Positions 1-64,000 of a DNA stretch of 64,000 bases are shown here, piece by piece. The notes under the pieces are model-generated. The model made no database searches, was not told where the DNA came from, and saw only the letters and a list, made by a program, of their open reading frames with translations. This DNA is from Thermomonas paludicola (GTDB lineage: Bacteria; Pseudomonadota; Gammaproteobacteria; Xanthomonadales; Xanthomonadaceae). How positions within the stretch are numbered: the first letter of the stretch is position 1; every line of letters begins with the position of its first letter. The DNA lies in contig NZ_CP093311.1 of NCBI RefSeq assembly GCF_024498955.1, forward strand, positions 868,001 to 932,000, read 5' to 3'. The translations under genes and the position numbers were made by a program.

Positions 1-32
1 GCGTCCAGGGCGGTCGCCGCGACGTGCGCTGA
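1..32 (+). CDS. Possible 3' end of an upstream gene (partial)
   Basis: The third frame reads nine codons (VQGGRRDVR) from the window edge to a TGA at 30-32. It is followed by a non-coding-looking stretch and a small hairpin before eptA. The fragment is too short to identify, and it could also be chance. Confidence 0.25.
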   Translation, partial: VQGGRRDVR

Positions 33-51
33 CCCATCGCTGCAAGCACCG

Positions 52-71
52 ATGCCTGCACGGGCAGGCAT
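52..71 (+). terminator. Small hairpin upstream of eptA, possible terminator
   Basis: An 8-bp perfect stem (ATGCCTGC / GCAGGCAT) with a 4-nt loop lies between the putative upstream gene end and eptA. No T-run follows, so a classic intrinsic terminator is doubtful. It could equally be an mRNA-end structure. Confidence 0.3.
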
Positions 72-125
72 TGGTGGTAGTGTCGCGGCCCATCATCGGC
101 CCTTCATTTCGTGAGCAGGCATCCC

Positions 126-1778
126 ATGCTGAACTTCTTGCGTGGCCCCGCAGCCAGCCGGCAGGGTATTGCGTCCCGCTGGTGGCGGCCACAGCTGTCC
201 ACCGAGGCGCTGATCGTGCTGGTCAGCGCGTATTTCCTGCTGGCCTGCAACGGCCCGCTATGGGATGCGGTTCGCACCGGCACCAGTTCCCTGCGGGTCC
301 TGCTGTCACTGGGTGTGGCGGTGTTCGCGCTGCATTCCCTGTTGTTGGGGCTGCTGTGCTGGGGCCGGCTGGCGCGGCCACTGCTGGCCCTGTTGCTGGT
401 GGTGACGGCGCTGGCGCACTGGTACATGACCCGCTACGCGGTGGTGTTCGATGCGGAAATGATCCGCAACGTGCTGCACACCGATGTTGCCGAGAGCCGC
501 GAGCTGATCACCTTCGGAATGCTGCTGCATGTGCTGCTGCTGGGGGTGTTGCCGGCCGTGCTGGTGCTGCTGAGCCGGCCGCTGACACGCAGCCGGAAGC
601 GCGCGTTGCTGCTGCGCTGCGGCTTCCTGCTGGCGATGCTGGTGTTGGCTGGCGGGGCGGTGGGGGCGTCCTCGCAGGGCGTGTTCGCGCTGATGCGCAG
701 CGACAAGGTGCTGCGCTACAAGATCACCCCGGGCAATTACATGGTGTCGCTGGTGAACGTGCTCAAGCCGTCCAAAAAAGGCGGCAGCGGGCCGGTCCAG
801 AAGGTGGGAACCGATGCCCGACGCCCACCCGAGGCGCTGACCCGCAAGCCGCGCCTGCTGGTGCTGGTCGTCGGCGAAACCGTGCGCGGCGACCACTGGG
901 GGCTGAATGGCTATGCCCGCCAGACCACGCCGGAACTGGCCACGCGCGGCGTGCTCAATTTCCCCGATGTAAGTGCCTGCGGCACCAGCACCGAGGTGTC
1001 GCTGCCGTGCATGTTTTCCGTCTCCGGGCGCGAACACTACGATCGCGACGCCATCCGCAGCCACGAATCCCTGCTCGACGTGGCCGCGCGCGCCGGCGTT
1101 GGCGTTCTCTGGCGCGATAACCAGTCCGGTTGCAAGGGTACCTGCGCGCGCGTGCAGTCGGAAACGATGGGCCCCGACGCCGCGCCGGGCCTGTGCGCTG
1201 CCGGGCGCTGCTTCGACGAAATCCTGCTGGCCGGATTGCAGGCGCGGATCGACGCCCAGCCGGGCGATGCGCTGATCGTGCTGCACATGCTGGGCAACCA
1301 TGGGCCGAATTACTTCGAGCGCTACCCACCTGCATTTGCCCGCTGGACACCGGTGTGCGCGACCCCTGAACTGAGCCGCTGCGCGCAGCAGGAAATCGTC
1401 AACGCCTACGACAACGCGATCCTGTATTCCGATACCGTGCTGGCGCGGCTGGTGGATTTGCTGGCCGGGCAGCAGGGGCGCGACGCCGCCATGCTGTACG
1501 TGTCCGACCACGGCGAATCGCTGGGCGAATACGGGCTGTTCCTGCACGGCGCACCGTACGCCATTGCGCCCCGGCAGCAGTTGCACGTGCCGATGGTGCT
1601 GTGGATGTCGCCGGGCTTCGTTGCCGATGACCGCATCGACATGGCCTGCATGCGCGATGCCGTGCGCAAGCCGGCCAGCCACGACAACCTGTTTTCCACC
1701 GTGCTGGGCGTGTTCGATGTCCAGACCGGCGTCTATCGGCGCGACCACGACCTGTTGGCGGGTTGCAGGGCGCGCTGA
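126..1778 (+). CDS. eptA: Phosphoethanolamine transferase (EptA/MCR-like)
   Basis: A 550-residue inner-membrane enzyme of the lipid A phosphoethanolamine transferase family, which moves phosphoethanolamine from phosphatidylethanolamine to lipid A phosphates on the periplasmic face. The N-terminal part has about five hydrophobic segments (roughly residues 25-45, 55-78, 84-102, 130-150, 160-180). A periplasmic alkaline-phosphatase-fold domain follows. It carries the metal-binding GET motif (Glu251) and the CGTSTEVSLPC segment, in which Thr289 is the expected nucleophile and Cys285/Cys295 the expected disulfide; the later SDHGESLGE motif holds the second Asp/His metal ligands. The ATG at 126 is preferred to an upstream in-frame GTG at 111 because AGCAGG lies six bases before it. 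The gene converges on the M48 peptidase gene. No adjacent sensor or regulator is visible. Family assignment is firm; the exact acceptor is inferred. Confidence 0.93.
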   Translation: MLNFLRGPAASRQGIASRWWRPQLSTEALIVLVSAYFLLACNGPLWDAVRTGTSSLRVLLSLGVAVFALHSLLLGLLCWGRLARPLLALLLVVTALAHWYMTRYAVVFDAEMIRNVLHTDVAESRELITFGMLLHVLLLGVLPAVLVLLSRPLTRSRKRALLLRCGFLLAMLVLAGGAVGASSQGVFALMRSDKVLRYKITPGNYMVSLVNVLKPSKKGGSGPVQKVGTDARRPPEALTRKPRLLVLVVGETVRGDHWGLNGYARQTTPELATRGVLNFPDVSACGTSTEVSLPCMFSVSGREHYDRDAIRSHESLLDVAARAGVGVLWRDNQSGCKGTCARVQSETMGPDAAPGLCAAGRCFDEILLAGLQARIDAQPGDALIVLHMLGNHGPNYFERYPPAFARWTPVCATPELSRCAQQEIVNAYDNAILYSDTVLARLVDLLAGQQGRDAAMLYVSDHGESLGEYGLFLHGAPYAIAPRQQLHVPMVLWMSPGFVADDRIDMACMRDAVRKPASHDNLFSTVLGVFDVQTGVYRRDHDLLAGCRAR

Positions 1779-1807
1779 GCGACGCGCCCCCTGTCCACGG
1801 CGTGCGG

Positions 1808-3136
1808 TCAACGATCCAGGTAGGCCGCAAGCGCCGCGTTGTCCTGCTTGTCCAGTGCGTCCAGCCGCTTGTCCAGTGGTGGATGCGTCTTGTACAGGGA
1901 GGTCAGCCGCGGTGAAGCCGAACCCAGCGCGGCCATCTTCTGCAGCACGGCGTAATACGCCAGCGGGTTGCCGCCAGCCCGCGCCAGGTAGATGCCAGCC
2001 GCATGGTCGGCGCGATATTCGGCGTTGCGATCCAGCTGGGTCAGCATGATCGCCGCGCCGTTCTTTTCAATGTAGTCGCGCGCCAGGCTGCCGGCCACGC
2101 CGCCGCCGGTCTTGACCCGGCTGGCCAGCACGTTGCGCCCCACGCCCTGCAGTTCCTGTTTGCGCACTACCTCGTAATGGTCGCGCTGCACCACATGGCT
2201 GATTTCATGGCCCAGCACGCCGGCCAACTCGGCATCGCCGTCCAGCAGCTGGTACAGGCCGCGGGTCACCAGGATGTAGCCGCCGGGTGCGGCGAAGGCA
2301 TTGATCTCGCTGTCGTCGATGACCCCGAACGTCCACGGCAGGTCGGGACGGCTGGTGCGCGAGGCCAGCCAGCGCCCCACCAGATTGACTCGATTCTGCA
2401 TGACCGGATCCGCCACCAGCGGGGCGGCGCCCAGGATGCGGCCGGCAATCAGCGGGCCAAGCTGCAGCTCTTCCTCGTTGATTTCCTGCTCGGATTTGCC
2501 GATCAGTTTCTCGCCGGGCTCGGCCGTGCTGGCAAGTGACGGGTTGACCCGCGCCAGAAGGTCGCGCGCGAAGGCGAAGCGCTGGCGTTTTTCCGCCTGC
2601 GTGCCCGTGCTCTTGTCCTTGCCCGGCTGGAACTCGGCCGGATATGGCACCTGCGTGGCAACCCAGTGGCGCTTGGCGGCGGCTTGTTCAGCCTGCGCGG
2701 GCGTGGCGCGGTACGACTCCATCCGTTGCAGCTGCACCGGGTTGAAGGTGGCGGCCTTGAGCGAACTTTCGTCGATGCCGCGCACGCTGGCGGTCTCGCT
2801 GACGCGGCCCTTGCCGGCCTTGCCGGTGAACAAGGCCTTGCCGATGCCGCCGGTTTCCGTGCTGCCGTAGGCCACCCGCACTTCATTCACCCGCACATAG
2901 CCGGTTTTGCCGCCGGGCAGCGCCAGCTTGAACCACAGCCCTTGCTGTCCGGTCAGGCTGACGCTGGCGTTCTGCGCAAGCGTGGCGACCGATGCGGATG
3001 CGAAATCGGGCTTGGCATGCACGCTGACCGTCGGCTTGGCCACCGTCGCCGGCGTGCTGGAGATGGCGGCGCCCAGCAGCCCGCAGGCGGGAATCAGCAG
3101 GGCGGCAAGGATGAGCCGCAACGTCGTTTGCGTCAT
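1808..3136 (-). CDS. M48 family metallopeptidase with N-terminal SH3 domain
   Basis: A 442-residue exported zinc peptidase. It begins with a signal-type hydrophobic stretch (residues 7-25), then a bacterial SH3-like domain (about 34-90), then an M48 domain with the zinc motif HEISH at 310-314. The fold resembles BepA/LoiP-type periplasmic proteases that handle outer-membrane protein quality control, but the N-terminal SH3 domain is a different arrangement from BepA, whose extra domain is a C-terminal TPR. The ATG at 3136 has AAGGA seven bases upstream and overlaps the stop of the CHASE2 gene by four bases, so the two are translationally coupled. That coupling suggests a shared membrane or envelope role. 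The physiological substrate is unknown. Confidence 0.88.
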   Translation of the reverse strand: MTQTTLRLILAALLIPACGLLGAAISSTPATVAKPTVSVHAKPDFASASVATLAQNASVSLTGQQGLWFKLALPGGKTGYVRVNEVRVAYGSTETGGIGKALFTGKAGKGRVSETASVRGIDESSLKAATFNPVQLQRMESYRATPAQAEQAAAKRHWVATQVPYPAEFQPGKDKSTGTQAEKRQRFAFARDLLARVNPSLASTAEPGEKLIGKSEQEINEEELQLGPLIAGRILGAAPLVADPVMQNRVNLVGRWLASRTSRPDLPWTFGVIDDSEINAFAAPGGYILVTRGLYQLLDGDAELAGVLGHEISHVVQRDHYEVVRKQELQGVGRNVLASRVKTGGGVAGSLARDYIEKNGAAIMLTQLDRNAEYRADHAAGIYLARAGGNPLAYYAVLQKMAALGSASPRLTSLYKTHPPLDKRLDALDKQDNAALAAYLDR

Positions 3137-5001
3137 GGGATGTCCTTTTCTGGAGCGTCGCCGAAGTCAAGCGTATGCGATGGATCAAGGATATAGCGGT
3201 TGTCCGCGCTGAGCCGGAACTCTTCCGATGCATTGAGATCCTGCCCCAGCAACTCGCGCAGGCGCATCCGTTCACCGCGGCTGGTGCTGTCGTCATGGTC
3301 GTCGATCTGGGCAACGGAAATACACACCATCACCCGGCCATGTGCGTCCAGCGGCAGGTCGCCACGGTTCAGGTCGTGGTACAGCCGATCCAGTTCGCGC
3401 TTGCTGGTGCCCAGCACCTTGGCGCGCTCGCGCCCGGCCCAGATCAGCACCATCAAATCGTCGAGGATTTCGTGCAGCCAGCTCTTGCGCTCGACGATGC
3501 CCTCGATCATCACTGCCTCGCCCCCGGCGTACAGCTGGCGGCGCAGCAGGCGCCGGTATTCGCGCTTGCCGCGCACCGATTCGAACGACGGCAGGCCGTC
3601 ATGTCTGACATAGCGCAGGCGCGCCATGGCCAGCCACGGGTGCCGGTGCGGGCTGTATTCCTCGCGATAGTCGTTGTTGCCGATCGCCCGCCCGCGCTGC
3701 ACACCGGCATACATCCGGCACAGCCCGAAGCACAGGCTGACGAAGCCGACACAGGCAAAGATGTCCAGGAACACGCCGAAGAAGGTCAGGCCCAGCACCG
3801 CGCCGCCCAGCAGCACGGCATTGGTGGCGACGAACACGCCGTCCACGTCCTCATGCGGCTCGCCGCGCCAGAATGCGTAGGCCGTGAGCATGACCAGCAA
3901 GGCGGCCAACAGGTATTTGAGCGAGGCAGGGGGCATCCAGATGGCGCCGTCATGCAGCAGGGCATCGGTGGCCTCGGCCCAGACTTCCACCCCGGGCATG
4001 GCGGCGGCAACCGGGGTTGGCTTGCTGTCGCTGATGCCGGCGGCGGTGTAGCCGACCAGCGCCACTGCGCCGCGCAGCACGGGAAGCCGGCTGCCTGGCG
4101 GTTCACACACGGGCTTGCCGGCCAGCAGGTCGGCCGCGCTGACGTAGGGCAGCTGGCTGTTGCGGCGCCAGTTCACCCGGATTCGCGCGGGCAGCGACGC
4201 TGCCTTCACTCCTTTCAGCTGCATGGCCAGCCGCGCGGGCAGGGTGGGAAGCCCCCAGTCGCCAACCTCTTCGCGCAGGGGCACGTCGCGCAGCACGCCG
4301 TCCTCGCCACGGCTGACGTTGGCCAGCGCGGAGTGTTGCGCCATGGCTGCGCCGAACGGCAGGTACACGGCAACCGTTGGCCCCGGTGGACGGGCGCCCG
4401 GGGCCAGCGCAAACGCGCCCGGCACTTGCGCGGCATGCAGCGATGATGCGGCGTCGAAGGCCGGGTTCTGCCGCGAACTGGCGAACACGAAACGCCCCGC
4501 CCCGCCGGCAGCGATGGCATCCAGCATGGCATCGCCGTCGGCATCGCCCTTGTGGGGATCCAGGAACATCACGTCCATGCCGACCGCGCGCACGCCGGCG
4601 CGGTCGAGCGCGTCCAGCAGGTCCGCGTGTACCTGTCGCGGCCACGGCCAGCCGCCGATCCCCTGCGCGCGCGTCCATTCGATCGAGCAGTCGTCGATCT
4701 CCACCACCACGGTGTGGCCGGAGGGCCTGGGCTCCAGCGGGCGCCACTGGATGATCGTGTCGAAGATGCTGTCTTCGGCAGAATCAAGATTGCGGTCGTG
4801 GCTCCAGTCCCAGGCCAGCCCGGCCAGTGCGACGCAGGCCAGCAGGGGGAAGAAGGCGAATTTCAGGCGCAGCGCCAGCCAGGTCAACGGCCGCCGGTAG
4901 CCGCGTTCGACCACGGTCCACAGATCCATGAACCAGACCGCCAGCGTGGCCATGGCGGCATCGATGCGAGCCTGCAATACCTTCAATCGCTGGCGCGTCA
5001 T
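3133..5001 (-). CDS. CHASE2-domain membrane protein without a recognisable output domain
   Basis: A 622-residue protein with one N-terminal transmembrane helix (about 47-66), a large extracytoplasmic CHASE2 sensor domain (about 75-350) and a cluster of three transmembrane helices (about 358-425). CHASE2 proteins usually end in an adenylate cyclase, kinase or GGDEF module. Here the roughly 190-residue cytoplasmic tail has no motif I recognise: it is charged, mostly helical-looking, and ends in DAPEKDIP. The gene overlaps the downstream M48 peptidase by four bases and lies 12 bases after ispA. The sensor call comes from the conserved start of CHASE2 (a FDTIIQWRP-like segment followed by VVVEIDD and GWPWPR). 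The ligand and output are unknown. Confidence 0.8.
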   Translation of the reverse strand: MTRQRLKVLQARIDAAMATLAVWFMDLWTVVERGYRRPLTWLALRLKFAFFPLLACVALAGLAWDWSHDRNLDSAEDSIFDTIIQWRPLEPRPSGHTVVVEIDDCSIEWTRAQGIGGWPWPRQVHADLLDALDRAGVRAVGMDVMFLDPHKGDADGDAMLDAIAAGGAGRFVFASSRQNPAFDAASSLHAAQVPGAFALAPGARPPGPTVAVYLPFGAAMAQHSALANVSRGEDGVLRDVPLREEVGDWGLPTLPARLAMQLKGVKAASLPARIRVNWRRNSQLPYVSAADLLAGKPVCEPPGSRLPVLRGAVALVGYTAAGISDSKPTPVAAAMPGVEVWAEATDALLHDGAIWMPPASLKYLLAALLVMLTAYAFWRGEPHEDVDGVFVATNAVLLGGAVLGLTFFGVFLDIFACVGFVSLCFGLCRMYAGVQRGRAIGNNDYREEYSPHRHPWLAMARLRYVRHDGLPSFESVRGKREYRRLLRRQLYAGGEAVMIEGIVERKSWLHEILDDLMVLIWAGRERAKVLGTSKRELDRLYHDLNRGDLPLDAHGRVMVCISVAQIDDHDDSTSRGERMRLRELLGQDLNASEEFRLSADNRYILDPSHTLDFGDAPEKDIP

Positions 5002-5013
5002 GCGGGTGGTTCC

Positions 5014-5928
5014 TCAGTGCGTGCGTTCCACGACCCTGCAAGCCAGCGCCGTCAGCGCCCGCGAGTCGGCGCGCAGTTCCTGCAGTGCAGCCTGCATCGT
5101 TGCCGACAATTCGGCCAGCCGCTGGCGGCTGGCATCCGCGCCCAGCAGCGCCGGGAAGGTGGCCTTGTGTTGCGCGACGTCCTTGCCGGCAGTCTTGCCG
5201 AGCGTCGCGGCATCGCCTTCGATGTCCAGCAGGTCGTCCTTGATCTGGAATGCCAGGCCCAGTGCATCGGCGTAGCGATCCAGTGCAGCGTGGCTGGCGG
5301 CATCCGCGCCGCCGGCAATCGCGCCCAACCGCACCGCGCAGCGCAGCAGGGCGCCGGTTTTCAGCGCATGCAGGCGTTCGAGATGAAGCAAAGGGTCAGC
5401 GTGGTCTTTCGCATGCGACCAGCCATCCGGACCGCATGTCCCGCCGGTGGCGTCGATATCCAGCGCCTGTCCACCGCACATGCCGGCCACGCCGGCAGCG
5501 CGGGCCAGCTCGGCCAGCATGCCGATGCGGCGCTCGGCCGGCTGCGGGGCGGCGGCCAGCGCTTCAAACGCCAAGGACTGCAGCGCATCGCCGGCCAGGA
5601 TTGCAGTGGCTTCGTCGTAGGCAACGTGTACCGTCGGCTGGCCGCGACGCAGGACGTCGTCATCCATCGCCGGCAGGTCATCGTGGACCAGCGAATAGCA
5701 ATGCATCAGCTCGACTGCGGCAGCGGCGGCATCCAGTTCGGCGTCGGCCACGCCCAGGGCGGTGCCGGTGGCATACACCAGCAGCGGACGCATGCGCTTG
5801 CCGCCGTTCAATACGCCGTGGCGCATTGCGCCGTGCAGGCGCCGCGGCGAGTCATCGGGGCTGGGCAGAGCCTTGTCCAGCGCGGCTTCCACGCGCGTCG
5901 TCCAGCGCGCGAACGTGGCGTCAGTCAT
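5014..5928 (-). CDS. ispA: Polyprenyl (farnesyl/geranyl) diphosphate synthase
   Basis: A 304-residue trans-prenyl diphosphate synthase that condenses isopentenyl diphosphate with allylic diphosphates, normally to farnesyl diphosphate. It has both aspartate-rich magnesium sites: DDLPAMD beginning at residue 83 and KDDLLD with Asp231, Asp232 and Asp235. The GGKRMRP substrate motif is at about 42-48. The start ATG at 5928 overlaps the end of xseB by eight bases, matching the common xseB-ispA pairing. The usual third partner, dxs, does not follow; the CHASE2 gene does. The product feeds undecaprenyl diphosphate (uppS is in this window), quinones and haem O. Chain length is assigned by similarity only. 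Confidence 0.93.
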
Positions 5929-6184
5929 CGTCGCCGGCGTCGAAATCGCGGGCGATGCCGGGCCTGGCCGGGTCGCTGAGCAGGCGCACGCGCAGTTCGG
6001 CCTGCTCCAGCGCGCTTTGGCAGCGCCGGTACAGGCCGACGCCGTGCTCGTAGGCGGCCAGCGAGTCTTCCAGGGACAGCTCGCCGGCTTCCATCTTGCC
6101 GACCAGGTCTTCCAGCGCCTGCATCGAGTGTTCGAAATCGGCGACGGGGGAGGGGACGGATGCGGGTGTGGATTTGCGGGCCAT
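5921..6184 (-). CDS. xseB: Exodeoxyribonuclease VII small subunit
   Basis: An 87-residue, mostly helical protein matching XseB, which binds the large catalytic subunit XseA to form the single-strand-specific exonuclease VII. The conserved core ([20 protein letters not shown], then [12 protein letters not shown]) covers residues 17-48. Its acidic C-terminus overlaps the ispA start. XseA is not in this window. It lies ten bases after tilS and is probably cotranscribed with it. Confidence 0.95.
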
Positions 6185-6194
6185 GTGCGGGAGT

Positions 6195-7508
6195 TTACGT
6201 CACCGCCAGCCAACGCAGGCGGGCATCGTGCTGCTCCAGCCAGGCCGCCATGCGTGCCGACACGATCGTTGCGCCGGCGGCCAGCAATTGGCCATCGGCC
6301 GCCGACAGCAGCGGCAGACGTTCGCGCTGCCACGGTGGCATGCCGCTGTCTTGCAGCACATGCTTGAGCGCGTGCGAATGCGCGCGCCCCGGCAGGGTGA
6401 TGCGTTCGCCGCCGCGCCGCGCATGCACGCGCAGCGGGGCGTCGAAACCGCCTGCGCCCAGCAGTTGCAAGGTGTCTTCGGTGGGCAGGGTGAGCGCGCT
6501 GCTGCCATCCCAGCACTGCGACCAGTCGGCGGGAAGCGGCGCACGCGGCATGCCTGCATGCAGCAGGTTGCGCCAACGCTGCATGCGTGCGCCGGCCCAT
6601 GCAATGGCCGGCTGCGCATCGCTGCGCGCGGCCAGCAGGTCGCGCTCGATGCGCGCCACGCTGCTGCCCGGGAGCGGCGGCAGCCCAAGCCGTTCGATCC
6701 AGCGGCGCAGCACCCGCGCGCGCCGCGCGGCCGGCAGCGCCAGTAGCGGTTCGATGCGAAGCGTGCGGGCATCCAGCTGCAGGCTGTCCAGCGCAACATC
6801 GTCGCCTTGCTGCAACAGATCGGTGGACTGCGCGCACAGCGCCGCGCTCCGCGCGAGTGCGGTAGAGGCATGTGGCCAGCGCTGGCGCAGCAGCGGCAGT
6901 ACGGCATTGCGCAGGAAAGTGCGGTCGGCATCCGTCGCGGCGTTGCCGGGGTCTTCGATCCACGCCAGCTGATGCTGCAGCGCGTGGGCACGCAAATCGT
7001 CGCGGGCGATGCCCAGCAGTGGGCGCCACAGCCAGCCATGGGCAAAGCGTCGGCAGGCCTGCATCGCTGCCAACCCGTCGCTGCCGGAACCGCGCAAGGC
7101 GCGCAGCAGGAAAGTTTCGGCCTGGTCGTCCCGATGATGGGCAAGGGCGAGAATGTCGCCGTCGCGCAGCGCTTCGGAAAAGGCGGCGTAGCGCGCGTTG
7201 CGGGCGGCGCCTTCAAGGCCAAGCCCGCTGCTGCGATTCACTGCGACACGCACCACTTCCAATGGAACGTCGAGTGCCTCGCAGCTGCGCTGGCAGTGGA
7301 GGGCCCAGGCATCAGCCCCCGCCTGCAGGCCATGGTGGACATGGATGGCGCGCAACCCTGCGCGGCGCGTGGCGGCGTCCGTCGCCAGCAGGTGCAGCAG
7401 GACCGTGGAATCCAGGCCGCCGCTGAAGCCGACCAGGACCGGGTGGCCGGTTTGCGCCGCCCCCGGCAGGCACGCGGGCAGCTGGAGTGGGGCGGATGTG
7501 CTGGTCAT
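6195..7508 (-). CDS. tilS: tRNA(Ile)-lysidine synthase
   Basis: A 437-residue enzyme that converts cytidine 34 of the CAU-anticodon tRNA-Ile to lysidine, using ATP and lysine, so that the tRNA reads AUA. The PP-loop SGGLDST is at residues 29-35, followed by the N-type ATPase domain with the [13 protein letters not shown] segment, a substrate-binding middle part and a C-terminal TilS domain. Length agrees with E. coli TilS (432). The ATG at 7508 is chosen because the upstream extension would run back through a strong hairpin and into the preceding gene. tilS follows accA at a short distance in E. coli as well. Confidence 0.95.
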
Positions 7509-7515
7509 GCGGGGA

Positions 7516-7544
7516 GCTCCGCGCGTCGTGGCGACGCGCGGAGC
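7516..7544 (-). other. Perfect 13-bp hairpin between the small membrane gene and tilS
   Basis: The arms GCTCCGCGCGTCG and CGACGCGCGGAGC pair perfectly around a 3-nt loop. The structure lies seven bases upstream of the tilS start codon and eight bases beyond the previous stop. It has no T-run. It could be a processing or 3'-protection structure, or could limit access to the tilS ribosome-binding region. Confidence 0.6.
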
Positions 7545-7551
7545 GAGGGCA

Positions 7552-7848
7552 CTACTCGGTATCGACGCGGATGCCGCCGACAAACCCTGCCGCGATGTTG
7601 TAAACAAACGCCTGGATCAAGCCCCCGATGAAGCCGAAGATGCCGTAGAAAATCGGCATCAGGATGATGCCCATGAAGCCGCCCGCCATCGCCATGCCGC
7701 CTCCTTCATGGCCGCTCAGCGAGCCCAGCAGCGCCCCGAACAGGCTGCCGAATGCAAAGAAAATCAGGCCGACCAGCAATCCGAAGGCCGCTGCGATGAT
7801 GCCCATGATCTTGGCAGCGGACAGGACGTCGATATGTTTGATGATCAC
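7552..7848 (-). CDS. Small glycine-rich membrane protein, DUF3566-like
   Basis: A 98-residue integral membrane protein with two or three hydrophobic, glycine-rich segments (about 11-33, 44-62, 64-85). The pattern IKHIDVLSAAKIMG before the first helix resembles DUF3566 proteins, a weak match by eye. The GTG at 7848 is chosen because GGGGAG sits about seven bases before it; an ATG at 7863 is in frame but has no such site. It lies between accA and tilS in the same direction. No function can be assigned. Confidence 0.7.
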   Translation of the reverse strand: MIIKHIDVLSAAKIMGIIAAAFGLLVGLIFFAFGSLFGALLGSLSGHEGGGMAMAGGFMGIILMPIFYGIFGFIGGLIQAFVYNIAAGFVGGIRVDTE

Positions 7849-7920
7849 GCAAAGTCTCCCCATGCCGGCCGATTGCCGGTGCGGCAAGCATAGTGGATCA
7901 GAAGCGATGGGCGCGCGGCC

Positions 7921-8880
7921 TCAATTGGCCTCGTAGGCTCCGTAGCCGCGCAGGCGGCGATAACGGCGTTCCAGCAGGTCTTCCAGCGGAATGGCGTCCA
8001 GTGTGGCCAGCTCGTTCAGCAGGACGGCCTTCAGCCGCTTGGCCATCTGCACCGGGTTGCGGTGCGCGCCGCCGGTGGGCTCGCGCACGATCTTGTCGAT
8101 CAGGCCCAGGCCCTTCAGTCGCTTGGCGGTGATGCCCATCTGCTCGGCGGCGTCCTTGGCCTTGGCCGCATCGCGCCACAGGATCGAGGCGCAGCCTTCC
8201 GGGGTGATCACCGAATAGGTGCTGTATTCGAGCATGTTGGTGATGTCGCCGACGCCGATCGCCAGCGCGCCGCCGCTGCCACCCTCGCCAATCACCGTGC
8301 AGATGATCGGCACGCGCAGTTCGGCCATTTCCAGCAGGTTGCGGGCGATCGCTTCGGACTGGCCGCGTTCCTCGGCATCGATGCCGGGCCAGGCGCCCAT
8401 GGTGTCGATGAAGGTCAGCACCGGCAGGCCGAAACGTTCGGCCAGGTGCATCAGGCGCAGCGCCTTGCGGTAGCCCTCGGGCTTGGGCATGCCGAAGTTG
8501 CGGCGCACCTTGGCCTTGCTGTCGCGGCCTTTCTCGTGGCCGATCACGACCACGCTGCGCCCATCGATGCGGGCCAGGCCGCCGACAATCGCATTGTCGT
8601 CGGCGAAGGCGCGGTCGCCGGCCAGCTCCTGGAATTCGTCGCAGATCACCCGCAGGTAATCCAGCGTGTAGGGGCGCGATGGGTGACGTGACAACTGCGA
8701 GACCTGCCACGGGGTCAGGTCGCGGAAAATCGTCGCGGTGCGTTTGCGCAGCTTGTCCTGCAGCGCGTGCACTTCGGTGTCGATGTTGACCGCCGGGCCA
8801 TTGCTGGCCTGTCGCAGCTCCTGGATCTTGGTTTCCAGGTCGGCGATGGGCTGCTCGAAGTCGAGGTAATTCGGGTTCAT
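7921..8880 (-). CDS. accA: Acetyl-CoA carboxylase carboxyltransferase subunit alpha
   Basis: A 319-residue alpha subunit of the carboxyltransferase that, with AccD, moves carboxyl from biotin to acetyl-CoA to make malonyl-CoA, the first step of fatty acid synthesis. The whole protein matches the family: an N-terminal coiled region ([15 protein letters not shown]), the YTLDYL block near residue 71, the oxyanion-forming [11 protein letters not shown] at about 203-213 and a C-terminal [11 protein letters not shown]. It is the last gene of the lpx-fabZ-rnhB-dnaE-accA run, 48 bases after dnaE, as in E. coli. Confidence 0.97.
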
Positions 8881-8928
8881 TCTTGCAAGTTTAGCCCAGC
8901 TGGCCCGCCGTACCGAATCGCAGGGAGC

Positions 8929-11900
8929 TCAGCTGGCTGCCACCCATGGCCGGGCCAGCTGCACGCTGACCGTGTCGATGCCGGGCAAGCTGCGCAACAG
9001 GCCGGCCAAATGGGCGTCCATCTGCAGGCCGCGCCCGCCGTTGAGCGTCAGGCGGCCCACGCCGGCGGGGGTGGTGACCTCCAGCAGCACGGGGGTGGGA
9101 CCGGCATGCTGCTTGAGCACCTGCTCGAAGCGCTGCAGCGCCTCCGGCACGCGCAGGTCGATGCGAATCGATACCCGCTGTGCCTGCTGGTTGCAGAGTT
9201 GCGCGAAGTCCCAGCAGCGGCTGGCGCGCAGCGAGAAGCCGCCGTTGAATTCGTCTTCGCGCAGCCCGCCTTCGACCACCAGGATGCGGTCACGGGTCAG
9301 CAGCGGCGCGAACTCCTGCCAGGCATCGCCGAAAAAGCCGCACTCGATTCGCCCACGGCCATCTTCCAGTTGCACGAAGGCCTGGGTTTCGCCGCGCTTG
9401 CGCATGCCGATCACCTGGCCTGCAACCACCGTCTGCACCAGCGGCCGCCAGCTGCGGCCTTCCTGCTGCGGGCGATTGGGCTGCGCGCCGCGCTCCCACA
9501 GGGCGTCCAGCGCCGACAGGTCGTGGCCCACCAGCTTTTGCACGTCATCCCGGTAGGGATCCATCGGGTGGCCGCTGAGGTAATGCCCCAGCGTCTCGCG
9601 TTCGCCCTGCAGCTTTTGCGCGAGCGGCCACTCGGTGGTTTCAGGCAGATCGATCCGGATGTCGGCGTTGCCGCCGCCGAACATGTCGAACATGCCGGCC
9701 TCGCGGTTCCTGGCCATCTGGTCGGTGGCCTTCATCGCCTCAGGCAGCTGCAGCATCAGCGAGGCCCGGTTGACGGCGAGTGTGTCCATCGCGCCGGCGT
9801 GGATCAACGCTTCCAGCGTGCGTTTGTTGAGCCCGCCGGCGGAGACGCGCTGGCAGAAATCCAGCAGATCGCGGAAGCCGCCGTCGTTTGCGCGCGCTGC
9901 CGCAATCGCCTCGCACACGCCCTGGCCCACGCCCTTCACCGCGCCGAGGCCATAGCGGAGGATGTCCGGCGCGGTCGCCTCGAACATGTAGCTGGACGCG
10001 TTCACGTCGGGTGGCAGCACGGTCAGGCCGAGGCCGCGCGCTTCATCGAGGAAGGTCACCACCTTGTCGGTCTTGTCCATGTCGCTGGACAGGGTGGCGG
10101 CCATGAACTCGGCCGGGTAGTGCTGCTTCAGCCACGCGGTCTGGTAGGCGACCAGCGAGTACGCGGCGGCGTGCGACTTGTTGAAGCCGTAGCCGGCGAA
10201 CTTCTCCATCAGGTCGAAGATTTCGTCGGCCTTGGCCGCGCTGACGTCGCCCTTGGCCGCGCCCTCGCGGAAGATCTCGCGGTGCTTGGCCATCTCGGCC
10301 GGCACCTTCTTGCCCATCGCGCGGCGGAGCAGGTCGGCGCCGCCCAGCGAGTAGCCGCCGACGATCTGCGCCATCTGCATGACCTGCTCCTGGTAGACCA
10401 TGATGCCGTAGGTCTCCTGCAGCATGGCCCGGGTGCGCGGGTCGGGGTACTCGAACGTCTCGGTGCCGTGCTTGCGCGCCACGAACGACGGGATCATCTC
10501 CATCGGGCCGGGGCGGTACAGCGCGTTCAGCGCGATCAGGTCCTCGAAGCGGTCGGGTTTCGCGTCCTTCAGTGCGCGCCGCATGCCGGCGGATTCGAAC
10601 TGGAACACCGACCCGGTGTTGCCGTTGGCGAACACGTCGCGGTAGACGCTGGCGTCGTCGAGCGGGATGGTGGCGATGTCCACTGGTTCGGCGCCTTCGC
10701 GCGCGCGCCGCGCGTTGATCGCCTTCACCGCCCAGTCGATGATGGTCAGCGTGCGCAGGCCCAGGAAGTCGAACTTCACCAGGCCGACCGCTTCCACGTC
10801 GTCCTTGTCGAACTGCGTCACCGGGTTCTTGCCCAGCGTGCCATGGTCGTGTTCGGCGTACAGCGGGCAGAAGTCCGACAGCGGGGTCGGGGCGATCACC
10901 ACGCCGCCGGCGTGCTTGCCCGCGTTGCGGGTCAGGTCTTCCAGCTGCAGTGCGAGGTCGATCAGGTCGCGGACGTCGTCTTCGCTCTCGTAGCGCTGGA
11001 TCAGTTCGGGCGAGGCCATTTCGCCGTCCATCCCGCCCTTGCCCTGGCCCATCGCGTCCTTCAGCGAAATGCCGAGGATGTTGGGGATCAGCTTGGCGAT
11101 GCCGTCCACCATGCCGTAGCCGAAGCCGAGCACGCGGCCGGTGTCGCGCAGCACCGCCTTCGCGGCCATGGTGCCGTAGGTGATGATCTGGCTGACGCGG
11201 TCGCGGCCGTACTTGCGGGCGACGTAGTCGATGACTTCGTCGCGCCGGTCCATGCAGAAATCGATGTCGAAGTCGGGCATCGACACGCGTTCCGGGTTGA
11301 GGAAGCGCTCGAACAGCAGGTTGTACGGCAGCGGGTCCAGGTCGGTGATCTGCAGCGCCCACGCCACCAGCGAACCGGCGCCGGAGCCGCGACCGGGGCC
11401 GATCGGGATGCCCTGGTTCTTCCCCCACTGGATGAAGTCGGCCACGATCAGGAAGTAGCCGGGGAAACCCATCTTGCAGATGGTGTCCAGCTCGAATTCC
11501 AGCCGCGCGTCGTAGTCCTCGCGGGTCTTGCCCGGCGCCAGCGGGTTCTTCTGCAATCGCGCTTCCAGCCCGCGCCGCGATTCGCTGCGGATCCAGCTGT
11601 CCAGCGTCTCGTCGGACGGCACCGGATAGGCGGGCAGGAAATACGTGCCCAGCTTCAATTGCAGGTTGCAGCGCTGTGCCAGCGCGACGGTGTTGTCCAG
11701 CGCGTCGGGCACGTCGGCGAACAGGGCGACCATCTCTTCGGTCGAACGCAGGTACTGCTGCGCGCTGTAGTCGCGCGGGCGGCGCGGGTCGTCGAGCACG
11801 CGGCCGCTGGAGATGCAGACGCGCGCTTCGTGCGCGTCGAAGCCGGCGGCGTCGAGGAAGCGCACGTCGTTGCTGGCGACCACCGGCAGGCCCAGTTTGG

Positions 11901-12501
11901 CGGACGCATGCAGGGCGAACTGGTTGAATGCTTCCTCGCCGTCGCGGCCGGTGCGGGTGAGTTCCAGGTGCAGGTCGTCGCCGAACACCCGCCGCCATTC
12001 GGCCAGCTGCGCTTCCGCCAGGTCGTGGCGATTGGCGGTGGCCAGCCGCCCGGCCAGGCTCGCGCGGCCGGCGATGGCGCACAGGCCGGCGTGGTCGTCG
12101 CGCAGCCATTCCGGGTCGATGGCCACGCAGTCGCCGCGCTGGCCTTCCAGCCACGCGCGGCTGAGCAGGCGCGACAGGCTCAGGTAGCCGTCCTGGTTGC
12201 GGCACAGCAGGGTGAGCATCGACGGCGCGTCGCCGCCGTCCGCGATCATCAGGTCGGCGCCGGCGATGGGCTTGATGCCCACGCTTTCCGCCGCCTTGTA
12301 GAACTTCACCAGCGCGAACAGGTTGTTGCGGTCGGTGACCGCCAGCGCCGGCAGCCCCAGTTCCACCGCGCGGCTGAGCAGGTTCGGCCGGTCGCCGGCC
12401 TTTTCCGGACGCGCGTAGTCGGGCTTCTCGGGCACGCGGATGGTGGAATCCGCGAGCGAGAACTCGGTGTGCAAATGCAGATGAACGAAACGTGCGGGCA
12501 T
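8929..12501 (-). CDS. dnaE: DNA polymerase III alpha subunit
   Basis: A 1190-residue catalytic subunit of the replicative polymerase (E. coli 1160). It opens with a PHP domain (FVHLHLHTEFSLADS), followed by the polymerase palm with the catalytic PDFDIDF motif (Asp410, Asp412, Asp414), a helix-hairpin-helix region and a C-terminal OB fold. An in-frame extension upstream of the ATG at 12501 has no family similarity. The 83 bases before it contain a weak promoter-like pair, TTGTCG and TACCCT with 17-bp spacing, which may give dnaE some independence from the lipid A genes upstream. Confidence 0.97.
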   Translation of the reverse strand: MPARFVHLHLHTEFSLADSTIRVPEKPDYARPEKAGDRPNLLSRAVELGLPALAVTDRNNLFALVKFYKAAESVGIKPIAGADLMIADGGDAPSMLTLLCRNQDGYLSLSRLLSRAWLEGQRGDCVAIDPEWLRDDHAGLCAIAGRASLAGRLATANRHDLAEAQLAEWRRVFGDDLHLELTRTGRDGEEAFNQFALHASAKLGLPVVASNDVRFLDAAGFDAHEARVCISSGRVLDDPRRPRDYSAQQYLRSTEEMVALFADVPDALDNTVALAQRCNLQLKLGTYFLPAYPVPSDETLDSWIRSESRRGLEARLQKNPLAPGKTREDYDARLEFELDTICKMGFPGYFLIVADFIQWGKNQGIPIGPGRGSGAGSLVAWALQITDLDPLPYNLLFERFLNPERVSMPDFDIDFCMDRRDEVIDYVARKYGRDRVSQIITYGTMAAKAVLRDTGRVLGFGYGMVDGIAKLIPNILGISLKDAMGQGKGGMDGEMASPELIQRYESEDDVRDLIDLALQLEDLTRNAGKHAGGVVIAPTPLSDFCPLYAEHDHGTLGKNPVTQFDKDDVEAVGLVKFDFLGLRTLTIIDWAVKAINARRAREGAEPVDIATIPLDDASVYRDVFANGNTGSVFQFESAGMRRALKDAKPDRFEDLIALNALYRPGPMEMIPSFVARKHGTETFEYPDPRTRAMLQETYGIMVYQEQVMQMAQIVGGYSLGGADLLRRAMGKKVPAEMAKHREIFREGAAKGDVSAAKADEIFDLMEKFAGYGFNKSHAAAYSLVAYQTAWLKQHYPAEFMAATLSSDMDKTDKVVTFLDEARGLGLTVLPPDVNASSYMFEATAPDILRYGLGAVKGVGQGVCEAIAAARANDGGFRDLLDFCQRVSAGGLNKRTLEALIHAGAMDTLAVNRASLMLQLPEAMKATDQMARNREAGMFDMFGGGNADIRIDLPETTEWPLAQKLQGERETLGHYLSGHPMDPYRDDVQKLVGHDLSALDALWERGAQPNRPQQEGRSWRPLVQTVVAGQVIGMRKRGETQAFVQLEDGRGRIECGFFGDAWQEFAPLLTRDRILVVEGGLREDEFNGGFSLRASRCWDFAQLCNQQAQRVSIRIDLRVPEALQRFEQVLKQHAGPTPVLLEVTTPAGVGRLTLNGGRGLQMDAHLAGLLRSLPGIDTVSVQLARPWVAAS

Positions 12502-12584
12502 CGCTGGGTCGCGTGTTGAACGGGCAGGGTAGGCCGGCGAGGGGGTTGCGACAAGGACTTGACAGCGCCGCGCGGGCAGCAGGC

Positions 12585-13199
12585 TCAAGCGGAGCCCGGG
12601 ATGGCGAGCAAATCGCCCTGTGTTGGCGTTTCCAGCGCATTCCGCACCGGCGCGAAGCTGCGCCGATGCTGCGGGCAAGGGCCGAAGCCGCGCAGCGCGT
12701 CAAGGTGCTGCGGGCTGGGGTAGCCCTTGTGGCGGTCGAATCCGTACTGCGGGTATTCCACATGCAGCGCCTGCATGCGGGCGTCGCGCGCCACCTTGGC
12801 GAGGATCGAGGCGGCCATGATGCTGCGGTCGCGGGCGTCGCCGCCGACCCAGGCTTCGGCGGGGCAGGGCAGATCTTTCGGCAGGCGGTTGCCGTCGATG
12901 CGTGCGCAGTCGGTCACGTGGGCGACGCCGAGCAGCGCCTCGCGCATGCCGTGCATCGTGGCCTGGAAGATGTTGCGGCGGTCGATCTCGTCGGCTTCGA
13001 CGAACACGATCTTCCACGCCAGCGCGCGCTCGAGGATGCGCGGGTAGAGTTGCTCGCGCTTTTTTTCTGTCAGGGCCTTCGAATCGTCCAGCCCGTTGAC
13101 CGGCGTGCGGCCCGGCGCGAACACCACCGCGGCCACCACCACCGGTCCGGCCAGCGGTCCGCGGCCCGCTTCGTCGATGCCGGCGATGCGCAGGTTCAT
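12585..13199 (-). CDS. rnhB: Ribonuclease HII
   Basis: A 204-residue type 2 RNase H that removes ribonucleotides from RNA-DNA hybrids. The N-terminal [13 protein letters not shown] carries the catalytic Asp9 and Glu10, with further family blocks [11 protein letters not shown] and [12 protein letters not shown]. It starts five bases after the lpxB stop, keeping the conserved lpxB-rnhB-dnaE order. The ATG at 13199 matches family length. Confidence 0.96.
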
Positions 13200-13204
13200 G
13201 CGCG

Positions 13205-14335
13205 TCACAGCAACCCGGCCACCGCGTCGGCGGCACGCTGCGAGGCGTCGCGGCGCAGTGTCTCGTGGAGGACAAGGAAGCGCGGCTGCAGGGTCGCCAC
13301 CGCTTCGCCGTCTCGGAACCAGCGCAGCAGCGCGGCGTGCAGGTTCTCCGGCGTGCAGTCGTCCTGCAGCAGTTCGGGGATCAAAGCCTCGCCTGCGAGC
13401 ACGTTGGGCAGGCTGACGTGCGCGGACTTGAGCATGCCGAACAGCCGGACGATGCGGTAGGTCAGTGGCGCGATGCGGTGGCCCACCACCATCGGCCGCT
13501 TGCACAGCATCGCTTCCAGTGCAGCGGTGCCGGACGCCAGCAGCACCGCGTCGCTGGCGATCATGATCCGCTGCGCCTGGCCGTCGATGACGCGGAACGC
13601 CGGCGCATCGCCGAGGATGGCGTCGATGGCGGCACGGCACTGCGTATTGGCTGCCGGTACCAGCACGCGCAAGCCCGCAACGTCGCGCGCCAAGCGGCGC
13701 GCGGCGTCGGCGAAGTCGGGCAGCATGCGGCGGATTTCGCCCAGCCGGCTGCCGGGCAGCAGCGCGAGGATCGGTGCGTCGTCGGGTTCGCCGAGCGCGG
13801 CGCGCGCGGTGGCGCGGTCCGGTTGCAGCGGAATTGCATCGGCCAGCGGGTGGCCGATGAACGCTGCATCCACGCCGTGCCTGGCGTAGATCGGTGGTTC
13901 CATCGGGAACAGGCAGAGCACGCGGTCGGCGCTCTCGCCGATCTTCGCAGCGCGCCCCTGTCGCCACGCCCAAATCGAGGGGCTGACATCGTGCACGGTG
14001 CGCACGCCGCGCTGCTTCAGCCAGCGCTCGACGCCGAGATTGAAGTCGGGCGCGTCGATGCCGATGAACACGTCGGGCTTCCAATCCAGCACCCGCTGGC
14101 GGAAGTGCTTGCGCAGCCTCAGCAAGCGCGGCAGGTGCGCCAGCACTTCGGCCAGGCCCATCACTGCCAGTTCGCTGGCGTCGTGCCAGGTGGCCATGCC
14201 CGCCGCACGCATGGCATCGCCGCCGATCCCGGCGAACTGCGCATCGGGGAAGCGCGCGCGCAGGGCTTCGATCAGGCCGGCGCCGAGCTGGTCGCCGGAG
14301 GTTTCGCCGGCGCAGAGGGCGATGCGAACCGTCAT
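13205..14335 (-). CDS. lpxB: Lipid-A-disaccharide synthase
   Basis: A 376-residue family 19 glycosyltransferase that joins lipid X to UDP-2,3-diacylglucosamine to give the lipid A disaccharide, peripherally at the inner membrane. The N-terminus ([19 protein letters not shown]), the IDAPDFNL block and the VLPGSR-like [10 protein letters not shown] segment are typical. It is separated from lpxA by 118 bases containing a long palindrome, unusual in a run whose other junctions mostly overlap or nearly touch. Confidence 0.96.
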
Positions 14336-14359
14336 GCTGCCCTTCGCGAGGAATCCGGT

Positions 14360-14438
14360 TCGCGCCTGCGGCGGGGGCGGACTCCAACCAAGCGAATCCC
14401 GTGGAGCGACTTGGAGTCCGCCCCCGCCGCAGGCGCGA
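14360..14438. repeat. Perfect 28-bp inverted repeat between lpxA and lpxB
   Basis: Left arm 14360-14387 and right arm 14411-14438 are exact reverse complements around a 23-nt spacer; the core of the left arm reads GGCGGGGGCGGACTCCAA. The palindrome fills most of the lpxA-lpxB gap. There is no T-run, so it is not a standard terminator. It looks like a mobile palindromic (REP or MITE-like) unit or an operon-splitting stem. Confidence 0.85.
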
Positions 14439-14453
14439 CGAAGCCGACGACGC

Positions 14454-15245
14454 TCACCGCAGCAACGGCCGCTCGCCGGCATCGATGAAATCAAGAAAAG
14501 CGCGCACGTCGTCGCTGTCCGCAGCGATCTCGGCCAGCTCGACCTTGGCCTCGTCCAGCTTCGCCTCGCCCATGTACAGCGCGCGGTAGGCGCGCTTGAT
14601 CGCGGCGACGCGCGCCGCGTCGAAGCCGCGTCGCTTCAGTCCCTCGGCATTGATGCCGCGCGGGCGCGCGTATTTTTCCTGCGCCACCATCAGATAGGGA
14701 GGCACGTCGCCGTTGACGAACGCGCCCATGCCGATGAACGCGTAGTCCCCGATCCGGCAAAACTGGTGGACGCCGGAAAAGCCGCTGAGGATCACGTGGT
14801 TGCCCACGGTCACGTGGCCGGCCAGGGTGGCATTGTTGGAGAACACGCAGTCGCTGCCGACGATGCAGTCGTGGGCGACATGGGTGTAGGCCAGGATCCA
14901 GTTGCGGTCGCCGATGCGGGTCATGCCGCCACCATCCCCGGTCCCGCGATTGATGGTGACGAATTCGCGGATCGAGTTGCCATCGCCGATTTCCAGCGAC
15001 ACGCGTTCGCCGCGGTATTTCTTGTCCTGCGGGTCGGTGCCGATCGCAGCCTGGCCATGGAACACGTTGTCGCGGCCGATCCGGGTTGGGCCTTCCACCA
15101 CGCAATGTGCGCCGATGCGCGTGCCATCCCCGATCTCGACATCCGCGCCGATCACCGCATAGGCGCCGACCTGCACGCCCACGCCCAGCCGTGCGGCTGG
15201 GTCGATGACCGCGCTGGGGTGGATCAGCGGCGTGCTGCTGCTCAT
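14454..15245 (-). CDS. lpxA: UDP-N-acetylglucosamine acyltransferase
   Basis: A 263-residue left-handed beta-helix enzyme that transfers a 3-hydroxyacyl chain from ACP to UDP-GlcNAc, the first step of lipid A synthesis. Hexapeptide repeats run through residues 1-190 ([14 protein letters not shown] and onward). The HVAHDCIVG segment carries the expected catalytic histidine region. The ATG at 15245 overlaps the fabZ stop by four bases, indicating coupled translation; LpxA and FabZ compete for or share 3-hydroxyacyl-ACP. Confidence 0.96.
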
Positions 15246-15712
15246 TCGCGCGTGGCTGCCGCGCACAGGATTTCGGCGCAGGCGACCTGCTCGCCGTCAA
15301 CGCGGGCGATGCCCACGTATTGCGCCATGTTGCGGATGCGGCGCTTGAGCTCCACGTCCAACTCCAGGCGATCGCCGGGGATGACCATGCGGCTGAATTT
15401 CGCGTTGTCCACTTTCACCAGATAGAAGGTCTGGCCGTCCTTGACGCCGGGGTCGCGGGAAAGCTGGGTGAGCAGCCCGCCGGCCTGCGCCAGCGCTTCC
15501 ACCACCAGTACGCCCGGCATGACCTGCTGGCCGGGGAAGTGGCCGGTGAAGAATGGCTCGTTGTAACTGACGTTCTTGTATGCCAGCACGCGCTTGTCTT
15601 TTTCGAACTCGATCACCCGATCCACCAGCAGGAACGGAAACCGGTGCGGCAGCAGGCGCTCGATCTCGGTGCTGGTGACGGGCAGGGTTACGGATGGGGC
15701 TGCATCGGTCAT
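15242..15712 (-). CDS. fabZ: 3-hydroxyacyl-ACP dehydratase
   Basis: A 156-residue hot-dog-fold dehydratase of fatty acid elongation. The [14 protein letters not shown] block and the [20 protein letters not shown] block contain the family histidine and glutamate catalytic pair. It overlaps both neighbours (lpxD and lpxA) by four bases, so the three are translated as a coupled set. Confidence 0.97.
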
Positions 15713-16728
15713 TCAGTGTCCTTCACGCTGCCGGGCGTGCGCCGGGCAATGCGGTCGAGTTGTTTGAAACGCGCGGCACTTTTGCGCCAGTCGCGATTGG
15801 TCATCAGCGGGGTTCCGGAAGAATACTCGCCAGCCGCGTGGATCGAGTGGGTGACCAGCGACATCGCGGTGATCACCACCCGGTCGCATACCTCGAGGTG
15901 GCCGAGGATGCCGGCACCGCCGCCGATCAGGCAGTGGCGGCCAATGCGCGCGCTGCCGGCCACCGCCGAGCATCCGGCCATCGCGGTATGCGCGCCGATG
16001 CGGACGTTGTGGCCAATCTGGATCTGGTTGTCCAGGCGCACGTCGTTTTCCAGCACGGTGTCGTCCAGCGCGCCGCGATCGATGCTGGTATTGGCGCCGA
16101 TCTCGCAGTCGTCACCCACCACCACGCCGCCCAGCTGCGGCACTTTCACCCATTGGCCGTGGTCCATGGCGATGCCGAAGCCATCCGCGCCGAGTACCGC
16201 GCCGGGATGCACCAGCACGCGCTGGCCCAGGCGCACGCGCGTCACCAGCGTGACCCGCGCCACCAGCACGCAGCCTGCGCCGACCACGCAGTCATCGCCA
16301 ATCACGCAGCCTGGCCCGATCACCGCGCCCGCGTCGACGCGGCTGCGGGCGCCGATGCTGGCGTGCGGCCCGATGCTGGCGCTGGCGTCGATTCGGGCAT
16401 CCGCATCCACCACCGCCGTGGGGTGGATGCCGGGCGGATGGTCGGGCTTGCGCTCGAACAGCCCGGCGATTTTCGCGAAGGCAACGTAGGGGTCCGGCGC
16501 GATCAGCGCGGTGCCGGCCCATCCGTCGGCATCACTGCCGCGCAGCACCACGACGCCGGCGCGGGTTTGCGCGAGCTGGGCACGGTAGCGCGGATTGGCG
16601 AGAAACCCCAGCTGGCCGGGGCCGGCATCGGCCAGCGTGCCGACGCCATCGACCGCGCGATCCGCACCACGCAATTCCAGCCCGAAGCGCGCGGCCAGAT
16701 CGGAGGCGATGAAAGACGACGCGGTCAT
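15709..16728 (-). CDS. lpxD: UDP-3-O-acylglucosamine N-acyltransferase
   Basis: A 339-residue enzyme of the third lipid A step, adding the N-linked 3-hydroxyacyl chain. A uridine-binding N-terminal domain (about 1-100) precedes a hexapeptide beta-helix (about 105-290) with GADGFG and GHNVRIG segments; the catalytic histidine is expected in the DHGQW/GHN region. Thirteen bases separate it from bamA, with no skp (ompH) gene between them. Confidence 0.96.
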   Translation of the reverse strand: MTASSFIASDLAARFGLELRGADRAVDGVGTLADAGPGQLGFLANPRYRAQLAQTRAGVVVLRGSDADGWAGTALIAPDPYVAFAKIAGLFERKPDHPPGIHPTAVVDADARIDASASIGPHASIGARSRVDAGAVIGPGCVIGDDCVVGAGCVLVARVTLVTRVRLGQRVLVHPGAVLGADGFGIAMDHGQWVKVPQLGGVVVGDDCEIGANTSIDRGALDDTVLENDVRLDNQIQIGHNVRIGAHTAMAGCSAVAGSARIGRHCLIGGGAGILGHLEVCDRVVITAMSLVTHSIHAAGEYSSGTPLMTNRDWRKSAARFKQLDRIARRTPGSVKDTE

Positions 16729-16741
16729 CCCACGGCAGCCG

Positions 16742-19213
16742 TCAGAGCTGGCCGCCGAAGTTGAACTGCAGGCGCTCGATCTGGTCGCCATCCTTCTTCC
16801 GGAGCGGCAATGCATAGCTGATCGACAGCGGGCCCATCGGCGAGCGCCACAGCAGGGCGACGCCGGCCGAGGCCCGGAACTCATTGGCGCTGACGTTCTT
16901 CCAGCCGTCAAAGGCATTGCCGAAATCCAGGAACGCGGACACGCGCGCAGAGGGACTGTCGAACAGCTTCGGGAAGATTGCCTCCACCGAACCGGCGACC
17001 AGAACCGACCCGCCCAGCGGCTGGCGATAGCCGTAGGTCGAGGTGTAAGTCGGGCCCAGGGTGTTGTCGATGAAGCCGCGCACCCTGCCGTTGGACGAGA
17101 TGCCGCCGGCGTAGAAGTTCTCGAAGAACGGAAGGCCGCTGGCGGTCACCGTCTTGACGTAGTCGGTGGACGTTGTCTGGCACGGGTTGCTGGGCGGCGG
17201 CGGAGGCGGCGGCAGCGGTGGATTCGGGTTGCTCTGGGTTGGCGGTGTCGGCGGTGTCGGCGCGGTGTAGCAGAGGTTTCGGGTGAAGTCCTTGCCGTAG
17301 GAGTCGCCGTAGCCCAGGTTCACCCCGGTCTTGAGCACCAGCAGCCGGCTGAGCGGCCAATACTTGGCGAAGTCGTATTGCAGCTTGAAGTACTCCACGG
17401 TGGAGCCGGGCAGAGTCATTTCCGCCGTCAGGTTCTGCGTGCTGCCCACCACCGGGGTGAAGTAGTTGTTGCGGGTGTCGCGGCCCCAGCTCAGCTGGGC
17501 GCGCCAAGAATGGAAGGTGCGCTGGCCAATGGCTTTCACGTAATCGACCATCGGCGGCGGGGTCGAGCCTTCAAAGGCGAGGATTTCGTTGGAGTCGATG
17601 CCGACCATCAGCGAAATGGAATCGCTCTCGCTCAGCGGCAGGCCCATGAATACCTGGAACGCGCCGCTGTTGGTGGAGTACTGGGCCACGTTGAAGCTGG
17701 AGTAGTCGAACTCGCGCCACCACAGGTTGTAGCCAAGCGACAGGCCGTCATCGGTGAAGTAGGGGTTCATGTACGAGAAGTCGTAGCGCTTCTGGTACGC
17801 GCTGCGGGTCAGCGCCATCGAGACACGGTTGCCGGTGCCCAGAAAGTTGTTTTCAGAGAGCTGCAGCGACAGGTTGAGGCCGGACAGCTGCGAATAGCCG
17901 ACGCCCGCGGAAATGCTGCCGGAGGTGGTTTCCTTGACCGTGTAGGTGACGTCCACCTGGTCATCGCTGCCGGGTACCGGCGTGTTGTCCACGCTGACTT
18001 CCTCGAAATAACCGAGGCGGTCGAGGCGCACCTTGCTGCGGTCGATGGCAGCCTGCGAATACCAGGTGCCTTCGAACTGGCGCATTTCGCGGCGCAGCAC
18101 CGAGTCGGCGGTGCGCGTATTGCCCTTGAACACGATCCGGCGCACGTTCACGCGCGGCCCCGGTTGCACCTGGAAGTTGATCGCCACGGTGCGCTTGTCG
18201 CGGTCGATGGTCGGGATCGGGTTGACCTTGGCGAAGGCGTAGCCGATGTTGGCCAGGCGCAGGGTGATCGCGTTGGAGGCGAACTCCAGCAGGCTGCGCG
18301 AGAAGGTGGTGCCCGGCCTGATGAAGCTGACGATCGTTTCGATTTCCGGCTTGGGCAGGACGGTGTCGCCGGACACGCTGACCTCGGAGAAGTTGTACAC
18401 CTGTCCTTCGGTCATGCCCGCGGTGAGGAACATGTCCTTCTTGTCGCCGCTGATCGCAACCTGGGTGGAGTCCAGGCTGAAATCCACATAGCCGCGGTCC
18501 ATGTACCAGGAATTGAGCTTTTCGATGTCGCCGGAGAGCTTTTCGCGCGAGTACTGGTCGTCGCGCTTGTACCAGGAGAGCCAGCCGCTGGTGTGCGATT
18601 CCCAGCCTTTGGTGATGTCCTCTTCCGGGAAGCTGTCATTGCCAATCAGGTTGATGTGGCGGATCCGCGCGGCCTTGCCTTCCTTGATGGTGATGGTCAG
18701 GTTGACCCGGTTGCGGTCCAGCCGCTCCACGCTGGGCGAGATCTGCACGCTGTACTTGCCGCGGTTGTTGTACTGGCGGGTCAGTTCCTGGGTGACGCGG
18801 TCCAGGTTGAGCGGGTTGAAGGTTTCGCCCTCGGCCAGGCCGATGTCCTTCAGGCCCTTGGTCAGGTCTTCGGTCTTGAGGTCCTTGTTGCCCGCCAGCG
18901 TCAGCTTGTTGATGGCCGGCCGCTCGGTCACGCTGATGACCAGGATCCCGCCCTGATGATCCAGCCGCACGTCCTCGAAGAAGCCCGTCTTGTACAGGGC
19001 GCGCACGGCCTCGGCCGCCTTGCCCTGGTCGAGGGTGTCGCCGCGCTCCACCGGCAGGTAAGTGAGCACGGTGCCGGCGCCGATGCGCTGCAGGCCGTCG
19101 ATGCGGATGTCGCTGACCGTGAACGGCGTCAGTGCCGTCTGCGCCCAGACCGGCAGCGAAAGCGCCGACAGCAGGGCAAGGGTGAGCAGACGGCGGGGCA
19201 TGGGTCGGGTCAT
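16742..19213 (-). CDS. bamA: Outer-membrane protein assembly factor BamA with a proline-rich surface-loop insert
   Basis: An 823-residue Omp85 protein, the core of the BAM complex that folds beta-barrels into the outer membrane. A signal peptide (about 1-25, ending VWAQ) precedes five POTRA domains (to about 420) and a 16-strand barrel with the conserved NGRVRGF motif and a final aromatic-containing strand (LQFNFGGQL). The ATG at 19213 has AGGA seven bases upstream. Unusual: the loop between the GYGDSYG strand and the FFENFYAGG strand carries an insert with repeated TPP, a run of seven prolines, and cysteines at 648 and 678 flanking it. By alignment with E. coli BamA this loop faces the cell exterior. 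Confidence 0.96.
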   Translation of the reverse strand: MTRPMPRRLLTLALLSALSLPVWAQTALTPFTVSDIRIDGLQRIGAGTVLTYLPVERGDTLDQGKAAEAVRALYKTGFFEDVRLDHQGGILVISVTERPAINKLTLAGNKDLKTEDLTKGLKDIGLAEGETFNPLNLDRVTQELTRQYNNRGKYSVQISPSVERLDRNRVNLTITIKEGKAARIRHINLIGNDSFPEEDITKGWESHTSGWLSWYKRDDQYSREKLSGDIEKLNSWYMDRGYVDFSLDSTQVAISGDKKDMFLTAGMTEGQVYNFSEVSVSGDTVLPKPEIETIVSFIRPGTTFSRSLLEFASNAITLRLANIGYAFAKVNPIPTIDRDKRTVAINFQVQPGPRVNVRRIVFKGNTRTADSVLRREMRQFEGTWYSQAAIDRSKVRLDRLGYFEEVSVDNTPVPGSDDQVDVTYTVKETTSGSISAGVGYSQLSGLNLSLQLSENNFLGTGNRVSMALTRSAYQKRYDFSYMNPYFTDDGLSLGYNLWWREFDYSSFNVAQYSTNSGAFQVFMGLPLSESDSISLMVGIDSNEILAFEGSTPPPMVDYVKAIGQRTFHSWRAQLSWGRDTRNNYFTPVVGSTQNLTAEMTLPGSTVEYFKLQYDFAKYWPLSRLLVLKTGVNLGYGDSYGKDFTRNLCYTAPTPPTPPTQSNPNPPLPPPPPPPSNPCQTTSTDYVKTVTASGLPFFENFYAGGISSNGRVRGFIDNTLGPTYTSTYGYRQPLGGSVLVAGSVEAIFPKLFDSPSARVSAFLDFGNAFDGWKNVSANEFRASAGVALLWRSPMGPLSISYALPLRKKDGDQIERLQFNFGGQL
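17180..17272 (-). other. Cys-flanked polyproline insert in BamA
   Basis: Codons for residues 648-678 encode Cys, then Thr-Pro-Pro repeats, an Asn-Pro stretch, seven consecutive prolines, and a second Cys. Within the proline codons the DNA is a GGC/GGA-type low-complexity tract (read on the plus strand), prone to replication slippage. No insert of this kind is present in the E. coli protein at that point, from memory. Confidence 0.8.
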
Positions 19214-19307
19214 TCGGAACATCCTGTTGATCGGAACTGCCTGTTCGGGGCGCCCTGTTGCGGTGGGGTCGTGGCGCGGGAGCGCCAGTCGATGGAAGCG
19301 TGGTGCG

Positions 19308-20666
19308 TCACGACACCAGATGCAGGATGTCGTTGTAAAAGGCCAATCCCATCAATCCGGCGATCATCGCCAGACCAAGATATTGACCCACGGCCAGAGC
19401 CCGCTCGCCCAGTGGGCGGCGGATGACCAGCTCGATAAGGTAATACAGCAGGTGACCCCCGTCCAAGACCGGGATCGGCAACAGGTTGATCAAAGCCAGA
19501 CTGACCGACAGCAGGGCCAGGAAGTTCAGGAACCACGCCGGGCCGCGCGCGGCGAAGTCGTTGGCGGCGCGAGCGATGGTAATCGGGCCCGATACCGTGT
19601 TCTGCACCGACACCTTGCCGCGCAGGGCACGCCCCACCATGTCCACGATCTGCCGGGCCTGATAGCCGGTTTCGCGGGCTGCTGCCGGAATCGCGGCCAG
19701 CGGGCCGCGTCGCAGCACCGCATCGTGCGGCGGATCGCCGGCCGGGGCATTGGTGATGCCCAAAATCCACTGAGGCTTGCCGTCGTTGCCGCGTATGCGC
19801 TGCGGCTGCAGTTCCAGCGCCAGCCGCTCGCCATCGCGCTCCACTTCCACCATGCCGGGGACGCCGCGATCGCCCAACTGCACCACCAGCGGGGCGATAT
19901 CCTCGAAGCTTGCCACCGGGCTGGCGTCGATGGCGGTGATGCGGTCGCCTTCGGCAAGCTTGCCCCAGGCAGGGCTGCCTTCGCGCACGCTGCCGACCAG
20001 GGCCGGCACCAGCAGGTGGCGCGGCAGCAAGCCGATGGCGGCCAGCGCGCGGAGTTCATCCAGGCTGGCGGGCAGGCGTTGCAGCGGCAGGATGCGCCGG
20101 AGCGTGGCGCCGTCCTGACGGCGGATCTCAAGCGCCACCGGCTGGCGGTCCAGCGCGGCCACGTTGAGGGCCATGGCCAGTTCGCTCCAGGTGGGCGTGG
20201 CGCGCTCGCCCACCGCCAACACGCGGTCGCCCGGATGCAGCCCGGCTTGTGCGGCAAGCGCGGTGGCACTGCCGACCACCGGCGCGAAGTCGGGACGACC
20301 GATGACCAGCATCGCCCACAGCAGGCCGAATGCCAGCAGCAGGTTCGCCAGCGGGCCGGCCGCCACGATGGCCATGCGCTGCAGCACGGGCTTGCGGTTG
20401 AACGCAAGGTGAAGCTGCTGCGCGGGCACCTCGTCTTCGCGTTCGTCCAGCATGCGCACGTAGCCGCCCAGCGGGATGGCGGCGACCACGTACTCGGTGC
20501 CGTCCTTGCCCAGCCAGGACCACAGCGGCTTGCCGAAGCCGATCGAGAACCGCAGCACCCTCACGCCGCAGCGGCGCGCGACCCAGAAATGGCCGAATTC
20601 GTGGAAGGTGACCAGGGCCCCCAGCGCGACCAGCAGCCACCACAGCGAGCCGAAGAAGGTGCTCAT
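19308..20666 (-). CDS. rseP: Site-2 protease RseP
   Basis: A 452-residue intramembrane zinc metalloprotease that cuts anti-sigma factors such as RseA within the membrane during envelope stress. It has HEFGH at residues 22-26 in the first transmembrane helix, two periplasmic PDZ domains (about 125-290) and the [11 protein letters not shown] motif in a later helix, which supplies the third zinc ligand. The ATG overlaps the dxr stop by four bases. Its place next to bamA fits the link between barrel misfolding and the envelope stress response. Confidence 0.95.
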
Positions 20667-21832
20667 GCCGGCGTGGCCAGGGTCGCGATGTGCCGGCGCG
20701 CGGCAGCGCGGGCGAAGGCGTCGGCCGCCAGCAGGTGGTCGAGCGTGTCAGCGGGCTGCGCGGGCATGGCGTCGAGCGTGGCGGCAACGGTGTCGGGGAT
20801 GCTCAGAAAAGCGATGCGGCCCTGAAGGAATGCTGAAACGGCTTCCTCGTTGGCGGCGTTGAGAACCGCAGGAGCCGTGCCGCCCGCCGCCAGCGCGGAG
20901 AATGCCAGCCGCAGGCAAGGAAATGCATCGACGTCCGGCGCCTCGAATTCCAGCGTGCCACCTTGCGCCAGCAAGTCCAGGGCGGGGACGCCGGAGGCGA
21001 TCCGCTGCGGCCAGCCCAGTCCCACCGCCAGCGCGGTGCGCATGTCCGGCATGCCCAGCTGCGCCAGCGTGCTGCCGTCGGCGAAATCCACCAGCGAATG
21101 CACCAGCGATTGCGGATGGACCAGCACGCGAATGTGCTCGCTTGGCACGCCAAACAAATGGTGTGCCTCGATCACTTCCAGCCCCTTGTTCATCAGGCTG
21201 GCCGAATCGACGGAAATCTTCGGCCCCATCGACCACTTCGGGTGCGCCACCGCCTGTGCGGGGGTGACCGTCGCCAGCGCGTCGCGCGACCAGCCGCGAA
21301 ACGGCCCGCCGGAAGCGGTCAGGGTGATCCGTGTCGGGCGGCTGCCGTCGGCCAGACACTGGAAGATGGCGTTGTGCTCGCTGTCGATCGGCACGATGGT
21401 GGCGCCATGCGCCTGCGCTTCGCGCATCAGCAGCTCGCCGGCGAGAACCAGCGACTCCTTGTTGGCCAGCAGCAAGCGCTTGCCGGCACGGGCTGCCGCA
21501 AGCGTGGAGGACAGGCCCGCGGCACCGACGATGGCAGCGACCACGGTCTGGCAGGCATCGCTGCCGACGAGGTCGTCCAGCGCGTCGCTGCCGGCATGTG
21601 CGCAGGTGGCGAGCCCGGCGTCGCGCAAGCCGTCGCGCAGTCGCGGGTAGCGCACCGCATCGGCGATCACGGCATGGTCGGGCCGATGCATGCGGCAGAG
21701 CGCCAGCAGGGCCTCCACCTTGCTGCCGGCCGCAAGCACGCTGGCGCGCATGCTGTGCGGATGGCGGGCGATCACGTCCAGCGCCGATGCGCCGATCGAC
21801 CCGGTGGCTCCGAGAACCGCGACCCGTTGCAT
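20663..21832 (-). CDS. dxr: 1-deoxy-D-xylulose 5-phosphate reductoisomerase
   Basis: A 389-residue NADPH-dependent enzyme of the MEP isoprenoid pathway. It has the dinucleotide-binding GATGSIG at residues 8-14, the LLANKESLV motif and the metal-binding [11 protein letters not shown] segment, followed by the [25 protein letters not shown] block. It starts two bases upstream of the region covered by the cdsA stop and overlaps rseP. Together with uppS and ispA it links isoprenoid supply to envelope synthesis. Confidence 0.97.
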
Positions 21833-21834
21833 GG

Positions 21835-22686
21835 TCAGAAGCCCAGCCAGATCTTGCCGAGGGCGAACACCGGCAGCGCCGCCAGCACGCTGTCGATACG
21901 GTCCAGCACGCCGCCGTGGCCGGGGATCAGGGTGCCCGAGTCTTTCACCCCCGCATGCCGTTTGAGCAGGCTTTCGAACAGGTCGCCGGCCACCGAAAAC
22001 AGCACGGTCAGCGCTGCCACCAGGGCAATGGCGGGAAGCTGCGCGGTGCCGGCACCGATCAGCAGCGCGCCGATCATCGCCACCAGCATCGCCAGCGCCA
22101 CGCCACCGGCAACGCCTTCCAGGGTCTTGTTGGGACTGATGCGCGCGGCCAGCTTGCGCCCGCCGAACCACTGCCCGCCGAAGCGGCGTCCGCAGAAATA
22201 CGCGCCGCTGTCAGCGGCCCAGACCAGCAATAGCGCCAGCAGCAGCCAGCGATGGCCGTGCGGCTGGCCGGCGTGGATCACCGCCAGCGCGCACCATGCG
22301 GGCACCACCGCCAGCGTGCCGGCGGCCAGTTTGAACATGCGCGCATTGCCATCGTGGCGGGCGGCGAAGTCAAAGTGGCGCAGCCACAGCAGCGCCAGCA
22401 GCCACCACACCACGCCAAACACGATGACCAGCTGGAACAGCGGCAGCGACTCGGGGTGGGACGACTTCGAGCCCCACACCAGCGCCACCATCAGTGCCAG
22501 GTTGCAGGCCAGCAGGATGCTGCGGGCAAGCGTGTCTTCGACATCGGCAAGACGAAACCATTCCCACAGCGCAAGCAGGAACGCGACGGCGCTGAGCAGC
22601 ATCAGCCAGCCGGTGGGCAGCAACAGGGCCGCGCCGATGACGGCCGGGGCCATGACCAGTGCGGCCAGGATGCGGGTCTTGGTCAT
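21835..22686 (-). CDS. cdsA: Phosphatidate cytidylyltransferase
   Basis: A 283-residue multi-pass membrane enzyme (about eight helices) that makes CDP-diacylglycerol from phosphatidate and CTP, the branch point of phospholipid synthesis. The C-terminal signature around [20 protein letters not shown] and [10 protein letters not shown] is clear, with the metal-binding [11 protein letters not shown] at the end. The start overlaps the uppS stop by four bases. Confidence 0.96.
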
Positions 22687-23522
22687 GGGGTTTTTCCAAT
22701 GGGGGAGCCCTTGATCTGGGCACTGGTCAGGCCGAAGCGGCGTTCGCGGGTAGCGTAATCGTCCAGCGCGGCTTGCAGGAGCGTGGCGTCCACGTCGGGC
22801 CACAGGGCATCGGTGAACCACAGTTCGGTGTAGGCCATCTGCCAGAGCAGGAAGTTGCTGATCCGCAGCTCGCCGCCGGTGCGGATGAACAGATCCGGCG
22901 CGGGCTGGTCGGCCAGCGCCATGCGTGCCGACAGCGTGTCTTCGTCGATCTGCGCGGCGGTCAGGCGGCCGGCGGCGACGTCCTCGGCCAGCGCGCGCGC
23001 GGCCTGGGCAATGTCCTGGCGCCCGCCGTAGCTGGCGGCAATGTTCAGGTACAGCCGGGTGTTGCGGGCGGTCAGGGTTTCGGCAGCCTGCATCCGCGCC
23101 TGGATCGAGGCATCGAAGCGGCCGCGTTCGCCGATGAAGCGCAGCTGCGCGCCGAGCCGGTGCAATTCCTCCACTTCGCGTTCCAGCGCGCCCAGGAACA
23201 GCTTCATCAGGCCACCCACTTCCTCGGCCGGGCGGCTCCAGTTTTCGCTGGAAAACGCGAACAGGGTCAGCGCCCCGATGCCGCGCTGCAGGCAGAACTC
23301 CACGCAGCGCTTGACCGCCCGGGCGCCGGCGCGATGGCCGATGATGCGCGGGCGGTGGCGCTGCTGTGCCCAGCGGCCATTGCCATCCATGATGATGGCC
23401 AGGTGATGGGGGACGGGCGGTGCCGTCATTGGCTGGCAGTCGGGCGCGCCACCGGGTCGGGGGGCGGGCACCTGGATCACCGGCGCAAGCCCGGCGGGAG
23501 GATTGGTCGGCCGCTCATGCAT
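22683..23522 (-). CDS. uppS: Undecaprenyl diphosphate synthase (cis-prenyltransferase)
   Basis: A 279-residue enzyme (from the ATG at 23522) that builds the C55 lipid carrier for peptidoglycan and polysaccharides from farnesyl diphosphate. The catalytic Asp46 is in the MDGNGRWA motif; FAFSSENW and RTGGELRISNFLLWQ are the other signatures. The N-terminus before MDGNG is about 40 residues and proline-rich, longer than in E. coli (253 total). An internal ATG at 23429 would give 248 residues but no ribosome-binding site is evident at either start. A GTG immediately precedes the chosen ATG. Confidence 0.93.
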   Translation of the reverse strand: MHERPTNPPAGLAPVIQVPAPRPGGAPDCQPMTAPPVPHHLAIIMDGNGRWAQQRHRPRIIGHRAGARAVKRCVEFCLQRGIGALTLFAFSSENWSRPAEEVGGLMKLFLGALEREVEELHRLGAQLRFIGERGRFDASIQARMQAAETLTARNTRLYLNIAASYGGRQDIAQAARALAEDVAAGRLTAAQIDEDTLSARMALADQPAPDLFIRTGGELRISNFLLWQMAYTELWFTDALWPDVDATLLQAALDDYATRERRFGLTSAQIKGSPIGKTP

Positions 23523-23532
23523 CACGGGCTTT

Positions 23533-24090
23533 TCAGACCGACATCAGCTCGACTTCCTTGGTCTTGATGACGTCGTCGACGTCCTTGATCGCCTGGTCGG
23601 TGAGCTTCTGGATCTCGGCTTCGGTGCGGGCGCTTTCGTCCTCGGTGATCTGCTTGTCCTTCAGCAGTTCCTTGACCTGATGGTTGGCGTCGCGGCGAAC
23701 ATTGCGCACGGCCACCTTGGCATCCTCACCCTCGCCATGCACGACCTTGGTGAGATCCCTGCGGCGTTCCTCGGTCAGTGCCGGGATGTTGAGGCGGATG
23801 GTGGTGCCGGCGGTATTCGGGGTCAGGCCCAGGTCGGAGGCCAGCAGCGCCTTTTCCACCGCGCCAACGATCTGCTTTTCCCAGGGCGTGATGAGGATGG
23901 AGCGGGCATCGGCAATCGCCACGCTGGCGACCTGCGACAGCGGCACGTCGGACCCGTAATAGTTGACCCGGATGCTGTCCACCAGCCCGGCGTTGGCGCG
24001 GCCGGTGCGGATCTTGACCAGGTTGTGGCGCAACGCATCGATGCACTTGGCCATGCGGGCCTGGGCGTCTTTCTTGATGTCATTCGGCAT
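23533..24090 (-). CDS. frr: Ribosome recycling factor
   Basis: A 185-residue RRF that, with EF-G, splits the post-termination ribosome. The full length matches the family, including the three-helix-bundle termini (KIRTGRANAGLVD, and VRNVRRDANHQVKEL) and the beta domain between. It follows pyrH and precedes uppS in the standard order. A clear -10 element lies just upstream, so it probably has its own promoter. Confidence 0.97.
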   Translation of the reverse strand: MPNDIKKDAQARMAKCIDALRHNLVKIRTGRANAGLVDSIRVNYYGSDVPLSQVASVAIADARSILITPWEKQIVGAVEKALLASDLGLTPNTAGTTIRLNIPALTEERRRDLTKVVHGEGEDAKVAVRNVRRDANHQVKELLKDKQITEDESARTEAEIQKLTDQAIKDVDDVIKTKEVELMSV

Positions 24091-24123
24091 GGCGGTGCTC
24101 CGGAGGCATTCTGCAAACCCGCG

Positions 24124-24129
24124 ATTATA
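24124..24129 (-). promoter_or_regulatory. -10 element upstream of frr
   Basis: TATAAT on the minus strand, 34 bases before the frr start, gives a short untranslated leader. No good -35 is visible at 16-18 bp, so the promoter may be weak or activator-dependent. Confidence 0.5.
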
Positions 24130-24156
24130 AGCGGCCCGGACGTCGGCGGTGGGAAT

Positions 24157-24879
24157 TCAGGTGGATGCGTGAACCAGGGTGCCGATCTGTTCGCCGCGCA
24201 GGATGCGCAGCAGCACGCCGGGTTCGGCCATGTCGAAGATGCGCAGCGGCAGGCGGGCGTCGCGGCACAGGGCGAAGGCGGCGGTGTCCATCACCTGCAG
24301 GTTGCGGGAGATGACCTCGTCGTAGGTCAGGGTGTCCAGCCTGATCGCATCGGCGTGTTTCTTGGGGTCCTTGTCGTACACCCCGTCCACTTTGGTGGCC
24401 TTCAGCAGCAGGTCGGCACCGATTTCGATCGCGCGCAGCGCGGCGCCGGAATCGGTGGTGAAGAACGGGTTGCCGGTACCGGCGGCGAAAATGACCAGGC
24501 GGCCTTTTTCCAGGTGGCGAATGGCGCGCCGGCGGATGTAGTCCTCGCACACGTCATTGACCTTCAGCGCGCTCATGACCCGCGCCTTGCCGCCCAACTT
24601 TTCCAGTGCGTCCTGCATGGCCAGTGCGTTGATCACCGTCGCCAGCATGCCCATGTGGTCGCCGGTGACCCGGTCCATGCCGTTGGCAGCCAGCCCGGCG
24701 CCGCGGAAAATGTTGCCGCCACCGATCACCAGCGCGATTTGGATGCCGGCTTCGCTGGCCTCGATGACTTCCTTGGCGAGGCGGATGAGCACCTTCGGAT
24801 CGATGCCGTAATCCTCATCGCCCATCAGCGCCTCGCCGGAGAGTTTCAACAGGACGCGGCGATAGGCGAGTGGTGACAT
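24157..24879 (-). CDS. pyrH: UMP kinase
   Basis: A 240-residue bacterial UMP kinase of the amino-acid kinase fold, making UDP from UMP and ATP. The N-terminal [11 protein letters not shown], the GGGNIFRG nucleotide loop and the later [10 protein letters not shown] segment are diagnostic. It is followed by frr, as in E. coli; upstream, instead of tsf, it meets an HDOD-GGDEF gene. Confidence 0.97.
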
Positions 24880-24909
24880 GGCGGTTCCGGGCGTTGGGGA
24901 AACCCGCTG

Positions 24910-24915
24910 ATTCTA
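24910..24915 (-). promoter_or_regulatory. Candidate -10 of a pyrH promoter
   Basis: TAGAAT on the minus strand lies 30 bases upstream of the pyrH start codon, within GCTAGAATC. A recognisable -35 is absent. A promoter here would make sense because the GGDEF gene separates pyrH from tsf. Confidence 0.4.
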
Positions 24916-24934
24916 GCGGAAAGCGCCCGTGCGC

Positions 24935-24964
24935 GGCCGCAGGCTGGCCGCAGGCTGGCCGCAG
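24935..24964. repeat. Short tandem repeat upstream of pyrH
   Basis: The 11-mer GGCCGCAGGCT is repeated 2.7 times head to tail between the end of the HDOD-GGDEF gene and the pyrH promoter region. No function is evident; it may be a slippage product. Confidence 0.7.
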
Positions 24965-24978
24965 CGGGCGCGGCGCGG

Positions 24979-26469
24979 TCATGGCTGGTGCTGGTGGACC
25001 CGGTTGCGGCCCTGCCGCTTGGCGGCATACAGGAGGTCGTCGGCGGCCTTCAGCAGGTCATGCGCGCTGTCGAAGCTGCCGGCGGCGCCATTGTGGGTGG
25101 CCATCCCGGCAGAGAACGTGACGTGTACCGGCTGGGCTTCCACCACCGCCATCGGCAGTTGCGCGACGTCCTCCAGCAGGCGTTGCAGCACCAGTGCCGA
25201 GGCGTCCTCATCGGAGTAATTGAGCACCAGCAGGAATTCCTCCCCGCCATAGCGCGCGATCAGGTCGCTGCTGCGCAGGGTGCGTTGCACGCTTTGCGCG
25301 AACTGGCGCAACACCTGGTCACCGACCAGGTGCCCATAACGATCGTTGACCTGCTTGAAGTCATCCAGGTCGATCAGCGCGATCGTCAGCGGATGCGTCT
25401 GGCCGGCGCTGCGGAAGTCCCGCTCCAGCGCCTCTTCCATGTGCAACCGGTTGAAGACCCCGGTCAAGGGGTCACGGCGGGATTGCTCGGTCAGCTGGCG
25501 CATGCGTTCTTCGATCGCATGCGTATCGTTGCGTGATTGCGCCATTTCCTGGATCTGCCGCAAATTGCGCAGGATCAGGACTTCGCGCGCCTGGTCGGTG
25601 ATTCCCTGCAAATGGGAGGGATGCTCGATCCTGACCTCATAGGCGGCGCTGATTTCCGGCAGCGCCGCGGCGATTTCCGCCAGCACGTCGTCGAGCGTAT
25701 CGGTGTCGCTACCGATGCAATCGGTGAGTCTGGACTGCGCACGTTCGCGCAGCGCCTCGGCGGTGCTGGCCGGCTCCATCCACAAATCGGCAATCGCACT
25801 GGCCGCCTGCACGCAGCATTGGAAGCCATCGTCGGCTTGCACATCCGATTCGCTGTTGGCGATGGCATCGGTCAGGTAGTCGGGGAGACCCCAGCGCTGC
25901 GCCAGCCACGCGCCGATCTCGGCGTGGTCGGCATCGTAGGCCGCGCATTCCATTGCCAGCAGAGAGTCGTGATCCCGGGCCTTGGCGCAAATCGCGGCAT
26001 AGCCCTCCGAGAGCGCTTGCAGCAGCGCCAGCCGGCCAATGTCCTGCAGCAGGCCCGCCAGCATCAGCATTTCCGGGCGGCCCACGCCTGCGCGTTGGCC
26101 CAGCACGCGGGCGGCCAGTGCAGCCAGCACGCTGTGTTTCCAGATGTGTTCCTGCAATTCCGCGGTGCCGTTGCGCCCGCGCAGGCCATGCATCAGCGAA
26201 AAGCCCAAGGCCAGGCTGAGCGCGGCGTTGAGGCCAAGCATGCCCATCGCCTGCGACAGTGTTCCCACCCGGCGGCGGGCTGCATACAGCGGCGAATTGG
26301 CGATTCTCAGCAGGCGCGCGCTCAGCGCCGGGTCGGTGCTGATGGCCTCGGCGACTTCGGCCAAGGTCGTATTCGGATCCTGGGCCAGCGCAATGATCTG
26401 CAGGGCAACCCCGGGCGGTGACGGCAGGTTACGGCAGTGCAGCAGGGTGGTTTCGAGTTCCTTTCGCAT
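24979..26469 (-). CDS. HDOD domain-containing diguanylate cyclase
   Basis: A 496-residue cytosolic signalling protein. An HDOD domain (about 10-210) is followed by a linker with a helical stretch (about 290-330) and a GGDEF domain with GGEEF at 408-412. That motif is intact, and RxxD (Arg399-Asp402) sits five residues before it, the usual product-inhibition I-site, so it should make cyclic di-GMP and be feedback-inhibited. The ATG at 26469 is preferred because AGGTG lies six bases upstream; the open frame extends further, but only to a TTG inside the tsf terminator. Sitting between tsf and pyrH, it interrupts an otherwise standard gene order. Confidence 0.9.
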   Translation of the reverse strand: MRKELETTLLHCRNLPSPPGVALQIIALAQDPNTTLAEVAEAISTDPALSARLLRIANSPLYAARRRVGTLSQAMGMLGLNAALSLALGFSLMHGLRGRNGTAELQEHIWKHSVLAALAARVLGQRAGVGRPEMLMLAGLLQDIGRLALLQALSEGYAAICAKARDHDSLLAMECAAYDADHAEIGAWLAQRWGLPDYLTDAIANSESDVQADDGFQCCVQAASAIADLWMEPASTAEALRERAQSRLTDCIGSDTDTLDDVLAEIAAALPEISAAYEVRIEHPSHLQGITDQAREVLILRNLRQIQEMAQSRNDTHAIEERMRQLTEQSRRDPLTGVFNRLHMEEALERDFRSAGQTHPLTIALIDLDDFKQVNDRYGHLVGDQVLRQFAQSVQRTLRSSDLIARYGGEEFLLVLNYSDEDASALVLQRLLEDVAQLPMAVVEAQPVHVTFSAGMATHNGAAGSFDSAHDLLKAADDLLYAAKRQGRNRVHQHQP

Positions 26470-26539
26470 CAAGCGCACCTGACGATCCTGAGCCCCCAGT
26501 ATGGGTATTAACGCGAAGGATGGTAAAGGAGTGGACAAA

Positions 26540-26564
26540 AAAACCCGCCTTGCGGCGGGTTTTT
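26540..26564 (-). terminator. Intrinsic terminator after tsf
   Basis: On the minus strand the stem CCCGCC/GGCGGG with a GCAA tetraloop, extended by A-T pairs, is followed by a run of seven T's. It lies 22 bases past the tsf stop. It ends the rpsB-tsf unit and separates it from the HDOD-GGDEF gene. Confidence 0.93.
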
Positions 26565-26586
26565 GTGATCGAGGGCAAAGGCAGGA

Positions 26587-27465
26587 TCAGACCTGCATCG
26601 CCTTGGCGACCTCGGCCGCGTAATCCTCGACGACCTTCTCGATGCCTTCGCCGACCACCAGGCGCTGGAAGCCCAGCACGTCGGCGCCGGCGGCCTTGAC
26701 CACGGCTTCGACGGTCTTGTCGCCGTCCAGCACGTAGGGCTGGCCGTACAGGGTGACCTCGTTGACGATCTTGTTGATCTTGCCGCTGATGATCTTCTCC
26801 AGGATCTCGGCGGGCTTGGCCTTGTCCTTTTCGCTCATCTTCGCCAGCTCGATTTCCTTTTCCTTGGCGATGAACTCGGCCGGCACGTCGGCCGCCTTGT
26901 TGTGCGGCGGGTTCATGGCGGCGATGTGCATCGCCAAGCCGCGAGCCAGCTCGGCGTTGCCGCCGGCCAGTTCGACCAGCACGCCGATCTTGCCGCCGTG
27001 GACATAGGCAGCCACGGTGTTGTCGCCGTCCACGCGCGCCATGCGGCGGACCTGGATGTTTTCGCCCAGCTTGGTGACGGCAATGGCGCGTGCCTCCTCG
27101 ACGGTCTCGCCGGTGCCCAGCCTGGCGCTTTTCAGCGTGTCGATGTCGGCGCTGCCGGACGCCAGGGCGGCCTGGGCCACGGCATCGCACAGGTTGATGA
27201 AGCTGATGTCCTTGGCGACGAAATCGGTTTCGGAGTTGATTTCGACCAGCACGGCCTTGCCGCCATTCTGGGCAGCGGCAACGCGACCTTCCGCAGCGAC
27301 GCGGCTGGCCTTCTTGTCGGCTTTGGCCAGGCCGGACTTGCGCAGCCACTCGGCGGAGGCGTCGATGTCGCCATTGTTTTCGGTGAGTGCCTTCTTGCAC
27401 TCCATCATGCCGGCGCCGGTGCGCTCGCGCAGTTCCTTGACCAGGGAAGCGGTGATTTCAGCCAT
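26587..27465 (-). CDS. tsf: Elongation factor Ts
   Basis: A 292-residue nucleotide exchange factor for EF-Tu. The N-terminal UBA-like domain ([19 protein letters not shown]) and the TDFVAK motif at about residues 79-84 are diagnostic. AGAGGT lies six bases before the ATG. It is downstream of rpsB and probably cotranscribed, although a palindromic repeat fills the gap between them. Confidence 0.97.
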
Positions 27466-27491
27466 GGGGTTACCTCTAGATGGTGGTAAAC

Positions 27492-27573
27492 GTCATCCCC
27501 GCGATCACGGGGTTCCAGCAGCCGGATTCAATGAATGCCGGAAAAGCCGGATTCCCGCTTTCACGGGAATGAC
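27492..27573. repeat. REP/BIME-like palindromic doublet between rpsB and tsf
   Basis: Two short hairpins (CCCCG-cgatca-CGGGG and TTCCCG-ctttca-CGGGAA) sit in inverted orientation, flanked by GTCAT at one end and ATGAC at the other. The entire 82-bp unit is therefore an imperfect palindrome. This is the look of dispersed GTCATTCCCG-type repeats seen in many gammaproteobacteria. It may modulate the ratio of rpsB to tsf message. Confidence 0.7.
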
Positions 27574-27626
27574 GGGCAAATGCAAACACGCCGGGCGCGC
27601 GGAATTCGCGCGGCCGGGCGGGGCGA

Positions 27627-28406
<780 letters not shown>

Positions 28407-28600
28407 TGCGATGACTCCGATGAAGGGAACCCGCGCCGTCGTAAAGTGGCGCTGCGCCTTCCCGCAAGCGGTTGGCGCTGGATTCCGGGGTTGGGCCTCC
28501 CTGTCGTCACTGCATCCGAACCCGCTGATGCGGGCACCCCGGAACAGGGATAGTCGACAGGTGTGGATTTGCCGATGGCGCTCGGCATGGCGTTGACAGC
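28407..28600 (-). promoter_or_regulatory. Structured rpsB 5' leader, candidate S2 autoregulatory element
   Basis: About 190 bases separate the predicted transcription start from the rpsB ATG. They include a perfect 8-bp outer stem (TTCCGGGG at 28483-28490 with CCCCGGAA at 28537-28544) and an inner 5-bp stem (CCCGC-tgat-GCGGG, 28521-28534). In E. coli the rpsB-tsf operon is autoregulated by S2 through its leader. This region is the expected place for such an element, but I cannot align it to the known motif by eye. With the promoter and the map upstream region it fills the 322-bp gene-free gap at 28407-28728. Confidence 0.5.
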
Positions 28601-28606
28601 CGCGGG

Positions 28607-28635
28607 ATTATGACGCAATCGGCGGCGCTCGGCAA
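28607..28635 (-). promoter_or_regulatory. rpsB promoter
   Basis: On the minus strand TTGCCG (28630-28635) and CATAAT (28607-28612) are separated by exactly 17 bp, a good sigma-70 match. It points to rpsB and is divergent from map. Confidence 0.7.
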
Positions 28636-28692
28636 CCGGAGAAAGGCGCAGGAAATCGCCGGTGGGTGCGCCGCGCCCGCAGACGCCATGCG

Positions 28693-28722
28693 CTGAACCT
28701 GCGGCCGCGAATGCGCGATAAT
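28693..28722 (+). promoter_or_regulatory. Candidate map promoter giving a leaderless transcript
   Basis: GATAAT at 28717-28722 is followed six bases later by the map ATG, so initiation at the usual distance would fall at or next to the A of the start codon. A weak -35, CTGAAC, is 18 bp upstream. No Shine-Dalgarno sequence precedes the ATG. Confidence 0.5.
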
Positions 28723-28728
28723 CCACGA

Positions 28729-29505
28729 ATGACAATCAATCTGAAAACTCCGGCAGAGATCGAGAAAATGCGCGTGGCCGGCCGCCTGGCCGCCGAAGTG
28801 CTGCAGGTGGTCGCTCCGTTCGTGAAGGCCGGCGTGACCACCGAGGAACTCGACCGCATCTGCCATGACCATATCGTGCAGGTGCAGGGCGCGATTCCGG
28901 CCAACGTCGGCTATCGCGGCTACCCCAAGACCGTGTGCACGTCGGTGAACAACGTGATTTGCCACGGTATCCCCAGCGAGGCCAAGGTGCTGAAGGACGG
29001 CGACATCCTCAACATCGATGTCACCGTGATCAAGGATGGCTGGCACGGCGACACCAGCCGCATGTACATCGTCGGCACACCGTCGGTGATGGCCAGGCGA
29101 CTGGTGGACGTCACCCGCGAGGCGATGTTCCGCGGCATCCGCACGGTGCGCCCTGGCGCCACGCTGGGCGACATCGGCCACGCCATCCAGAGTTACGCCG
29201 AGTCCGAGCGTTTTTCGGTGGTGCGCGAATACTGCGGGCACGGGATCGGCAAGGTCTATCACGATGAGCCGCAGGTGCTTCACTACGGCCGCCCGGGTGA
29301 AGGCGTGGTGCTGAAAGAGGGCATGACGTTCACCATCGAGCCGATGATCAACGAAGGCCGCCCGCAGACGCGGCTGCTGCCGGATGGTTGGACCGTGGTC
29401 ACCAAGGACCGCAAGTTGTCGGCGCAGTGGGAACACACCGTGGTGGTGACCCGCGATGGCGTGGAAATCCTGACCCGGCTGCCGGGCGACGACAACGACC
29501 TGTGA
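28729..29505 (+). CDS. map: Type I methionine aminopeptidase
   Basis: A 258-residue enzyme that removes N-terminal methionine from nascent proteins. It begins INLKTPAEIEKMRVAGR; metal ligands lie in DGDILNIDVTV, GDTSRMY, the CGHGIGKVYHDEP block and TIEPM. The ATG at 28729 fits family length; an upstream GTG would add unrelated residues. Its TGA overlaps the glnD ATG by one base. Order and divergence from rpsB are as in E. coli. Confidence 0.97.
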   Translation: MTINLKTPAEIEKMRVAGRLAAEVLQVVAPFVKAGVTTEELDRICHDHIVQVQGAIPANVGYRGYPKTVCTSVNNVICHGIPSEAKVLKDGDILNIDVTVIKDGWHGDTSRMYIVGTPSVMARRLVDVTREAMFRGIRTVRPGATLGDIGHAIQSYAESERFSVVREYCGHGIGKVYHDEPQVLHYGRPGEGVVLKEGMTFTIEPMINEGRPQTRLLPDGWTVVTKDRKLSAQWEHTVVVTRDGVEILTRLPGDDNDL

Positions 29506-32098
29506 TGGAGCCGGCAGCCGTTGCGGCAAGCGCCGCTGACGATGCTGTCTGGTCAGCGGCTGCGCGCGTGGCGCTGGCGCAGGCGGATGCCAAGCTGGCC
29601 CGCCGCTTCGATGCCGGGGCGCCGGCAGATCGGCTGATCGCGGTGCGCGCGCGCGCGGTGGATGTCCAGGTGCGCGCGGCGTGGCGCCGCTGCATGGGCG
29701 AGGATGAAACGCTGGGGTTGTTCGCGGTGGGCGGCTACGGCCGCGCCGAATTGTTCCCGCAGTCGGACATCGATCTGCTGGTGCTGGCCGAGATTCCCGT
29801 GCAGCACGCTCGCCAGGCGCAGTTGGCGCGCTTCGTGGCGCTGCTGTGGGATGCGGGCCTGGCCGCCAGCCATGCGGTGCGTTCGGCCGCGCAATGCACC
29901 GAGGCGGCGGCGGACCAGAGCGTGCTGACGGCGTTGCTGGAAGCGCGCGCGCTGTGCGCGGATGCCGCGCAGGTAGCGTCGTTGGATGCGGCCATCGCGC
30001 CGGCCAAGGTGTGGCCGGCTGCGGCGTATTTCGAGGCCAAATGCGAGGAGCAGCGGCGACGCCATGCGCGCTTCGGTGATACCTCCGACAACCTCGAACC
30101 CAACCTCAAGGACGGCCCGGGCGGCCTGCGCGACCTGCACGTGTTGGGCTGGCTGGCGCGACGCAGTTTCGGCACGCACGCGTTGAGCGAGTTGATCGAA
30201 TTGGGGCGGCTGGGCTGGGACGAGGCGGCTGCACTGGAGCGTGAACGCCGCGAGCTGTGCCGGCTGCGCTACGGATTGCATCTGGTGGCGGGACGGCGCG
30301 AAGAGCGCCTGCGCTTCGACTACCAGAAGCCGCTGGCGGCACGGCTGGGCCATGTTGACCAGGCCGGCTCGCTGGGCGTCGAGACGATGATGCAGGGGTT
30401 CTATCGCAGCGCCGCGATCGTGCGGCGCATCGGCGAGCGTTTGTTGCAGCGTTTCGAGGAGCATTTCGCCGGCGTTGCGGTGCCGGTGCCGATCAATGCC
30501 GATCTCGAGAGGCGCGGCAATTACCTGGCTGCGTGCAGGCCTGGTTGGCTGGAGCTGGATGCAGCGAACGTGTTCGCGCTGTTCGCCGCCTGGGCGGCGG
30601 ATGCCGGATTGCGCGGGCTGCATTCGCAATGCGCGCGCGAGCTCGCGCTGACGTTGCCGCTGGTGCCCGCCTATGACCAGGCGGATGCGGCGCTGCGCGA
30701 GCAATTCCTGGCACTGCTGCGCGGCCCGCAGGCGGTGGTGACGCTGGAACGCATGGCGCGGCTCGGCGTGCTGGGGCGCTGGATCCCGGCGTTCCAGCGG
30801 GTGTCGGGGCGCATGCAGTTCGACCTGTTCCACGTCTATACCGTGGACCAGCACACGCTGGCGGTGCTGCGCAATTTGGCGCAGTTTTCATCCGGCCAGC
30901 AGGACGAGCGCTTCAGCGTGGCGCACCTGATCTGGCCTTCGCTCCGCAAGCCCGAACTGTTGCTGCTGGCCGGCCTGTTCCACGACATCGGCAAGGGACG
31001 CGGCGGCGATCATTCCGAACTGGGCGCGGTGGACGCGCGCGGGTTCTGCCAGGCGCATGGCCTGTCCGAGGCCGACACGGCGCTGGTGGAATGGCTGGTG
31101 CGCAAGCACCTGATGATGTCGATCACGGCGCAGAAGCAGGACATCACCGACCCGGAGGTCATCCACCGCTTCGCCGGTGAAGTGGCCGACCGGCAGCGGC
31201 TGGATTATCTCTACCTGTTGACCTGTGCCGACATCGCGGGCACCTCGCCGAAGTTGTGGAACGGCTGGCGCGATCGCCTGCTGGCCGACCTGCATACGGC
31301 GACGCGGCTGGCGCTGCGGCGTGGGCTGGGGCAGCCGGTTGCGGCGGAAGACCGGATCGCCGAAAACCAGGCGACCGCGCGCATGCTGCTTGCTGCCGAG
31401 GGGCATGGGGATGCGGTGATCGAGGCCGTGTTTGCGCGGATGCCACACGAGAACTTCCTGCGCAGCAGGCCCGACCAGATCGCCTGGCAGGCGGCCGCGC
31501 TGCGCGCCGCCAGCCCGGGCGACACGGTGGTGGCGGTACGCCCGGTCTCGGGCCGCGACGGGCTGGAAGTGCTGGTGCACATGCCGGACCAGGACGGCCT
31601 GTTTGCCGCCATCGTGATCGCACTGGACCGAATGGGCATGAGCGTGCTGCAGGCGCGGGTCCTGGATGCGCCCGGCGGCAACATCCACGACACCTTCCAG
31701 GTGCAGTCTGCCGATCCGCGGCAAGTGCCGGAGCCCGACCTCCTGGCTGCCGGGCTGCGTCGTGCGCTGGCCGGCGATTTGCGCCACGTGCTGCCCACCC
31801 GCCGCACCCAGCCGCGCCACCTGCGCCACTTCCGCGTGATCCCGCAGCTGGATTTTGCCGACATCGCCGGCGTGACCCGCATCGGCCTGGTCTGCAACGA
31901 CCGTCCTGGTCTGCTGGCCGACATCGCACGCGTGCTGCGCGAGCAGCACCTGCGCGTGCACGATGCGCGCATCGCCACCTTCGGCGAGCGCGCGGAAGAT
32001 CTACTCCTGGTCAGCGACGAGCATGACCGCCCCTTGCAACCGGCCCGCTGCGACGCCTTGCGCGATGCGCTGCTGGCCATTCTCGATGGAGATCCGCG

Positions 32099-32102
<4 letters not shown>
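29505..32102 (+). CDS. glnD: [Protein-PII] uridylyltransferase / uridylyl-removing enzyme
   Basis: An 865-residue nitrogen sensor that uridylylates PII when glutamine is low and deuridylylates it when glutamine is high. The nucleotidyltransferase motif [19 protein letters not shown] carries Asp88 and Asp90; an HD hydrolase domain has HD at 493-494 ([16 protein letters not shown]); two C-terminal ACT domains (about 700-780 and 800-865) bind glutamine. It is translationally joined to map upstream and dapD downstream by short overlaps. Confidence 0.96.
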
Positions 32103-32944
<842 letters not shown>

Positions 32945-32963
32945 ATAAACGGAATTGTCGCGA

Positions 32964-33069
32964 GGCTGGTTGGCAGGCGAATTCCGCGACCATCGGCGGC
33001 ATGGATGCCGCCGATGAGCCTACATGGACTTACTTGCGGCGTGTCGCGTGATTCGCCTGCCAACCAGCC
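32964..33069. repeat. Long nested inverted repeat after dapD
   Basis: An outer 19-bp perfect pair (32964-32982 with 33051-33069), a middle 6-bp pair (CGCGAC 32985-32990 with GTCGCG 33043-33048) and an inner 12-bp palindrome (CATCGGCGGCAT, then GG, then ATGCCGCCGATG, 32991-33016) let the whole 106 bases fold into a branched hairpin. A further 7-bp stem follows at 33092-33113. There is no T-run. It may be a mobile palindromic element or a structured RNA between dapD and the CocE gene. Confidence 0.8.
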
Positions 33070-33154
33070 ATCCCTGCGAATGCGTGACTTTCGGCAGGGG
33101 TGCTCGCCTGCCGGACATGCGACACAGCACTGGTTTCCATCGAGGAGTTGCGCC

Positions 33155-35044
33155 ATGAAGACGTCGTTGCTCGCCACTCTGCTGGTCGCCGCGCTGGCTG
33201 CCGCATCGGCCAACTCCGCGCAGGACCTGTCGCGCTACAGCGAGGAAGGATTGCGTTCGGAACTGGCGTCGATCGCCGTTGCCGACACCGCGCTGCTGGT
33301 GCCGATGCGCGACGGCGTCGGCCTGTCCACCAATATCTGGCGGCCGAAGGGCGCCGCCGGCCCGCTGCCCACGATCCTGTGGAAGACGCCGTACAACGAG
33401 CACGTGTTGCGCGGCAGCTCCGCCCGCTACGCGCTGGAAGCGGTGCGCAACGGCTATGCCTTCATCGTGCAGAACGAGCGCGGCCGCTACTTCAGCCAGG
33501 GCAAGTACGAAATCCTCGGCTATCCGCAGACTGACGGTTACGACACGCTGAGCTGGATCGCGAAACAGCCATGGTCGAACGGCAAGGTGGGCACGCTGGG
33601 GTGTTCGTCCTCGGCGGAATGGCAACTGGCGTTGGCTGCGATGAACCACCCGGCGCACGCGGCGATGGTGCCGATGTCGGCGGGCGCGGGCATCGGCAAG
33701 GTCGGGCCATTCTGGGAACAGGGAAATTTCTACACCGGCGGCGTGCCGCGCACGCTGTTTGCAGTGTGGATGTACGGCGTTGACAACCCCCTGCGCGCGC
33801 AGCTGCCGCAGGATCTGGCCGGGCCGATGCGCGCGCGCGTCGCGCAGTACAACGACCTTGACGCGAAGAAGCCCGATGTGGATTGGAAGAAACATATCTA
33901 CCACCTGCCCTACGCAGGCCTGCTGTCTTCGCTGGGCGAGCCGGCCGGCACCTTCGAAACGCAGATCGCGCGCGGTCCCGGCGATCCGGCATGGAAGACC
34001 GGCGGCCTGTATGACGACTCGATGGGTTGGGGCGTTCCGGCGCTGTGGTTCAACAGCTGGTACGACGTGTCCATCGGTCCCAACATGGCGCTGTTCAATC
34101 ATGCGCGGGCGGTGAATTCCGACCCCGAAGCCAGTGCCAACCAGTTCGCCGTGATCGGGCCGAACCCGCATTGCCAGTACCTGCGGCTGGGCAAGGACTA
34201 CAAGGTCGGCGAGCGCGAGATGGGCGATGCCAGCTTTCCGGTCGATGCGCAGATCTGGGCGTTCTTCGATCGCTGGATGAAGAACACGCCGGCGGCATTT
34301 CCCGCGACCACGCCGCATGTGCGCTATTTCACCATGGGCATGAACCGTTGGCAGTCGGACACGCAGTGGCCGCCGAAGGCCGCGCAGCCGGTGCGCATGT
34401 ACCTGCGCTCAGGAGGCAATGCCAATTCGATGTATGGCGATGGCCAGCTGTCGTTCGACGCGCCGAGCGGCGCCGAGCCGACCGATCGTTTCCGCTACGA
34501 CCCCGCCAACCCGGTGCAGACCATTGGCGGCGGCGATTGCTGCAACGGTGGGCTGGTGACGGCGGGCGCATTCGACCAGCGCCAGATCGAAGCGCGCCAC
34601 GACGTGTTGGTCTATACCAGCGCGCCGCTGGATGCACCGCTGGAAGTCAGCGGGTTCGTGGATGCGGTGCTGAAGGTGTCGTCCAGTGCGCGTGACACCG
34701 ATTTTGCAGTCAAGCTGGTCGATGTGGCGCCCGACGGCACGGCGTGGATCATCGCCGACACGATGCTGCGCGCGCGCTATCGCAACAGCTATCTCAAGCC
34801 GGAGCTGATGCAGCCGGGGCAGGTGTATACGCTGAAACCCACGCCGATGACCACTTCGATCCAGTTCGGCAAGGGCCACCGCATCCGCATCGAAGTCACC
34901 AGCTCGGATTTCCCCAAGTTTGCGCGCAACCTCAACACCGGCGGCGCCAACGAAACCGAGACCGACGCGGTGGTGGCAGACAATGCCGTGCATCATTCGG
35001 CAGACGCGGCCAGCTATATCGAGCTGCCGATCGTGAAGCACTGA
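33155..35044 (+). CDS. Exported CocE/NonD family hydrolase
   Basis: A 629-residue alpha/beta hydrolase of the X-Pro dipeptidyl-peptidase S15/CocE family. A signal peptide (about 1-22, ending ANSA) sends it to the periplasm or outside. The nucleophile region is GCSSSAEWQ with Ser151 as the likely catalytic serine; a C-terminal jelly-roll domain (about 400-629) is typical. Members cleave acyl-proline peptides or esters such as cocaine and glutaryl compounds, so the substrate cannot be named. It sits inside the dapD-dapE run, separated from dapD by a long palindrome and followed one base later by the ArsC-like gene. Confidence 0.88.
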   Translation: MKTSLLATLLVAALAAASANSAQDLSRYSEEGLRSELASIAVADTALLVPMRDGVGLSTNIWRPKGAAGPLPTILWKTPYNEHVLRGSSARYALEAVRNGYAFIVQNERGRYFSQGKYEILGYPQTDGYDTLSWIAKQPWSNGKVGTLGCSSSAEWQLALAAMNHPAHAAMVPMSAGAGIGKVGPFWEQGNFYTGGVPRTLFAVWMYGVDNPLRAQLPQDLAGPMRARVAQYNDLDAKKPDVDWKKHIYHLPYAGLLSSLGEPAGTFETQIARGPGDPAWKTGGLYDDSMGWGVPALWFNSWYDVSIGPNMALFNHARAVNSDPEASANQFAVIGPNPHCQYLRLGKDYKVGEREMGDASFPVDAQIWAFFDRWMKNTPAAFPATTPHVRYFTMGMNRWQSDTQWPPKAAQPVRMYLRSGGNANSMYGDGQLSFDAPSGAEPTDRFRYDPANPVQTIGGGDCCNGGLVTAGAFDQRQIEARHDVLVYTSAPLDAPLEVSGFVDAVLKVSSSARDTDFAVKLVDVAPDGTAWIIADTMLRARYRNSYLKPELMQPGQVYTLKPTPMTTSIQFGKGHRIRIEVTSSDFPKFARNLNTGGANETETDAVVADNAVHHSADAASYIELPIVKH

Positions 35045-35045
35045 C

Positions 35046-35408
35046 ATGACTGCAACACTGTACGGATTGGACAACTGCGACACCTGCAGGAAGGCGCGCA
35101 ACTGGCTCAAGCGCTTCGGGGTGGAGCACGCCTTCATCGACTATCGCGACCAGCGCCCGTCGCCCGAAACGCTGCTGGGGTGGAAGACCGCACTGGGCGG
35201 ATGGGAGGCGATGATCAACAAATCGTCCACCACGTGGCGGCAACTTCCCGCGCCTCGCAAAACGCCGGGCAGTGATGCGGAATGGAAGCTGCTGCTGCGG
35301 GAATACCCGCAGCTGATCCGGCGTCCGCTGGTGGTCACCGACGATGGCGCGGTGTCGCAGGGATTCACCGATAACGGTTTCAAGGCGCGCTTCGGTATCA
35401 ATCCATGA
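35046..35408 (+). CDS. ArsC/Spx-family protein (YffB-like)
   Basis: A 120-residue thioredoxin-fold protein of the arsenate reductase/Spx family. A CxxC-type pair (NCDTC, Cys11 and Cys14) is near the N-terminus, and the C-terminal half has [16 protein letters not shown]. It resembles E. coli YffB, which likewise precedes dapE, so the pairing is conserved; its biochemical role is not established. The gene overlaps dapE by four bases. Real arsenate reduction is unlikely given the context. Confidence 0.9.
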
Positions 35409-36535
35409 GCGATGTGCTGCAGTTGGCCCGCGCGCTCATCGCGCGCCCATCGATCACGCCGGACGATGCCGGCTGCCAGCAGTTGATCGCCGAGCGCTTG
35501 CGCACAGCGGGCTTCACCATCGAACACCTGCGTTTCGGCGAAGTGGACAACCTCTGGGCCACCCACGGCAGCGGCGGTCCGGTGCTGGCGCTGCTGGGGC
35601 ATACCGACGTGGTGCCGCCCGGTCCGCGTGAGGCCTGGGCCAGCGATCCGTTCACGCCTGAAGTGCGCGATGGCGTGCTGTACGGGCGCGGCGCGGCCGA
35701 CATGAAGGGCAGCGTGGCCGCGTTCGTGGTCGCGCTGGAACGCTTCGTCGCCGCGCATCCGGATCATCCCGGCACGGTGGCGCTGCTGCTGACCTCGGAT
35801 GAAGAGGGCGACGCCATCGACGGCGTGCGCAAGGTGGCCGACGCGTTCCGCCGGCGCGGCCAGCAGATCGACTGGTGCATCACCGGCGAGCCGTCATCGA
35901 AGACCGTGCTGGGCGACCTGTTGCGCGTGGGACGGCGCGGCACGCTGTCGGCCACGCTCACCGTGCGCGGCATCCAGGGGCATGTGGCGTATCCGGACAA
36001 GGCGCGCAATCCCATCCATCAGGCGATGCCGGCGCTGGCGCAGCTCGTGGCGCGGAAATGGGACCAGGGCTACGAGAGCTTTCCGCCCACCAGTCTGCAG
36101 ATCAGCAACCTCCACGCCGGCACCGGCGCCAACAACGTCATCCCCGGCGAACTGCAGGCGCTGTTCAACCTGCGCTACAACCCGCATTGGAACGCCGCGC
36201 AACTGGAAGCGGAATGCGAGGCGGTGCTGCGCGATCATGGTCTGGATTTCGCGATCCACTGGCATCGCGGCGGCGAGCCATTCCATACGCCTGAAGGCCC
36301 GCTGCGTGCAGCGGCGCGCGCGGTGCTCGCCGGAGTTGCCGGGATGGCCCCTGAGGAAAGCACCGGCGGCGGCACCTCGGATGCACGCTTCATCGCGCCG
36401 CTGGGCGCGCAGTGCATTGAAGTTGGCCCGGTCAACGCCAGTATCCACAAGGTGGATGAACACGTGCGCGTCGCGGATCTTGAAGCGCTGCCGCAGCTGT
36501 ATGACCGGCTGCTGCAGCGCCTGCTCACCGCCTGA
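35405..36535 (+). CDS. dapE: Succinyl-diaminopimelate desuccinylase
   Basis: A 376-residue M20-family zinc hydrolase that releases succinate from N-succinyl-LL-diaminopimelate on the way to lysine and peptidoglycan. Metal-binding and catalytic segments include [21 protein letters not shown] and [11 protein letters not shown]; the C-terminal [10 protein letters not shown] supplies the last ligands. Together with dapD it gives the succinylase branch. Confidence 0.97.
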
Positions 36536-36554
36536 ACCGGTTTCGCCGATGGGG

Positions 36555-38918
36555 TCAGCGCGCCGTCGGCGCCAGTACCAGCGTGTGGCGGGTTTTCCCG
36601 GGAAGGAACGGCGTGGGCTGGCCGTCCACCCATGCCGCATGGCCTGCGCCCCAGAATGGCGACAGCGGGTGCCCGCTCTGCCCGCCCGGCATGTGGATGA
36701 TGCCGTCGGCCTCGTGTCCGGGCGACACCACCATCCGCTCCGATGCGCCAAACGCCGGGCCGACCACGCGCGGCATGTTGCCGTCGCCAGCCAACGGCTG
36801 CGCCGGCATGCACAGCCAGCGTTTCCCCAGTAGTGGAATGGCGCTTGCCAGCGGATGACAGATGGCGGCGGTGTTGCGTTCACCCCATGTGCGCTGTGCC
36901 AGCGGGCCGAGCGTTTCGAGCTTGCCGCGCACCTCGACGGCCGCATCTTCCAGCAGGGCGTCCCAGCTTGTATATCGCGGCGGCAGCAGATGCAGTGGAC
37001 GCTGGGTCAGCAGTGGCCAGGCAACGCCCTCCAGCTGCGGCAGGTCGGGCATGACGAAGGCCTTGCCCAGCGCGGCGCGTGCCGGTGCGGTGAGTCCCTC
37101 GGCGATGCGCGCATGCACCGCCAGGCGCCATTCGCGCACGATGCGGTAAGACACCGACCCGATGGCTGCTCGGGCTTCCCAATGCGCGGCGGCGTTGGCC
37201 AGTGCCTGCAGCGCTGGGGTGCGTGCAGCCTTCGCGCGTTCTTCCAGCAGGCCATGCCAGGGGGTCAACAGCAGCGCGCGATCATCCAGCTGGATCGCCA
37301 GCAGGTCGCGTTCACCGACGCGCTGCTTGCCCTGCAGGGCATCGCGGATCTGCGCCGCGCGAGCGCCAAGCACGTAGCCGCCATCGCCCACGCGCTGCAG
37401 CGTGTCGCCATCCACCACGCGATTGTTGGCGGTCCACAGGCGATCCACCTGCGGGGAGCGCAGCAGCGGATTGTCCTTGCCGGACACCGGCCACGGCGGG
37501 CAGGGTTCGTCGCGATCGTCCTCCACGCTGGCTGCATGCGTGCAGGTTTGCGCGCGCTGCGGCAGGGGGCCCAGCAGGCGCCAGGCGATATGGCCCCGGG
37601 CATCCACGATCAGCAGATTCTGGGTGGGCATCGCGATGCCCTGCGCGATGCGCAGCGCGTCATCCAGATGGGCGGCGGTGGCGAATTGCGCCAGCCCCAG
37701 GTTGACGGCGCCAGGTTGGTGGGCAACCCAGCGCAGCGACAGCACGCGGCCATCGGCCTGATGCTGGACGATGGGCCCCCACGCGGTTTCCTGCACGTCC
37801 AGCGTGATCGGATTTCCGCGTGCAATGTCGATGCGTTCGGCATGGTGTTGCACGCGGGCGCAGCCCGCCGGCGCGCCCGGGCCGCACGGCGTTTCCAGCT
37901 TCCAGTCCATGCTGTCCACGTAGCTGTTGGTGAACCCCCAGGCCACGTGACCGTTGCTGCCCACCACCACGGCCGGCAGGCCGGGCAGGGTGAAGCCCTG
38001 CACGTCCACGTGGCCACCGGCGGCGGCAGGGTCGGGGTAGCGCAAGCGCGCGCGGAACCAGAGGTCGGGCGCGCGCAGGCTCAGGTGCATGTCGTCGGCG
38101 ACGATGGCACGGCCATCGACGGTCAGGTTGCCGGCCACCGCGAAGTTGTTGCTGCCGGGCGTGCCGTTGGATTCCGCGCTGGCGATTGCCAGCGAAGACT
38201 GCGGAAGGCGGCGCAGATCCACCTCACCCGGGCCAGGCAAAACGGCGTCGCCGCGTGGTTCGCCCTGCAGCGCTGCGTCCCAGCGCGTGCCGTCATGGGC
38301 CAGCAGGGCGTACAGCGCAGGCGGCATGTGCGGACGCATCCGCCACAGCGCCAGTTCGCTTTTGTTGTCGCCGCCTTGCAGGTCGAAATACATCGCAAAG
38401 GCGGCCAGCGGCGTGTCTTCCATGCGCCACGGCTGCGGCTGCTGGCGCAGCAGCAGATAGGCCCAAGGGCGCACGCGCAGCGCCGCAAGCCCGGCATTGA
38501 CGCCCTCCGCATAGGCTTGCAGCTGTGCGTGCTTGCTGCCCGCGATCCGGTCAAGGTCGCGGCTGGCCCGGGCCCGCAAGCGATGCAGGCGATGCTGTTT
38601 GTCCACGTCCAGTGCGATGTCGCCGAATAACGCGGAAAGCTCGCCGGCGGCACTGCGCCGCATCAGGTCCATTTCGAAAAAGCGTTCCTGCGCATGCACG
38701 TACCCCAGCGCGCGCATGGCATCGCGTTCGTTGGCGGCGTCGATGGTGACGGTGCCGTTGGCATCTCGGCTGACGCTGACTTGCGCCGACAGGCCGGGCA
38801 GCGCCTGGCGGCCATCCAGCAGCGGCAGGCTGCCGCGCAACAGCCACAGCGCAAGCAGCGCGCAGACCGTGATCGACACCAGCAAGGCGGCCACCCCGCG
38901 CCGTAGCCATTTGCGCAT
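36555..38918 (-). CDS. Penicillin acylase family protein
   Basis: A 787-residue Ntn-hydrolase precursor. A membrane anchor or signal (about 10-29) precedes the alpha subunit; autocatalytic cleavage is expected between Gly255 and Ser256 (PGS-NNFAV), with Ser256 the N-terminal nucleophile of the beta subunit. The family includes penicillin and acyl-homoserine-lactone acylases, so possible roles are quorum-signal or acyl-amide hydrolysis; the substrate cannot be read from the sequence. It is divergent from asnB across 261 bases and convergent with dapE. Confidence 0.9.
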   Translation of the reverse strand: MRKWLRRGVAALLVSITVCALLALWLLRGSLPLLDGRQALPGLSAQVSVSRDANGTVTIDAANERDAMRALGYVHAQERFFEMDLMRRSAAGELSALFGDIALDVDKQHRLHRLRARASRDLDRIAGSKHAQLQAYAEGVNAGLAALRVRPWAYLLLRQQPQPWRMEDTPLAAFAMYFDLQGGDNKSELALWRMRPHMPPALYALLAHDGTRWDAALQGEPRGDAVLPGPGEVDLRRLPQSSLAIASAESNGTPGSNNFAVAGNLTVDGRAIVADDMHLSLRAPDLWFRARLRYPDPAAAGGHVDVQGFTLPGLPAVVVGSNGHVAWGFTNSYVDSMDWKLETPCGPGAPAGCARVQHHAERIDIARGNPITLDVQETAWGPIVQHQADGRVLSLRWVAHQPGAVNLGLAQFATAAHLDDALRIAQGIAMPTQNLLIVDARGHIAWRLLGPLPQRAQTCTHAASVEDDRDEPCPPWPVSGKDNPLLRSPQVDRLWTANNRVVDGDTLQRVGDGGYVLGARAAQIRDALQGKQRVGERDLLAIQLDDRALLLTPWHGLLEERAKAARTPALQALANAAAHWEARAAIGSVSYRIVREWRLAVHARIAEGLTAPARAALGKAFVMPDLPQLEGVAWPLLTQRPLHLLPPRYTSWDALLEDAAVEVRGKLETLGPLAQRTWGERNTAAICHPLASAIPLLGKRWLCMPAQPLAGDGNMPRVVGPAFGASERMVVSPGHEADGIIHMPGGQSGHPLSPFWGAGHAAWVDGQPTPFLPGKTRHTLVLAPTAR

Positions 38919-39003
38919 CGTGCTTCACTCCGCCGGATGGTGATTTCGTTACATGAGAAATCGTTGCTTGCAAGTTGGCAAGCCCCTGGTGCAGGATCTT
39001 CGC

Positions 39004-39090
39004 ATGCGCCAGACCTTCGCCAACCGCAATTCGCTCAACCGCAGCAATCGCGGCACGAATCCGCGTGCGCGGCTGCGGGCCCGCGCATAG
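39004..39090 (+). CDS. Candidate asparagine-rich leader peptide of asnB
   Basis: A 28-codon open frame upstream of asnB begins with ATG and ends with TAG, with AGGA seven bases before the start. Five codons are Asn (positions 7, 9, 12, 15 and 19; AAC twice, AAT three times), 18% of the peptide, ahead of the gene that makes asparagine. The frame differs from that of asnB. It also has eight Arg codons, but in such GC-rich DNA these are less telling. It overlaps the first strand of the attenuator hairpins. I infer that ribosome stalling at the Asn codons reports Asn-tRNA supply. Confidence 0.72.
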   Translation: MRQTFANRNSLNRSNRGTNPRARLRARA

Positions 39091-39146
39091 CCAAGGCAAC
39101 ACGGCTGAACGACAAGACCCGCATCGCAGGATGCGGGTTTTTTTTT
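39066..39146 (+). promoter_or_regulatory. Transcription attenuator (anti-antiterminator, antiterminator, terminator) before asnB
   Basis: Three competing pairings are visible. Stem 1:2 (TGCGCGG 39066-39072 with CCGCGCA 39081-39087) overlaps the end of the leader peptide and holds TGCGGG (39074-39079) in its loop. That TGCGGG can instead pair with CCCGCA (39118-39123), the 5' arm of the terminator. The terminator is CCCGCAT 39118-39124 with ATGCGGG 39131-39137, followed by nine T's to 39146. A ribosome stalled on the last Asn codon (39058-39060) would cover strand 1, free TGCGGG and prevent termination; a ribosome reaching the TAG would let the terminator form. Confidence 0.72.
39118..39146 (+). 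terminator. Intrinsic terminator upstream of asnB (conditional)
   Basis: A 7-bp GC-rich stem with a 6-nt loop and a T9 tail ends 33 bases before the asnB start codon. No gene end lies nearby on the plus strand apart from the leader peptide, so a regulatory terminator is the natural reading. Confidence 0.85.
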
Positions 39147-39179
39147 CCTTCGATTCCCACTCGACCCCAGGAATTTCCC

Positions 39180-40883
39180 ATGTGCTCCATCTACGGCATT
39201 TTCGGCCTGCAGTCAGGCGATGACATCCAGGCACTGCGACGCGAGTCGCTGGAACGCTCGCAGCGCCTGCGCCACCGCGGCCCCGACTGGAGTGGCGTGT
39301 ATCTGGATGCCGGCGCGATCCTGGTGCATGAACGCTTGGCCATCGTCGATCCGGCCGGGGGTTCGCAGCCGCTGTTGTCCGATGACGGCGGACTTGTGCT
39401 GGCGGTCAACGGCGAGATCTACAACCATCGCGAGTTGAAGGCGGCACTGCGACTGCCCTATGCCTTCCAGACCGAATCGGACTGCGAGGTCATCAACGCG
39501 CTGTATCGCGAAGGCGAAGCCGATGGCAGCGGGCCGGCGTCGTTCCTCAATCGGCTGAACGGCATCTTTGCCTTCGCGCTGTGGGACAAGGCCGCCGGCC
39601 GCGCGATCATTGCCCGTGATCCGATCGGCGTGGTTCCGCTGTATTGGGGGCATGACCGGGAAGGCCGGCTGCGCGTGGCCTCGGAGATGAAAGCGCTGGT
39701 GGACGACTGCGCGGACGTGGCGCAGTTCCCGGCGGGCCATTGGTATGACACGGGCAGCGGTCAGTTGCACAGGTACTACCAGCGTCCGTGGCGGGAGTAC
39801 GACGCCGTGGCCGGTGTGGCCGTGCCGCTGGACGAACTCCGCGAGGCGTTTGAAGCCGCCGTGCATCGCCAACTGATGACCGACGTGCCTTATGGCGTGC
39901 TGCTGTCGGGTGGGTTGGATTCCTCGCTGGTGGCAGCGGTGGCTGCGCGCTATGCGCGCCATCGCGTCGAGGACGGCGATGCGACCGAAGCGTGGTGGCC
40001 GCGCCTGCACAGCTTCGCCATCGGGCTGAAGGGCTCGCCCGACCTGGCTGCGGCGGATGTCGCTGCCAGGTCGCTGGGCACCGTGCATCACGGCTTTGAA
40101 TACACCTTCGAAGAGGGGCTGGACGCGTTGCCGGAAGTCATCCGGCATATCGAGACCTATGACGTCACCAGCATCCGCGCATCGACGCCGATGTTCCTGC
40201 TGGCGCGGCGGATCAAGGCGATGGGGGTGAAAATGGTGCTGTCCGGCGAAGGCAGTGACGAGATTTTCGGCGGGTATCTGTACTTCCACAAGGCGCCCAA
40301 CGCGCGCGAGTTCCACCAGGAACTGGTGCGCAAGATCGATGCGCTCTACAACTACGATTGCCTGCGCGCCAACAAGTCGATGATGGCCTGGGGGGTGGAG
40401 CCGCGCGTGCCGTTCCTGGACCGCGAGTTCATGGATGTCGCGATGCGGATGGATGCCGCATGCAAGATGATCGACAAGGCGTCCGGGCGCATCGAGAAGG
40501 CGCTGTTGCGCGATGCGTTCGAAGGCTACTTGCCGCAGGAAATCCTGTGGCGGCAGAAAGAGCAGTTCAGCGATGGCGTGGGTTATGGCTGGATCGACGG
40601 GCTGAAGGCCCATGCCGACGCGCAGGTGTCGGATCGCGAGCTGGCTGCCGCCGGCAGGCGCTTCCCGTTCAATCCGCCACAGACCAAGGAAGCGTATTTC
40701 TATCGCGTGATCTTCGAGCGTTTTTATCCCACGGCCGCGGCCGCGGAAACGGTGCCAGGCGGCAAGTCCATCGCCTGTTCTTCGCCCGCAGCCATCGCCT
40801 GGGATGCCAGCTTCGCCGGCATGGCCGACCCGTCCGGCCGCGCCGTGACCGGCGTGCACGCACAGGCAGTGGCGGCGGTCTGA
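39180..40883 (+). CDS. asnB: Asparagine synthase B (glutamine-hydrolysing)
   Basis: A 567-residue enzyme that makes asparagine from aspartate, ATP and glutamine. After removal of Met1, Cys2 (MCSIYGIFG) is the glutaminase nucleophile; the class II amidotransferase domain covers about 2-200 with RGPDWSG and NGEIYNH, and the synthetase domain has the PP-loop SGGLDS at 243-248 and a GEGSDEIFGGY segment. Length is close to E. coli AsnB (554). An upstream in-frame extension of the reading frame runs back through the terminator and is rejected. Expression is probably controlled by the leader described above. Confidence 0.96.
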   Translation: MCSIYGIFGLQSGDDIQALRRESLERSQRLRHRGPDWSGVYLDAGAILVHERLAIVDPAGGSQPLLSDDGGLVLAVNGEIYNHRELKAALRLPYAFQTESDCEVINALYREGEADGSGPASFLNRLNGIFAFALWDKAAGRAIIARDPIGVVPLYWGHDREGRLRVASEMKALVDDCADVAQFPAGHWYDTGSGQLHRYYQRPWREYDAVAGVAVPLDELREAFEAAVHRQLMTDVPYGVLLSGGLDSSLVAAVAARYARHRVEDGDATEAWWPRLHSFAIGLKGSPDLAAADVAARSLGTVHHGFEYTFEEGLDALPEVIRHIETYDVTSIRASTPMFLLARRIKAMGVKMVLSGEGSDEIFGGYLYFHKAPNAREFHQELVRKIDALYNYDCLRANKSMMAWGVEPRVPFLDREFMDVAMRMDAACKMIDKASGRIEKALLRDAFEGYLPQEILWRQKEQFSDGVGYGWIDGLKAHADAQVSDRELAAAGRRFPFNPPQTKEAYFYRVIFERFYPTAAAAETVPGGKSIACSSPAAIAWDASFAGMADPSGRAVTGVHAQAVAAV

Positions 40884-40884
40884 A

Positions 40885-42192
40885 TCAGCCCGCTTCCAGT
40901 CCCCGGATCTGGTTGCGGCCACCGGCCTTGGCCAGATACAGGTGGCGATCGGCTTCGCCCAGCAGCTTGTGCAGGTTCGGGAACTCCGGCGAGCGCCGGC
41001 TGGCGCCGATGCTGATGGTCATGCGCAGCGGCCTGCCGTCGATGTCGATCTCCAGTGCTTCCACCGCCTGCCGCAGCTGTTCAAGATGCCGCAGGCTGCT
41101 GGCGGGGTCGGCATCATCCAGCACCATGCAGAACTCTTCACCGCCGAAGCGCCCGCTGCAATCGCCCGGTCGCGTATGGGCCTGCAGCACGTGGGCCATC
41201 GCGCGCAATGCCTGGTCGCCGGCTTCGTGGCCAAAGCTGTCGTTGATGTGCTTGAAATGGTCGATGTCAACCATGACCACGGTGACGGCCATGTTGCCGG
41301 AATTGCCGTTGAGGAATTTTTCGCTCTGTTCCAGAAAGCTGCGGCGGTTGGGCAGGCCGGTGAGGAAGTCGCGGGTGGCGAGGTCTTGCAGGGTGCCGAT
41401 CAGTTCCAGCTGTTCGACGTTCTGCGAGACACGGCAGAAGAACTCTTCGCGCGAAAAGGGTTTGTGCAGGAAGTCGTTGGCGCCGCTCTTGAGGAAGCGG
41501 GGAATCAAAGAAGCATCGGTGCTGCCGGACACGCCGATCACCGCCATCCGGTCGCGCGCGCGCAGTTGGCGCAGCCGGCGGGTCAGCTCGATGCCGTCCA
41601 TGGTCGGCATTTCCTGATCGACGATGACCAGGCGGATGCTCTGGTCGCCTTCCACCAGGCGCAAGGCCGAACTGCCGTCGGCCACCGCGCTCACGCGGAA
41701 GCCCTGCGATTCCAGCAGCGAGCCGATATAGGAACGCGACGACGGCGAGTCGTCCACCACCAGCGCACTGATGCGGCGGTTGCGCTCCAGCCGCTGCACC
41801 AGCCACACGAGGTAGTCGATGCTGTCCGGCGTGCTCTTCAGCACGTAATCGATGATCTGCTGCTGCAGTGCGCGCTTGCGCAGTTCTTCGTCGTACACGC
41901 CGCTGACCACGATGGTGGGCAGCTTGCGGGCGGTGAAGAAATCGAGGATCTGGTCGCGGTCGCCGTCAGCCAGCACCATGCCGGTGAGGACAAGGAACCA
42001 GTCGTCTTGATGGTCCAGCAGATTGGCTGCTTCCGCCAGCGTCGAGGCCACGCTGACCGGCAGTTCCATCCGCTGCGAGATGGCTTCACGCAGCATCGAT
42101 GTGTATGCGCGTGAGTTCTCCACCAGCAGGATGCGCTGGGGCAGGGCAGGCGTTGCGGGCGCAGGGTAGGCCGCGACAGGTCTTGCCGACAT
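40885..42192 (-). CDS. Response regulator: degenerate REC, REC, GGDEF
   Basis: A 435-residue protein with two receiver domains and a diguanylate cyclase domain. REC1 (about 20-130) lacks the phospho-acceptor: Thr70 occupies the Asp position, though Lys119 is kept, so it probably serves as a structural or binding module. REC2 (about 142-262) has Asp192 in LVIVDQEMPTMDG. The GGDEF domain has an intact GGEEF at 350-354 and an RxxD inhibition site (RPGD) five residues before it, so active cyclic di-GMP synthesis is expected. It converges on asnB with a one-base gap. No partner kinase is adjacent. Confidence 0.9.
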   Translation of the reverse strand: MSARPVAAYPAPATPALPQRILLVENSRAYTSMLREAISQRMELPVSVASTLAEAANLLDHQDDWFLVLTGMVLADGDRDQILDFFTARKLPTIVVSGVYDEELRKRALQQQIIDYVLKSTPDSIDYLVWLVQRLERNRRISALVVDDSPSSRSYIGSLLESQGFRVSAVADGSSALRLVEGDQSIRLVIVDQEMPTMDGIELTRRLRQLRARDRMAVIGVSGSTDASLIPRFLKSGANDFLHKPFSREEFFCRVSQNVEQLELIGTLQDLATRDFLTGLPNRRSFLEQSEKFLNGNSGNMAVTVVMVDIDHFKHINDSFGHEAGDQALRAMAHVLQAHTRPGDCSGRFGGEEFCMVLDDADPASSLRHLEQLRQAVEALEIDIDGRPLRMTISIGASRRSPEFPNLHKLLGEADRHLYLAKAGGRNQIRGLEAG

Positions 42193-42287
42193 CGACAGGG
42201 TCCGAAAGGTTGCGGGCAGACGCCGCAGGTCGGCGCTATCGACTATTTAACACGGAATCGCCACCGGTTTGCAGGCCGGGCGTGCCA

Positions 42288-42944
42288 TCAGGGGTGTACC
42301 AGCCCCAGCCGCGCCGCCTCCAGGGCGGCTTCCGCACGGCTGTTGACATTGAGCTTGCGGTAGATGTTCTTCAGGTGGTCGGACACGGTGTGCCGGCTGA
42401 TCTGCAGCTTTTCGACCAGCTCCGGCAGGCGACAGCCCTTGCTGACCAGCACCAGCACTTCCCGCTCACGGGTCGTCAGGATTTCCACGCCCGGCGCATC
42501 GTCCCGCGCATCCGGCTGGAATGCGCGCAGCAGGCGCTGGGCGATGGATGGCGACAGCGGCGGTTCGCCGCGCAGGATCCCGTCCAGTGCGGCGGTCAGG
42601 CGCTCCTCGGGCTGGTCCTTCAGTAGATAGCCATGCGCGCCTGCGCGCAGCGCGGGGAATACGTGCGCGTCGTCGCCGAACAAGGTGCTGACCACGATGA
42701 TGCAGCCGGGACAGCGCTGCGCCAGCGGGCGAATCAGGCTGGTGCCGTCGCCGTCGGGCAGGCCAAGGTCGAGCAGCGCCAGCTGCGGCTGCAGGCCGCT
42801 GTCCAGGAGCCGCCGGGCCTCGGCCAGGCGGTTCGCGCAGGTGACCTCGATGCCGAGGAAGCGTTCGCGCAGCAGATTGCCCAACCATGCCGCGACTTCG
42901 GGAAGGTCTTCCAGCAACAGCGCGTGGGTGGGCATGAGGGTCAT
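42288..42944 (-). CDS. LuxR/NarL-family response regulator
   Basis: A 218-residue regulator with a receiver domain (Asp59 in LALLDLGLPDGDG, Lys in GYLLKDQ) and a C-terminal LuxR-type helix-turn-helix (about 148-212: LTTREREVLVLVSKG, then ISRHTVSDHLKNIYRKL). The start at 42944 overlaps the kinase stop by four bases, so the two form a pair. Targets are unknown; the position beside the cbb3 cluster makes a respiratory role possible but not shown. Confidence 0.9.
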   Translation of the reverse strand: MTLMPTHALLLEDLPEVAAWLGNLLRERFLGIEVTCANRLAEARRLLDSGLQPQLALLDLGLPDGDGTSLIRPLAQRCPGCIIVVSTLFGDDAHVFPALRAGAHGYLLKDQPEERLTAALDGILRGEPPLSPSIAQRLLRAFQPDARDDAPGVEILTTREREVLVLVSKGCRLPELVEKLQISRHTVSDHLKNIYRKLNVNSRAEAALEAARLGLVHP

Positions 42945-43657
42945 CGCCTGATGATCCCGTTGGCCGCATCCGTTGGGCATCCCGTGGCAGCGGGGGGTGG
43001 CAGCGGAAAGCGCAATTGCACCTTGGTGCCGCCCAGCGTGCCTTGTTGCCACTGGATGTTTCCATGCAACTCATCGGCGCGCGAACGCATGCTGCGGGTG
43101 CCGCGGCCGTCGCCGATCCGCGCCGCGTTGAAACAGCCGTCGTCGGTGACTTCGAAGACAAGTTCGCAGCCGACGCGCCCGACCACCACCCGCAGCAGCG
43201 CCGGGTTGGCGTGGCGCATCGCGTTGGTGACCGCCTCGCGGCCGATGCGGAACAGGTGCATGCCCTGTGCAAGATCCAGCGGTGGGTCGGGCAGGTCGGG
43301 TGCCTGCTGCCAGTCCAGTTCGATCGTGCGGGTCTGCAGGCGCTGCTCGGTTTCGTCGCGCAGCTGGGCCAGCACCTCCAGCAGGCTGCCCTCCACCCCG
43401 CGTTCGCGGGCCAGGATGGCGCGCAGGTCCTGCAGGATTTCACGGACCAGCTGCTGCTCGGGCGCGGGAACGCGATACAGCAGGGAGAGCAGGCGGCTGC
43501 CGACGTCATCGTGCAGGTCGTCGTAGATCCGCCGTCGCTCTTGTTCCACCGCCTGCACGATGTCCAGGCGGCGCTGCAATTCGGCAAGCCCGGGGCCCGT
43601 GCCGGTGTCAGGCACGAGTGGCAGGCGGCCCCGCCAGAAGCGGAGCAGGCGGGTCAT
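42941..43657 (-). CDS. Soluble NarX-type sensor histidine kinase
   Basis: A 238-residue HisKA_3 kinase. The phospho-acceptor is His49 in RRRIYDDLHDDVGSRLL, followed by an HATPase domain with REAVTNAMRHA and DDGCFNA. There is no transmembrane segment or recognisable sensor domain, only about 35 residues before the dimerisation helix, so it may sense through a partner protein. The ATG at 43657 is chosen over an upstream start because the extension is non-conserved and Arg-rich. A TACAAT-like -10 lies about 90 bases upstream (43743-43748, minus strand). Confidence 0.85.
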   Translation of the reverse strand: MTRLLRFWRGRLPLVPDTGTGPGLAELQRRLDIVQAVEQERRRIYDDLHDDVGSRLLSLLYRVPAPEQQLVREILQDLRAILARERGVEGSLLEVLAQLRDETEQRLQTRTIELDWQQAPDLPDPPLDLAQGMHLFRIGREAVTNAMRHANPALLRVVVGRVGCELVFEVTDDGCFNAARIGDGRGTRSMRSRADELHGNIQWQQGTLGGTKVQLRFPLPPPAATGCPTDAANGIIRR

Positions 43658-43807
43658 GCGCCGTGCCCGCTGGCATGGCGTGGGCGCATGCGCAACGTGT
43701 CGTGCTGGGCCATGTTTGCGTTCCCGGTGGCTGGTGTGGCCGATTGTAGGACACGCCACGGGGTACGCTTGCGCAGCGGCGGAACGCTCGCGAATGCGGG
43801 TGCCCAC

Positions 43808-44530
43808 TCATCCCGGCAGGCTGCGGCAGCCCAATGCCGCGAGAATGCCGTGCATGGCCGGCATCTGCATCAGCCACGGCGCGGCCAGCGTGAGCAGGCC
43901 AGAGCCCACCACCAGCAGGCCGGAAACCCGGCGGAATGCCCCGCGCTGCAGGCGCTGCCCGATGCGCGCGCCAGCCCAGGTCAGCGACACCATCACCGGT
44001 AGCGTGCCCAGCCCGAACGCCGCCATGGTCAACGCGCCGTGCAGGGCGCTTGCGCTCAACCACGCTGCGGCCAGCAGGGTGCTGCTCAGGCCGCACGGCA
44101 TCCAACCCCACAACATCCCCAGCGCGATGCGTTTGGCCGCGGTGTCTGCCGGCAGCAGGCGGCGCTGCAATGGACGCAGTGCCAGCCAGAGCCGGGTGCC
44201 GGGGCCGCCGAAAAAGCGCGGCAGCCGGTTTTTCCCGTCCAGCATGCGCAGGCCGGCGAGGATCAACACCATGCCGACGGCCGCGCGCATCGCAATTCCC
44301 AGCCACGGCGCGCGTGCCAGCCCAAGCAGGCTGCCGCCAAGCCCGCCGACGATGGCGCCGGCCAGCATGTAGCCGCCGACGCGGCCAAGATTGGGCTGCA
44401 TCGCCGCCCACCAGCCGCGTGAGCCGACCGAAAACCCGGTGGCGATGCCGCCGCACATGGCGACGCAGTGCGCGCCGCCCAGCACGCCGGTCAGCAACGC
44501 CGCACCCAGTACCAGGACGTCAACCGGCAT
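43808..44530 (-). CDS. TauE/SafE-type membrane protein of the cbb3 assembly cluster
   Basis: A 240-residue six- or seven-helix membrane protein with the HCVAMCGGI motif in the first helix and a second motif, WGWMPCGLSSTLL, mid-protein. Proteins of this type (annotated sulfite exporter or copper/cytochrome biogenesis) close the ccoGHIS cluster in Pseudomonas and relatives and are thought to help copper or thiol handling for cbb3 assembly; true sulfite export is doubtful. The start overlaps the end of ccoS by eleven bases. Confidence 0.85.
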   Translation of the reverse strand: MPVDVLVLGAALLTGVLGGAHCVAMCGGIATGFSVGSRGWWAAMQPNLGRVGGYMLAGAIVGGLGGSLLGLARAPWLGIAMRAAVGMVLILAGLRMLDGKNRLPRFFGGPGTRLWLALRPLQRRLLPADTAAKRIALGMLWGWMPCGLSSTLLAAAWLSASALHGALTMAAFGLGTLPVMVSLTWAGARIGQRLQRGAFRRVSGLLVVGSGLLTLAAPWLMQMPAMHGILAALGCRSLPG

Positions 44531-44717
44531 CGTCTGGCTCGGTCGGCGGCGTGGGCGTGGGTCGCTCGCGCAACGGGGCGTCGTCATCGCGCAGGATGTC
44601 CAGCGCCGGCGTGTCCAGGTCTTCGAACTGGCCGTGCTTCACCGCCCAGGCAAACAGCAGTGCCGCCGCGCCAATCATCACCAGGCTGATCGGGATCAGG
44701 AACAGCAGGATATTCAT
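44520..44717 (-). CDS. ccoS: cbb3 oxidase maturation protein CcoS
   Basis: A 65-residue protein with one N-terminal transmembrane helix (about 3-26) and an acidic tail containing the GQFEDLDTPALDIL signature. CcoS is needed for cofactor insertion into the CcoN subunit. It overlaps ccoI by four bases. Confidence 0.93.
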   Translation of the reverse strand: MNILLFLIPISLVMIGAAALLFAWAVKHGQFEDLDTPALDILRDDDAPLRERPTPTPPTEPDDAG

Positions 44718-47086
44718 CGCGAGGGAACCCGAGTCAGGCGCAGGGCGTTGGCGGTGACCGCCAGCGAGGACAGGGCCATGCCCAGGGCGGCCAGCCACGG
44801 CGTGACCATGCCCGCGGCCGCCAGCGGCAAGGCCAGCAGGTTGTAGCCGATCGCCCACGCCAGGTTCTGGCGAATGATGCGGCGGGTGCGCCTTGCGATC
44901 TCGATGGCCGCCGGCACGTTGCCCAGCGAACTGCCCGACAGCACGAAATCGGCGGCGCGTTGTGCCAATGCCGCGCCGTCGCCGATGGCCAGCGAAACGT
45001 CGGCGCCGGCCAGCACCGGGGCGTCGTTGAGGCCATCGCCGACCATCGCCACGACCTTGCCCGCCTCTTGCAGGCCACGAACCAGCGCCAGCTTGTTTTC
45101 CGGCGATTGCCGGGCATGGGCATCGGCAATCCCCATTGCCTGTGCCAGGCGCTGCACCGGCGCGCTGGCGTCGCCGCTGGCCAGGTGCAGGGCCAGTCCC
45201 TGTTCGCGCAGGCGTGCGACGGCCTTCGCGGCGTCGGGACGTTCGCGCTCGGCGAACGCGAAGCGCGCGCGCCCGCCGCCATCGTTGCCCAGCCAGACCG
45301 CACCGTCGTCGCTGTCGGCGATGGCGAACGGCGCACTGCCGATCCGCCAGTAGCGCCCCTCGACCAGCCCTTCCACGCCCTGGCCTGCCACCGCGCGCAC
45401 GTCGCTGGCTGGCGGCACATGGGCCACGTTGGCGAATGCCGCCGCCAGCGGGTGACTGCTGTCGCGTTCCAGCGCGGCAGCAATGCGCAGGGCCGCATCG
45501 GCATCGATGCCAACGCAGGCATCCACGCGTTGCAGATGCGGCTTGCCATCGCCGAGGGTGCCGGTTTTGTCGAACACCACATCGCTGGTACGCGCCAGCC
45601 GCTCCAGTGCATCCGGCCGCACTGCCAGCACGCCGATCTTCGCCAAGGCGCCATGCGCGGCCGCCAGCGCGGCGGGCACCGCCAGCGACAGGGCGCACGG
45701 GCAGCTGATCACCAGCAAGGCCAGCACCACTTCGAACGCATGCGCCGGGTCGTGCACGCGCCACCACGCATACACCACGGTGGCCGCCAGCAGCAGGCTG
45801 GCGACGAACCAACCGGCGATGCGTTCGGTGCCGCGCGCAAGCGCGGGGCGGTGCGCCTGCGCTTGCTCCACAAGCCGCGCCAGTTCGGCCAAGCGGGTGC
45901 CGGTGCCGACGCGGGTGACGTGGATTCTTGCGGCATGTTCGCGGCAGGCCGTGCCGGCAAACACGGCGTCGCCCGCGTGCTTGCCGACTGCGGCCGATTC
46001 GCCGGTCAGCAGGGATTCTTCGAAGTGCGCGCTTGCATCCAGCAGCACGCCGTCGGCCGGCACCGGCTCACCCACCGCCACCCGCACGATGTCATCCACC
46101 GCCAGCGCCTCCACCGGCACCGACTCGCGGTTGCCATCGGCCAGTTCGCGGGTGACGAACGCCGGCCGCGCCCGCGCCAGCGCATCCACCTGCGCGCTGG
46201 CAATCCCGCGCGCGCGTTGCTCCAATTGGCGGGCCACCAGCAGCAGGAACACGAACATCACCGCGGCGTCGTACCAGACATGGACGCCGCCGCGCACGGT
46301 CTCGACGGTGCTGGCGCCCCACGCCAGCAGGGTGGAGCCGGCGATCAGCACATCCATCCCCAGGCGCCGGCCGCGCAGCTCGTTCCATGCGCCGAGCAGG
46401 AACGGCCAGCCGGCCCAGAACACCACCGGCGTGGCCACCATGAAGGTGATCCAGCGGAAGAAGTCGCGGGTGGGCAGTGGCATTTGTCCGCGGATATCAA
46501 GGTACAGCGCCTCGGCGAACATCATCGCCTGCATCGCGCCGATGCCGGCCAGCCCGATGCGCAGCAGGTCGCGGTTGCGTTCGCTGCGGCGCGCGCGTTC
46601 GCGCGCTTCACCGGTCGCCAGATAGGGCCGATAGCCGAGTGCCGCCAACCGCGCCAGCAGGGTCGACAACGTTGCTTGACGCGGATCCCAGGCGATGCGG
46701 ATGCGCCCGGTGATGGCATTGGCGCTGGAGTCCAGCACGCCGTCCTCGTGCGCCAGGGCGCGGTCGATCAGCCAGGCGCAGGCGGCGCAGCGCATGCCGT
46801 CGGTGAGGACGGTGATTTCGCGGCCACCCTCGACGTCGCGCGCGTGGCCGGCCAGCAGCTCTTCGCGATCCCAGGCCGCCAACGCCGGCGCATCGGCATC
46901 CACCCGGCCGGCCGGCACGCTGCGCAAGCGGTAGTAATCCTGCAGATGGGCATCCTGGATCCAGCGCGACGCTGCCGCGCAGCCGTCGCAACAGAAGGCG
47001 TGGTCGTTGCCGTCGATGCTGGCGCGCACTGGCGCCTGCGGCAGCACGTCGCCGCAGTGGTGGCAGGTCCCTGCGCTTGCGTTCAC
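44714..47086 (-). CDS. ccoI: Copper-translocating P1-type ATPase CcoI/FixI
   Basis: A 790-residue copper pump needed for cbb3 biogenesis. An N-terminal cysteine-rich zinc-binding-like segment (CHHC at 8-11, CCDGC at 32-36) precedes a heavy-metal domain with MRCAAC (Cys100, Cys103), eight membrane helices, the transport motif SCPC, the phosphorylation motif DKTGT and the GDGLNDAP hinge. The GTG at 47086 is used: it follows the ccoH stop by four bases, and an upstream in-frame start would lie inside ccoH. Motifs are intact. Confidence 0.95.
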   Translation of the reverse strand: MNASAGTCHHCGDVLPQAPVRASIDGNDHAFCCDGCAAASRWIQDAHLQDYYRLRSVPAGRVDADAPALAAWDREELLAGHARDVEGGREITVLTDGMRCAACAWLIDRALAHEDGVLDSSANAITGRIRIAWDPRQATLSTLLARLAALGYRPYLATGEARERARRSERNRDLLRIGLAGIGAMQAMMFAEALYLDIRGQMPLPTRDFFRWITFMVATPVVFWAGWPFLLGAWNELRGRRLGMDVLIAGSTLLAWGASTVETVRGGVHVWYDAAVMFVFLLLVARQLEQRARGIASAQVDALARARPAFVTRELADGNRESVPVEALAVDDIVRVAVGEPVPADGVLLDASAHFEESLLTGESAAVGKHAGDAVFAGTACREHAARIHVTRVGTGTRLAELARLVEQAQAHRPALARGTERIAGWFVASLLLAATVVYAWWRVHDPAHAFEVVLALLVISCPCALSLAVPAALAAAHGALAKIGVLAVRPDALERLARTSDVVFDKTGTLGDGKPHLQRVDACVGIDADAALRIAAALERDSSHPLAAAFANVAHVPPASDVRAVAGQGVEGLVEGRYWRIGSAPFAIADSDDGAVWLGNDGGGRARFAFAERERPDAAKAVARLREQGLALHLASGDASAPVQRLAQAMGIADAHARQSPENKLALVRGLQEAGKVVAMVGDGLNDAPVLAGADVSLAIGDGAALAQRAADFVLSGSSLGNVPAAIEIARRTRRIIRQNLAWAIGYNLLALPLAAAGMVTPWLAALGMALSSLAVTANALRLTRVPSR

Positions 47087-47090
47087 GGGA

Positions 47091-47603
47091 TTACGGCTGC
47101 GCGTCGTCCAGCGCCGGTCGCAGTTGCGCGGCCAGCTGGCCGCGTGGCATCCGGCCGCGCAGGCGCCAGCCGTCGCCCTTGGCGGGCGCCAGCTGCAGCA
47201 ACCAGTCGTGGTCGAGTGCCGGCTTGGCGTCAACGCGCCAGCCGGTATCGGTGGCGGCAAGCGCCAGTGCCATGTCGTCGGCGGCGCGGGTGGGGTGGTG
47301 CAAATGCAAGGTCAGCGTTGCCTTGCGGTCGAAGTCACCGGTCACCGGAATGACCTCGACGTAGCCGTGTTCATCGTCGATGCGTGCAATCGCGGCCAGG
47401 TTGCGCTGGGCGGCGCGCCCGTCCGGGCCGAGGTCCACCTGCTGGGCCTGCCCGGTGCTTTGCACCTTGTCCGGCACCACGTCCATCGGGCCATCCTTGT
47501 TGGCCACCACGTACATGATGATGCTGCCGACCACGACGGCCCCGACCAGCACCACCATCAGCCACACCACCGGCTGCCGCCAAGGTGAAGATTTCTGTTC
47601 CAC
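47091..47603 (-). CDS. ccoH: FixH/CcoH family protein
   Basis: A 170-residue protein with one N-terminal transmembrane helix (about 10-33, preceded by SPWRQPVVWL) and a periplasmic domain matching FixH, including the N-terminal NKDGPMDVVPD region. CcoH is a stable subunit or assembly partner of cbb3 oxidase. It lies between ccoG and ccoI, as expected. Confidence 0.93.
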   Translation of the reverse strand: MEQKSSPWRQPVVWLMVVLVGAVVVGSIIMYVVANKDGPMDVVPDKVQSTGQAQQVDLGPDGRAAQRNLAAIARIDDEHGYVEVIPVTGDFDRKATLTLHLHHPTRAADDMALALAATDTGWRVDAKPALDHDWLLQLAPAKGDGWRLRGRMPRGQLAAQLRPALDDAQP

Positions 47604-47618
47604 TGGGTGTGTCCTCGC

Positions 47619-49166
47619 TTACATCGGACCGAAGAAAGTGCTGTCCACGCGCGCCTTCGCGCTGCCGTCGGTGGCCTCGATCACGAAGGCCAGGCCGTGG
47701 CGCCCCGTGATGCCGTTGGCTGCACCGACCTCGACTTCCTGCGCCAGCACGGTGCCAGCCGGGACGCGCACGATCAGCGGCGCATCCTTCAGCGTCAGCA
47801 CGGCGTTGTCGGCAGGCTCGATGCGCACGCGATAGCTGTGGTCGGCGTCGGTCTTGTTCACCAGCTTCAGCGTGTAGCCGTTGGCGACATGGTCGCCTTG
47901 TTGCTGGTACAGCGCATTGCGGTCGCGCAGCACATCGGCGATCAATGGACTGCGGTTGATCACGCCCCACGTCCACGCGGCGACCAGTGCCGTCAACAGC
48001 GCTGCATAGACGAAAATGCGCGGGCGCAGCACCCGTCCGCCGTGTCCATCCAGCGCCTGCTGGGTGGTGTAGCGGATCAGCCCGTGCGGCATGCCCATCT
48101 TGTCCATCACGTCGTCGCAGGCATCGATGCAGGCGCCGCAGGCGATGCACTCGTACTGCAGGCCATTGCGGATGTCGATCCCGACCGGGCACACCTGCAC
48201 GCACATCGTGCAATCGATGCAGTCGCCGAGCTCGTCCGGCTCGAACTTGGGCAACGGCGCCGCCTCTGCATGGGTCTCGAAGGTGATGGTGCCGGCTGCC
48301 TGTAGGCGTGCCTGCGCAGCGCTGGGGTGCTGGCTGGCGCGGAACACGTAGTCGTAGGCGGTTTGGATATCCAGCAGGCCGCGCGCGCGCTGCAGCACGC
48401 TCACGAGGCCGCGCTTGCGCGGGCCGCGTGGTTCGCCGCGCATCGGGTCGTAGGCGATGATCAGGGTGTCACGGTCGAACATGGCGCTCTGGAAGCGCGC
48501 ATACGGGCACATGTACTTGCACACCTGCTCGCGCAGGATGCCGGCATTGCCCCAGGTGGCCAGCGAATAGAACAGCACCCAGAAGGTTTCCCAGCCATTC
48601 CAGTCGAAGGGCAGGATGCGTGCGCCCAGGCTGGCGATGGGGGTGAAGAAGCCGACGAAGGTGAAGCCGGTCCACAGCGCAAACACCAGCCAGAGCGCAT
48701 GCTTGGCGCCCTTGCGCAGGATCTTTTCGCGGTTCCACGGGCCGGCGTCCAGCTTCATCCGCTTGGCGCGGTCGCCCTCGGTCCAGCGTTCCATCCACAG
48801 GAAACACTCGGTCCAGACCGTTTGCGGGCAGGCATAGCCGCACCACAGGCGGCCCGCCAGCGCCGTGGTGAAGAACAAGGTGAAGGCCAGGACCATCAGC
48901 AGCAGGGCCAGCAGGCTGAAATCCTGCGGCCAGAAGGTCAGGCCGAAGACATGGAACTTGCGTGCCGGCAGGTCGAACAACACCGCCTGGCGGCCATCCC
49001 ATGTGAGCCACGGGAACACGTAGTACATGCCCAACAGCCAGAACACGGCCAGTTTGCGCAGCCGGTCGAAGCGCCCGGACACGTCGCGCGGATACACCTT
49101 GCGCTCGCTCACATAGACGGAATCGCCGCCGGAATCCAGCAGATCGATGTCGATGCGTTTGCTCAC
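47619..49166 (-). CDS. ccoG: cbb3 oxidase accessory protein CcoG (FixG, 4Fe-4S)
   Basis: A 515-residue membrane protein with about five transmembrane helices and a ferredoxin-like domain carrying two cluster motifs, CIDCTMCVQVCPVG and CIACGACIDACDD. A C-terminal immunoglobulin-like periplasmic domain follows the last helix (about 375-515). CcoG reduces Cu(II) during cbb3 copper-centre assembly. Confidence 0.95.
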   Translation of the reverse strand: MSKRIDIDLLDSGGDSVYVSERKVYPRDVSGRFDRLRKLAVFWLLGMYYVFPWLTWDGRQAVLFDLPARKFHVFGLTFWPQDFSLLALLLMVLAFTLFFTTALAGRLWCGYACPQTVWTECFLWMERWTEGDRAKRMKLDAGPWNREKILRKGAKHALWLVFALWTGFTFVGFFTPIASLGARILPFDWNGWETFWVLFYSLATWGNAGILREQVCKYMCPYARFQSAMFDRDTLIIAYDPMRGEPRGPRKRGLVSVLQRARGLLDIQTAYDYVFRASQHPSAAQARLQAAGTITFETHAEAAPLPKFEPDELGDCIDCTMCVQVCPVGIDIRNGLQYECIACGACIDACDDVMDKMGMPHGLIRYTTQQALDGHGGRVLRPRIFVYAALLTALVAAWTWGVINRSPLIADVLRDRNALYQQQGDHVANGYTLKLVNKTDADHSYRVRIEPADNAVLTLKDAPLIVRVPAGTVLAQEVEVGAANGITGRHGLAFVIEATDGSAKARVDSTFFGPM

Positions 49167-49173
49167 GGCTTTG

Positions 49174-49467
49174 CTACCTGGTTCTGGGTCCGTTGAAGCG
49201 GCTGGAAGGCCGCAGCAGGATCCAGGTGAAGAGGCTGGACGACGCCGTCGCCAGCCAGAAAGTGAAAAACCCGAGGGTGTAGCCGAGGCCGCGGGTGATC
49301 GGCAGGTGCGGGAACGTCAGGTCGCGCAGTTCCAGCGGATCGATGAAGGCGAAGAACACCATCGTCGCCACCCCGGCCGCGAAGAAGCTGGGCCACAGGA
49401 TGGCCCCGATCCGCTGCGCCAGTGGGCGCGGCGGATGGTCGAAGTCGGGGGTGGTAAAGGGGGTCAT
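49174..49467 (-). CDS. Unknown two-helix membrane protein in the cco operon
   Basis: A 97-residue protein with two hydrophobic segments (about 22-43 and 64-87) and the motif FAFIDPLELRDLTFPHLP between them. It overlaps ccoP by four bases and precedes ccoG by seven, so it is firmly inside the operon. I do not recognise a characterised family. Its place between the structural and assembly genes suggests an assembly or stability role. Confidence 0.85.
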   Translation of the reverse strand: MTPFTTPDFDHPPRPLAQRIGAILWPSFFAAGVATMVFFAFIDPLELRDLTFPHLPITRGLGYTLGFFTFWLATASSSLFTWILLRPSSRFNGPRTR

Positions 49468-50399
49468 TGCGGGGTCGGGGTGCCTGGCTTGGCCTGGTGG
49501 GAGAGCGACCAGACGTAGGCCGCGACCAGGCGGGAGCGGGTATCGCCCAGTATTTTACCCCAGGCCGGCATGACGCCGTGACGGCCGTTGGCGATGGTTT
49601 CGTGCAGGACAGCGCGGCTGTCGCCGTACAGCCAGTAGCTGTCGGTCAGGTCAGGCGCACCGACTTTCTGGTCGCCCTTGCCGTCCTTGCCGTGACAGGC
49701 CACGCACACGCCTTCGAACAGGGTCTTGCCGCGCGCGGTGGCGTAGTCGGTGCGGCTGCCGCCGTCCTTCTCGCCCAGTTGATGCACGTAGGCGATCACG
49801 TAGTCCACGGCATCGGGGCCGCCCATGCCTTCCAGCACCTTGCCCCAGCTCGGCATCACGCCTTCGCGGCCGTTCAGCACGGTGTGCAGGATCTGCTCGG
49901 GCGAGCCGCCCCAGTGCCAGATGTCATCGGTCAGGTTGGGATAACCCACCGCCCCTCTGGCCGACGAACCGTGGCAGGTGGCGCAGTTGTTGGCGAAAAT
50001 CGACTTGCCCAGCTTGAGCGCCTGCGGATCGCGCGCCAGCGCGTCGATCATCTGGCCCTTGTACGGGGCGAAGGTCTTTTCCAGCTGCGCGTTGGCCAGC
50101 GCCGCTTCCTGGTCGTGCTCGCCCTTCGAGCTCCAGTGGCCGAAGCCCTGATACGTGCCGAAGCCGCCGTACCAGAACAGGTAGCCGAAGGCGAACACGA
50201 TGGCGAAGTAGAAGCCGTTGATCCACCAGCGCGGCATCGGCTTGTTGTATTCGGTGATGTCGCCGTCCCAGTAGTGGCTGGTGTCTTCCGGTTTTGGGTC
50301 GCCGGGGCGGCGCTTGGAGGTCCACCACAGCAGCCAGGCGCAGCCCAGCAGGTTGAACAGCACCAGCGCGATGACATACCAGTTCCATGCGGTGGTCAT
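49464..50399 (-). CDS. ccoP: cbb3 oxidase dihaem cytochrome c subunit CcoP
   Basis: A 311-residue subunit that passes electrons toward CcoO/CcoN. It has two N-terminal transmembrane helices (about 8-26 and 58-78) and two cytochrome c domains with haem motifs CATCH (139-143) and CVACH (232-236). Axial methionines are likely in VMPSWG and VMPAWG. It overlaps ccoQ and the unknown membrane gene by four bases each. Confidence 0.96.
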   Translation of the reverse strand: MTTAWNWYVIALVLFNLLGCAWLLWWTSKRRPGDPKPEDTSHYWDGDITEYNKPMPRWWINGFYFAIVFAFGYLFWYGGFGTYQGFGHWSSKGEHDQEAALANAQLEKTFAPYKGQMIDALARDPQALKLGKSIFANNCATCHGSSARGAVGYPNLTDDIWHWGGSPEQILHTVLNGREGVMPSWGKVLEGMGGPDAVDYVIAYVHQLGEKDGGSRTDYATARGKTLFEGVCVACHGKDGKGDQKVGAPDLTDSYWLYGDSRAVLHETIANGRHGVMPAWGKILGDTRSRLVAAYVWSLSHQAKPGTPTPQ

Positions 50400-50569
50400 G
50401 CGTCCTTCCTCCCCTGGTTGCCGGTGATTTGCTCGCCGGCGGGCACGCCGTCCTCGACCGCCAGGCGTGCGGTGGCTTCGAAACTGCTGCGCAGGCGCGG
50501 CTGCCACGCCCAAGCCCACAGGCCGACGAACAGCAGCAGCAGCAAGGTGGTAATGATTCCGGAAATCAT
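50396..50569 (-). CDS. ccoQ: cbb3 oxidase subunit CcoQ
   Basis: A 57-residue protein with one transmembrane helix (about 3-23) and a short charged tail, found exactly between ccoO and ccoP and overlapping ccoP by four bases. CcoQ stabilises the complex. Sequence conservation in this family is low, so position is the main evidence. Confidence 0.88.
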   Translation of the reverse strand: MISGIITTLLLLLFVGLWAWAWQPRLRSSFEATARLAVEDGVPAGEQITGNQGRKDA

Positions 50570-50573
50570 CTGC

Positions 50574-51188
50574 TCAGTTCCCCCGCGGCGCGTGCTTGCC
50601 GAGGCCTTGCAGGAAGGCCACCAGCGCATCCAGTTCGGTTTTCCCTTCGACGGCGGCAGGCGCGGCCGCGATCTCGGCATCGGAATAGGGATCGCCGAGG
50701 CGCTTGAGCGCGCGCATGTGCGATTGCACGGTGGCGCCGTCGAGCTTGTTCTTTACCAGCCACGGGAAGCCGGGCATGTTGGATTCCGGCACCACGTCGC
50801 GCGGGTTGTTCAAGTGGACGCGATGCCAATCGTCGGAATAGCGGCCGCCGATGCGGGCCAGATCCGGCCCGGTGCGCTTGGAGCCCCACTGGAACGGGCG
50901 GTCATACACCGACTCGCCGGCCAGCGAATAGTGGCCATAGCGCTCGGTTTCGAAGCGCAGCGTGCGCACCATCTGCGAATGGCAGTTGTAGCAGCCTTCG
51001 CGGACATACACGTCGCGCCCGGCCAGCTCCAGCGCGGGGTAGGGTTTCACCCCAGGCAAAGGCTGGATCGCCTCGGCCTGGAACATCAGCGGAACGATTT
51101 CGGCCAGACCACCCAGGGACACGGCGATGGCGACCAGCACGGCCATCAGGCCGATGTTCTTCTCGATTTTTTCGTGTGCGATTCCCAT
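50574..51188 (-). CDS. ccoO: cbb3 oxidase monohaem cytochrome c subunit CcoO
   Basis: A 204-residue subunit with one N-terminal transmembrane anchor (about 12-36) and one haem motif CYNCH (66-70). The [28 protein letters not shown] block is typical, as is the axial-ligand region MPGFPWL. It starts nine bases after ccoN. Confidence 0.96.
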
Positions 51189-51197
51189 GTCGTGTCC

Positions 51198-52637
51198 TCA
51201 GGCCTGGGCTTCAGCGGTATCGGGAACCAGGATCGGATGCTCGGCAACGCCGTGCGCCTGCTGCCAGGTGCGCCACATATGCCAGGCCATCAGGCACATG
51301 CCCGACAGAATCAGCAGCCCGCCCAGCAGGCGGCCCAGATAGTACGGATAGGTGGCCACCAGACCTTCAACGAAGCTGTAGGTCAGGGTGCCGTCGGGGT
51401 TGGTGGCGCGCCACATCAGGCCCTGGGTGATGCCGGCGATCCACATCGAGACGATGTAGAACACCACGCCGATGGTGTGCAGCCAGAAGTGCGTGTCGAT
51501 CAGCCTGGTCGAGTACATCCCCGGCAGGCCCAGCAGGCGCGGGTACAGCGAGTACAGCGAGCCGATCGAGATCATCGCCACCCAACCCAGGGTGCCCGCA
51601 TGCACGTGGCCGATGGTCCAGTCGGTGTAATGCGACAGCGAATTGACCGTCTTGATCGACAGCAGCGGGCCTTCGAAGGTGGCAATCATGTAGAAGCTGA
51701 TCGCCACGATCAGGAACTTCAGGATCGGGTCGGTGCGCAGCTTGTGCCACACGCCCGAGAGCGTGAGGATGCCGTTCATCGCGCCGCCCCAGCTGGGCGC
51801 CAGCAGGATCACCGAGAACACCATGCCCACCGACTGCGCCCAGTCGGGCAGGGCGGTGTAATGCAGGTGGTGCGGGCCGGCCCACATGTAGATGGAGATC
51901 AGCGCCCAGAAGTGGACGATGGACAGGCGGTAGGAGTAGATCGGGCGCTGCGCCTGCTTGGGCACGAAGTAGTACATCATCGCCAGGTAGCCCACGGTCA
52001 GCAGGAACGCCACGCCGTTGTGGCCGTACCACCATTGCGCCATCGCATCCACCGCGCCGCTGTAGACCGAGTACGACTTCCACAGGCTGGCGGGCATCAC
52101 CAGGTTGTTGACGATGTGCAGCAGCGCCACCGCGATCACGTAGGCGCCATAGAACCAGTTGGCGACGTAGATGTGCTTGACCCGGCGCTTGGCGATGGTG
52201 CCGAAAAACAGCCAGCCGTAGGCGATCCAGACAATGGCGATCCACAGGTCGATCGGCCATTCGAGCTCGGCGTATTCCTTGCTTTGGGTGATGCCCAGCG
52301 GCAGGGTGATGACGGCGCTGATCATTGCCGCTTGCCAGCCCCAGAACACGAAGGTGGCCAGCTTGTCGGAGATCAGGCGCACGTGGCAGGTGCGCTGCAC
52401 CACGTACAGCGAGGTGGCGAACAGCACCGAGCCGCCGAAGGCGAAGATCATGCCGTTGGTGTGCAGGGGGCGCAGGCGGCTGTAGGTCAGCCACGGGGTG
52501 TCGAAATTGAGTGCAGGCCAGTACAGCTGCGCGGCGCAGAAGACGCCGACGGCCATGCCGAGGATGCCCCAGAACACGGTGGCAACCGCGAACTGGTGCA
52601 CCACCTTGTCGTTGTAGGTGCCGGTGATGGCTTGCAT
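51198..52637 (-). CDS. ccoN: cbb3-type cytochrome c oxidase catalytic subunit CcoN
   Basis: A 479-residue haem-copper oxidase subunit I of the C family, about twelve helices, holding haem b and the haem b3-CuB centre that reduces oxygen at high affinity. Conserved histidine segments include [31 protein letters not shown] and GPHHLHY, with [18 protein letters not shown] near the C-terminal half. It is the first gene of the cco run and is divergent from the FNR-type gene; no FNR box is visible in the 158 bases between. Confidence 0.97.
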
Positions 52638-52703
52638 GCAGGACTCCGGATGGATCGAGAATGTGCTGGCGACCGCTTTGCGGTGGCCTGAAATGCGTTC
52701 GCT

Positions 52704-52735
52704 GCCTCATTCCCGGCAGTTGCCGGGGATGAGGC
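52704..52735. other. Strong hairpin in the ccoN-fnr divergent region
   Basis: GCCTCATTCCCGGC and GCCGGGGATGAGGC pair over 14 positions with one U-G wobble around an AGTT loop. It lies in the middle of the divergent intergenic region and could be a dispersed palindromic repeat, an insulator or a leader structure. TTTT follows at 52743, too weak to call a terminator. Confidence 0.6.
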
Positions 52736-52795
52736 AGGAAAGTTTTGTCTGTATCGCCCATAATTGTAGCCGTGCAGCCTTCCGATGTGCAGACC

Positions 52796-53566
52796 ATGAG
52801 TGAACCCATTCCGCTGGACCTGGCGCGACTGCGCCGTACGTGTGCGGAGTGCTCGCTGCAGATGCTGTGCCTGCCGGCGGGCGTCGATGCCGAGGACGTG
52901 TCGCGCCTGGAGGCGGTGGTGCAGCGGCGGCGACCACTGGTCAAGGGCGAAAGCCTGTTCCGCACCGGCGATCCGCTGCGCGCCCTGTACGTGGCCAGCG
53001 AGGGGACGTTCAAGACCGTGGTGGTGAATGCCTCGGGTGAAGAACACGTGCTCGGGTTTCATCTGCCGGGCGAGCTGTTCGGGTTGGACGCGATCGGCAG
53101 CGGCCTGCATCGCTGCGAGGCCGTGGCGCTGACCGATGCGCGCGTGTGCGAGTTGCCTTACGCGCACCTGGCGTCGATCGCGGCCCATGTGCCCAGCCTG
53201 CAGCACCAGTTGCTGCGCGTGATCGGGCAGAGCGCCGACCGCGACCACGACCACGTGGACGTGCTGTCGCGCCGTCAGGCCAGCGAGCGCATCGCCCTGT
53301 TCGTGCATGGACTGAGCGAGCGCTATCGGCGCATCGGCCGGCCGGCCGATGATTTTCACCTGCCGATGAGCCGCGACGAGATTGCGCGCTATCTGGGCCT
53401 GGTGCTGGAAACGGTCAGCCGCGGCTTCAGCCGGCTTCACGAAGACGGCATCATCGAAGTGCATGGGCGGCGTGTGCGCATCCTCGACGGCCGCGCGCTG
53501 AGCACGGCAGCCAATGGTTGCGAGGGTGACCAGAGCCCGCAACCCGGCAAGCGCGGGCGTGCTTGA
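52796..53566 (+). CDS. fnr: FNR/ANR-type oxygen-sensing transcription regulator
   Basis: A 256-residue Crp/Fnr-family regulator. Cys16, Cys19 and Cys25 (TCAECSLQMLC) plus Cys107 (LHRCEAV) match the four ligands of the oxygen-labile 4Fe-4S cluster of FNR. The recognition helix LVLETVSRGFSRL has the Glu/Ser/Arg pattern that reads TTGAT half-sites. The ATG at 52796 is chosen; an upstream TTG would add residues before the cluster. It is a good candidate for control of the FNR boxes found near nirK and nadA in this window. Confidence 0.92.
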   Translation: MSEPIPLDLARLRRTCAECSLQMLCLPAGVDAEDVSRLEAVVQRRRPLVKGESLFRTGDPLRALYVASEGTFKTVVVNASGEEHVLGFHLPGELFGLDAIGSGLHRCEAVALTDARVCELPYAHLASIAAHVPSLQHQLLRVIGQSADRDHDHVDVLSRRQASERIALFVHGLSERYRRIGRPADDFHLPMSRDEIARYLGLVLETVSRGFSRLHEDGIIEVHGRRVRILDGRALSTAANGCEGDQSPQPGKRGRA

Positions 53567-53584
53567 CGCCCGTCCCGCGGGGCG

Positions 53585-54823
53585 ATGGCAATGATCGGGC
53601 TGGATGAGCTGCAGGGCTTTGTCGTGGCGTTGGGGCTGGGGCTGCTGGTCGGTGCCGAGCGCGAGCGCCGCGAGGGCAGCGGCCCGGGCATTGCCGGGGT
53701 CCGTACCTTCGCCCTGCTGGGTTTGTCGGGCGCGCTGGCGGAGCGGATTGGTGGTATTGGCATTGCCGTCGCGGGGGGCTTCGTGGGGCTGATGGTGCTG
53801 GCCAGCTATCGCGCCAGCCGTCGCCGCGACCCGGGATTGACCACGGAAGTGGCGATGCTGGTGGTGTTCCTGCTGGGTGTGCTGGCAATGCGCGAGCTGG
53901 CGCTTGCGGCGGGCCTGGGCGTGGCGGTGGCCATATTGCTGGCGGCAAAGTCCCGGCTGCACGATTTCGTGCGTTCGGTGCTGACCGATCAGGAATTGCA
54001 CGACGCACTGCTGTTGGCGGCTGCCGCCACCATCGTGCTGCCGCTGTTGCCTGACCATGCGGTCGATCCGTGGCAGGTGCTCAATCCGCGCAAGCTGTGG
54101 CTGCTTGCGGTGATCGTGATGGCGATCACCGCCTTGGGGCATGTCGCCAAGCGTGCGTTCGGTACCCGCACCGGCCTGTTGTTGGCGGGCTTTGCCGGGG
54201 GCTTCGTGTCCAGTTCGGCCACCATCGCCGGGATGGGCGCGCAGGCGCGAAAAGAGCCGGCTTTGGCGAACGCCTACGCAGGTGCCGGGGTGATCTCCAA
54301 CGTCAGCACGGTGGTGCAGCTTGGCGTGGTGATTGGCCTGATGTCGCCGCCATTGCTGGTGCGGGTGTGGCCGGCGCTGCTGGCCGCGGGCGTGGTGGTG
54401 GTGGCGTTTGCCTTTGCGGCCGGACGTGCCGCCTATTCGGTACCGGCAGCAGTGGCAAATCCGGCGGAGCGGGCGTTCGAGCCGAAGCAGGCGTTGTTGT
54501 TCGTGGCGGTGTTCGGGCTGGTGATGTTGGTGTCGGCGGGCGTGCAGGCATGGTTGGGGGATGCCGCGCTGGATGTGACGCTGGCGGTTACCGGCTTGGT
54601 CGATACGCATGCGGCCGCGGCATCGGCAGCGCAGCTGGTCGCTGCCGGGCGCATCGATGCAGGCGTCGCGCTGCCGGGTATCGCGCTGGCGGTGGCCACC
54701 AATTCGGTGGTGAAGCTGGGCTTGGCCTGGGTCAGCGGCGGTGGCGGGTACGTGCTGCGTTTGCTCCCCGGCATCGTCGCCATGGTGCTGGCGTTCGTGC
54801 TGGTGCTTTGGCGCAGCATCTGA
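53585..54823 (+). CDS. MgtC/SapB family membrane protein with DUF4010
   Basis: A 412-residue integral membrane protein. The N-terminal MgtC-like part (about 8-145) has the LVGAERERR and GIAGVRTFALLG motifs, and the C-terminal part (about 170-412) is a DUF4010 multi-helix region with GFVSSSATIAGMG. Such proteins are widespread and functionally obscure. It follows the FNR gene by 18 bases and may be cotranscribed with it. Confidence 0.85.
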   Translation: MAMIGLDELQGFVVALGLGLLVGAERERREGSGPGIAGVRTFALLGLSGALAERIGGIGIAVAGGFVGLMVLASYRASRRRDPGLTTEVAMLVVFLLGVLAMRELALAAGLGVAVAILLAAKSRLHDFVRSVLTDQELHDALLLAAAATIVLPLLPDHAVDPWQVLNPRKLWLLAVIVMAITALGHVAKRAFGTRTGLLLAGFAGGFVSSSATIAGMGAQARKEPALANAYAGAGVISNVSTVVQLGVVIGLMSPPLLVRVWPALLAAGVVVVAFAFAAGRAAYSVPAAVANPAERAFEPKQALLFVAVFGLVMLVSAGVQAWLGDAALDVTLAVTGLVDTHAAAASAAQLVAAGRIDAGVALPGIALAVATNSVVKLGLAWVSGGGGYVLRLLPGIVAMVLAFVLVLWRSI

Positions 54824-54830
54824 CGCCGAT

Positions 54831-55415
54831 TCAGCCGCCGACCGCCTTGCGCACGGCGGCGACGAAGTCCGGGTCCGGCTGGCTGCCGATCTTTTCGGTG
54901 CGCGCCAGGATGCGGCCATCGGCGTCGATCAGGATCAATGCGCTGCTGTGATTGAATCCGCCATCCGCGAGTTGCCGGTAGCGGATGCTGAGCACGCTGG
55001 CCACCGCGCGCACGTCGTCGGCCGGCGGCGTTGCCAGCGTCCAGCGCGAGGCGTCCAGCTTGCGCCGATCCATCACCTTCTTCAGTGCTGCCGGGTTGTC
55101 GCGGGCCGGGTCCATGCTGATCAGCACGATGCCCAGGCGCTGCTGCTGGGCCGGGCTGAGCTGACGCTCGATGGCCTTGCCGGATTCCACGATCAGCGGG
55201 CAGATGTACTGGCAGGAGGTATAGAACATCGACATCAGGCGCGGCTTGCCGCGCAGCGTGCGCCAGTCGCGGGTTTGGCCCTGACTGTCGGTCAGCGGCA
55301 ACGACAGCTGATAGACCGAATCGCCGGGCAGTGCAGGTGCAGGCTGGGTGGCGTTTGCCAGCGTGGCAACGCAAAGCAGGAACGATGCGGCAATGCCGCG
55401 AACAACATGATTCAT
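54831..55415 (-). CDS. SCO1/SenC family copper protein
   Basis: A 194-residue exported thioredoxin-fold protein. A signal peptide (about 1-22) precedes the copper site Cys68-x3-Cys72 (TSCQYICP) and His156 (GGFNHSSAL). SCO proteins deliver copper or reduce copper-site cysteines. Linked to NirV and nirK in one overlapping run, it probably serves copper nitrite reductase maturation rather than an oxidase CuA site, since cbb3 has none. Confidence 0.9.
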   Translation of the reverse strand: MNHVVRGIAASFLLCVATLANATQPAPALPGDSVYQLSLPLTDSQGQTRDWRTLRGKPRLMSMFYTSCQYICPLIVESGKAIERQLSPAQQQRLGIVLISMDPARDNPAALKKVMDRRKLDASRWTLATPPADDVRAVASVLSIRYRQLADGGFNHSSALILIDADGRILARTEKIGSQPDPDFVAAVRKAVGG

Positions 55416-56191
55416 GGTGCACTCCTTGCGCAACGGAACCCCATGTTGGCGGTGGCGTCGCGTCCTTCCAGCGATGACAGCATCGCCACTCGCATCAGCA
55501 CGGCATAGTTTTCACGATCATCCATCGACAGCGCGCCGGCGCCGCAGAACTTGCCCTTGTCGGGATCACCCTGGTTGCGGTTGTCGGCGGCCACCATCAA
55601 CGAAGAAGCATCGTCGGTCCATTCCCAAACCAGCCCGTGCAAATCCTGCACGCCATACACGTTGGGCGCCTGCATGCCGACGCGCGGCAGCGCGTCCTTG
55701 GAGGAGCGCGCGTACCAGCTGAGGATGCGTTCACGCCAGGCAGGGTCCTGACGCGCGTCGCGGCGGGTTTCGTCGGCTGCTGCGGCGTATTCCCATTCGA
55801 TCCAGGTCGGCAGGCGCGCGTCCAGCGACCTGCAATAGGCGTCGGCTGCGAACCAGCTGACCCAGACCACCGGCCGATCCGGCAGTGCGGCCGGGCCGAG
55901 GGTGTCCGCGCTGGCCCAGTGCTGCAGGTAGCGTGGTTCGGCGAACACGCTGGACACGCGGTCGCGCCGCCATTCGGGATGACGCTTGAGGAAGGCCTGG
56001 AACTCGGCATTGGTGACCGGCTTGCGCATCAGTGCGAAGGTCTTGATGCGCACGCCGGCCTTGGCATCCTCATAGCGCAGGGCTGACTTGAACATGCCGC
56101 CCGGCACCCCCGCATAGCGCCCGGACACGGCGCCGGCGGCAAGGCCGGCGAGTGGCAGGGCGATCAGCAGTGCGACCAGGGCGTGACGCAT
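55412..56191 (-). CDS. nirV: NirV-like formylglycine-generating-fold protein
   Basis: A 259-residue exported protein of the SUMF1/formylglycine-generating-enzyme fold (PVVWVSWFAADAYCRSL, LPTWIEWEYAA, GLVWEWTDD, GFRC). It has a signal peptide (about 1-21). Such proteins next to nirK are called NirV; their exact function is unsettled. It follows nirK by three bases and overlaps the SCO gene by four. Confidence 0.85.
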   Translation of the reverse strand: MRHALVALLIALPLAGLAAGAVSGRYAGVPGGMFKSALRYEDAKAGVRIKTFALMRKPVTNAEFQAFLKRHPEWRRDRVSSVFAEPRYLQHWASADTLGPAALPDRPVVWVSWFAADAYCRSLDARLPTWIEWEYAAAADETRRDARQDPAWRERILSWYARSSKDALPRVGMQAPNVYGVQDLHGLVWEWTDDASSLMVAADNRNQGDPDKGKFCGAGALSMDDRENYAVLMRVAMLSSLEGRDATANMGFRCARSAP

Positions 56192-56194
56192 GGC

Positions 56195-57721
56195 TCAGTG
56201 CCCGGCCGACGCGTTGGCGGGCTTGGCAGCGCGCGCCTTGGCGGCATCCTCGCGGCTCACCTGGCCACCCGGGTTGCCCCAGCTGTTGAGCACGAAGGTC
56301 GCGATGTTGGCCACTTCGTCGTCGGTCAGCTGGCTCATCGGTGGCATGTTGGAGTTGTACTCCTTGCCATTGACGGTCACCGGGCCCACCAGACCGTGGG
56401 TGATGATCTCGGGTACGCGCTTGGGGTTGGTCTTGATGAAACTGGAGCCGGCCAGTGGCGGGAACACGCCCTCCATGCCCTTGCCGTCCGGCTGGTGACA
56501 GGTCGAGCAGGTGCCGGCGAACAGCACCTTGCCGGCGGCGATCTGGTCTTCCTTGGTCAGCGTGCCGGCCTTGAACGCGGCAGCGGCGGTGGACACCGGG
56601 GTGCGGTTGGTGCCCGCGGCCTGGTCGCCCAGATAGACGGCATCGACCTCCTTGCCGGAGTAGATCGCCTTGTTTTCCTTGCCTTCGGCCTGGAGGATCG
56701 CCAGCGCGCCCTTGTTGAAGGCGCGGAAGATGCTGTGGTCGACCAGCACGTAGCTGCCGGGGACTTCCATGTGGAATTCCATCATCGCCGCGCCGCCGGA
56801 GGGAATCAGCGTGGTCTGCACGTTTTCCTGGAAGCGCGTGCCGCCTTCGTACCAGACCTTGTCGAAGATCTCGCCGATCACGTGGAAGCTGGACACCAGG
56901 TTGGGACCGCCATTGCCCACGTACAGGCGCACCTTTTCGCCGGTCTTGGCCTTCAGTGCCTTGTCGCCGGTCATCGAGCCTTCCATGCCGTTGAACAGCA
57001 CGTAGGTCGGGTGCTCGTCGATGGCTTTCTCCATGTCGAAGCCCTGGTGGCCCTTCTCGCGGTACTTGCCGGTCGTGTAGAAGTCGCCCTGCATCACGTA
57101 GTACTCGCGATCCACCTTCGGCAGGCCTTCCGGCGGTTCGACCAGGATCAGGCCGTACATGCCGTTGGCGATGTGCATGCCCACCGGCGCGGTGGCGCAG
57201 TGGTAGACGAACAGGCCGGCGTTGAGCGCCTTGAAGCTGAAGCGGCTGACGTGGCCGGGCGCGGTGAAGCTGGACGCCGCGCCGCCGCCGGGGCCGGTGA
57301 CGCCGTGCAGGTCGATGTTGTGCGGCATCTTGCTGTCCGGCATGTTGCGCAGGTGGAACTCCACCGTGTCGCCCTGGCGCACGCGGATGAAGCTGCCCGG
57401 CACGGTGCCGCCGAAGGTCCAGAAGGTGTAGCTCACGCCTTCGGAAATCGGCATGTCCTTTTCGATCACGTCCAGCGACACGATGACCTTGGCCGGCGCG
57501 CTGCGGCCGGTCGGCGGCGGCACGTTCGGCGGCGAGGTCAGCACGGCCTCGACCGGTTCGCCTTGCGGCGGGCCGAAGTCGCCCTTGGCGGAGCCGCCGG
57601 TTTCTTCCTGTGCAACGGCGCCGCTCGGAGCCGGGGTCGGCTGTTCGATGCGGCACGCGGACATGCCCAGCGTGGCCGCGATGGCCAGGGCGAGGGTGGC
57701 ATACCGGACTGCGGATTTCAT
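56195..57721 (-). CDS. nirK: Copper nitrite reductase with C-terminal cytochrome c domain (AniA-like)
   Basis: A 508-residue nitrite reductase reducing nitrite to nitric oxide. A lipobox (LGMSAC, Cys23) marks it as a lipoprotein. Two cupredoxin domains (about 75-370) have all copper sites: type 1 ligands His134, Cys175, His183 and Met188; type 2 ligands His139, His174 and a later His (VDHSIFRAF); Asp137 and the FHVIGEIFD His are catalytic. The [14 protein letters not shown] pattern is that of the AniA class. A proline/alanine linker leads to a cytochrome c domain (about 400-490) with CSTCH and a MPPM axial region. This fusion gives a built-in electron donor. FNR-type boxes lie upstream. Confidence 0.96.
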
Positions 57722-57793
57722 GGTGTGGTTCTCTTCTGAGGTGATATGTCTGTCGTCGGCGGCAAGCATCGGCCAGCAGGCGTGGTGGCTTCG

Positions 57794-57807
57794 TTGATGC
57801 AAATCAA
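57794..57807 (-). promoter_or_regulatory. Perfect FNR/ANR box upstream of nirK
   Basis: TTGATGCAAATCAA is an exact FNR-type palindrome (TTGAT-N4-ATCAA). Its centre is 80 bases upstream of the nirK start, so a class II promoter centred at -41.5 would start transcription at about 57759, giving a 38-base leader. Confidence 0.88.
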
Positions 57808-57842
57808 AATCACGCCGTGGCCGGGTGCGGATGGGCGTTTGC

Positions 57843-57856
57843 TTGATCTGCGTCAA
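57843..57856. promoter_or_regulatory. FNR/DNR-type box 2, nirK-porin region
   Basis: TTGATCTGCGTCAA matches the FNR-type palindrome at nine of ten half-site positions. It lies between the nirK-proximal box and the porin-proximal box and could serve either divergent promoter. Confidence 0.72.
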
Positions 57857-57881
57857 CGGTGCCCTGCAGGGCGCACGGAAC

Positions 57882-57895
57882 TTGATTTGCGTCAA
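57882..57895 (+). promoter_or_regulatory. FNR/DNR-type box 3, porin promoter
   Basis: TTGATTTGCGTCAA is 39 bp from the centre of box 2. A -10-like TCTAAC at 57915-57920 lies at the distance expected for a class II FNR promoter, with transcription starting at about 57927-57930. This supports a porin start codon downstream of that point. Confidence 0.72.
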
Positions 57896-57948
57896 CGCAC
57901 CCAAAGCGCCGGATTCTAACCTTGCACTTGAATTCCACTCCCCGATTG

Positions 57949-59175
57949 GTGAAATCAGTGTCCAGATACACGCAACTTTCCCTCGCAATGGCCATTGCAC
58001 TGCTGGTTTCACCTTCGCTGCGCGCGGCAGACACGCCGTCGGCGACCCTGGAATGGGATCTGCGCCTGCGTCATGAACAGGTCGATGACAGCGGCTTCGC
58101 GCGCGATGCCGATGCCACCACCGCGCGCCTGCGCGCCGGCCTGCGGCTGGTGCCTGCAGCGGGTTGGACGATCCTGCTGGAAGGCGAGGGCGTGGCCGGT
58201 GGCGGTACCTACAACAGCGGTGCCAACGGCAAAAGCGCTTTCCCGACCGTACTGGACCCGACCGGTGCCGAACTCAACCAGGCCTGGATTGGCTGGAAGA
58301 ACGAGCGCGGCGGCATCACCTTGGGCCGGCAGCGCATCGCGTTGGACAACCAGCGCTGGGTAGGCAATGTGGGGTGGCGGCAGAACGAGCAGACCTTTGA
58401 TGCGCTGGCGCTGTCGGTCAAGCCAGTGGCCGGGCTGACCGCCAGCTACTACTGGTTGGACAAGGTGCATCGCGTCGCAGGCGACAATGCGCGCAACCCG
58501 CTTGCGCGCGAGCGCAATCTCGACACGCATTTGCTGAATCTGGCGTGGAAGCACGGCAGTCAGCAAGTCGCCGGTTATGCGTATCTGCATGAAGATCGCG
58601 ATGTGGCCAGCGCCTCCACCGCGACCTATGGCCTGCGCTGGACCGGCAGCCTGGGCAAGGGTGGCCAGGGCTTCGGCTGGTCGGCAGAGCTGGCACGGCA
58701 GGTGGATTACGCGCGCAACCCGGCCAACTTCGCGCACGACTATTGGCTGCTGGAGCCGACCTGGACGCAGGGCAAGACCACGCTGCGCGCAGGCTGGGAG
58801 CATCTGGGCGGCAATGGCATCACCGCCGTGCAATCGCCCTTGGCCACCTTGCATGCGTTCAACGGCTGGGACGATCAGTTCGGCACCACGCCGGTGAAAG
58901 GCCTGGACGATCGCTACCTGGGCGCGGGCGGCAAGTTCGGCAGCGGCAAGCTGGATGGCAAGCTCAGCTGGGCGCTGGCATGGCACGACTATCGCAGCGA
59001 CGTGGGCGGGATGCACTACGGCAGTGAATGGAATGCGTCGCTGGGCTTCCCGCTGCCGGGCGGATTGGGCGGGCTGGTGAAATTGGCCGACTTCCGCGCC
59101 GACGGCTTCTCGCGGGACAACACCAAACTCTGGTTGCAGGTGGAGTGGCGCGGTTCGAAGGCGGTCGCCCAATGA
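57949..59175 (+). CDS. Outer-membrane porin, alginate-export (AlgE-like) family
   Basis: A 408-residue exported beta-barrel. After a signal sequence ending SLRAAD the protein has alternating amphipathic strands and repeated [16 protein letters not shown] and WEHLGG features typical of the alginate export porin family found beside denitrification genes; alginate itself is unlikely here. I chose the GTG at 57949 (another at 57958) because an upstream TTG at 57922 would precede the inferred transcription start. It probably carries a substrate such as nitrate, nitrite or another anion, which is inferred only from context. Confidence 0.8.
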
Positions 59176-59390
59176 ACCGGCTCGACCTGCGCGATCTGCC
59201 AGCGCCGGAGCCGTTGGTGCGGGCGCTGGCTGCTGCCGACGCGCTGCAGCCCGGGCAGGCGCTGGAGGTGCTGACGCCGCTGCTGCCGTCGCCCCTGCTG
59301 GAGGCCTTGGCGGCGCGCGGCCTGAGCTGGCGCAGCGAGCCCTGCGCCGATTACGGGACGTGGCTGGCGATCGTGCGTCCAGCAGCGTGA
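59172..59390 (+). CDS. DUF2249 domain-containing small protein
   Basis: A 72-residue protein, start overlapping the porin stop by four bases. The LDLRDLPAPEPLVRAL beginning and the WRSEPCADYGTW C-terminal part resemble DUF2249, a domain that often occurs beside nitrite and nitric oxide respiration genes. Function unknown. Confidence 0.82.
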   Translation: MNRLDLRDLPAPEPLVRALAAADALQPGQALEVLTPLLPSPLLEALAARGLSWRSEPCADYGTWLAIVRPAA

Positions 59391-59400
59391 TGATGCGCTG

Positions 59401-60651
59401 ATGGTCAAGCTGGTGATGGAGCAGGCGCCTGCGCCGGCCACGCCGCGCCTGTTCCTGATGACGGCGTCGGCATGGGGCGTGGCGGCTGGCGCGCTGCTGG
59501 TGCTCGATGGTGAAGCCGCGCTGGTCTCGCGCTGGAGTGGGCCGACGCTGGCGCTGGTGCATGTGTTCACCTTGGGCTTCCTGGCGAATGCCATGTTCGG
59601 CAGCCTGCTGCAGTTCTTGCCGGTGGCGGCAGGGGTACGGGTGCGCGGCGGGCGCGGCGCAGCGCTGTTGTTGCATGCGCTGCTGAATCTCGGGGCACTG
59701 GCCCTGATCGTCGGATTCCGCTGGCCGCCAGTGGCGGCGACCGGGTGGGGCGGTGGATTATTGCTTGCGGCGTTTGTCTTGCTGGCCACGCTGGTACTGC
59801 CGGGCATGGCGGCGCAAGGCGGGCAGCGGTTGCTGCGCTGGGGCCTGGCGGGGGCGGTGGCTGCCGCGCTGGTGGCGGCAATGCTGGGGCTGCTGCTGGT
59901 GATGGGGCGCGCAGGCTGGTCCGTGTTGCCGCAGCCGGTATTGGCCAACGTGCACGCCGGCTGGGGGCTGCTGGGCTGGGTGCTGGCGCTGTTGGCAGCG
60001 GTGTCAAGGGTGGTGATGCCGATGTTCCAAGGCGTGGCCGCGACGCCCGCGCGCGCGCAGGGCGCGTGGCAAGTGGCGCTCTATGGGTTGCTGGCGGCTG
60101 CATTGGTGGCGGCGGCACAAGGCGTTGCGCTGCCGGGACTGCGCATCGCCACAGGCCTGCTCGGGCTGGTTTTTGCGCTGTCCGGCCTGACCCTGCAATG
60201 GCGATCGCCGAGGCTGCGCAAGGCGCCCCTGACCGGGTTCTGGATGGTCGGTTTCGTGGCGATTGCGGGCAGCGCCTGCGCGCTGCTGGCTGGCATCGGC
60301 AACAGCATGTTGGTGGGTGTCCTGGCGTTGGCGGTTGGGTTGCCGTTGCTGGTGACCGGCATGCAGCTGGAAATCGTCGCCTTCCTCGGCTGGATCGGAC
60401 TGCAGCGCCAGTGTGGCCGCGGCGTGCGCCTGCCCGGCGTGCAACTGCTGGCGCCGGAGCGCGACAAGTACCGGGTGTTGGCGTTGCACCTGGTGTCTGC
60501 CGTGTTGCTGGTGGGTGCGGTGTTCGTGCCGGCGCTGGCGCGCGCCGCCGGTGCTGCGCTGGGTGTGGCGCACGCAGCGACCTTGGTCGCGCTGGTGGCG
60601 GTGGTTTGGCGCGGGCAGCGCTTCCTCCGGCAGCAGGGCGAGCGCCGTTGA
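59401..60651 (+). CDS. NnrS-like multi-helix membrane protein
   Basis: A 416-residue protein with about twelve hydrophobic helices and the motif LVHVFTLGFLANAMFGSLLQFLPVAAGV, plus a second histidine-bearing helix NVHAGWGLLGWVLALLAAVSRVVMPMFQGV. This is the pattern of NnrS-type and related haem- or copper-binding membrane proteins linked to nitric oxide metabolism. It sits in a tight run with the DUF2249 and DGC genes. Identity as NnrS itself is not certain. Confidence 0.75.
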   Translation: MVKLVMEQAPAPATPRLFLMTASAWGVAAGALLVLDGEAALVSRWSGPTLALVHVFTLGFLANAMFGSLLQFLPVAAGVRVRGGRGAALLLHALLNLGALALIVGFRWPPVAATGWGGGLLLAAFVLLATLVLPGMAAQGGQRLLRWGLAGAVAAALVAAMLGLLLVMGRAGWSVLPQPVLANVHAGWGLLGWVLALLAAVSRVVMPMFQGVAATPARAQGAWQVALYGLLAAALVAAAQGVALPGLRIATGLLGLVFALSGLTLQWRSPRLRKAPLTGFWMVGFVAIAGSACALLAGIGNSMLVGVLALAVGLPLLVTGMQLEIVAFLGWIGLQRQCGRGVRLPGVQLLAPERDKYRVLALHLVSAVLLVGAVFVPALARAAGAALGVAHAATLVALVAVVWRGQRFLRQQGERR

Positions 60652-61031
60652 GCACGTCGCGGCCACTGGTGTATTCCTGTTCGGGCTGTTCCAGCGCCGC
60701 GCAGATGGCCAACCAGCTGGCCCTGCGCCTGGATCGCGCCGGCGAAGCCGAGATGTCCTGCATCGCCGGTGTCGGGGGCGGCGTGACCGGGCTGGTGCGC
60801 ACTGCGCAGAGCCGGCGCCCGATCCTTGCGCTGGATGGCTGCGTACTGAAGTGCGTGTCGGCGTGCCTGGCGAATGCCGGTGTTGTTGCGGATCAGCACC
60901 TGATCTTGTCCGATTTTGGCGTCAAGAAGCGCAAGCACGCAGACTTCGACCTGGCCCAGGCGGATACGGTGTATGCCGCCCATGTGCTGCCCGCCGCGCG
61001 TGGCCTGGGCGTGGCTGGCAAGGCGCAGTGA
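60648..61031 (+). CDS. Putative zinc-binding DGC-domain protein
   Basis: A 127-residue cysteine-rich protein. YSCSGCSSAAQMAN, EMSCIAGVGGG and LALDGCVLKCVSACL carry at least seven cysteines in the DGC (putative zinc-binding) arrangement. The likely start is a TTG whose last two bases overlap the NnrS-like stop; no ATG is available before the conserved cysteines. The family recurs in denitrification clusters, role unknown. Confidence 0.8.
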   Translation: MSTSRPLVYSCSGCSSAAQMANQLALRLDRAGEAEMSCIAGVGGGVTGLVRTAQSRRPILALDGCVLKCVSACLANAGVVADQHLILSDFGVKKRKHADFDLAQADTVYAAHVLPAARGLGVAGKAQ

Positions 61032-61085
61032 AGGGCGTGGCCGTGATGGCGGTATCCTTGGTGTTTCGCGGGTGCCGGTCTGGAA

Positions 61086-61099
61086 CTGATCTGGATCAA
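61086..61099 (+). promoter_or_regulatory. FNR-type box upstream of nadA
   Basis: CTGATCTGGATCAA matches the FNR consensus at nine of ten half-site positions. A CATGAT -10-like element at 61123-61128 puts transcription start at about 61134, so the box centre falls at -41.5, the classical class II FNR position. The leader to the nadA ATG would be about 96 bases. This covers the 198-bp gap at 61032-61229. Confidence 0.68.
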
Positions 61100-61229
61100 G
61101 GTGCGGTGGCCGCCAGTGGCGGCATGATCGCCGCCACCCCGCACCCGGTGACATGCCGGGCGCGCTTTCGTTTCCATGCCGCCCGCGCCGCTGACGCGCG
61201 GGCATTGCATGTTTCCTGCACGAGGTCGC

Positions 61230-62258
61230 ATGAACGCATCCGTCGCGCCGTCCTGGCACCCCGAACTTGAAACCCGCCATGCGGCGCTGATCGAGAGGCT
61301 TGAACGCCTGATCCCGTGCATGGAAGTGCCTCTGCATCTGCCGTGGATCGACGCCATCAACGTGCTGAAAAAAGAACGCGGCGCGGTGATCATGGCGCAC
61401 AGTTATCAATCGCCGGAAATTTTCCACGGCGTTGCCGACATCACCGGCGACTCGCTGGCGCTGGCGCAGGCCGCGGCCCGCTGCGACAGCGATTTGATCG
61501 TGCTGTGCGGCGTCCACTTCATGGCCGAAAGCGCCAAGATCCTGGCACCGCACAAGACCGTGCTGATTCCCGATCTGGAAGCCGGCTGCTCGCTGGCCGC
61601 GTCGATCACCGCTGACGACGTGCGCGAGCTGCGCCGCCAGCACCCCGGCATGCCGGTGGTCAGCTATGTCAACACGTCGGCAGCCGTCAAGGCCGAGTCC
61701 GACGCCTGCTGCACCTCGGCCAACGCCGTGCAGGTGGTGGAAGCGATCGCCGCCGAATTCGGCGTGGACAAGGTGATTTTCCTGCCCGACCGCTACCTGG
61801 GTGCGTGGGTGGCGCAGCAGACCGGCATCGAACTGGTGCTGTGGAACGGCGTGTGCGAAGTGCACGAAAAGTTCACCGCGATGGAGGCGCGGCACACCCG
61901 CGAGCGCTTCGACGCGAAGATCGTGGCGCATCCGGAGTGCTCGCCGGAAGTGTTGGCCGAGGCCGATTTCGTGGGCTCCACCAGCGCGATGGGCAAGTGG
62001 CTGGCAAAGGAAAAGCCGACGCGGGTGGCGATGATCACCGAGTGCTCGATGGCCGACAACTTGCGCAACCAGTTCCCGCAGGTGGAGTTCATCAAGCCCT
62101 GCAACCTGTGCCCGCACATGAAGCGGATCACCCTGCCCAACATCCACGCCTGCTTGCGTGACCTGAATAACGAAATCAGCGTGCCGGAGGACGTTGCCGC
62201 GCGTGCGCGCAAGGCGCTCGACCGCATGTTGGCGGTGGGGCGCGGCGAAAAGCTGTGA
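61230..62258 (+). CDS. nadA: Quinolinate synthase A
   Basis: A 342-residue oxygen-sensitive 4Fe-4S enzyme that condenses iminoaspartate with dihydroxyacetone phosphate to quinolinate, in de novo NAD synthesis. Likely cluster ligands are Cys120 (EAGCSL), Cys209 (NGVCEVH) and one of Cys291/Cys294 (KPCNLCPHM). The ATG at 61230 has GAGG five bases upstream. It overlaps nadB by four bases; iminoaspartate from NadB is unstable, so coupled production makes sense. Confidence 0.96.
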   Translation: MNASVAPSWHPELETRHAALIERLERLIPCMEVPLHLPWIDAINVLKKERGAVIMAHSYQSPEIFHGVADITGDSLALAQAAARCDSDLIVLCGVHFMAESAKILAPHKTVLIPDLEAGCSLAASITADDVRELRRQHPGMPVVSYVNTSAAVKAESDACCTSANAVQVVEAIAAEFGVDKVIFLPDRYLGAWVAQQTGIELVLWNGVCEVHEKFTAMEARHTRERFDAKIVAHPECSPEVLAEADFVGSTSAMGKWLAKEKPTRVAMITECSMADNLRNQFPQVEFIKPCNLCPHMKRITLPNIHACLRDLNNEISVPEDVAARARKALDRMLAVGRGEKL

Positions 62259-63706
62259 GCGCGCCTGCGCCCATCATCATCGTCGGTGGTGGCATTGCCG
62301 GTCTTGCCGCCGCATTGGCGGCAGCGCCTGCGCCGGTCTTGGTGCTGACCCGCGGGCCGGGTGCCAGAGGGGCTGCCAGTGCGATGGCGCAGGGGGGCAT
62401 TGCCGCAGCCATCGATCCTGGCGATTCGCCACAGGCACATGCGCACGACACCTGCGTGGCAGGCAGCTTCCACAATGATCGCGCGATGGTGGATCTGCTC
62501 ACCGGGTCGGCCGGGGATGCCATCGAATGGTTGCAGCGGCAAGGCGTGGCGTTTGATCGCGATGCCGATGGAGGCCTGCAGTTCGGCCGCGAAGGCGGTC
62601 ATGACCGTGCGCGCATCGTGCACGCGGGCGGCGATGCCAGCGGTGCCAAGGTGATGGAAGCGCTGGTTGCGGCAGCGCGATCGGCACCGCATATCGAGCG
62701 GCGTGCGGGATTGGAGGTGGATGGACTGGTGCTGCAGGGCGGGCATGTGTGTGGCGTGTGCGTGACCGCTGCCGACGGCACCCGCGCGGCGCTGCACGGG
62801 CGCGCGGTGGTGTTGGCGACCGGCGGCATCGGCGGCCTGTTCGCGCAGACCAGCAACCCGGCGGACGCCGACGGCAGCGGACTGGCGCTGGCGCTGGCGG
62901 CAGGCGCTGCGGCGCGCGACCTGGAATTCGTGCAATTTCATCCAACGGCCATGGCCGTGCATGGGTTGCACAGCCTGCCGCTGCTGACCGAGGCGCTGCG
63001 TGGCGCCGGGGCGCGGCTGCAGGATGCCGAGGGTCGTTCGCTGATGGAGGGCGTGCATCCGCTGGCGGACCTGGCACCGCGCGACGTGGTGGCGCGCCGG
63101 GTCTTGCAGGCCTGTCGCGACGGTGGTGCCTGGCTGGATGCGCACCGCATCGGCGCTGCGTTTCCGCGCGCGTTCCCGACCGTGTTCCAGGCTTGCATGG
63201 AGCGCGGGATTGATCCGCGCTTCCAGCCGATCCCGGTGACGCCCGCCGCGCATTTCCACATGGGCGGCATTGCCGTGGATGCCGATGGTGCAACCGCGTT
63301 GCCCGGGTTGCACGCGGTGGGCGAAGTGGCCTGCAACGGCGTGCACGGGGCCAACCGGCTGGCCAGCAATTCGCTGTTGGAGGGCGTGGTGTTTGGCCGC
63401 CGGCTGGGCCACCTGCTGCGGGCGCTGCCTGAATCCGGCGCGGGGACCGGCAAGTTCCGGCTGTTGCACCGCAAACCGGCGCTGCAGGCAGGCGAGATGC
63501 AGCGGCTGCGCGCGCTGATGATGGATGCGATGGGGCCGGTGCGCAGTGGCGACGGCCTGCAGGCGGCGCTGCGCGAGTGCGATGCGCTGGCCGCGTCGGG
63601 CTGGCAGGCGGCATTGGCGCGCGAACTGGTGGCCGCTGCGCTGCAGCGAGCGCACAGCCTGGGTGCCCACTTCCGCAGCGATGATGCGACAACTGCATTG
63701 GATTGA
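62255..63706 (+). CDS. nadB: L-aspartate oxidase
   Basis: A 483-residue FAD enzyme that oxidises aspartate to iminoaspartate. The FAD motif GGGIAGLAAA is at 11-20, the MAQGGIAAAI segment and the FVQFHPTAM block hold the family active site, and GLHAVGEVACNGVHGANRLASNSLLE is the typical second FAD region. It is shorter than E. coli NadB (540), mainly at the C-terminus. NadB can use fumarate in place of oxygen, which fits low-oxygen expression. Confidence 0.95.
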   Translation: MSAPAPIIIVGGGIAGLAAALAAAPAPVLVLTRGPGARGAASAMAQGGIAAAIDPGDSPQAHAHDTCVAGSFHNDRAMVDLLTGSAGDAIEWLQRQGVAFDRDADGGLQFGREGGHDRARIVHAGGDASGAKVMEALVAAARSAPHIERRAGLEVDGLVLQGGHVCGVCVTAADGTRAALHGRAVVLATGGIGGLFAQTSNPADADGSGLALALAAGAAARDLEFVQFHPTAMAVHGLHSLPLLTEALRGAGARLQDAEGRSLMEGVHPLADLAPRDVVARRVLQACRDGGAWLDAHRIGAAFPRAFPTVFQACMERGIDPRFQPIPVTPAAHFHMGGIAVDADGATALPGLHAVGEVACNGVHGANRLASNSLLEGVVFGRRLGHLLRALPESGAGTGKFRLLHRKPALQAGEMQRLRALMMDAMGPVRSGDGLQAALRECDALAASGWQAALARELVAAALQRAHSLGAHFRSDDATTALD

Positions 63707-63791
63707 CGTCGGTCATGGCTCGCGGGCGGGCGCCATGCCACGCTTGCCCAAGGTGCAGGCAGGGTGCCTGCACCCCGACAGGAGATTGCTC

Positions 63792-64000
63792 ATGTTGCTC
63801 CGACTTCCTTCCCGGGCGCGGCGTTTGGCTCCGGCCCTGCTGGTCGCTACGGCCCTGGCGGCCGTGCCGGCGCTGGCCCAGCCTGTTCATCAGGATGGAC
63901 AGGCCGCGCACGCCGCGCACGCCGCACACGCCAACACCGTGCCGGCAGCGGCACAGCGCTGGGCCACCGATGCACCGCTGCGCGCCGGCATGCGCCAGCT
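63792..64000 (+). CDS. Exported His-rich protein, 3' end outside window (partial)
   Basis: An open frame starting at ATG 63792, with GGAG seven bases upstream, runs off the window after about 69 codons. It encodes a signal peptide (about 1-32, ending VPALAQ) followed by a run of HAAHAAHAAHA-type His-Ala repeats, then TDAPLRAG. It may be a small metal-binding periplasmic protein, perhaps part of the nitrite-respiration region. The family is not recognised. Confidence 0.7.
   Translation, partial: MLLRLPSRARRLAPALLVATALAAVPALAQPVHQDGQAAHAAHAAHANTVPAAAQRWATDAPLRAGMRQ

Follow-up and report, generated by a model that had tools for sequence, protein, structure and literature searches.

The window, by which is meant the whole stretch of 64,000 nucleotides analysed here, belongs to a genome of 2.72 Mb and carries asnB, the gene for a glutamine-hydrolysing asparagine synthase B, on its forward strand. 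Its neighbours are a divergent gene of acylase-like type (36555-38918), with a weak PvdQ match, and a convergent gene for a GGDEF response regulator (40885-42192). Ahead of asnB lie a short open reading frame and an intrinsic terminator, and the elements considered below are the following.

38968-38973, forward strand: candidate -35 box, TTGCAA, 36 nt before the leader ATG.
38992-38997, forward strand: candidate -10 box, CAGGAT, a weak signal 6 nt before the ATG, containing AGGA (38993-38996).
39004-39090, forward strand: leader peptide open reading frame, 28 codons plus TAG, with five Asn codons.
39022-39060, forward strand: stretch with the five Asn codons, the presumed sensing codons.
39039-39045, forward strand: candidate strand 1, CCGCAGC, pairing with 39072-39078 in the minimum-energy fold; modestly supported.
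39066-39087, forward strand: previously proposed hairpin, arms 39066-39072 and 39081-39087, most of strand 2 lying in the loop; retained in near relatives, covariation not clear.
39069-39079, forward strand: strand 2, GCGGcTGCGGG, the 5' half of the antiterminator.
39114-39146, forward strand: intrinsic terminator, stem 39114-39125/39130-39141 and a run of nine T's at 39138-39146.
39118-39127, forward strand: strand 3, CCCGCATCGC, pairing with strand 2 or, as part of the terminator 5' arm, with strand 4.
39180-40883, forward strand: asnB (NF006949, 850.3 bits against a cut-off of 499).

A first-pass annotation of this DNA had described a 28-codon frame with five Asn codons, followed by a terminator shortly before asnB, and both could be read directly from the sequence. 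The frame begins with ATG at 39004-39006, encodes MRQTFANRNSLNRSNRGTNPRARLRARA, and ends with TAG at 39088-39090, with Asn codons starting at 39022, 39028, 39037, 39046 and 39058, while the terminator's nine T's are separated by 33 bases from the asnB ATG at 39180. At the Asn frequency of the five neighbouring genes (2.27%), the probability of at least five Asn in 28 codons is 0.00038.

An Asn-rich short frame with a terminator, whose recurrence in relatives had been left as a question by the first-pass annotation, is widespread ahead of asnB in the order Lysobacterales. Upstream regions were collected from AsnB relatives, being fetched for part of the relatives' genomes, picked for spread, with 80 loci (of more) kept from named genomes, and were examined with a pattern rule that asked for one open reading frame with three or more Asn among its final 30 codons, followed by a terminator 10-45 nt past the stop. 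The pattern was present in 121 of 146 Lysobacterales regions, or 112 of the 136 distinct ones (ten being repeats), and in none of 146 reverse strands, none of 730 dinucleotide shuffles and one of 43 outgroup regions. Among the 25 misses, six (L019, L020, L141, L145, L162 and L181) display by eye an Asn-rich frame and a GC hairpin with either a weak T run or an imperfect stem, and another (L134) has a match to the covariance model described below, farther upstream. In the Rhodanobacter loci L017, L022, L025, L027 and L028, palindromic GGCCAT..ATGGCC-like units were seen by eye between the terminator and asnB, in some of these loci several times over.

The terminator and its competing structure were evaluated in an alignment of 73 leaders, all representatives under 80% identity. 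The terminator was paired in 96.6% of cells, compared with 86.9% after shuffling, and the antiterminator in 79.4% compared with 72.4%, with 44 antiterminator double-change cells against 21.2 in shuffled alignments. None of 500 shuffles matched either the paired share or the double changes of the antiterminator, and all six slides gave lower values; further pair types were not above shuffles (318/500). At column pair 62/137, A-U replaces G-C between strands 2 and 3 in five leaders while strand 4 retains its G, a swap that is not demanded by the terminator alone. In the window, TGCGGG (39074-39079) can pair perfectly with CCCGCA (39118-39123), and this alternative pairing, first pointed out in the earlier annotation, is borne out by the covariation of the antiterminator across the 73 leaders. 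The Asn codons and the competing stems, on whose conservation that annotation had staked its proposal, fared alike: codons, terminator and antiterminator are all conserved in Lysobacterales, and the stems covary. In most leaders the best duplex with strand 3 is formed by sequence in the final 35 nt leading up to the stop codon, and the energy of the 2:3 duplex gave a z below -1.64 in 65 of 111 leaders (mean -2.4). In Lysobacter-type leaders this duplex is weak, with z about 0 to -2, little better than shuffled.

A covariance model was built from the same alignment and 35 candidates were scored per genome in 99 genomes. Among the matches listed, 50 reached at least 50 bits, in 49 of the 99 genomes, and all of these lie before asnB on the same strand, including a second match in G054, at a contig end, which likewise precedes asnB. 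These scores arise partly by construction, because many of the matched leaders trained the model; what is informative is that no other match listed for the 99 genomes reached 50 bits. A class-wide search of 369 genomes, with nine candidates scored in each, yielded four matches above 50 bits, all in Lysobacteraceae. The end of the model match lies 21-100 bases from the asnB match in 48 of the 49 genomes and 279 bases in one. This proximity, together with the 33-base gap in the window, the covarying antiterminator and the promoter-like boxes upstream of the leader, makes it improbable that the terminator merely closes a small independent gene or small RNA and that asnB is served by a promoter downstream of 39146, a reading which the strength of the terminator and a simple scan of 38880-39200, in which no consensus sigma-70 promoter was called, would otherwise favour.

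Within the family, 44 of 59 genomes contain a model match of at least 50 bits in front of asnB, some on contigs with a partial asnB; weaker matches precede asnB in G028 (38.0 bits) and G033 (31.8 bits), and a leader was recognised by eye in G058. Six of the 59 have asnB without a leader (G027, G038, G042, G046, G051 and G057), among them the Lysobacteraceae genome G027, the AsnB of which is 74% identical to that of the window, and six gave no full-length asnB match (G007, G013, G021, G026, G031 and G035). In an AsnB tree of 101 rows, drawn from 136 by thinning of outgroups and close relatives and inferred by a quick method with SH-aLRT support, all 72 leader carriers were placed in one supported clade together with three non-carriers (L015, L021 and L039); Lysobacteraceae with another AsnB are without the leader, and four label changes are needed on the tree. 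The records of the three non-carriers are titled Holophagales, Rhodococcus and Deltaproteobacteria, and their AsnB could reflect either gene transfer or mis-binned contigs. Ahead of asnS, no Asn-rich frame with a terminator was seen by eye in five AsnRS upstream stretches.

The pairing that would hide strand 2 is less clear. The first-pass annotation had placed most of strand 2 in the loop of a stem formed by 39066-39072 and 39081-39087, and part of this holds: the two arms are a perfect 7-bp complement, at least six of the seven pairs are kept in 13 of 13 window-type leaders (all seven in ten of them), so that the hairpin may have a local role in leaders of this type, but the 5' arm is identical in all 13. 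It shows no clear order-wide covariation, however, and was rejected as an element conserved across the order, being paired in 49.0% of cells among the 73 leaders as opposed to 48.5% when shuffled, with 26 double-change cells against 19.3, a count reached by 22 of 500 shuffles, and with two slides higher. The pairing of candidate strand 1 (39039-39045/39072-39078) occupied 55.2% of cells in the alignment versus 51.9% shuffled (0/500), and a slide of -3 gave more double changes, 46 versus 24. A general 1:2 hairpin was likewise set aside, since the pairing of strand 2 with upstream sequence averaged 0.607 compared with 0.595 in codon-permuted leaders (p = 0.10); in the window the value was 0.90 compared with 0.73, and 9 of 40 permutations were as high. 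A hairpin that sequesters strand 2 is accordingly not proven.

To what extent the peptide itself is under selection was assessed from codon counts in 111 distinct leaders, preselected for at least three Asn codons and a terminator, in which Asn is the commonest amino acid at 686 of 2939 codons. Related leaders were compared in 38 disjoint pairs. Of the 80 Asn sites that had changed, 37 had done so synonymously, the expectation being 11-27% for a transition bias between 1 and 8 (p between 3e-15 and 1.3e-4), and in the same pairs 27 of 158 changed sites elsewhere in the leaders were synonymous. This synonymous excess at Asn codons points to selection on the peptide sequence and not solely on the RNA. 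The Asn codons of the 111 leaders comprise 363 AAC and 323 AAT, so that AAT is nearly as frequent as AAC, unlike in the window's asnB (AAC 7, AAT 2); AAT is perhaps retained in the leaders for slow decoding or weak pairing.

The placement of these codons was then considered in fold models with a ribosome at successive positions. In nascent RNA before strand 4 is made, the mean probability of the antiterminator was 0.87 with the ribosome stalled at Asn codons, 0.56 at other codons and 0.78 in free RNA, and it fell to 0.00 with the ribosome at the stop codon, a value that follows from the assumed footprint. The probability was at least 0.5 at every Asn stall in 106, 96 and 92 of 111 leaders for footprint edges of 9, 12 and 15 nt, respectively. 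In 100 of the 111 leaders no Asn codon falls beyond the last permissive position, against 9.8 expected by codon permutation, a control that is partly unfair because strand 2, being rich in GC, has hardly any room for Asn codons. Counted from the boundary, Asn has a share of 0.74 at the second codon upstream and 0.60 at the first, and of 0.00 at the second to fifth codons downstream, and the ON range of positions holds 98% of Asn codons compared with 60% of Arg codons. These models suggest that the run of Asn codons stops at the point from which a stalled ribosome would start to overlap strand 2. The earlier proposal, that the codons are so placed that a stalled ribosome masks strand 1 where needed, is thereby upheld in that modelled stalls at Asn free the antiterminator, but the particular strand-1 hairpin is less supported. 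In full-length folds at equilibrium the terminator mostly prevailed, with means of 0.70 at Asn stalls and 0.86 in free RNA, and with 0.99-1.00 for the window's five Asn stalls even with strand 2 free, so the switch must rest on the order of folding.

Arg (536) and Ala (498) are also abundant among the 2939 leader codons, as would be expected if the leader sensed general translation speed or another amino acid such as Arg and its Asn codons were incidental. The greater number of Asn codons, their concentration in the ON range relative to Arg, the frequent synonymy of their changes and the function of the downstream gene, which makes Asn, all argue against such a sensor, which is considered very unlikely.

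The conservation of the leader, the selection on its codons, the covariation of its stems and the placement of its Asn codons together predict a ribosome-mediated transcription attenuator for asparagine, a reading to which a probability of roughly 0.87 is assigned from sequence and fold models, and for which we infer charged tRNA-Asn to be the signal. RNA polymerase would start at or next to the leader ATG, and the leader peptide would be read from a leaderless mRNA. When charged tRNA-Asn is ample, the ribosome would reach the TAG and cover strand 2 (39069-39079), strand 3 would then pair with strand 4, and transcription would end in the T run. During a shortage of charged tRNA-Asn, the ribosome would stall at an Asn codon and leave strand 2 free to pair with strand 3 (39118-39127), in which case the terminator would not form in time and asnB would be transcribed.

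The start point invoked in this scheme is based on the sequence upstream of the leader, with the ATG chosen by a promoter-blind rule in 113 of 117 leaders, of which 112 are distinct. Of these 112 leaders, 94 carry TTGC 35-37 nt upstream of the ATG (mean 1.1 and maximum 5 in 200 shuffles), and a weak -10-like signal is apparent, with T in 50% at -13, A in 57% at -11 and T in 54% at -7. Near the -10 place, relatives show TAGCGT, TAACGT, TAGGGT, CATAGT and others, and C occupies position -1 in 93% of the 112 leaders. Shine-Dalgarno cores were present at only 22 of 112 leader starts compared with 108 of 112 asnB starts, and 17 of these cores coincide with the CAGGAT at the -10 place itself; the mean anti-Shine-Dalgarno energy was -2.98 for leaders, -3.86 for shuffles and -6.34 for asnB. 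The usual distance from promoter to start would put the first transcribed base at or a few bases from the leader ATG. The position of TTGC and the scarcity of Shine-Dalgarno cores therefore indicate that the leader mRNA is probably leaderless, starting at or next to the leader ATG, and the AGGA that had been taken for a ribosome-binding site is, given how few leaders have a Shine-Dalgarno core, more likely part of a -10 box.

A comparable arrangement was encountered among the model's next-best matches. Of the weaker class-wide matches (44 bits or less), L215, L216, L217, L219 and L235 showed no sign of asnB by eye. L235 and nine lower-scoring matches from the 99 genomes were also read: in L235, L242, L243, L244, L245, L247 and L249 an ILVLVLI-type leader precedes a frame for ketol-acid reductoisomerase, identified by family scan for L244, L245 and L247 and by eye in the other four; L248 has an ILIL-rich peptide before dihydroxy-acid dehydratase, and nothing comparable to a leader was found on reading L246 and L250. 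One of these loci lies in the window's own genome (L235 1501-1628, at G000:C1:2315360-2315487), where an ILVLVLI leader and a terminator precede an ilvC-like frame. TTGACA is found 36-37 nt before the branched-chain leader ATG in all six loci that reach that far, two loci being too short, and the leader of L235, with TTGACA at 36 nt, therefore looks leaderless too. These ilvC leaders, from the same and related genomes, resemble the Asn leader in the order of their parts and differ from it in codons and gene, and their ILVLVLI-type peptides count further against a general or Arg-directed sensor at asnB.

A more tentative interpretation, judged possible though somewhat doubtful, is that the attenuator is leaderless and on by default, operates without a sequestering 1:2 hairpin, and represents a Lysobacterales layout used for several amino acids (Asn at asnB, branched-chain at ilvC). 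With transcription starting on the leader AUG, a ribosome could engage the RNA immediately on its emergence, with no need for a Shine-Dalgarno site; the free RNA would favour the antiterminator (mean 0.78 before strand 4 is made), and asnB would be switched off only when a ribosome finishes the leader and covers strand 2.

The leader could in principle act on the translation of asnB, or through a protein or a tRNA-binding RNA (T-box), and this is regarded as most improbable. The codon-level selection argues indirectly for translation of the leader, no Rfam family, leader or T-box, matched the window at its gathering score, and in seven loci searched up to E = 1 the only leader-type matches were sub-threshold Trp_leader and Thr_leader, with no T-box among them. 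Against cut-offs of 41 and 55 bits, respectively, Trp_leader scored 31.7 bits at 39042-39146 of the window and Thr_leader 27.5 bits in L014. No fitting leader peptide family was found in NCBIfam for six peptides, which gave one chance-level match (E 0.19), or in Pfam for three.

For the preferred attenuator to sense asparagine, Asn-tRNA has to be made from free Asn, and the gene content of these genomes is consistent with this. AsnRS is present in 94 of 99 genomes, GatB in none of the 59 family genomes and in 19 of the 40 other genomes of the order, and AsnA exceeded its cut-off in 0 of 60 genomes, G061 falling just below. Free Asn is therefore the likely source of Asn-tRNA where the leader occurs. 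Of the 40 other genomes (G059-G098), none combines full asnB, present in 17, with GatB, present in 19 (Fisher p = 7e-8), and four have neither, so that full AsnB and GatB are apparently two exclusive routes to Asn-tRNA there. These genomes commonly also encode more distant AsnB-like amidotransferases, 39-52% identical across part of the query, and asnB therefore need not be the sole one. The six family genomes lacking a full AsnB match also lack GatB; some of these assemblies are incomplete, and some of the genomes may represent Asn auxotrophs.

Vitreschak and others are said to have surveyed proteobacterial attenuators in 2004. No Asn leader-peptide attenuator was found in Rfam or, going by titles and the openings of abstracts, among the open-licence PMC papers listed in full-text searches, and an earlier mention elsewhere is possible. 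Three papers on other leaders (PMC2965389, PMC1262725 and PMC9413887) did not yield the word "asparagine" in their main text, and PMC3771888 mentions AsnB2 (XCV1533) only in a table. If the prediction is correct, asparagine would join the amino acids sensed by leader-peptide attenuators, within the order to which Xanthomonas, Stenotrophomonas and Lysobacter belong, and the control of the main AsnB-type asparagine synthetase in these bacteria would be explained. The predicted leaderless leader also bears on attenuation without a Shine-Dalgarno site in gammaproteobacteria.

Leader-peptide attenuators of enterobacteria control trp, his, thr, ilv, leu and phe. The Asn leader shares with them an open reading frame rich in the amino acid of the next gene, an intrinsic terminator, a competing antiterminator and codons at positions where ribosome stalling leaves strand 2 free, and differs in its predicted sensing of Asn and control of asnB, in a 1:2 hairpin that is not established and in a reading frame apparently without a Shine-Dalgarno site. 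The Asn-specific T-box of Firmicutes responds to the charging of tRNA-Asn by binding the tRNA directly; both systems would be tied to tRNA-Asn charging, by prediction in the case of the leader, which gave no T-box match. In its predicted leaderless state the Asn leader resembles rnTrpL of Sinorhizobium meliloti, where the trpL transcript has been reported from experiment to start at the ATG of the leader open reading frame (PMC7298713), although that leader senses Trp, belongs to an alphaproteobacterium and is experimentally based. The type of mechanism proposed here is the known trp/ilv kind, while its specificity for Asn would, on sequence grounds, represent a new amino acid for such attenuators.
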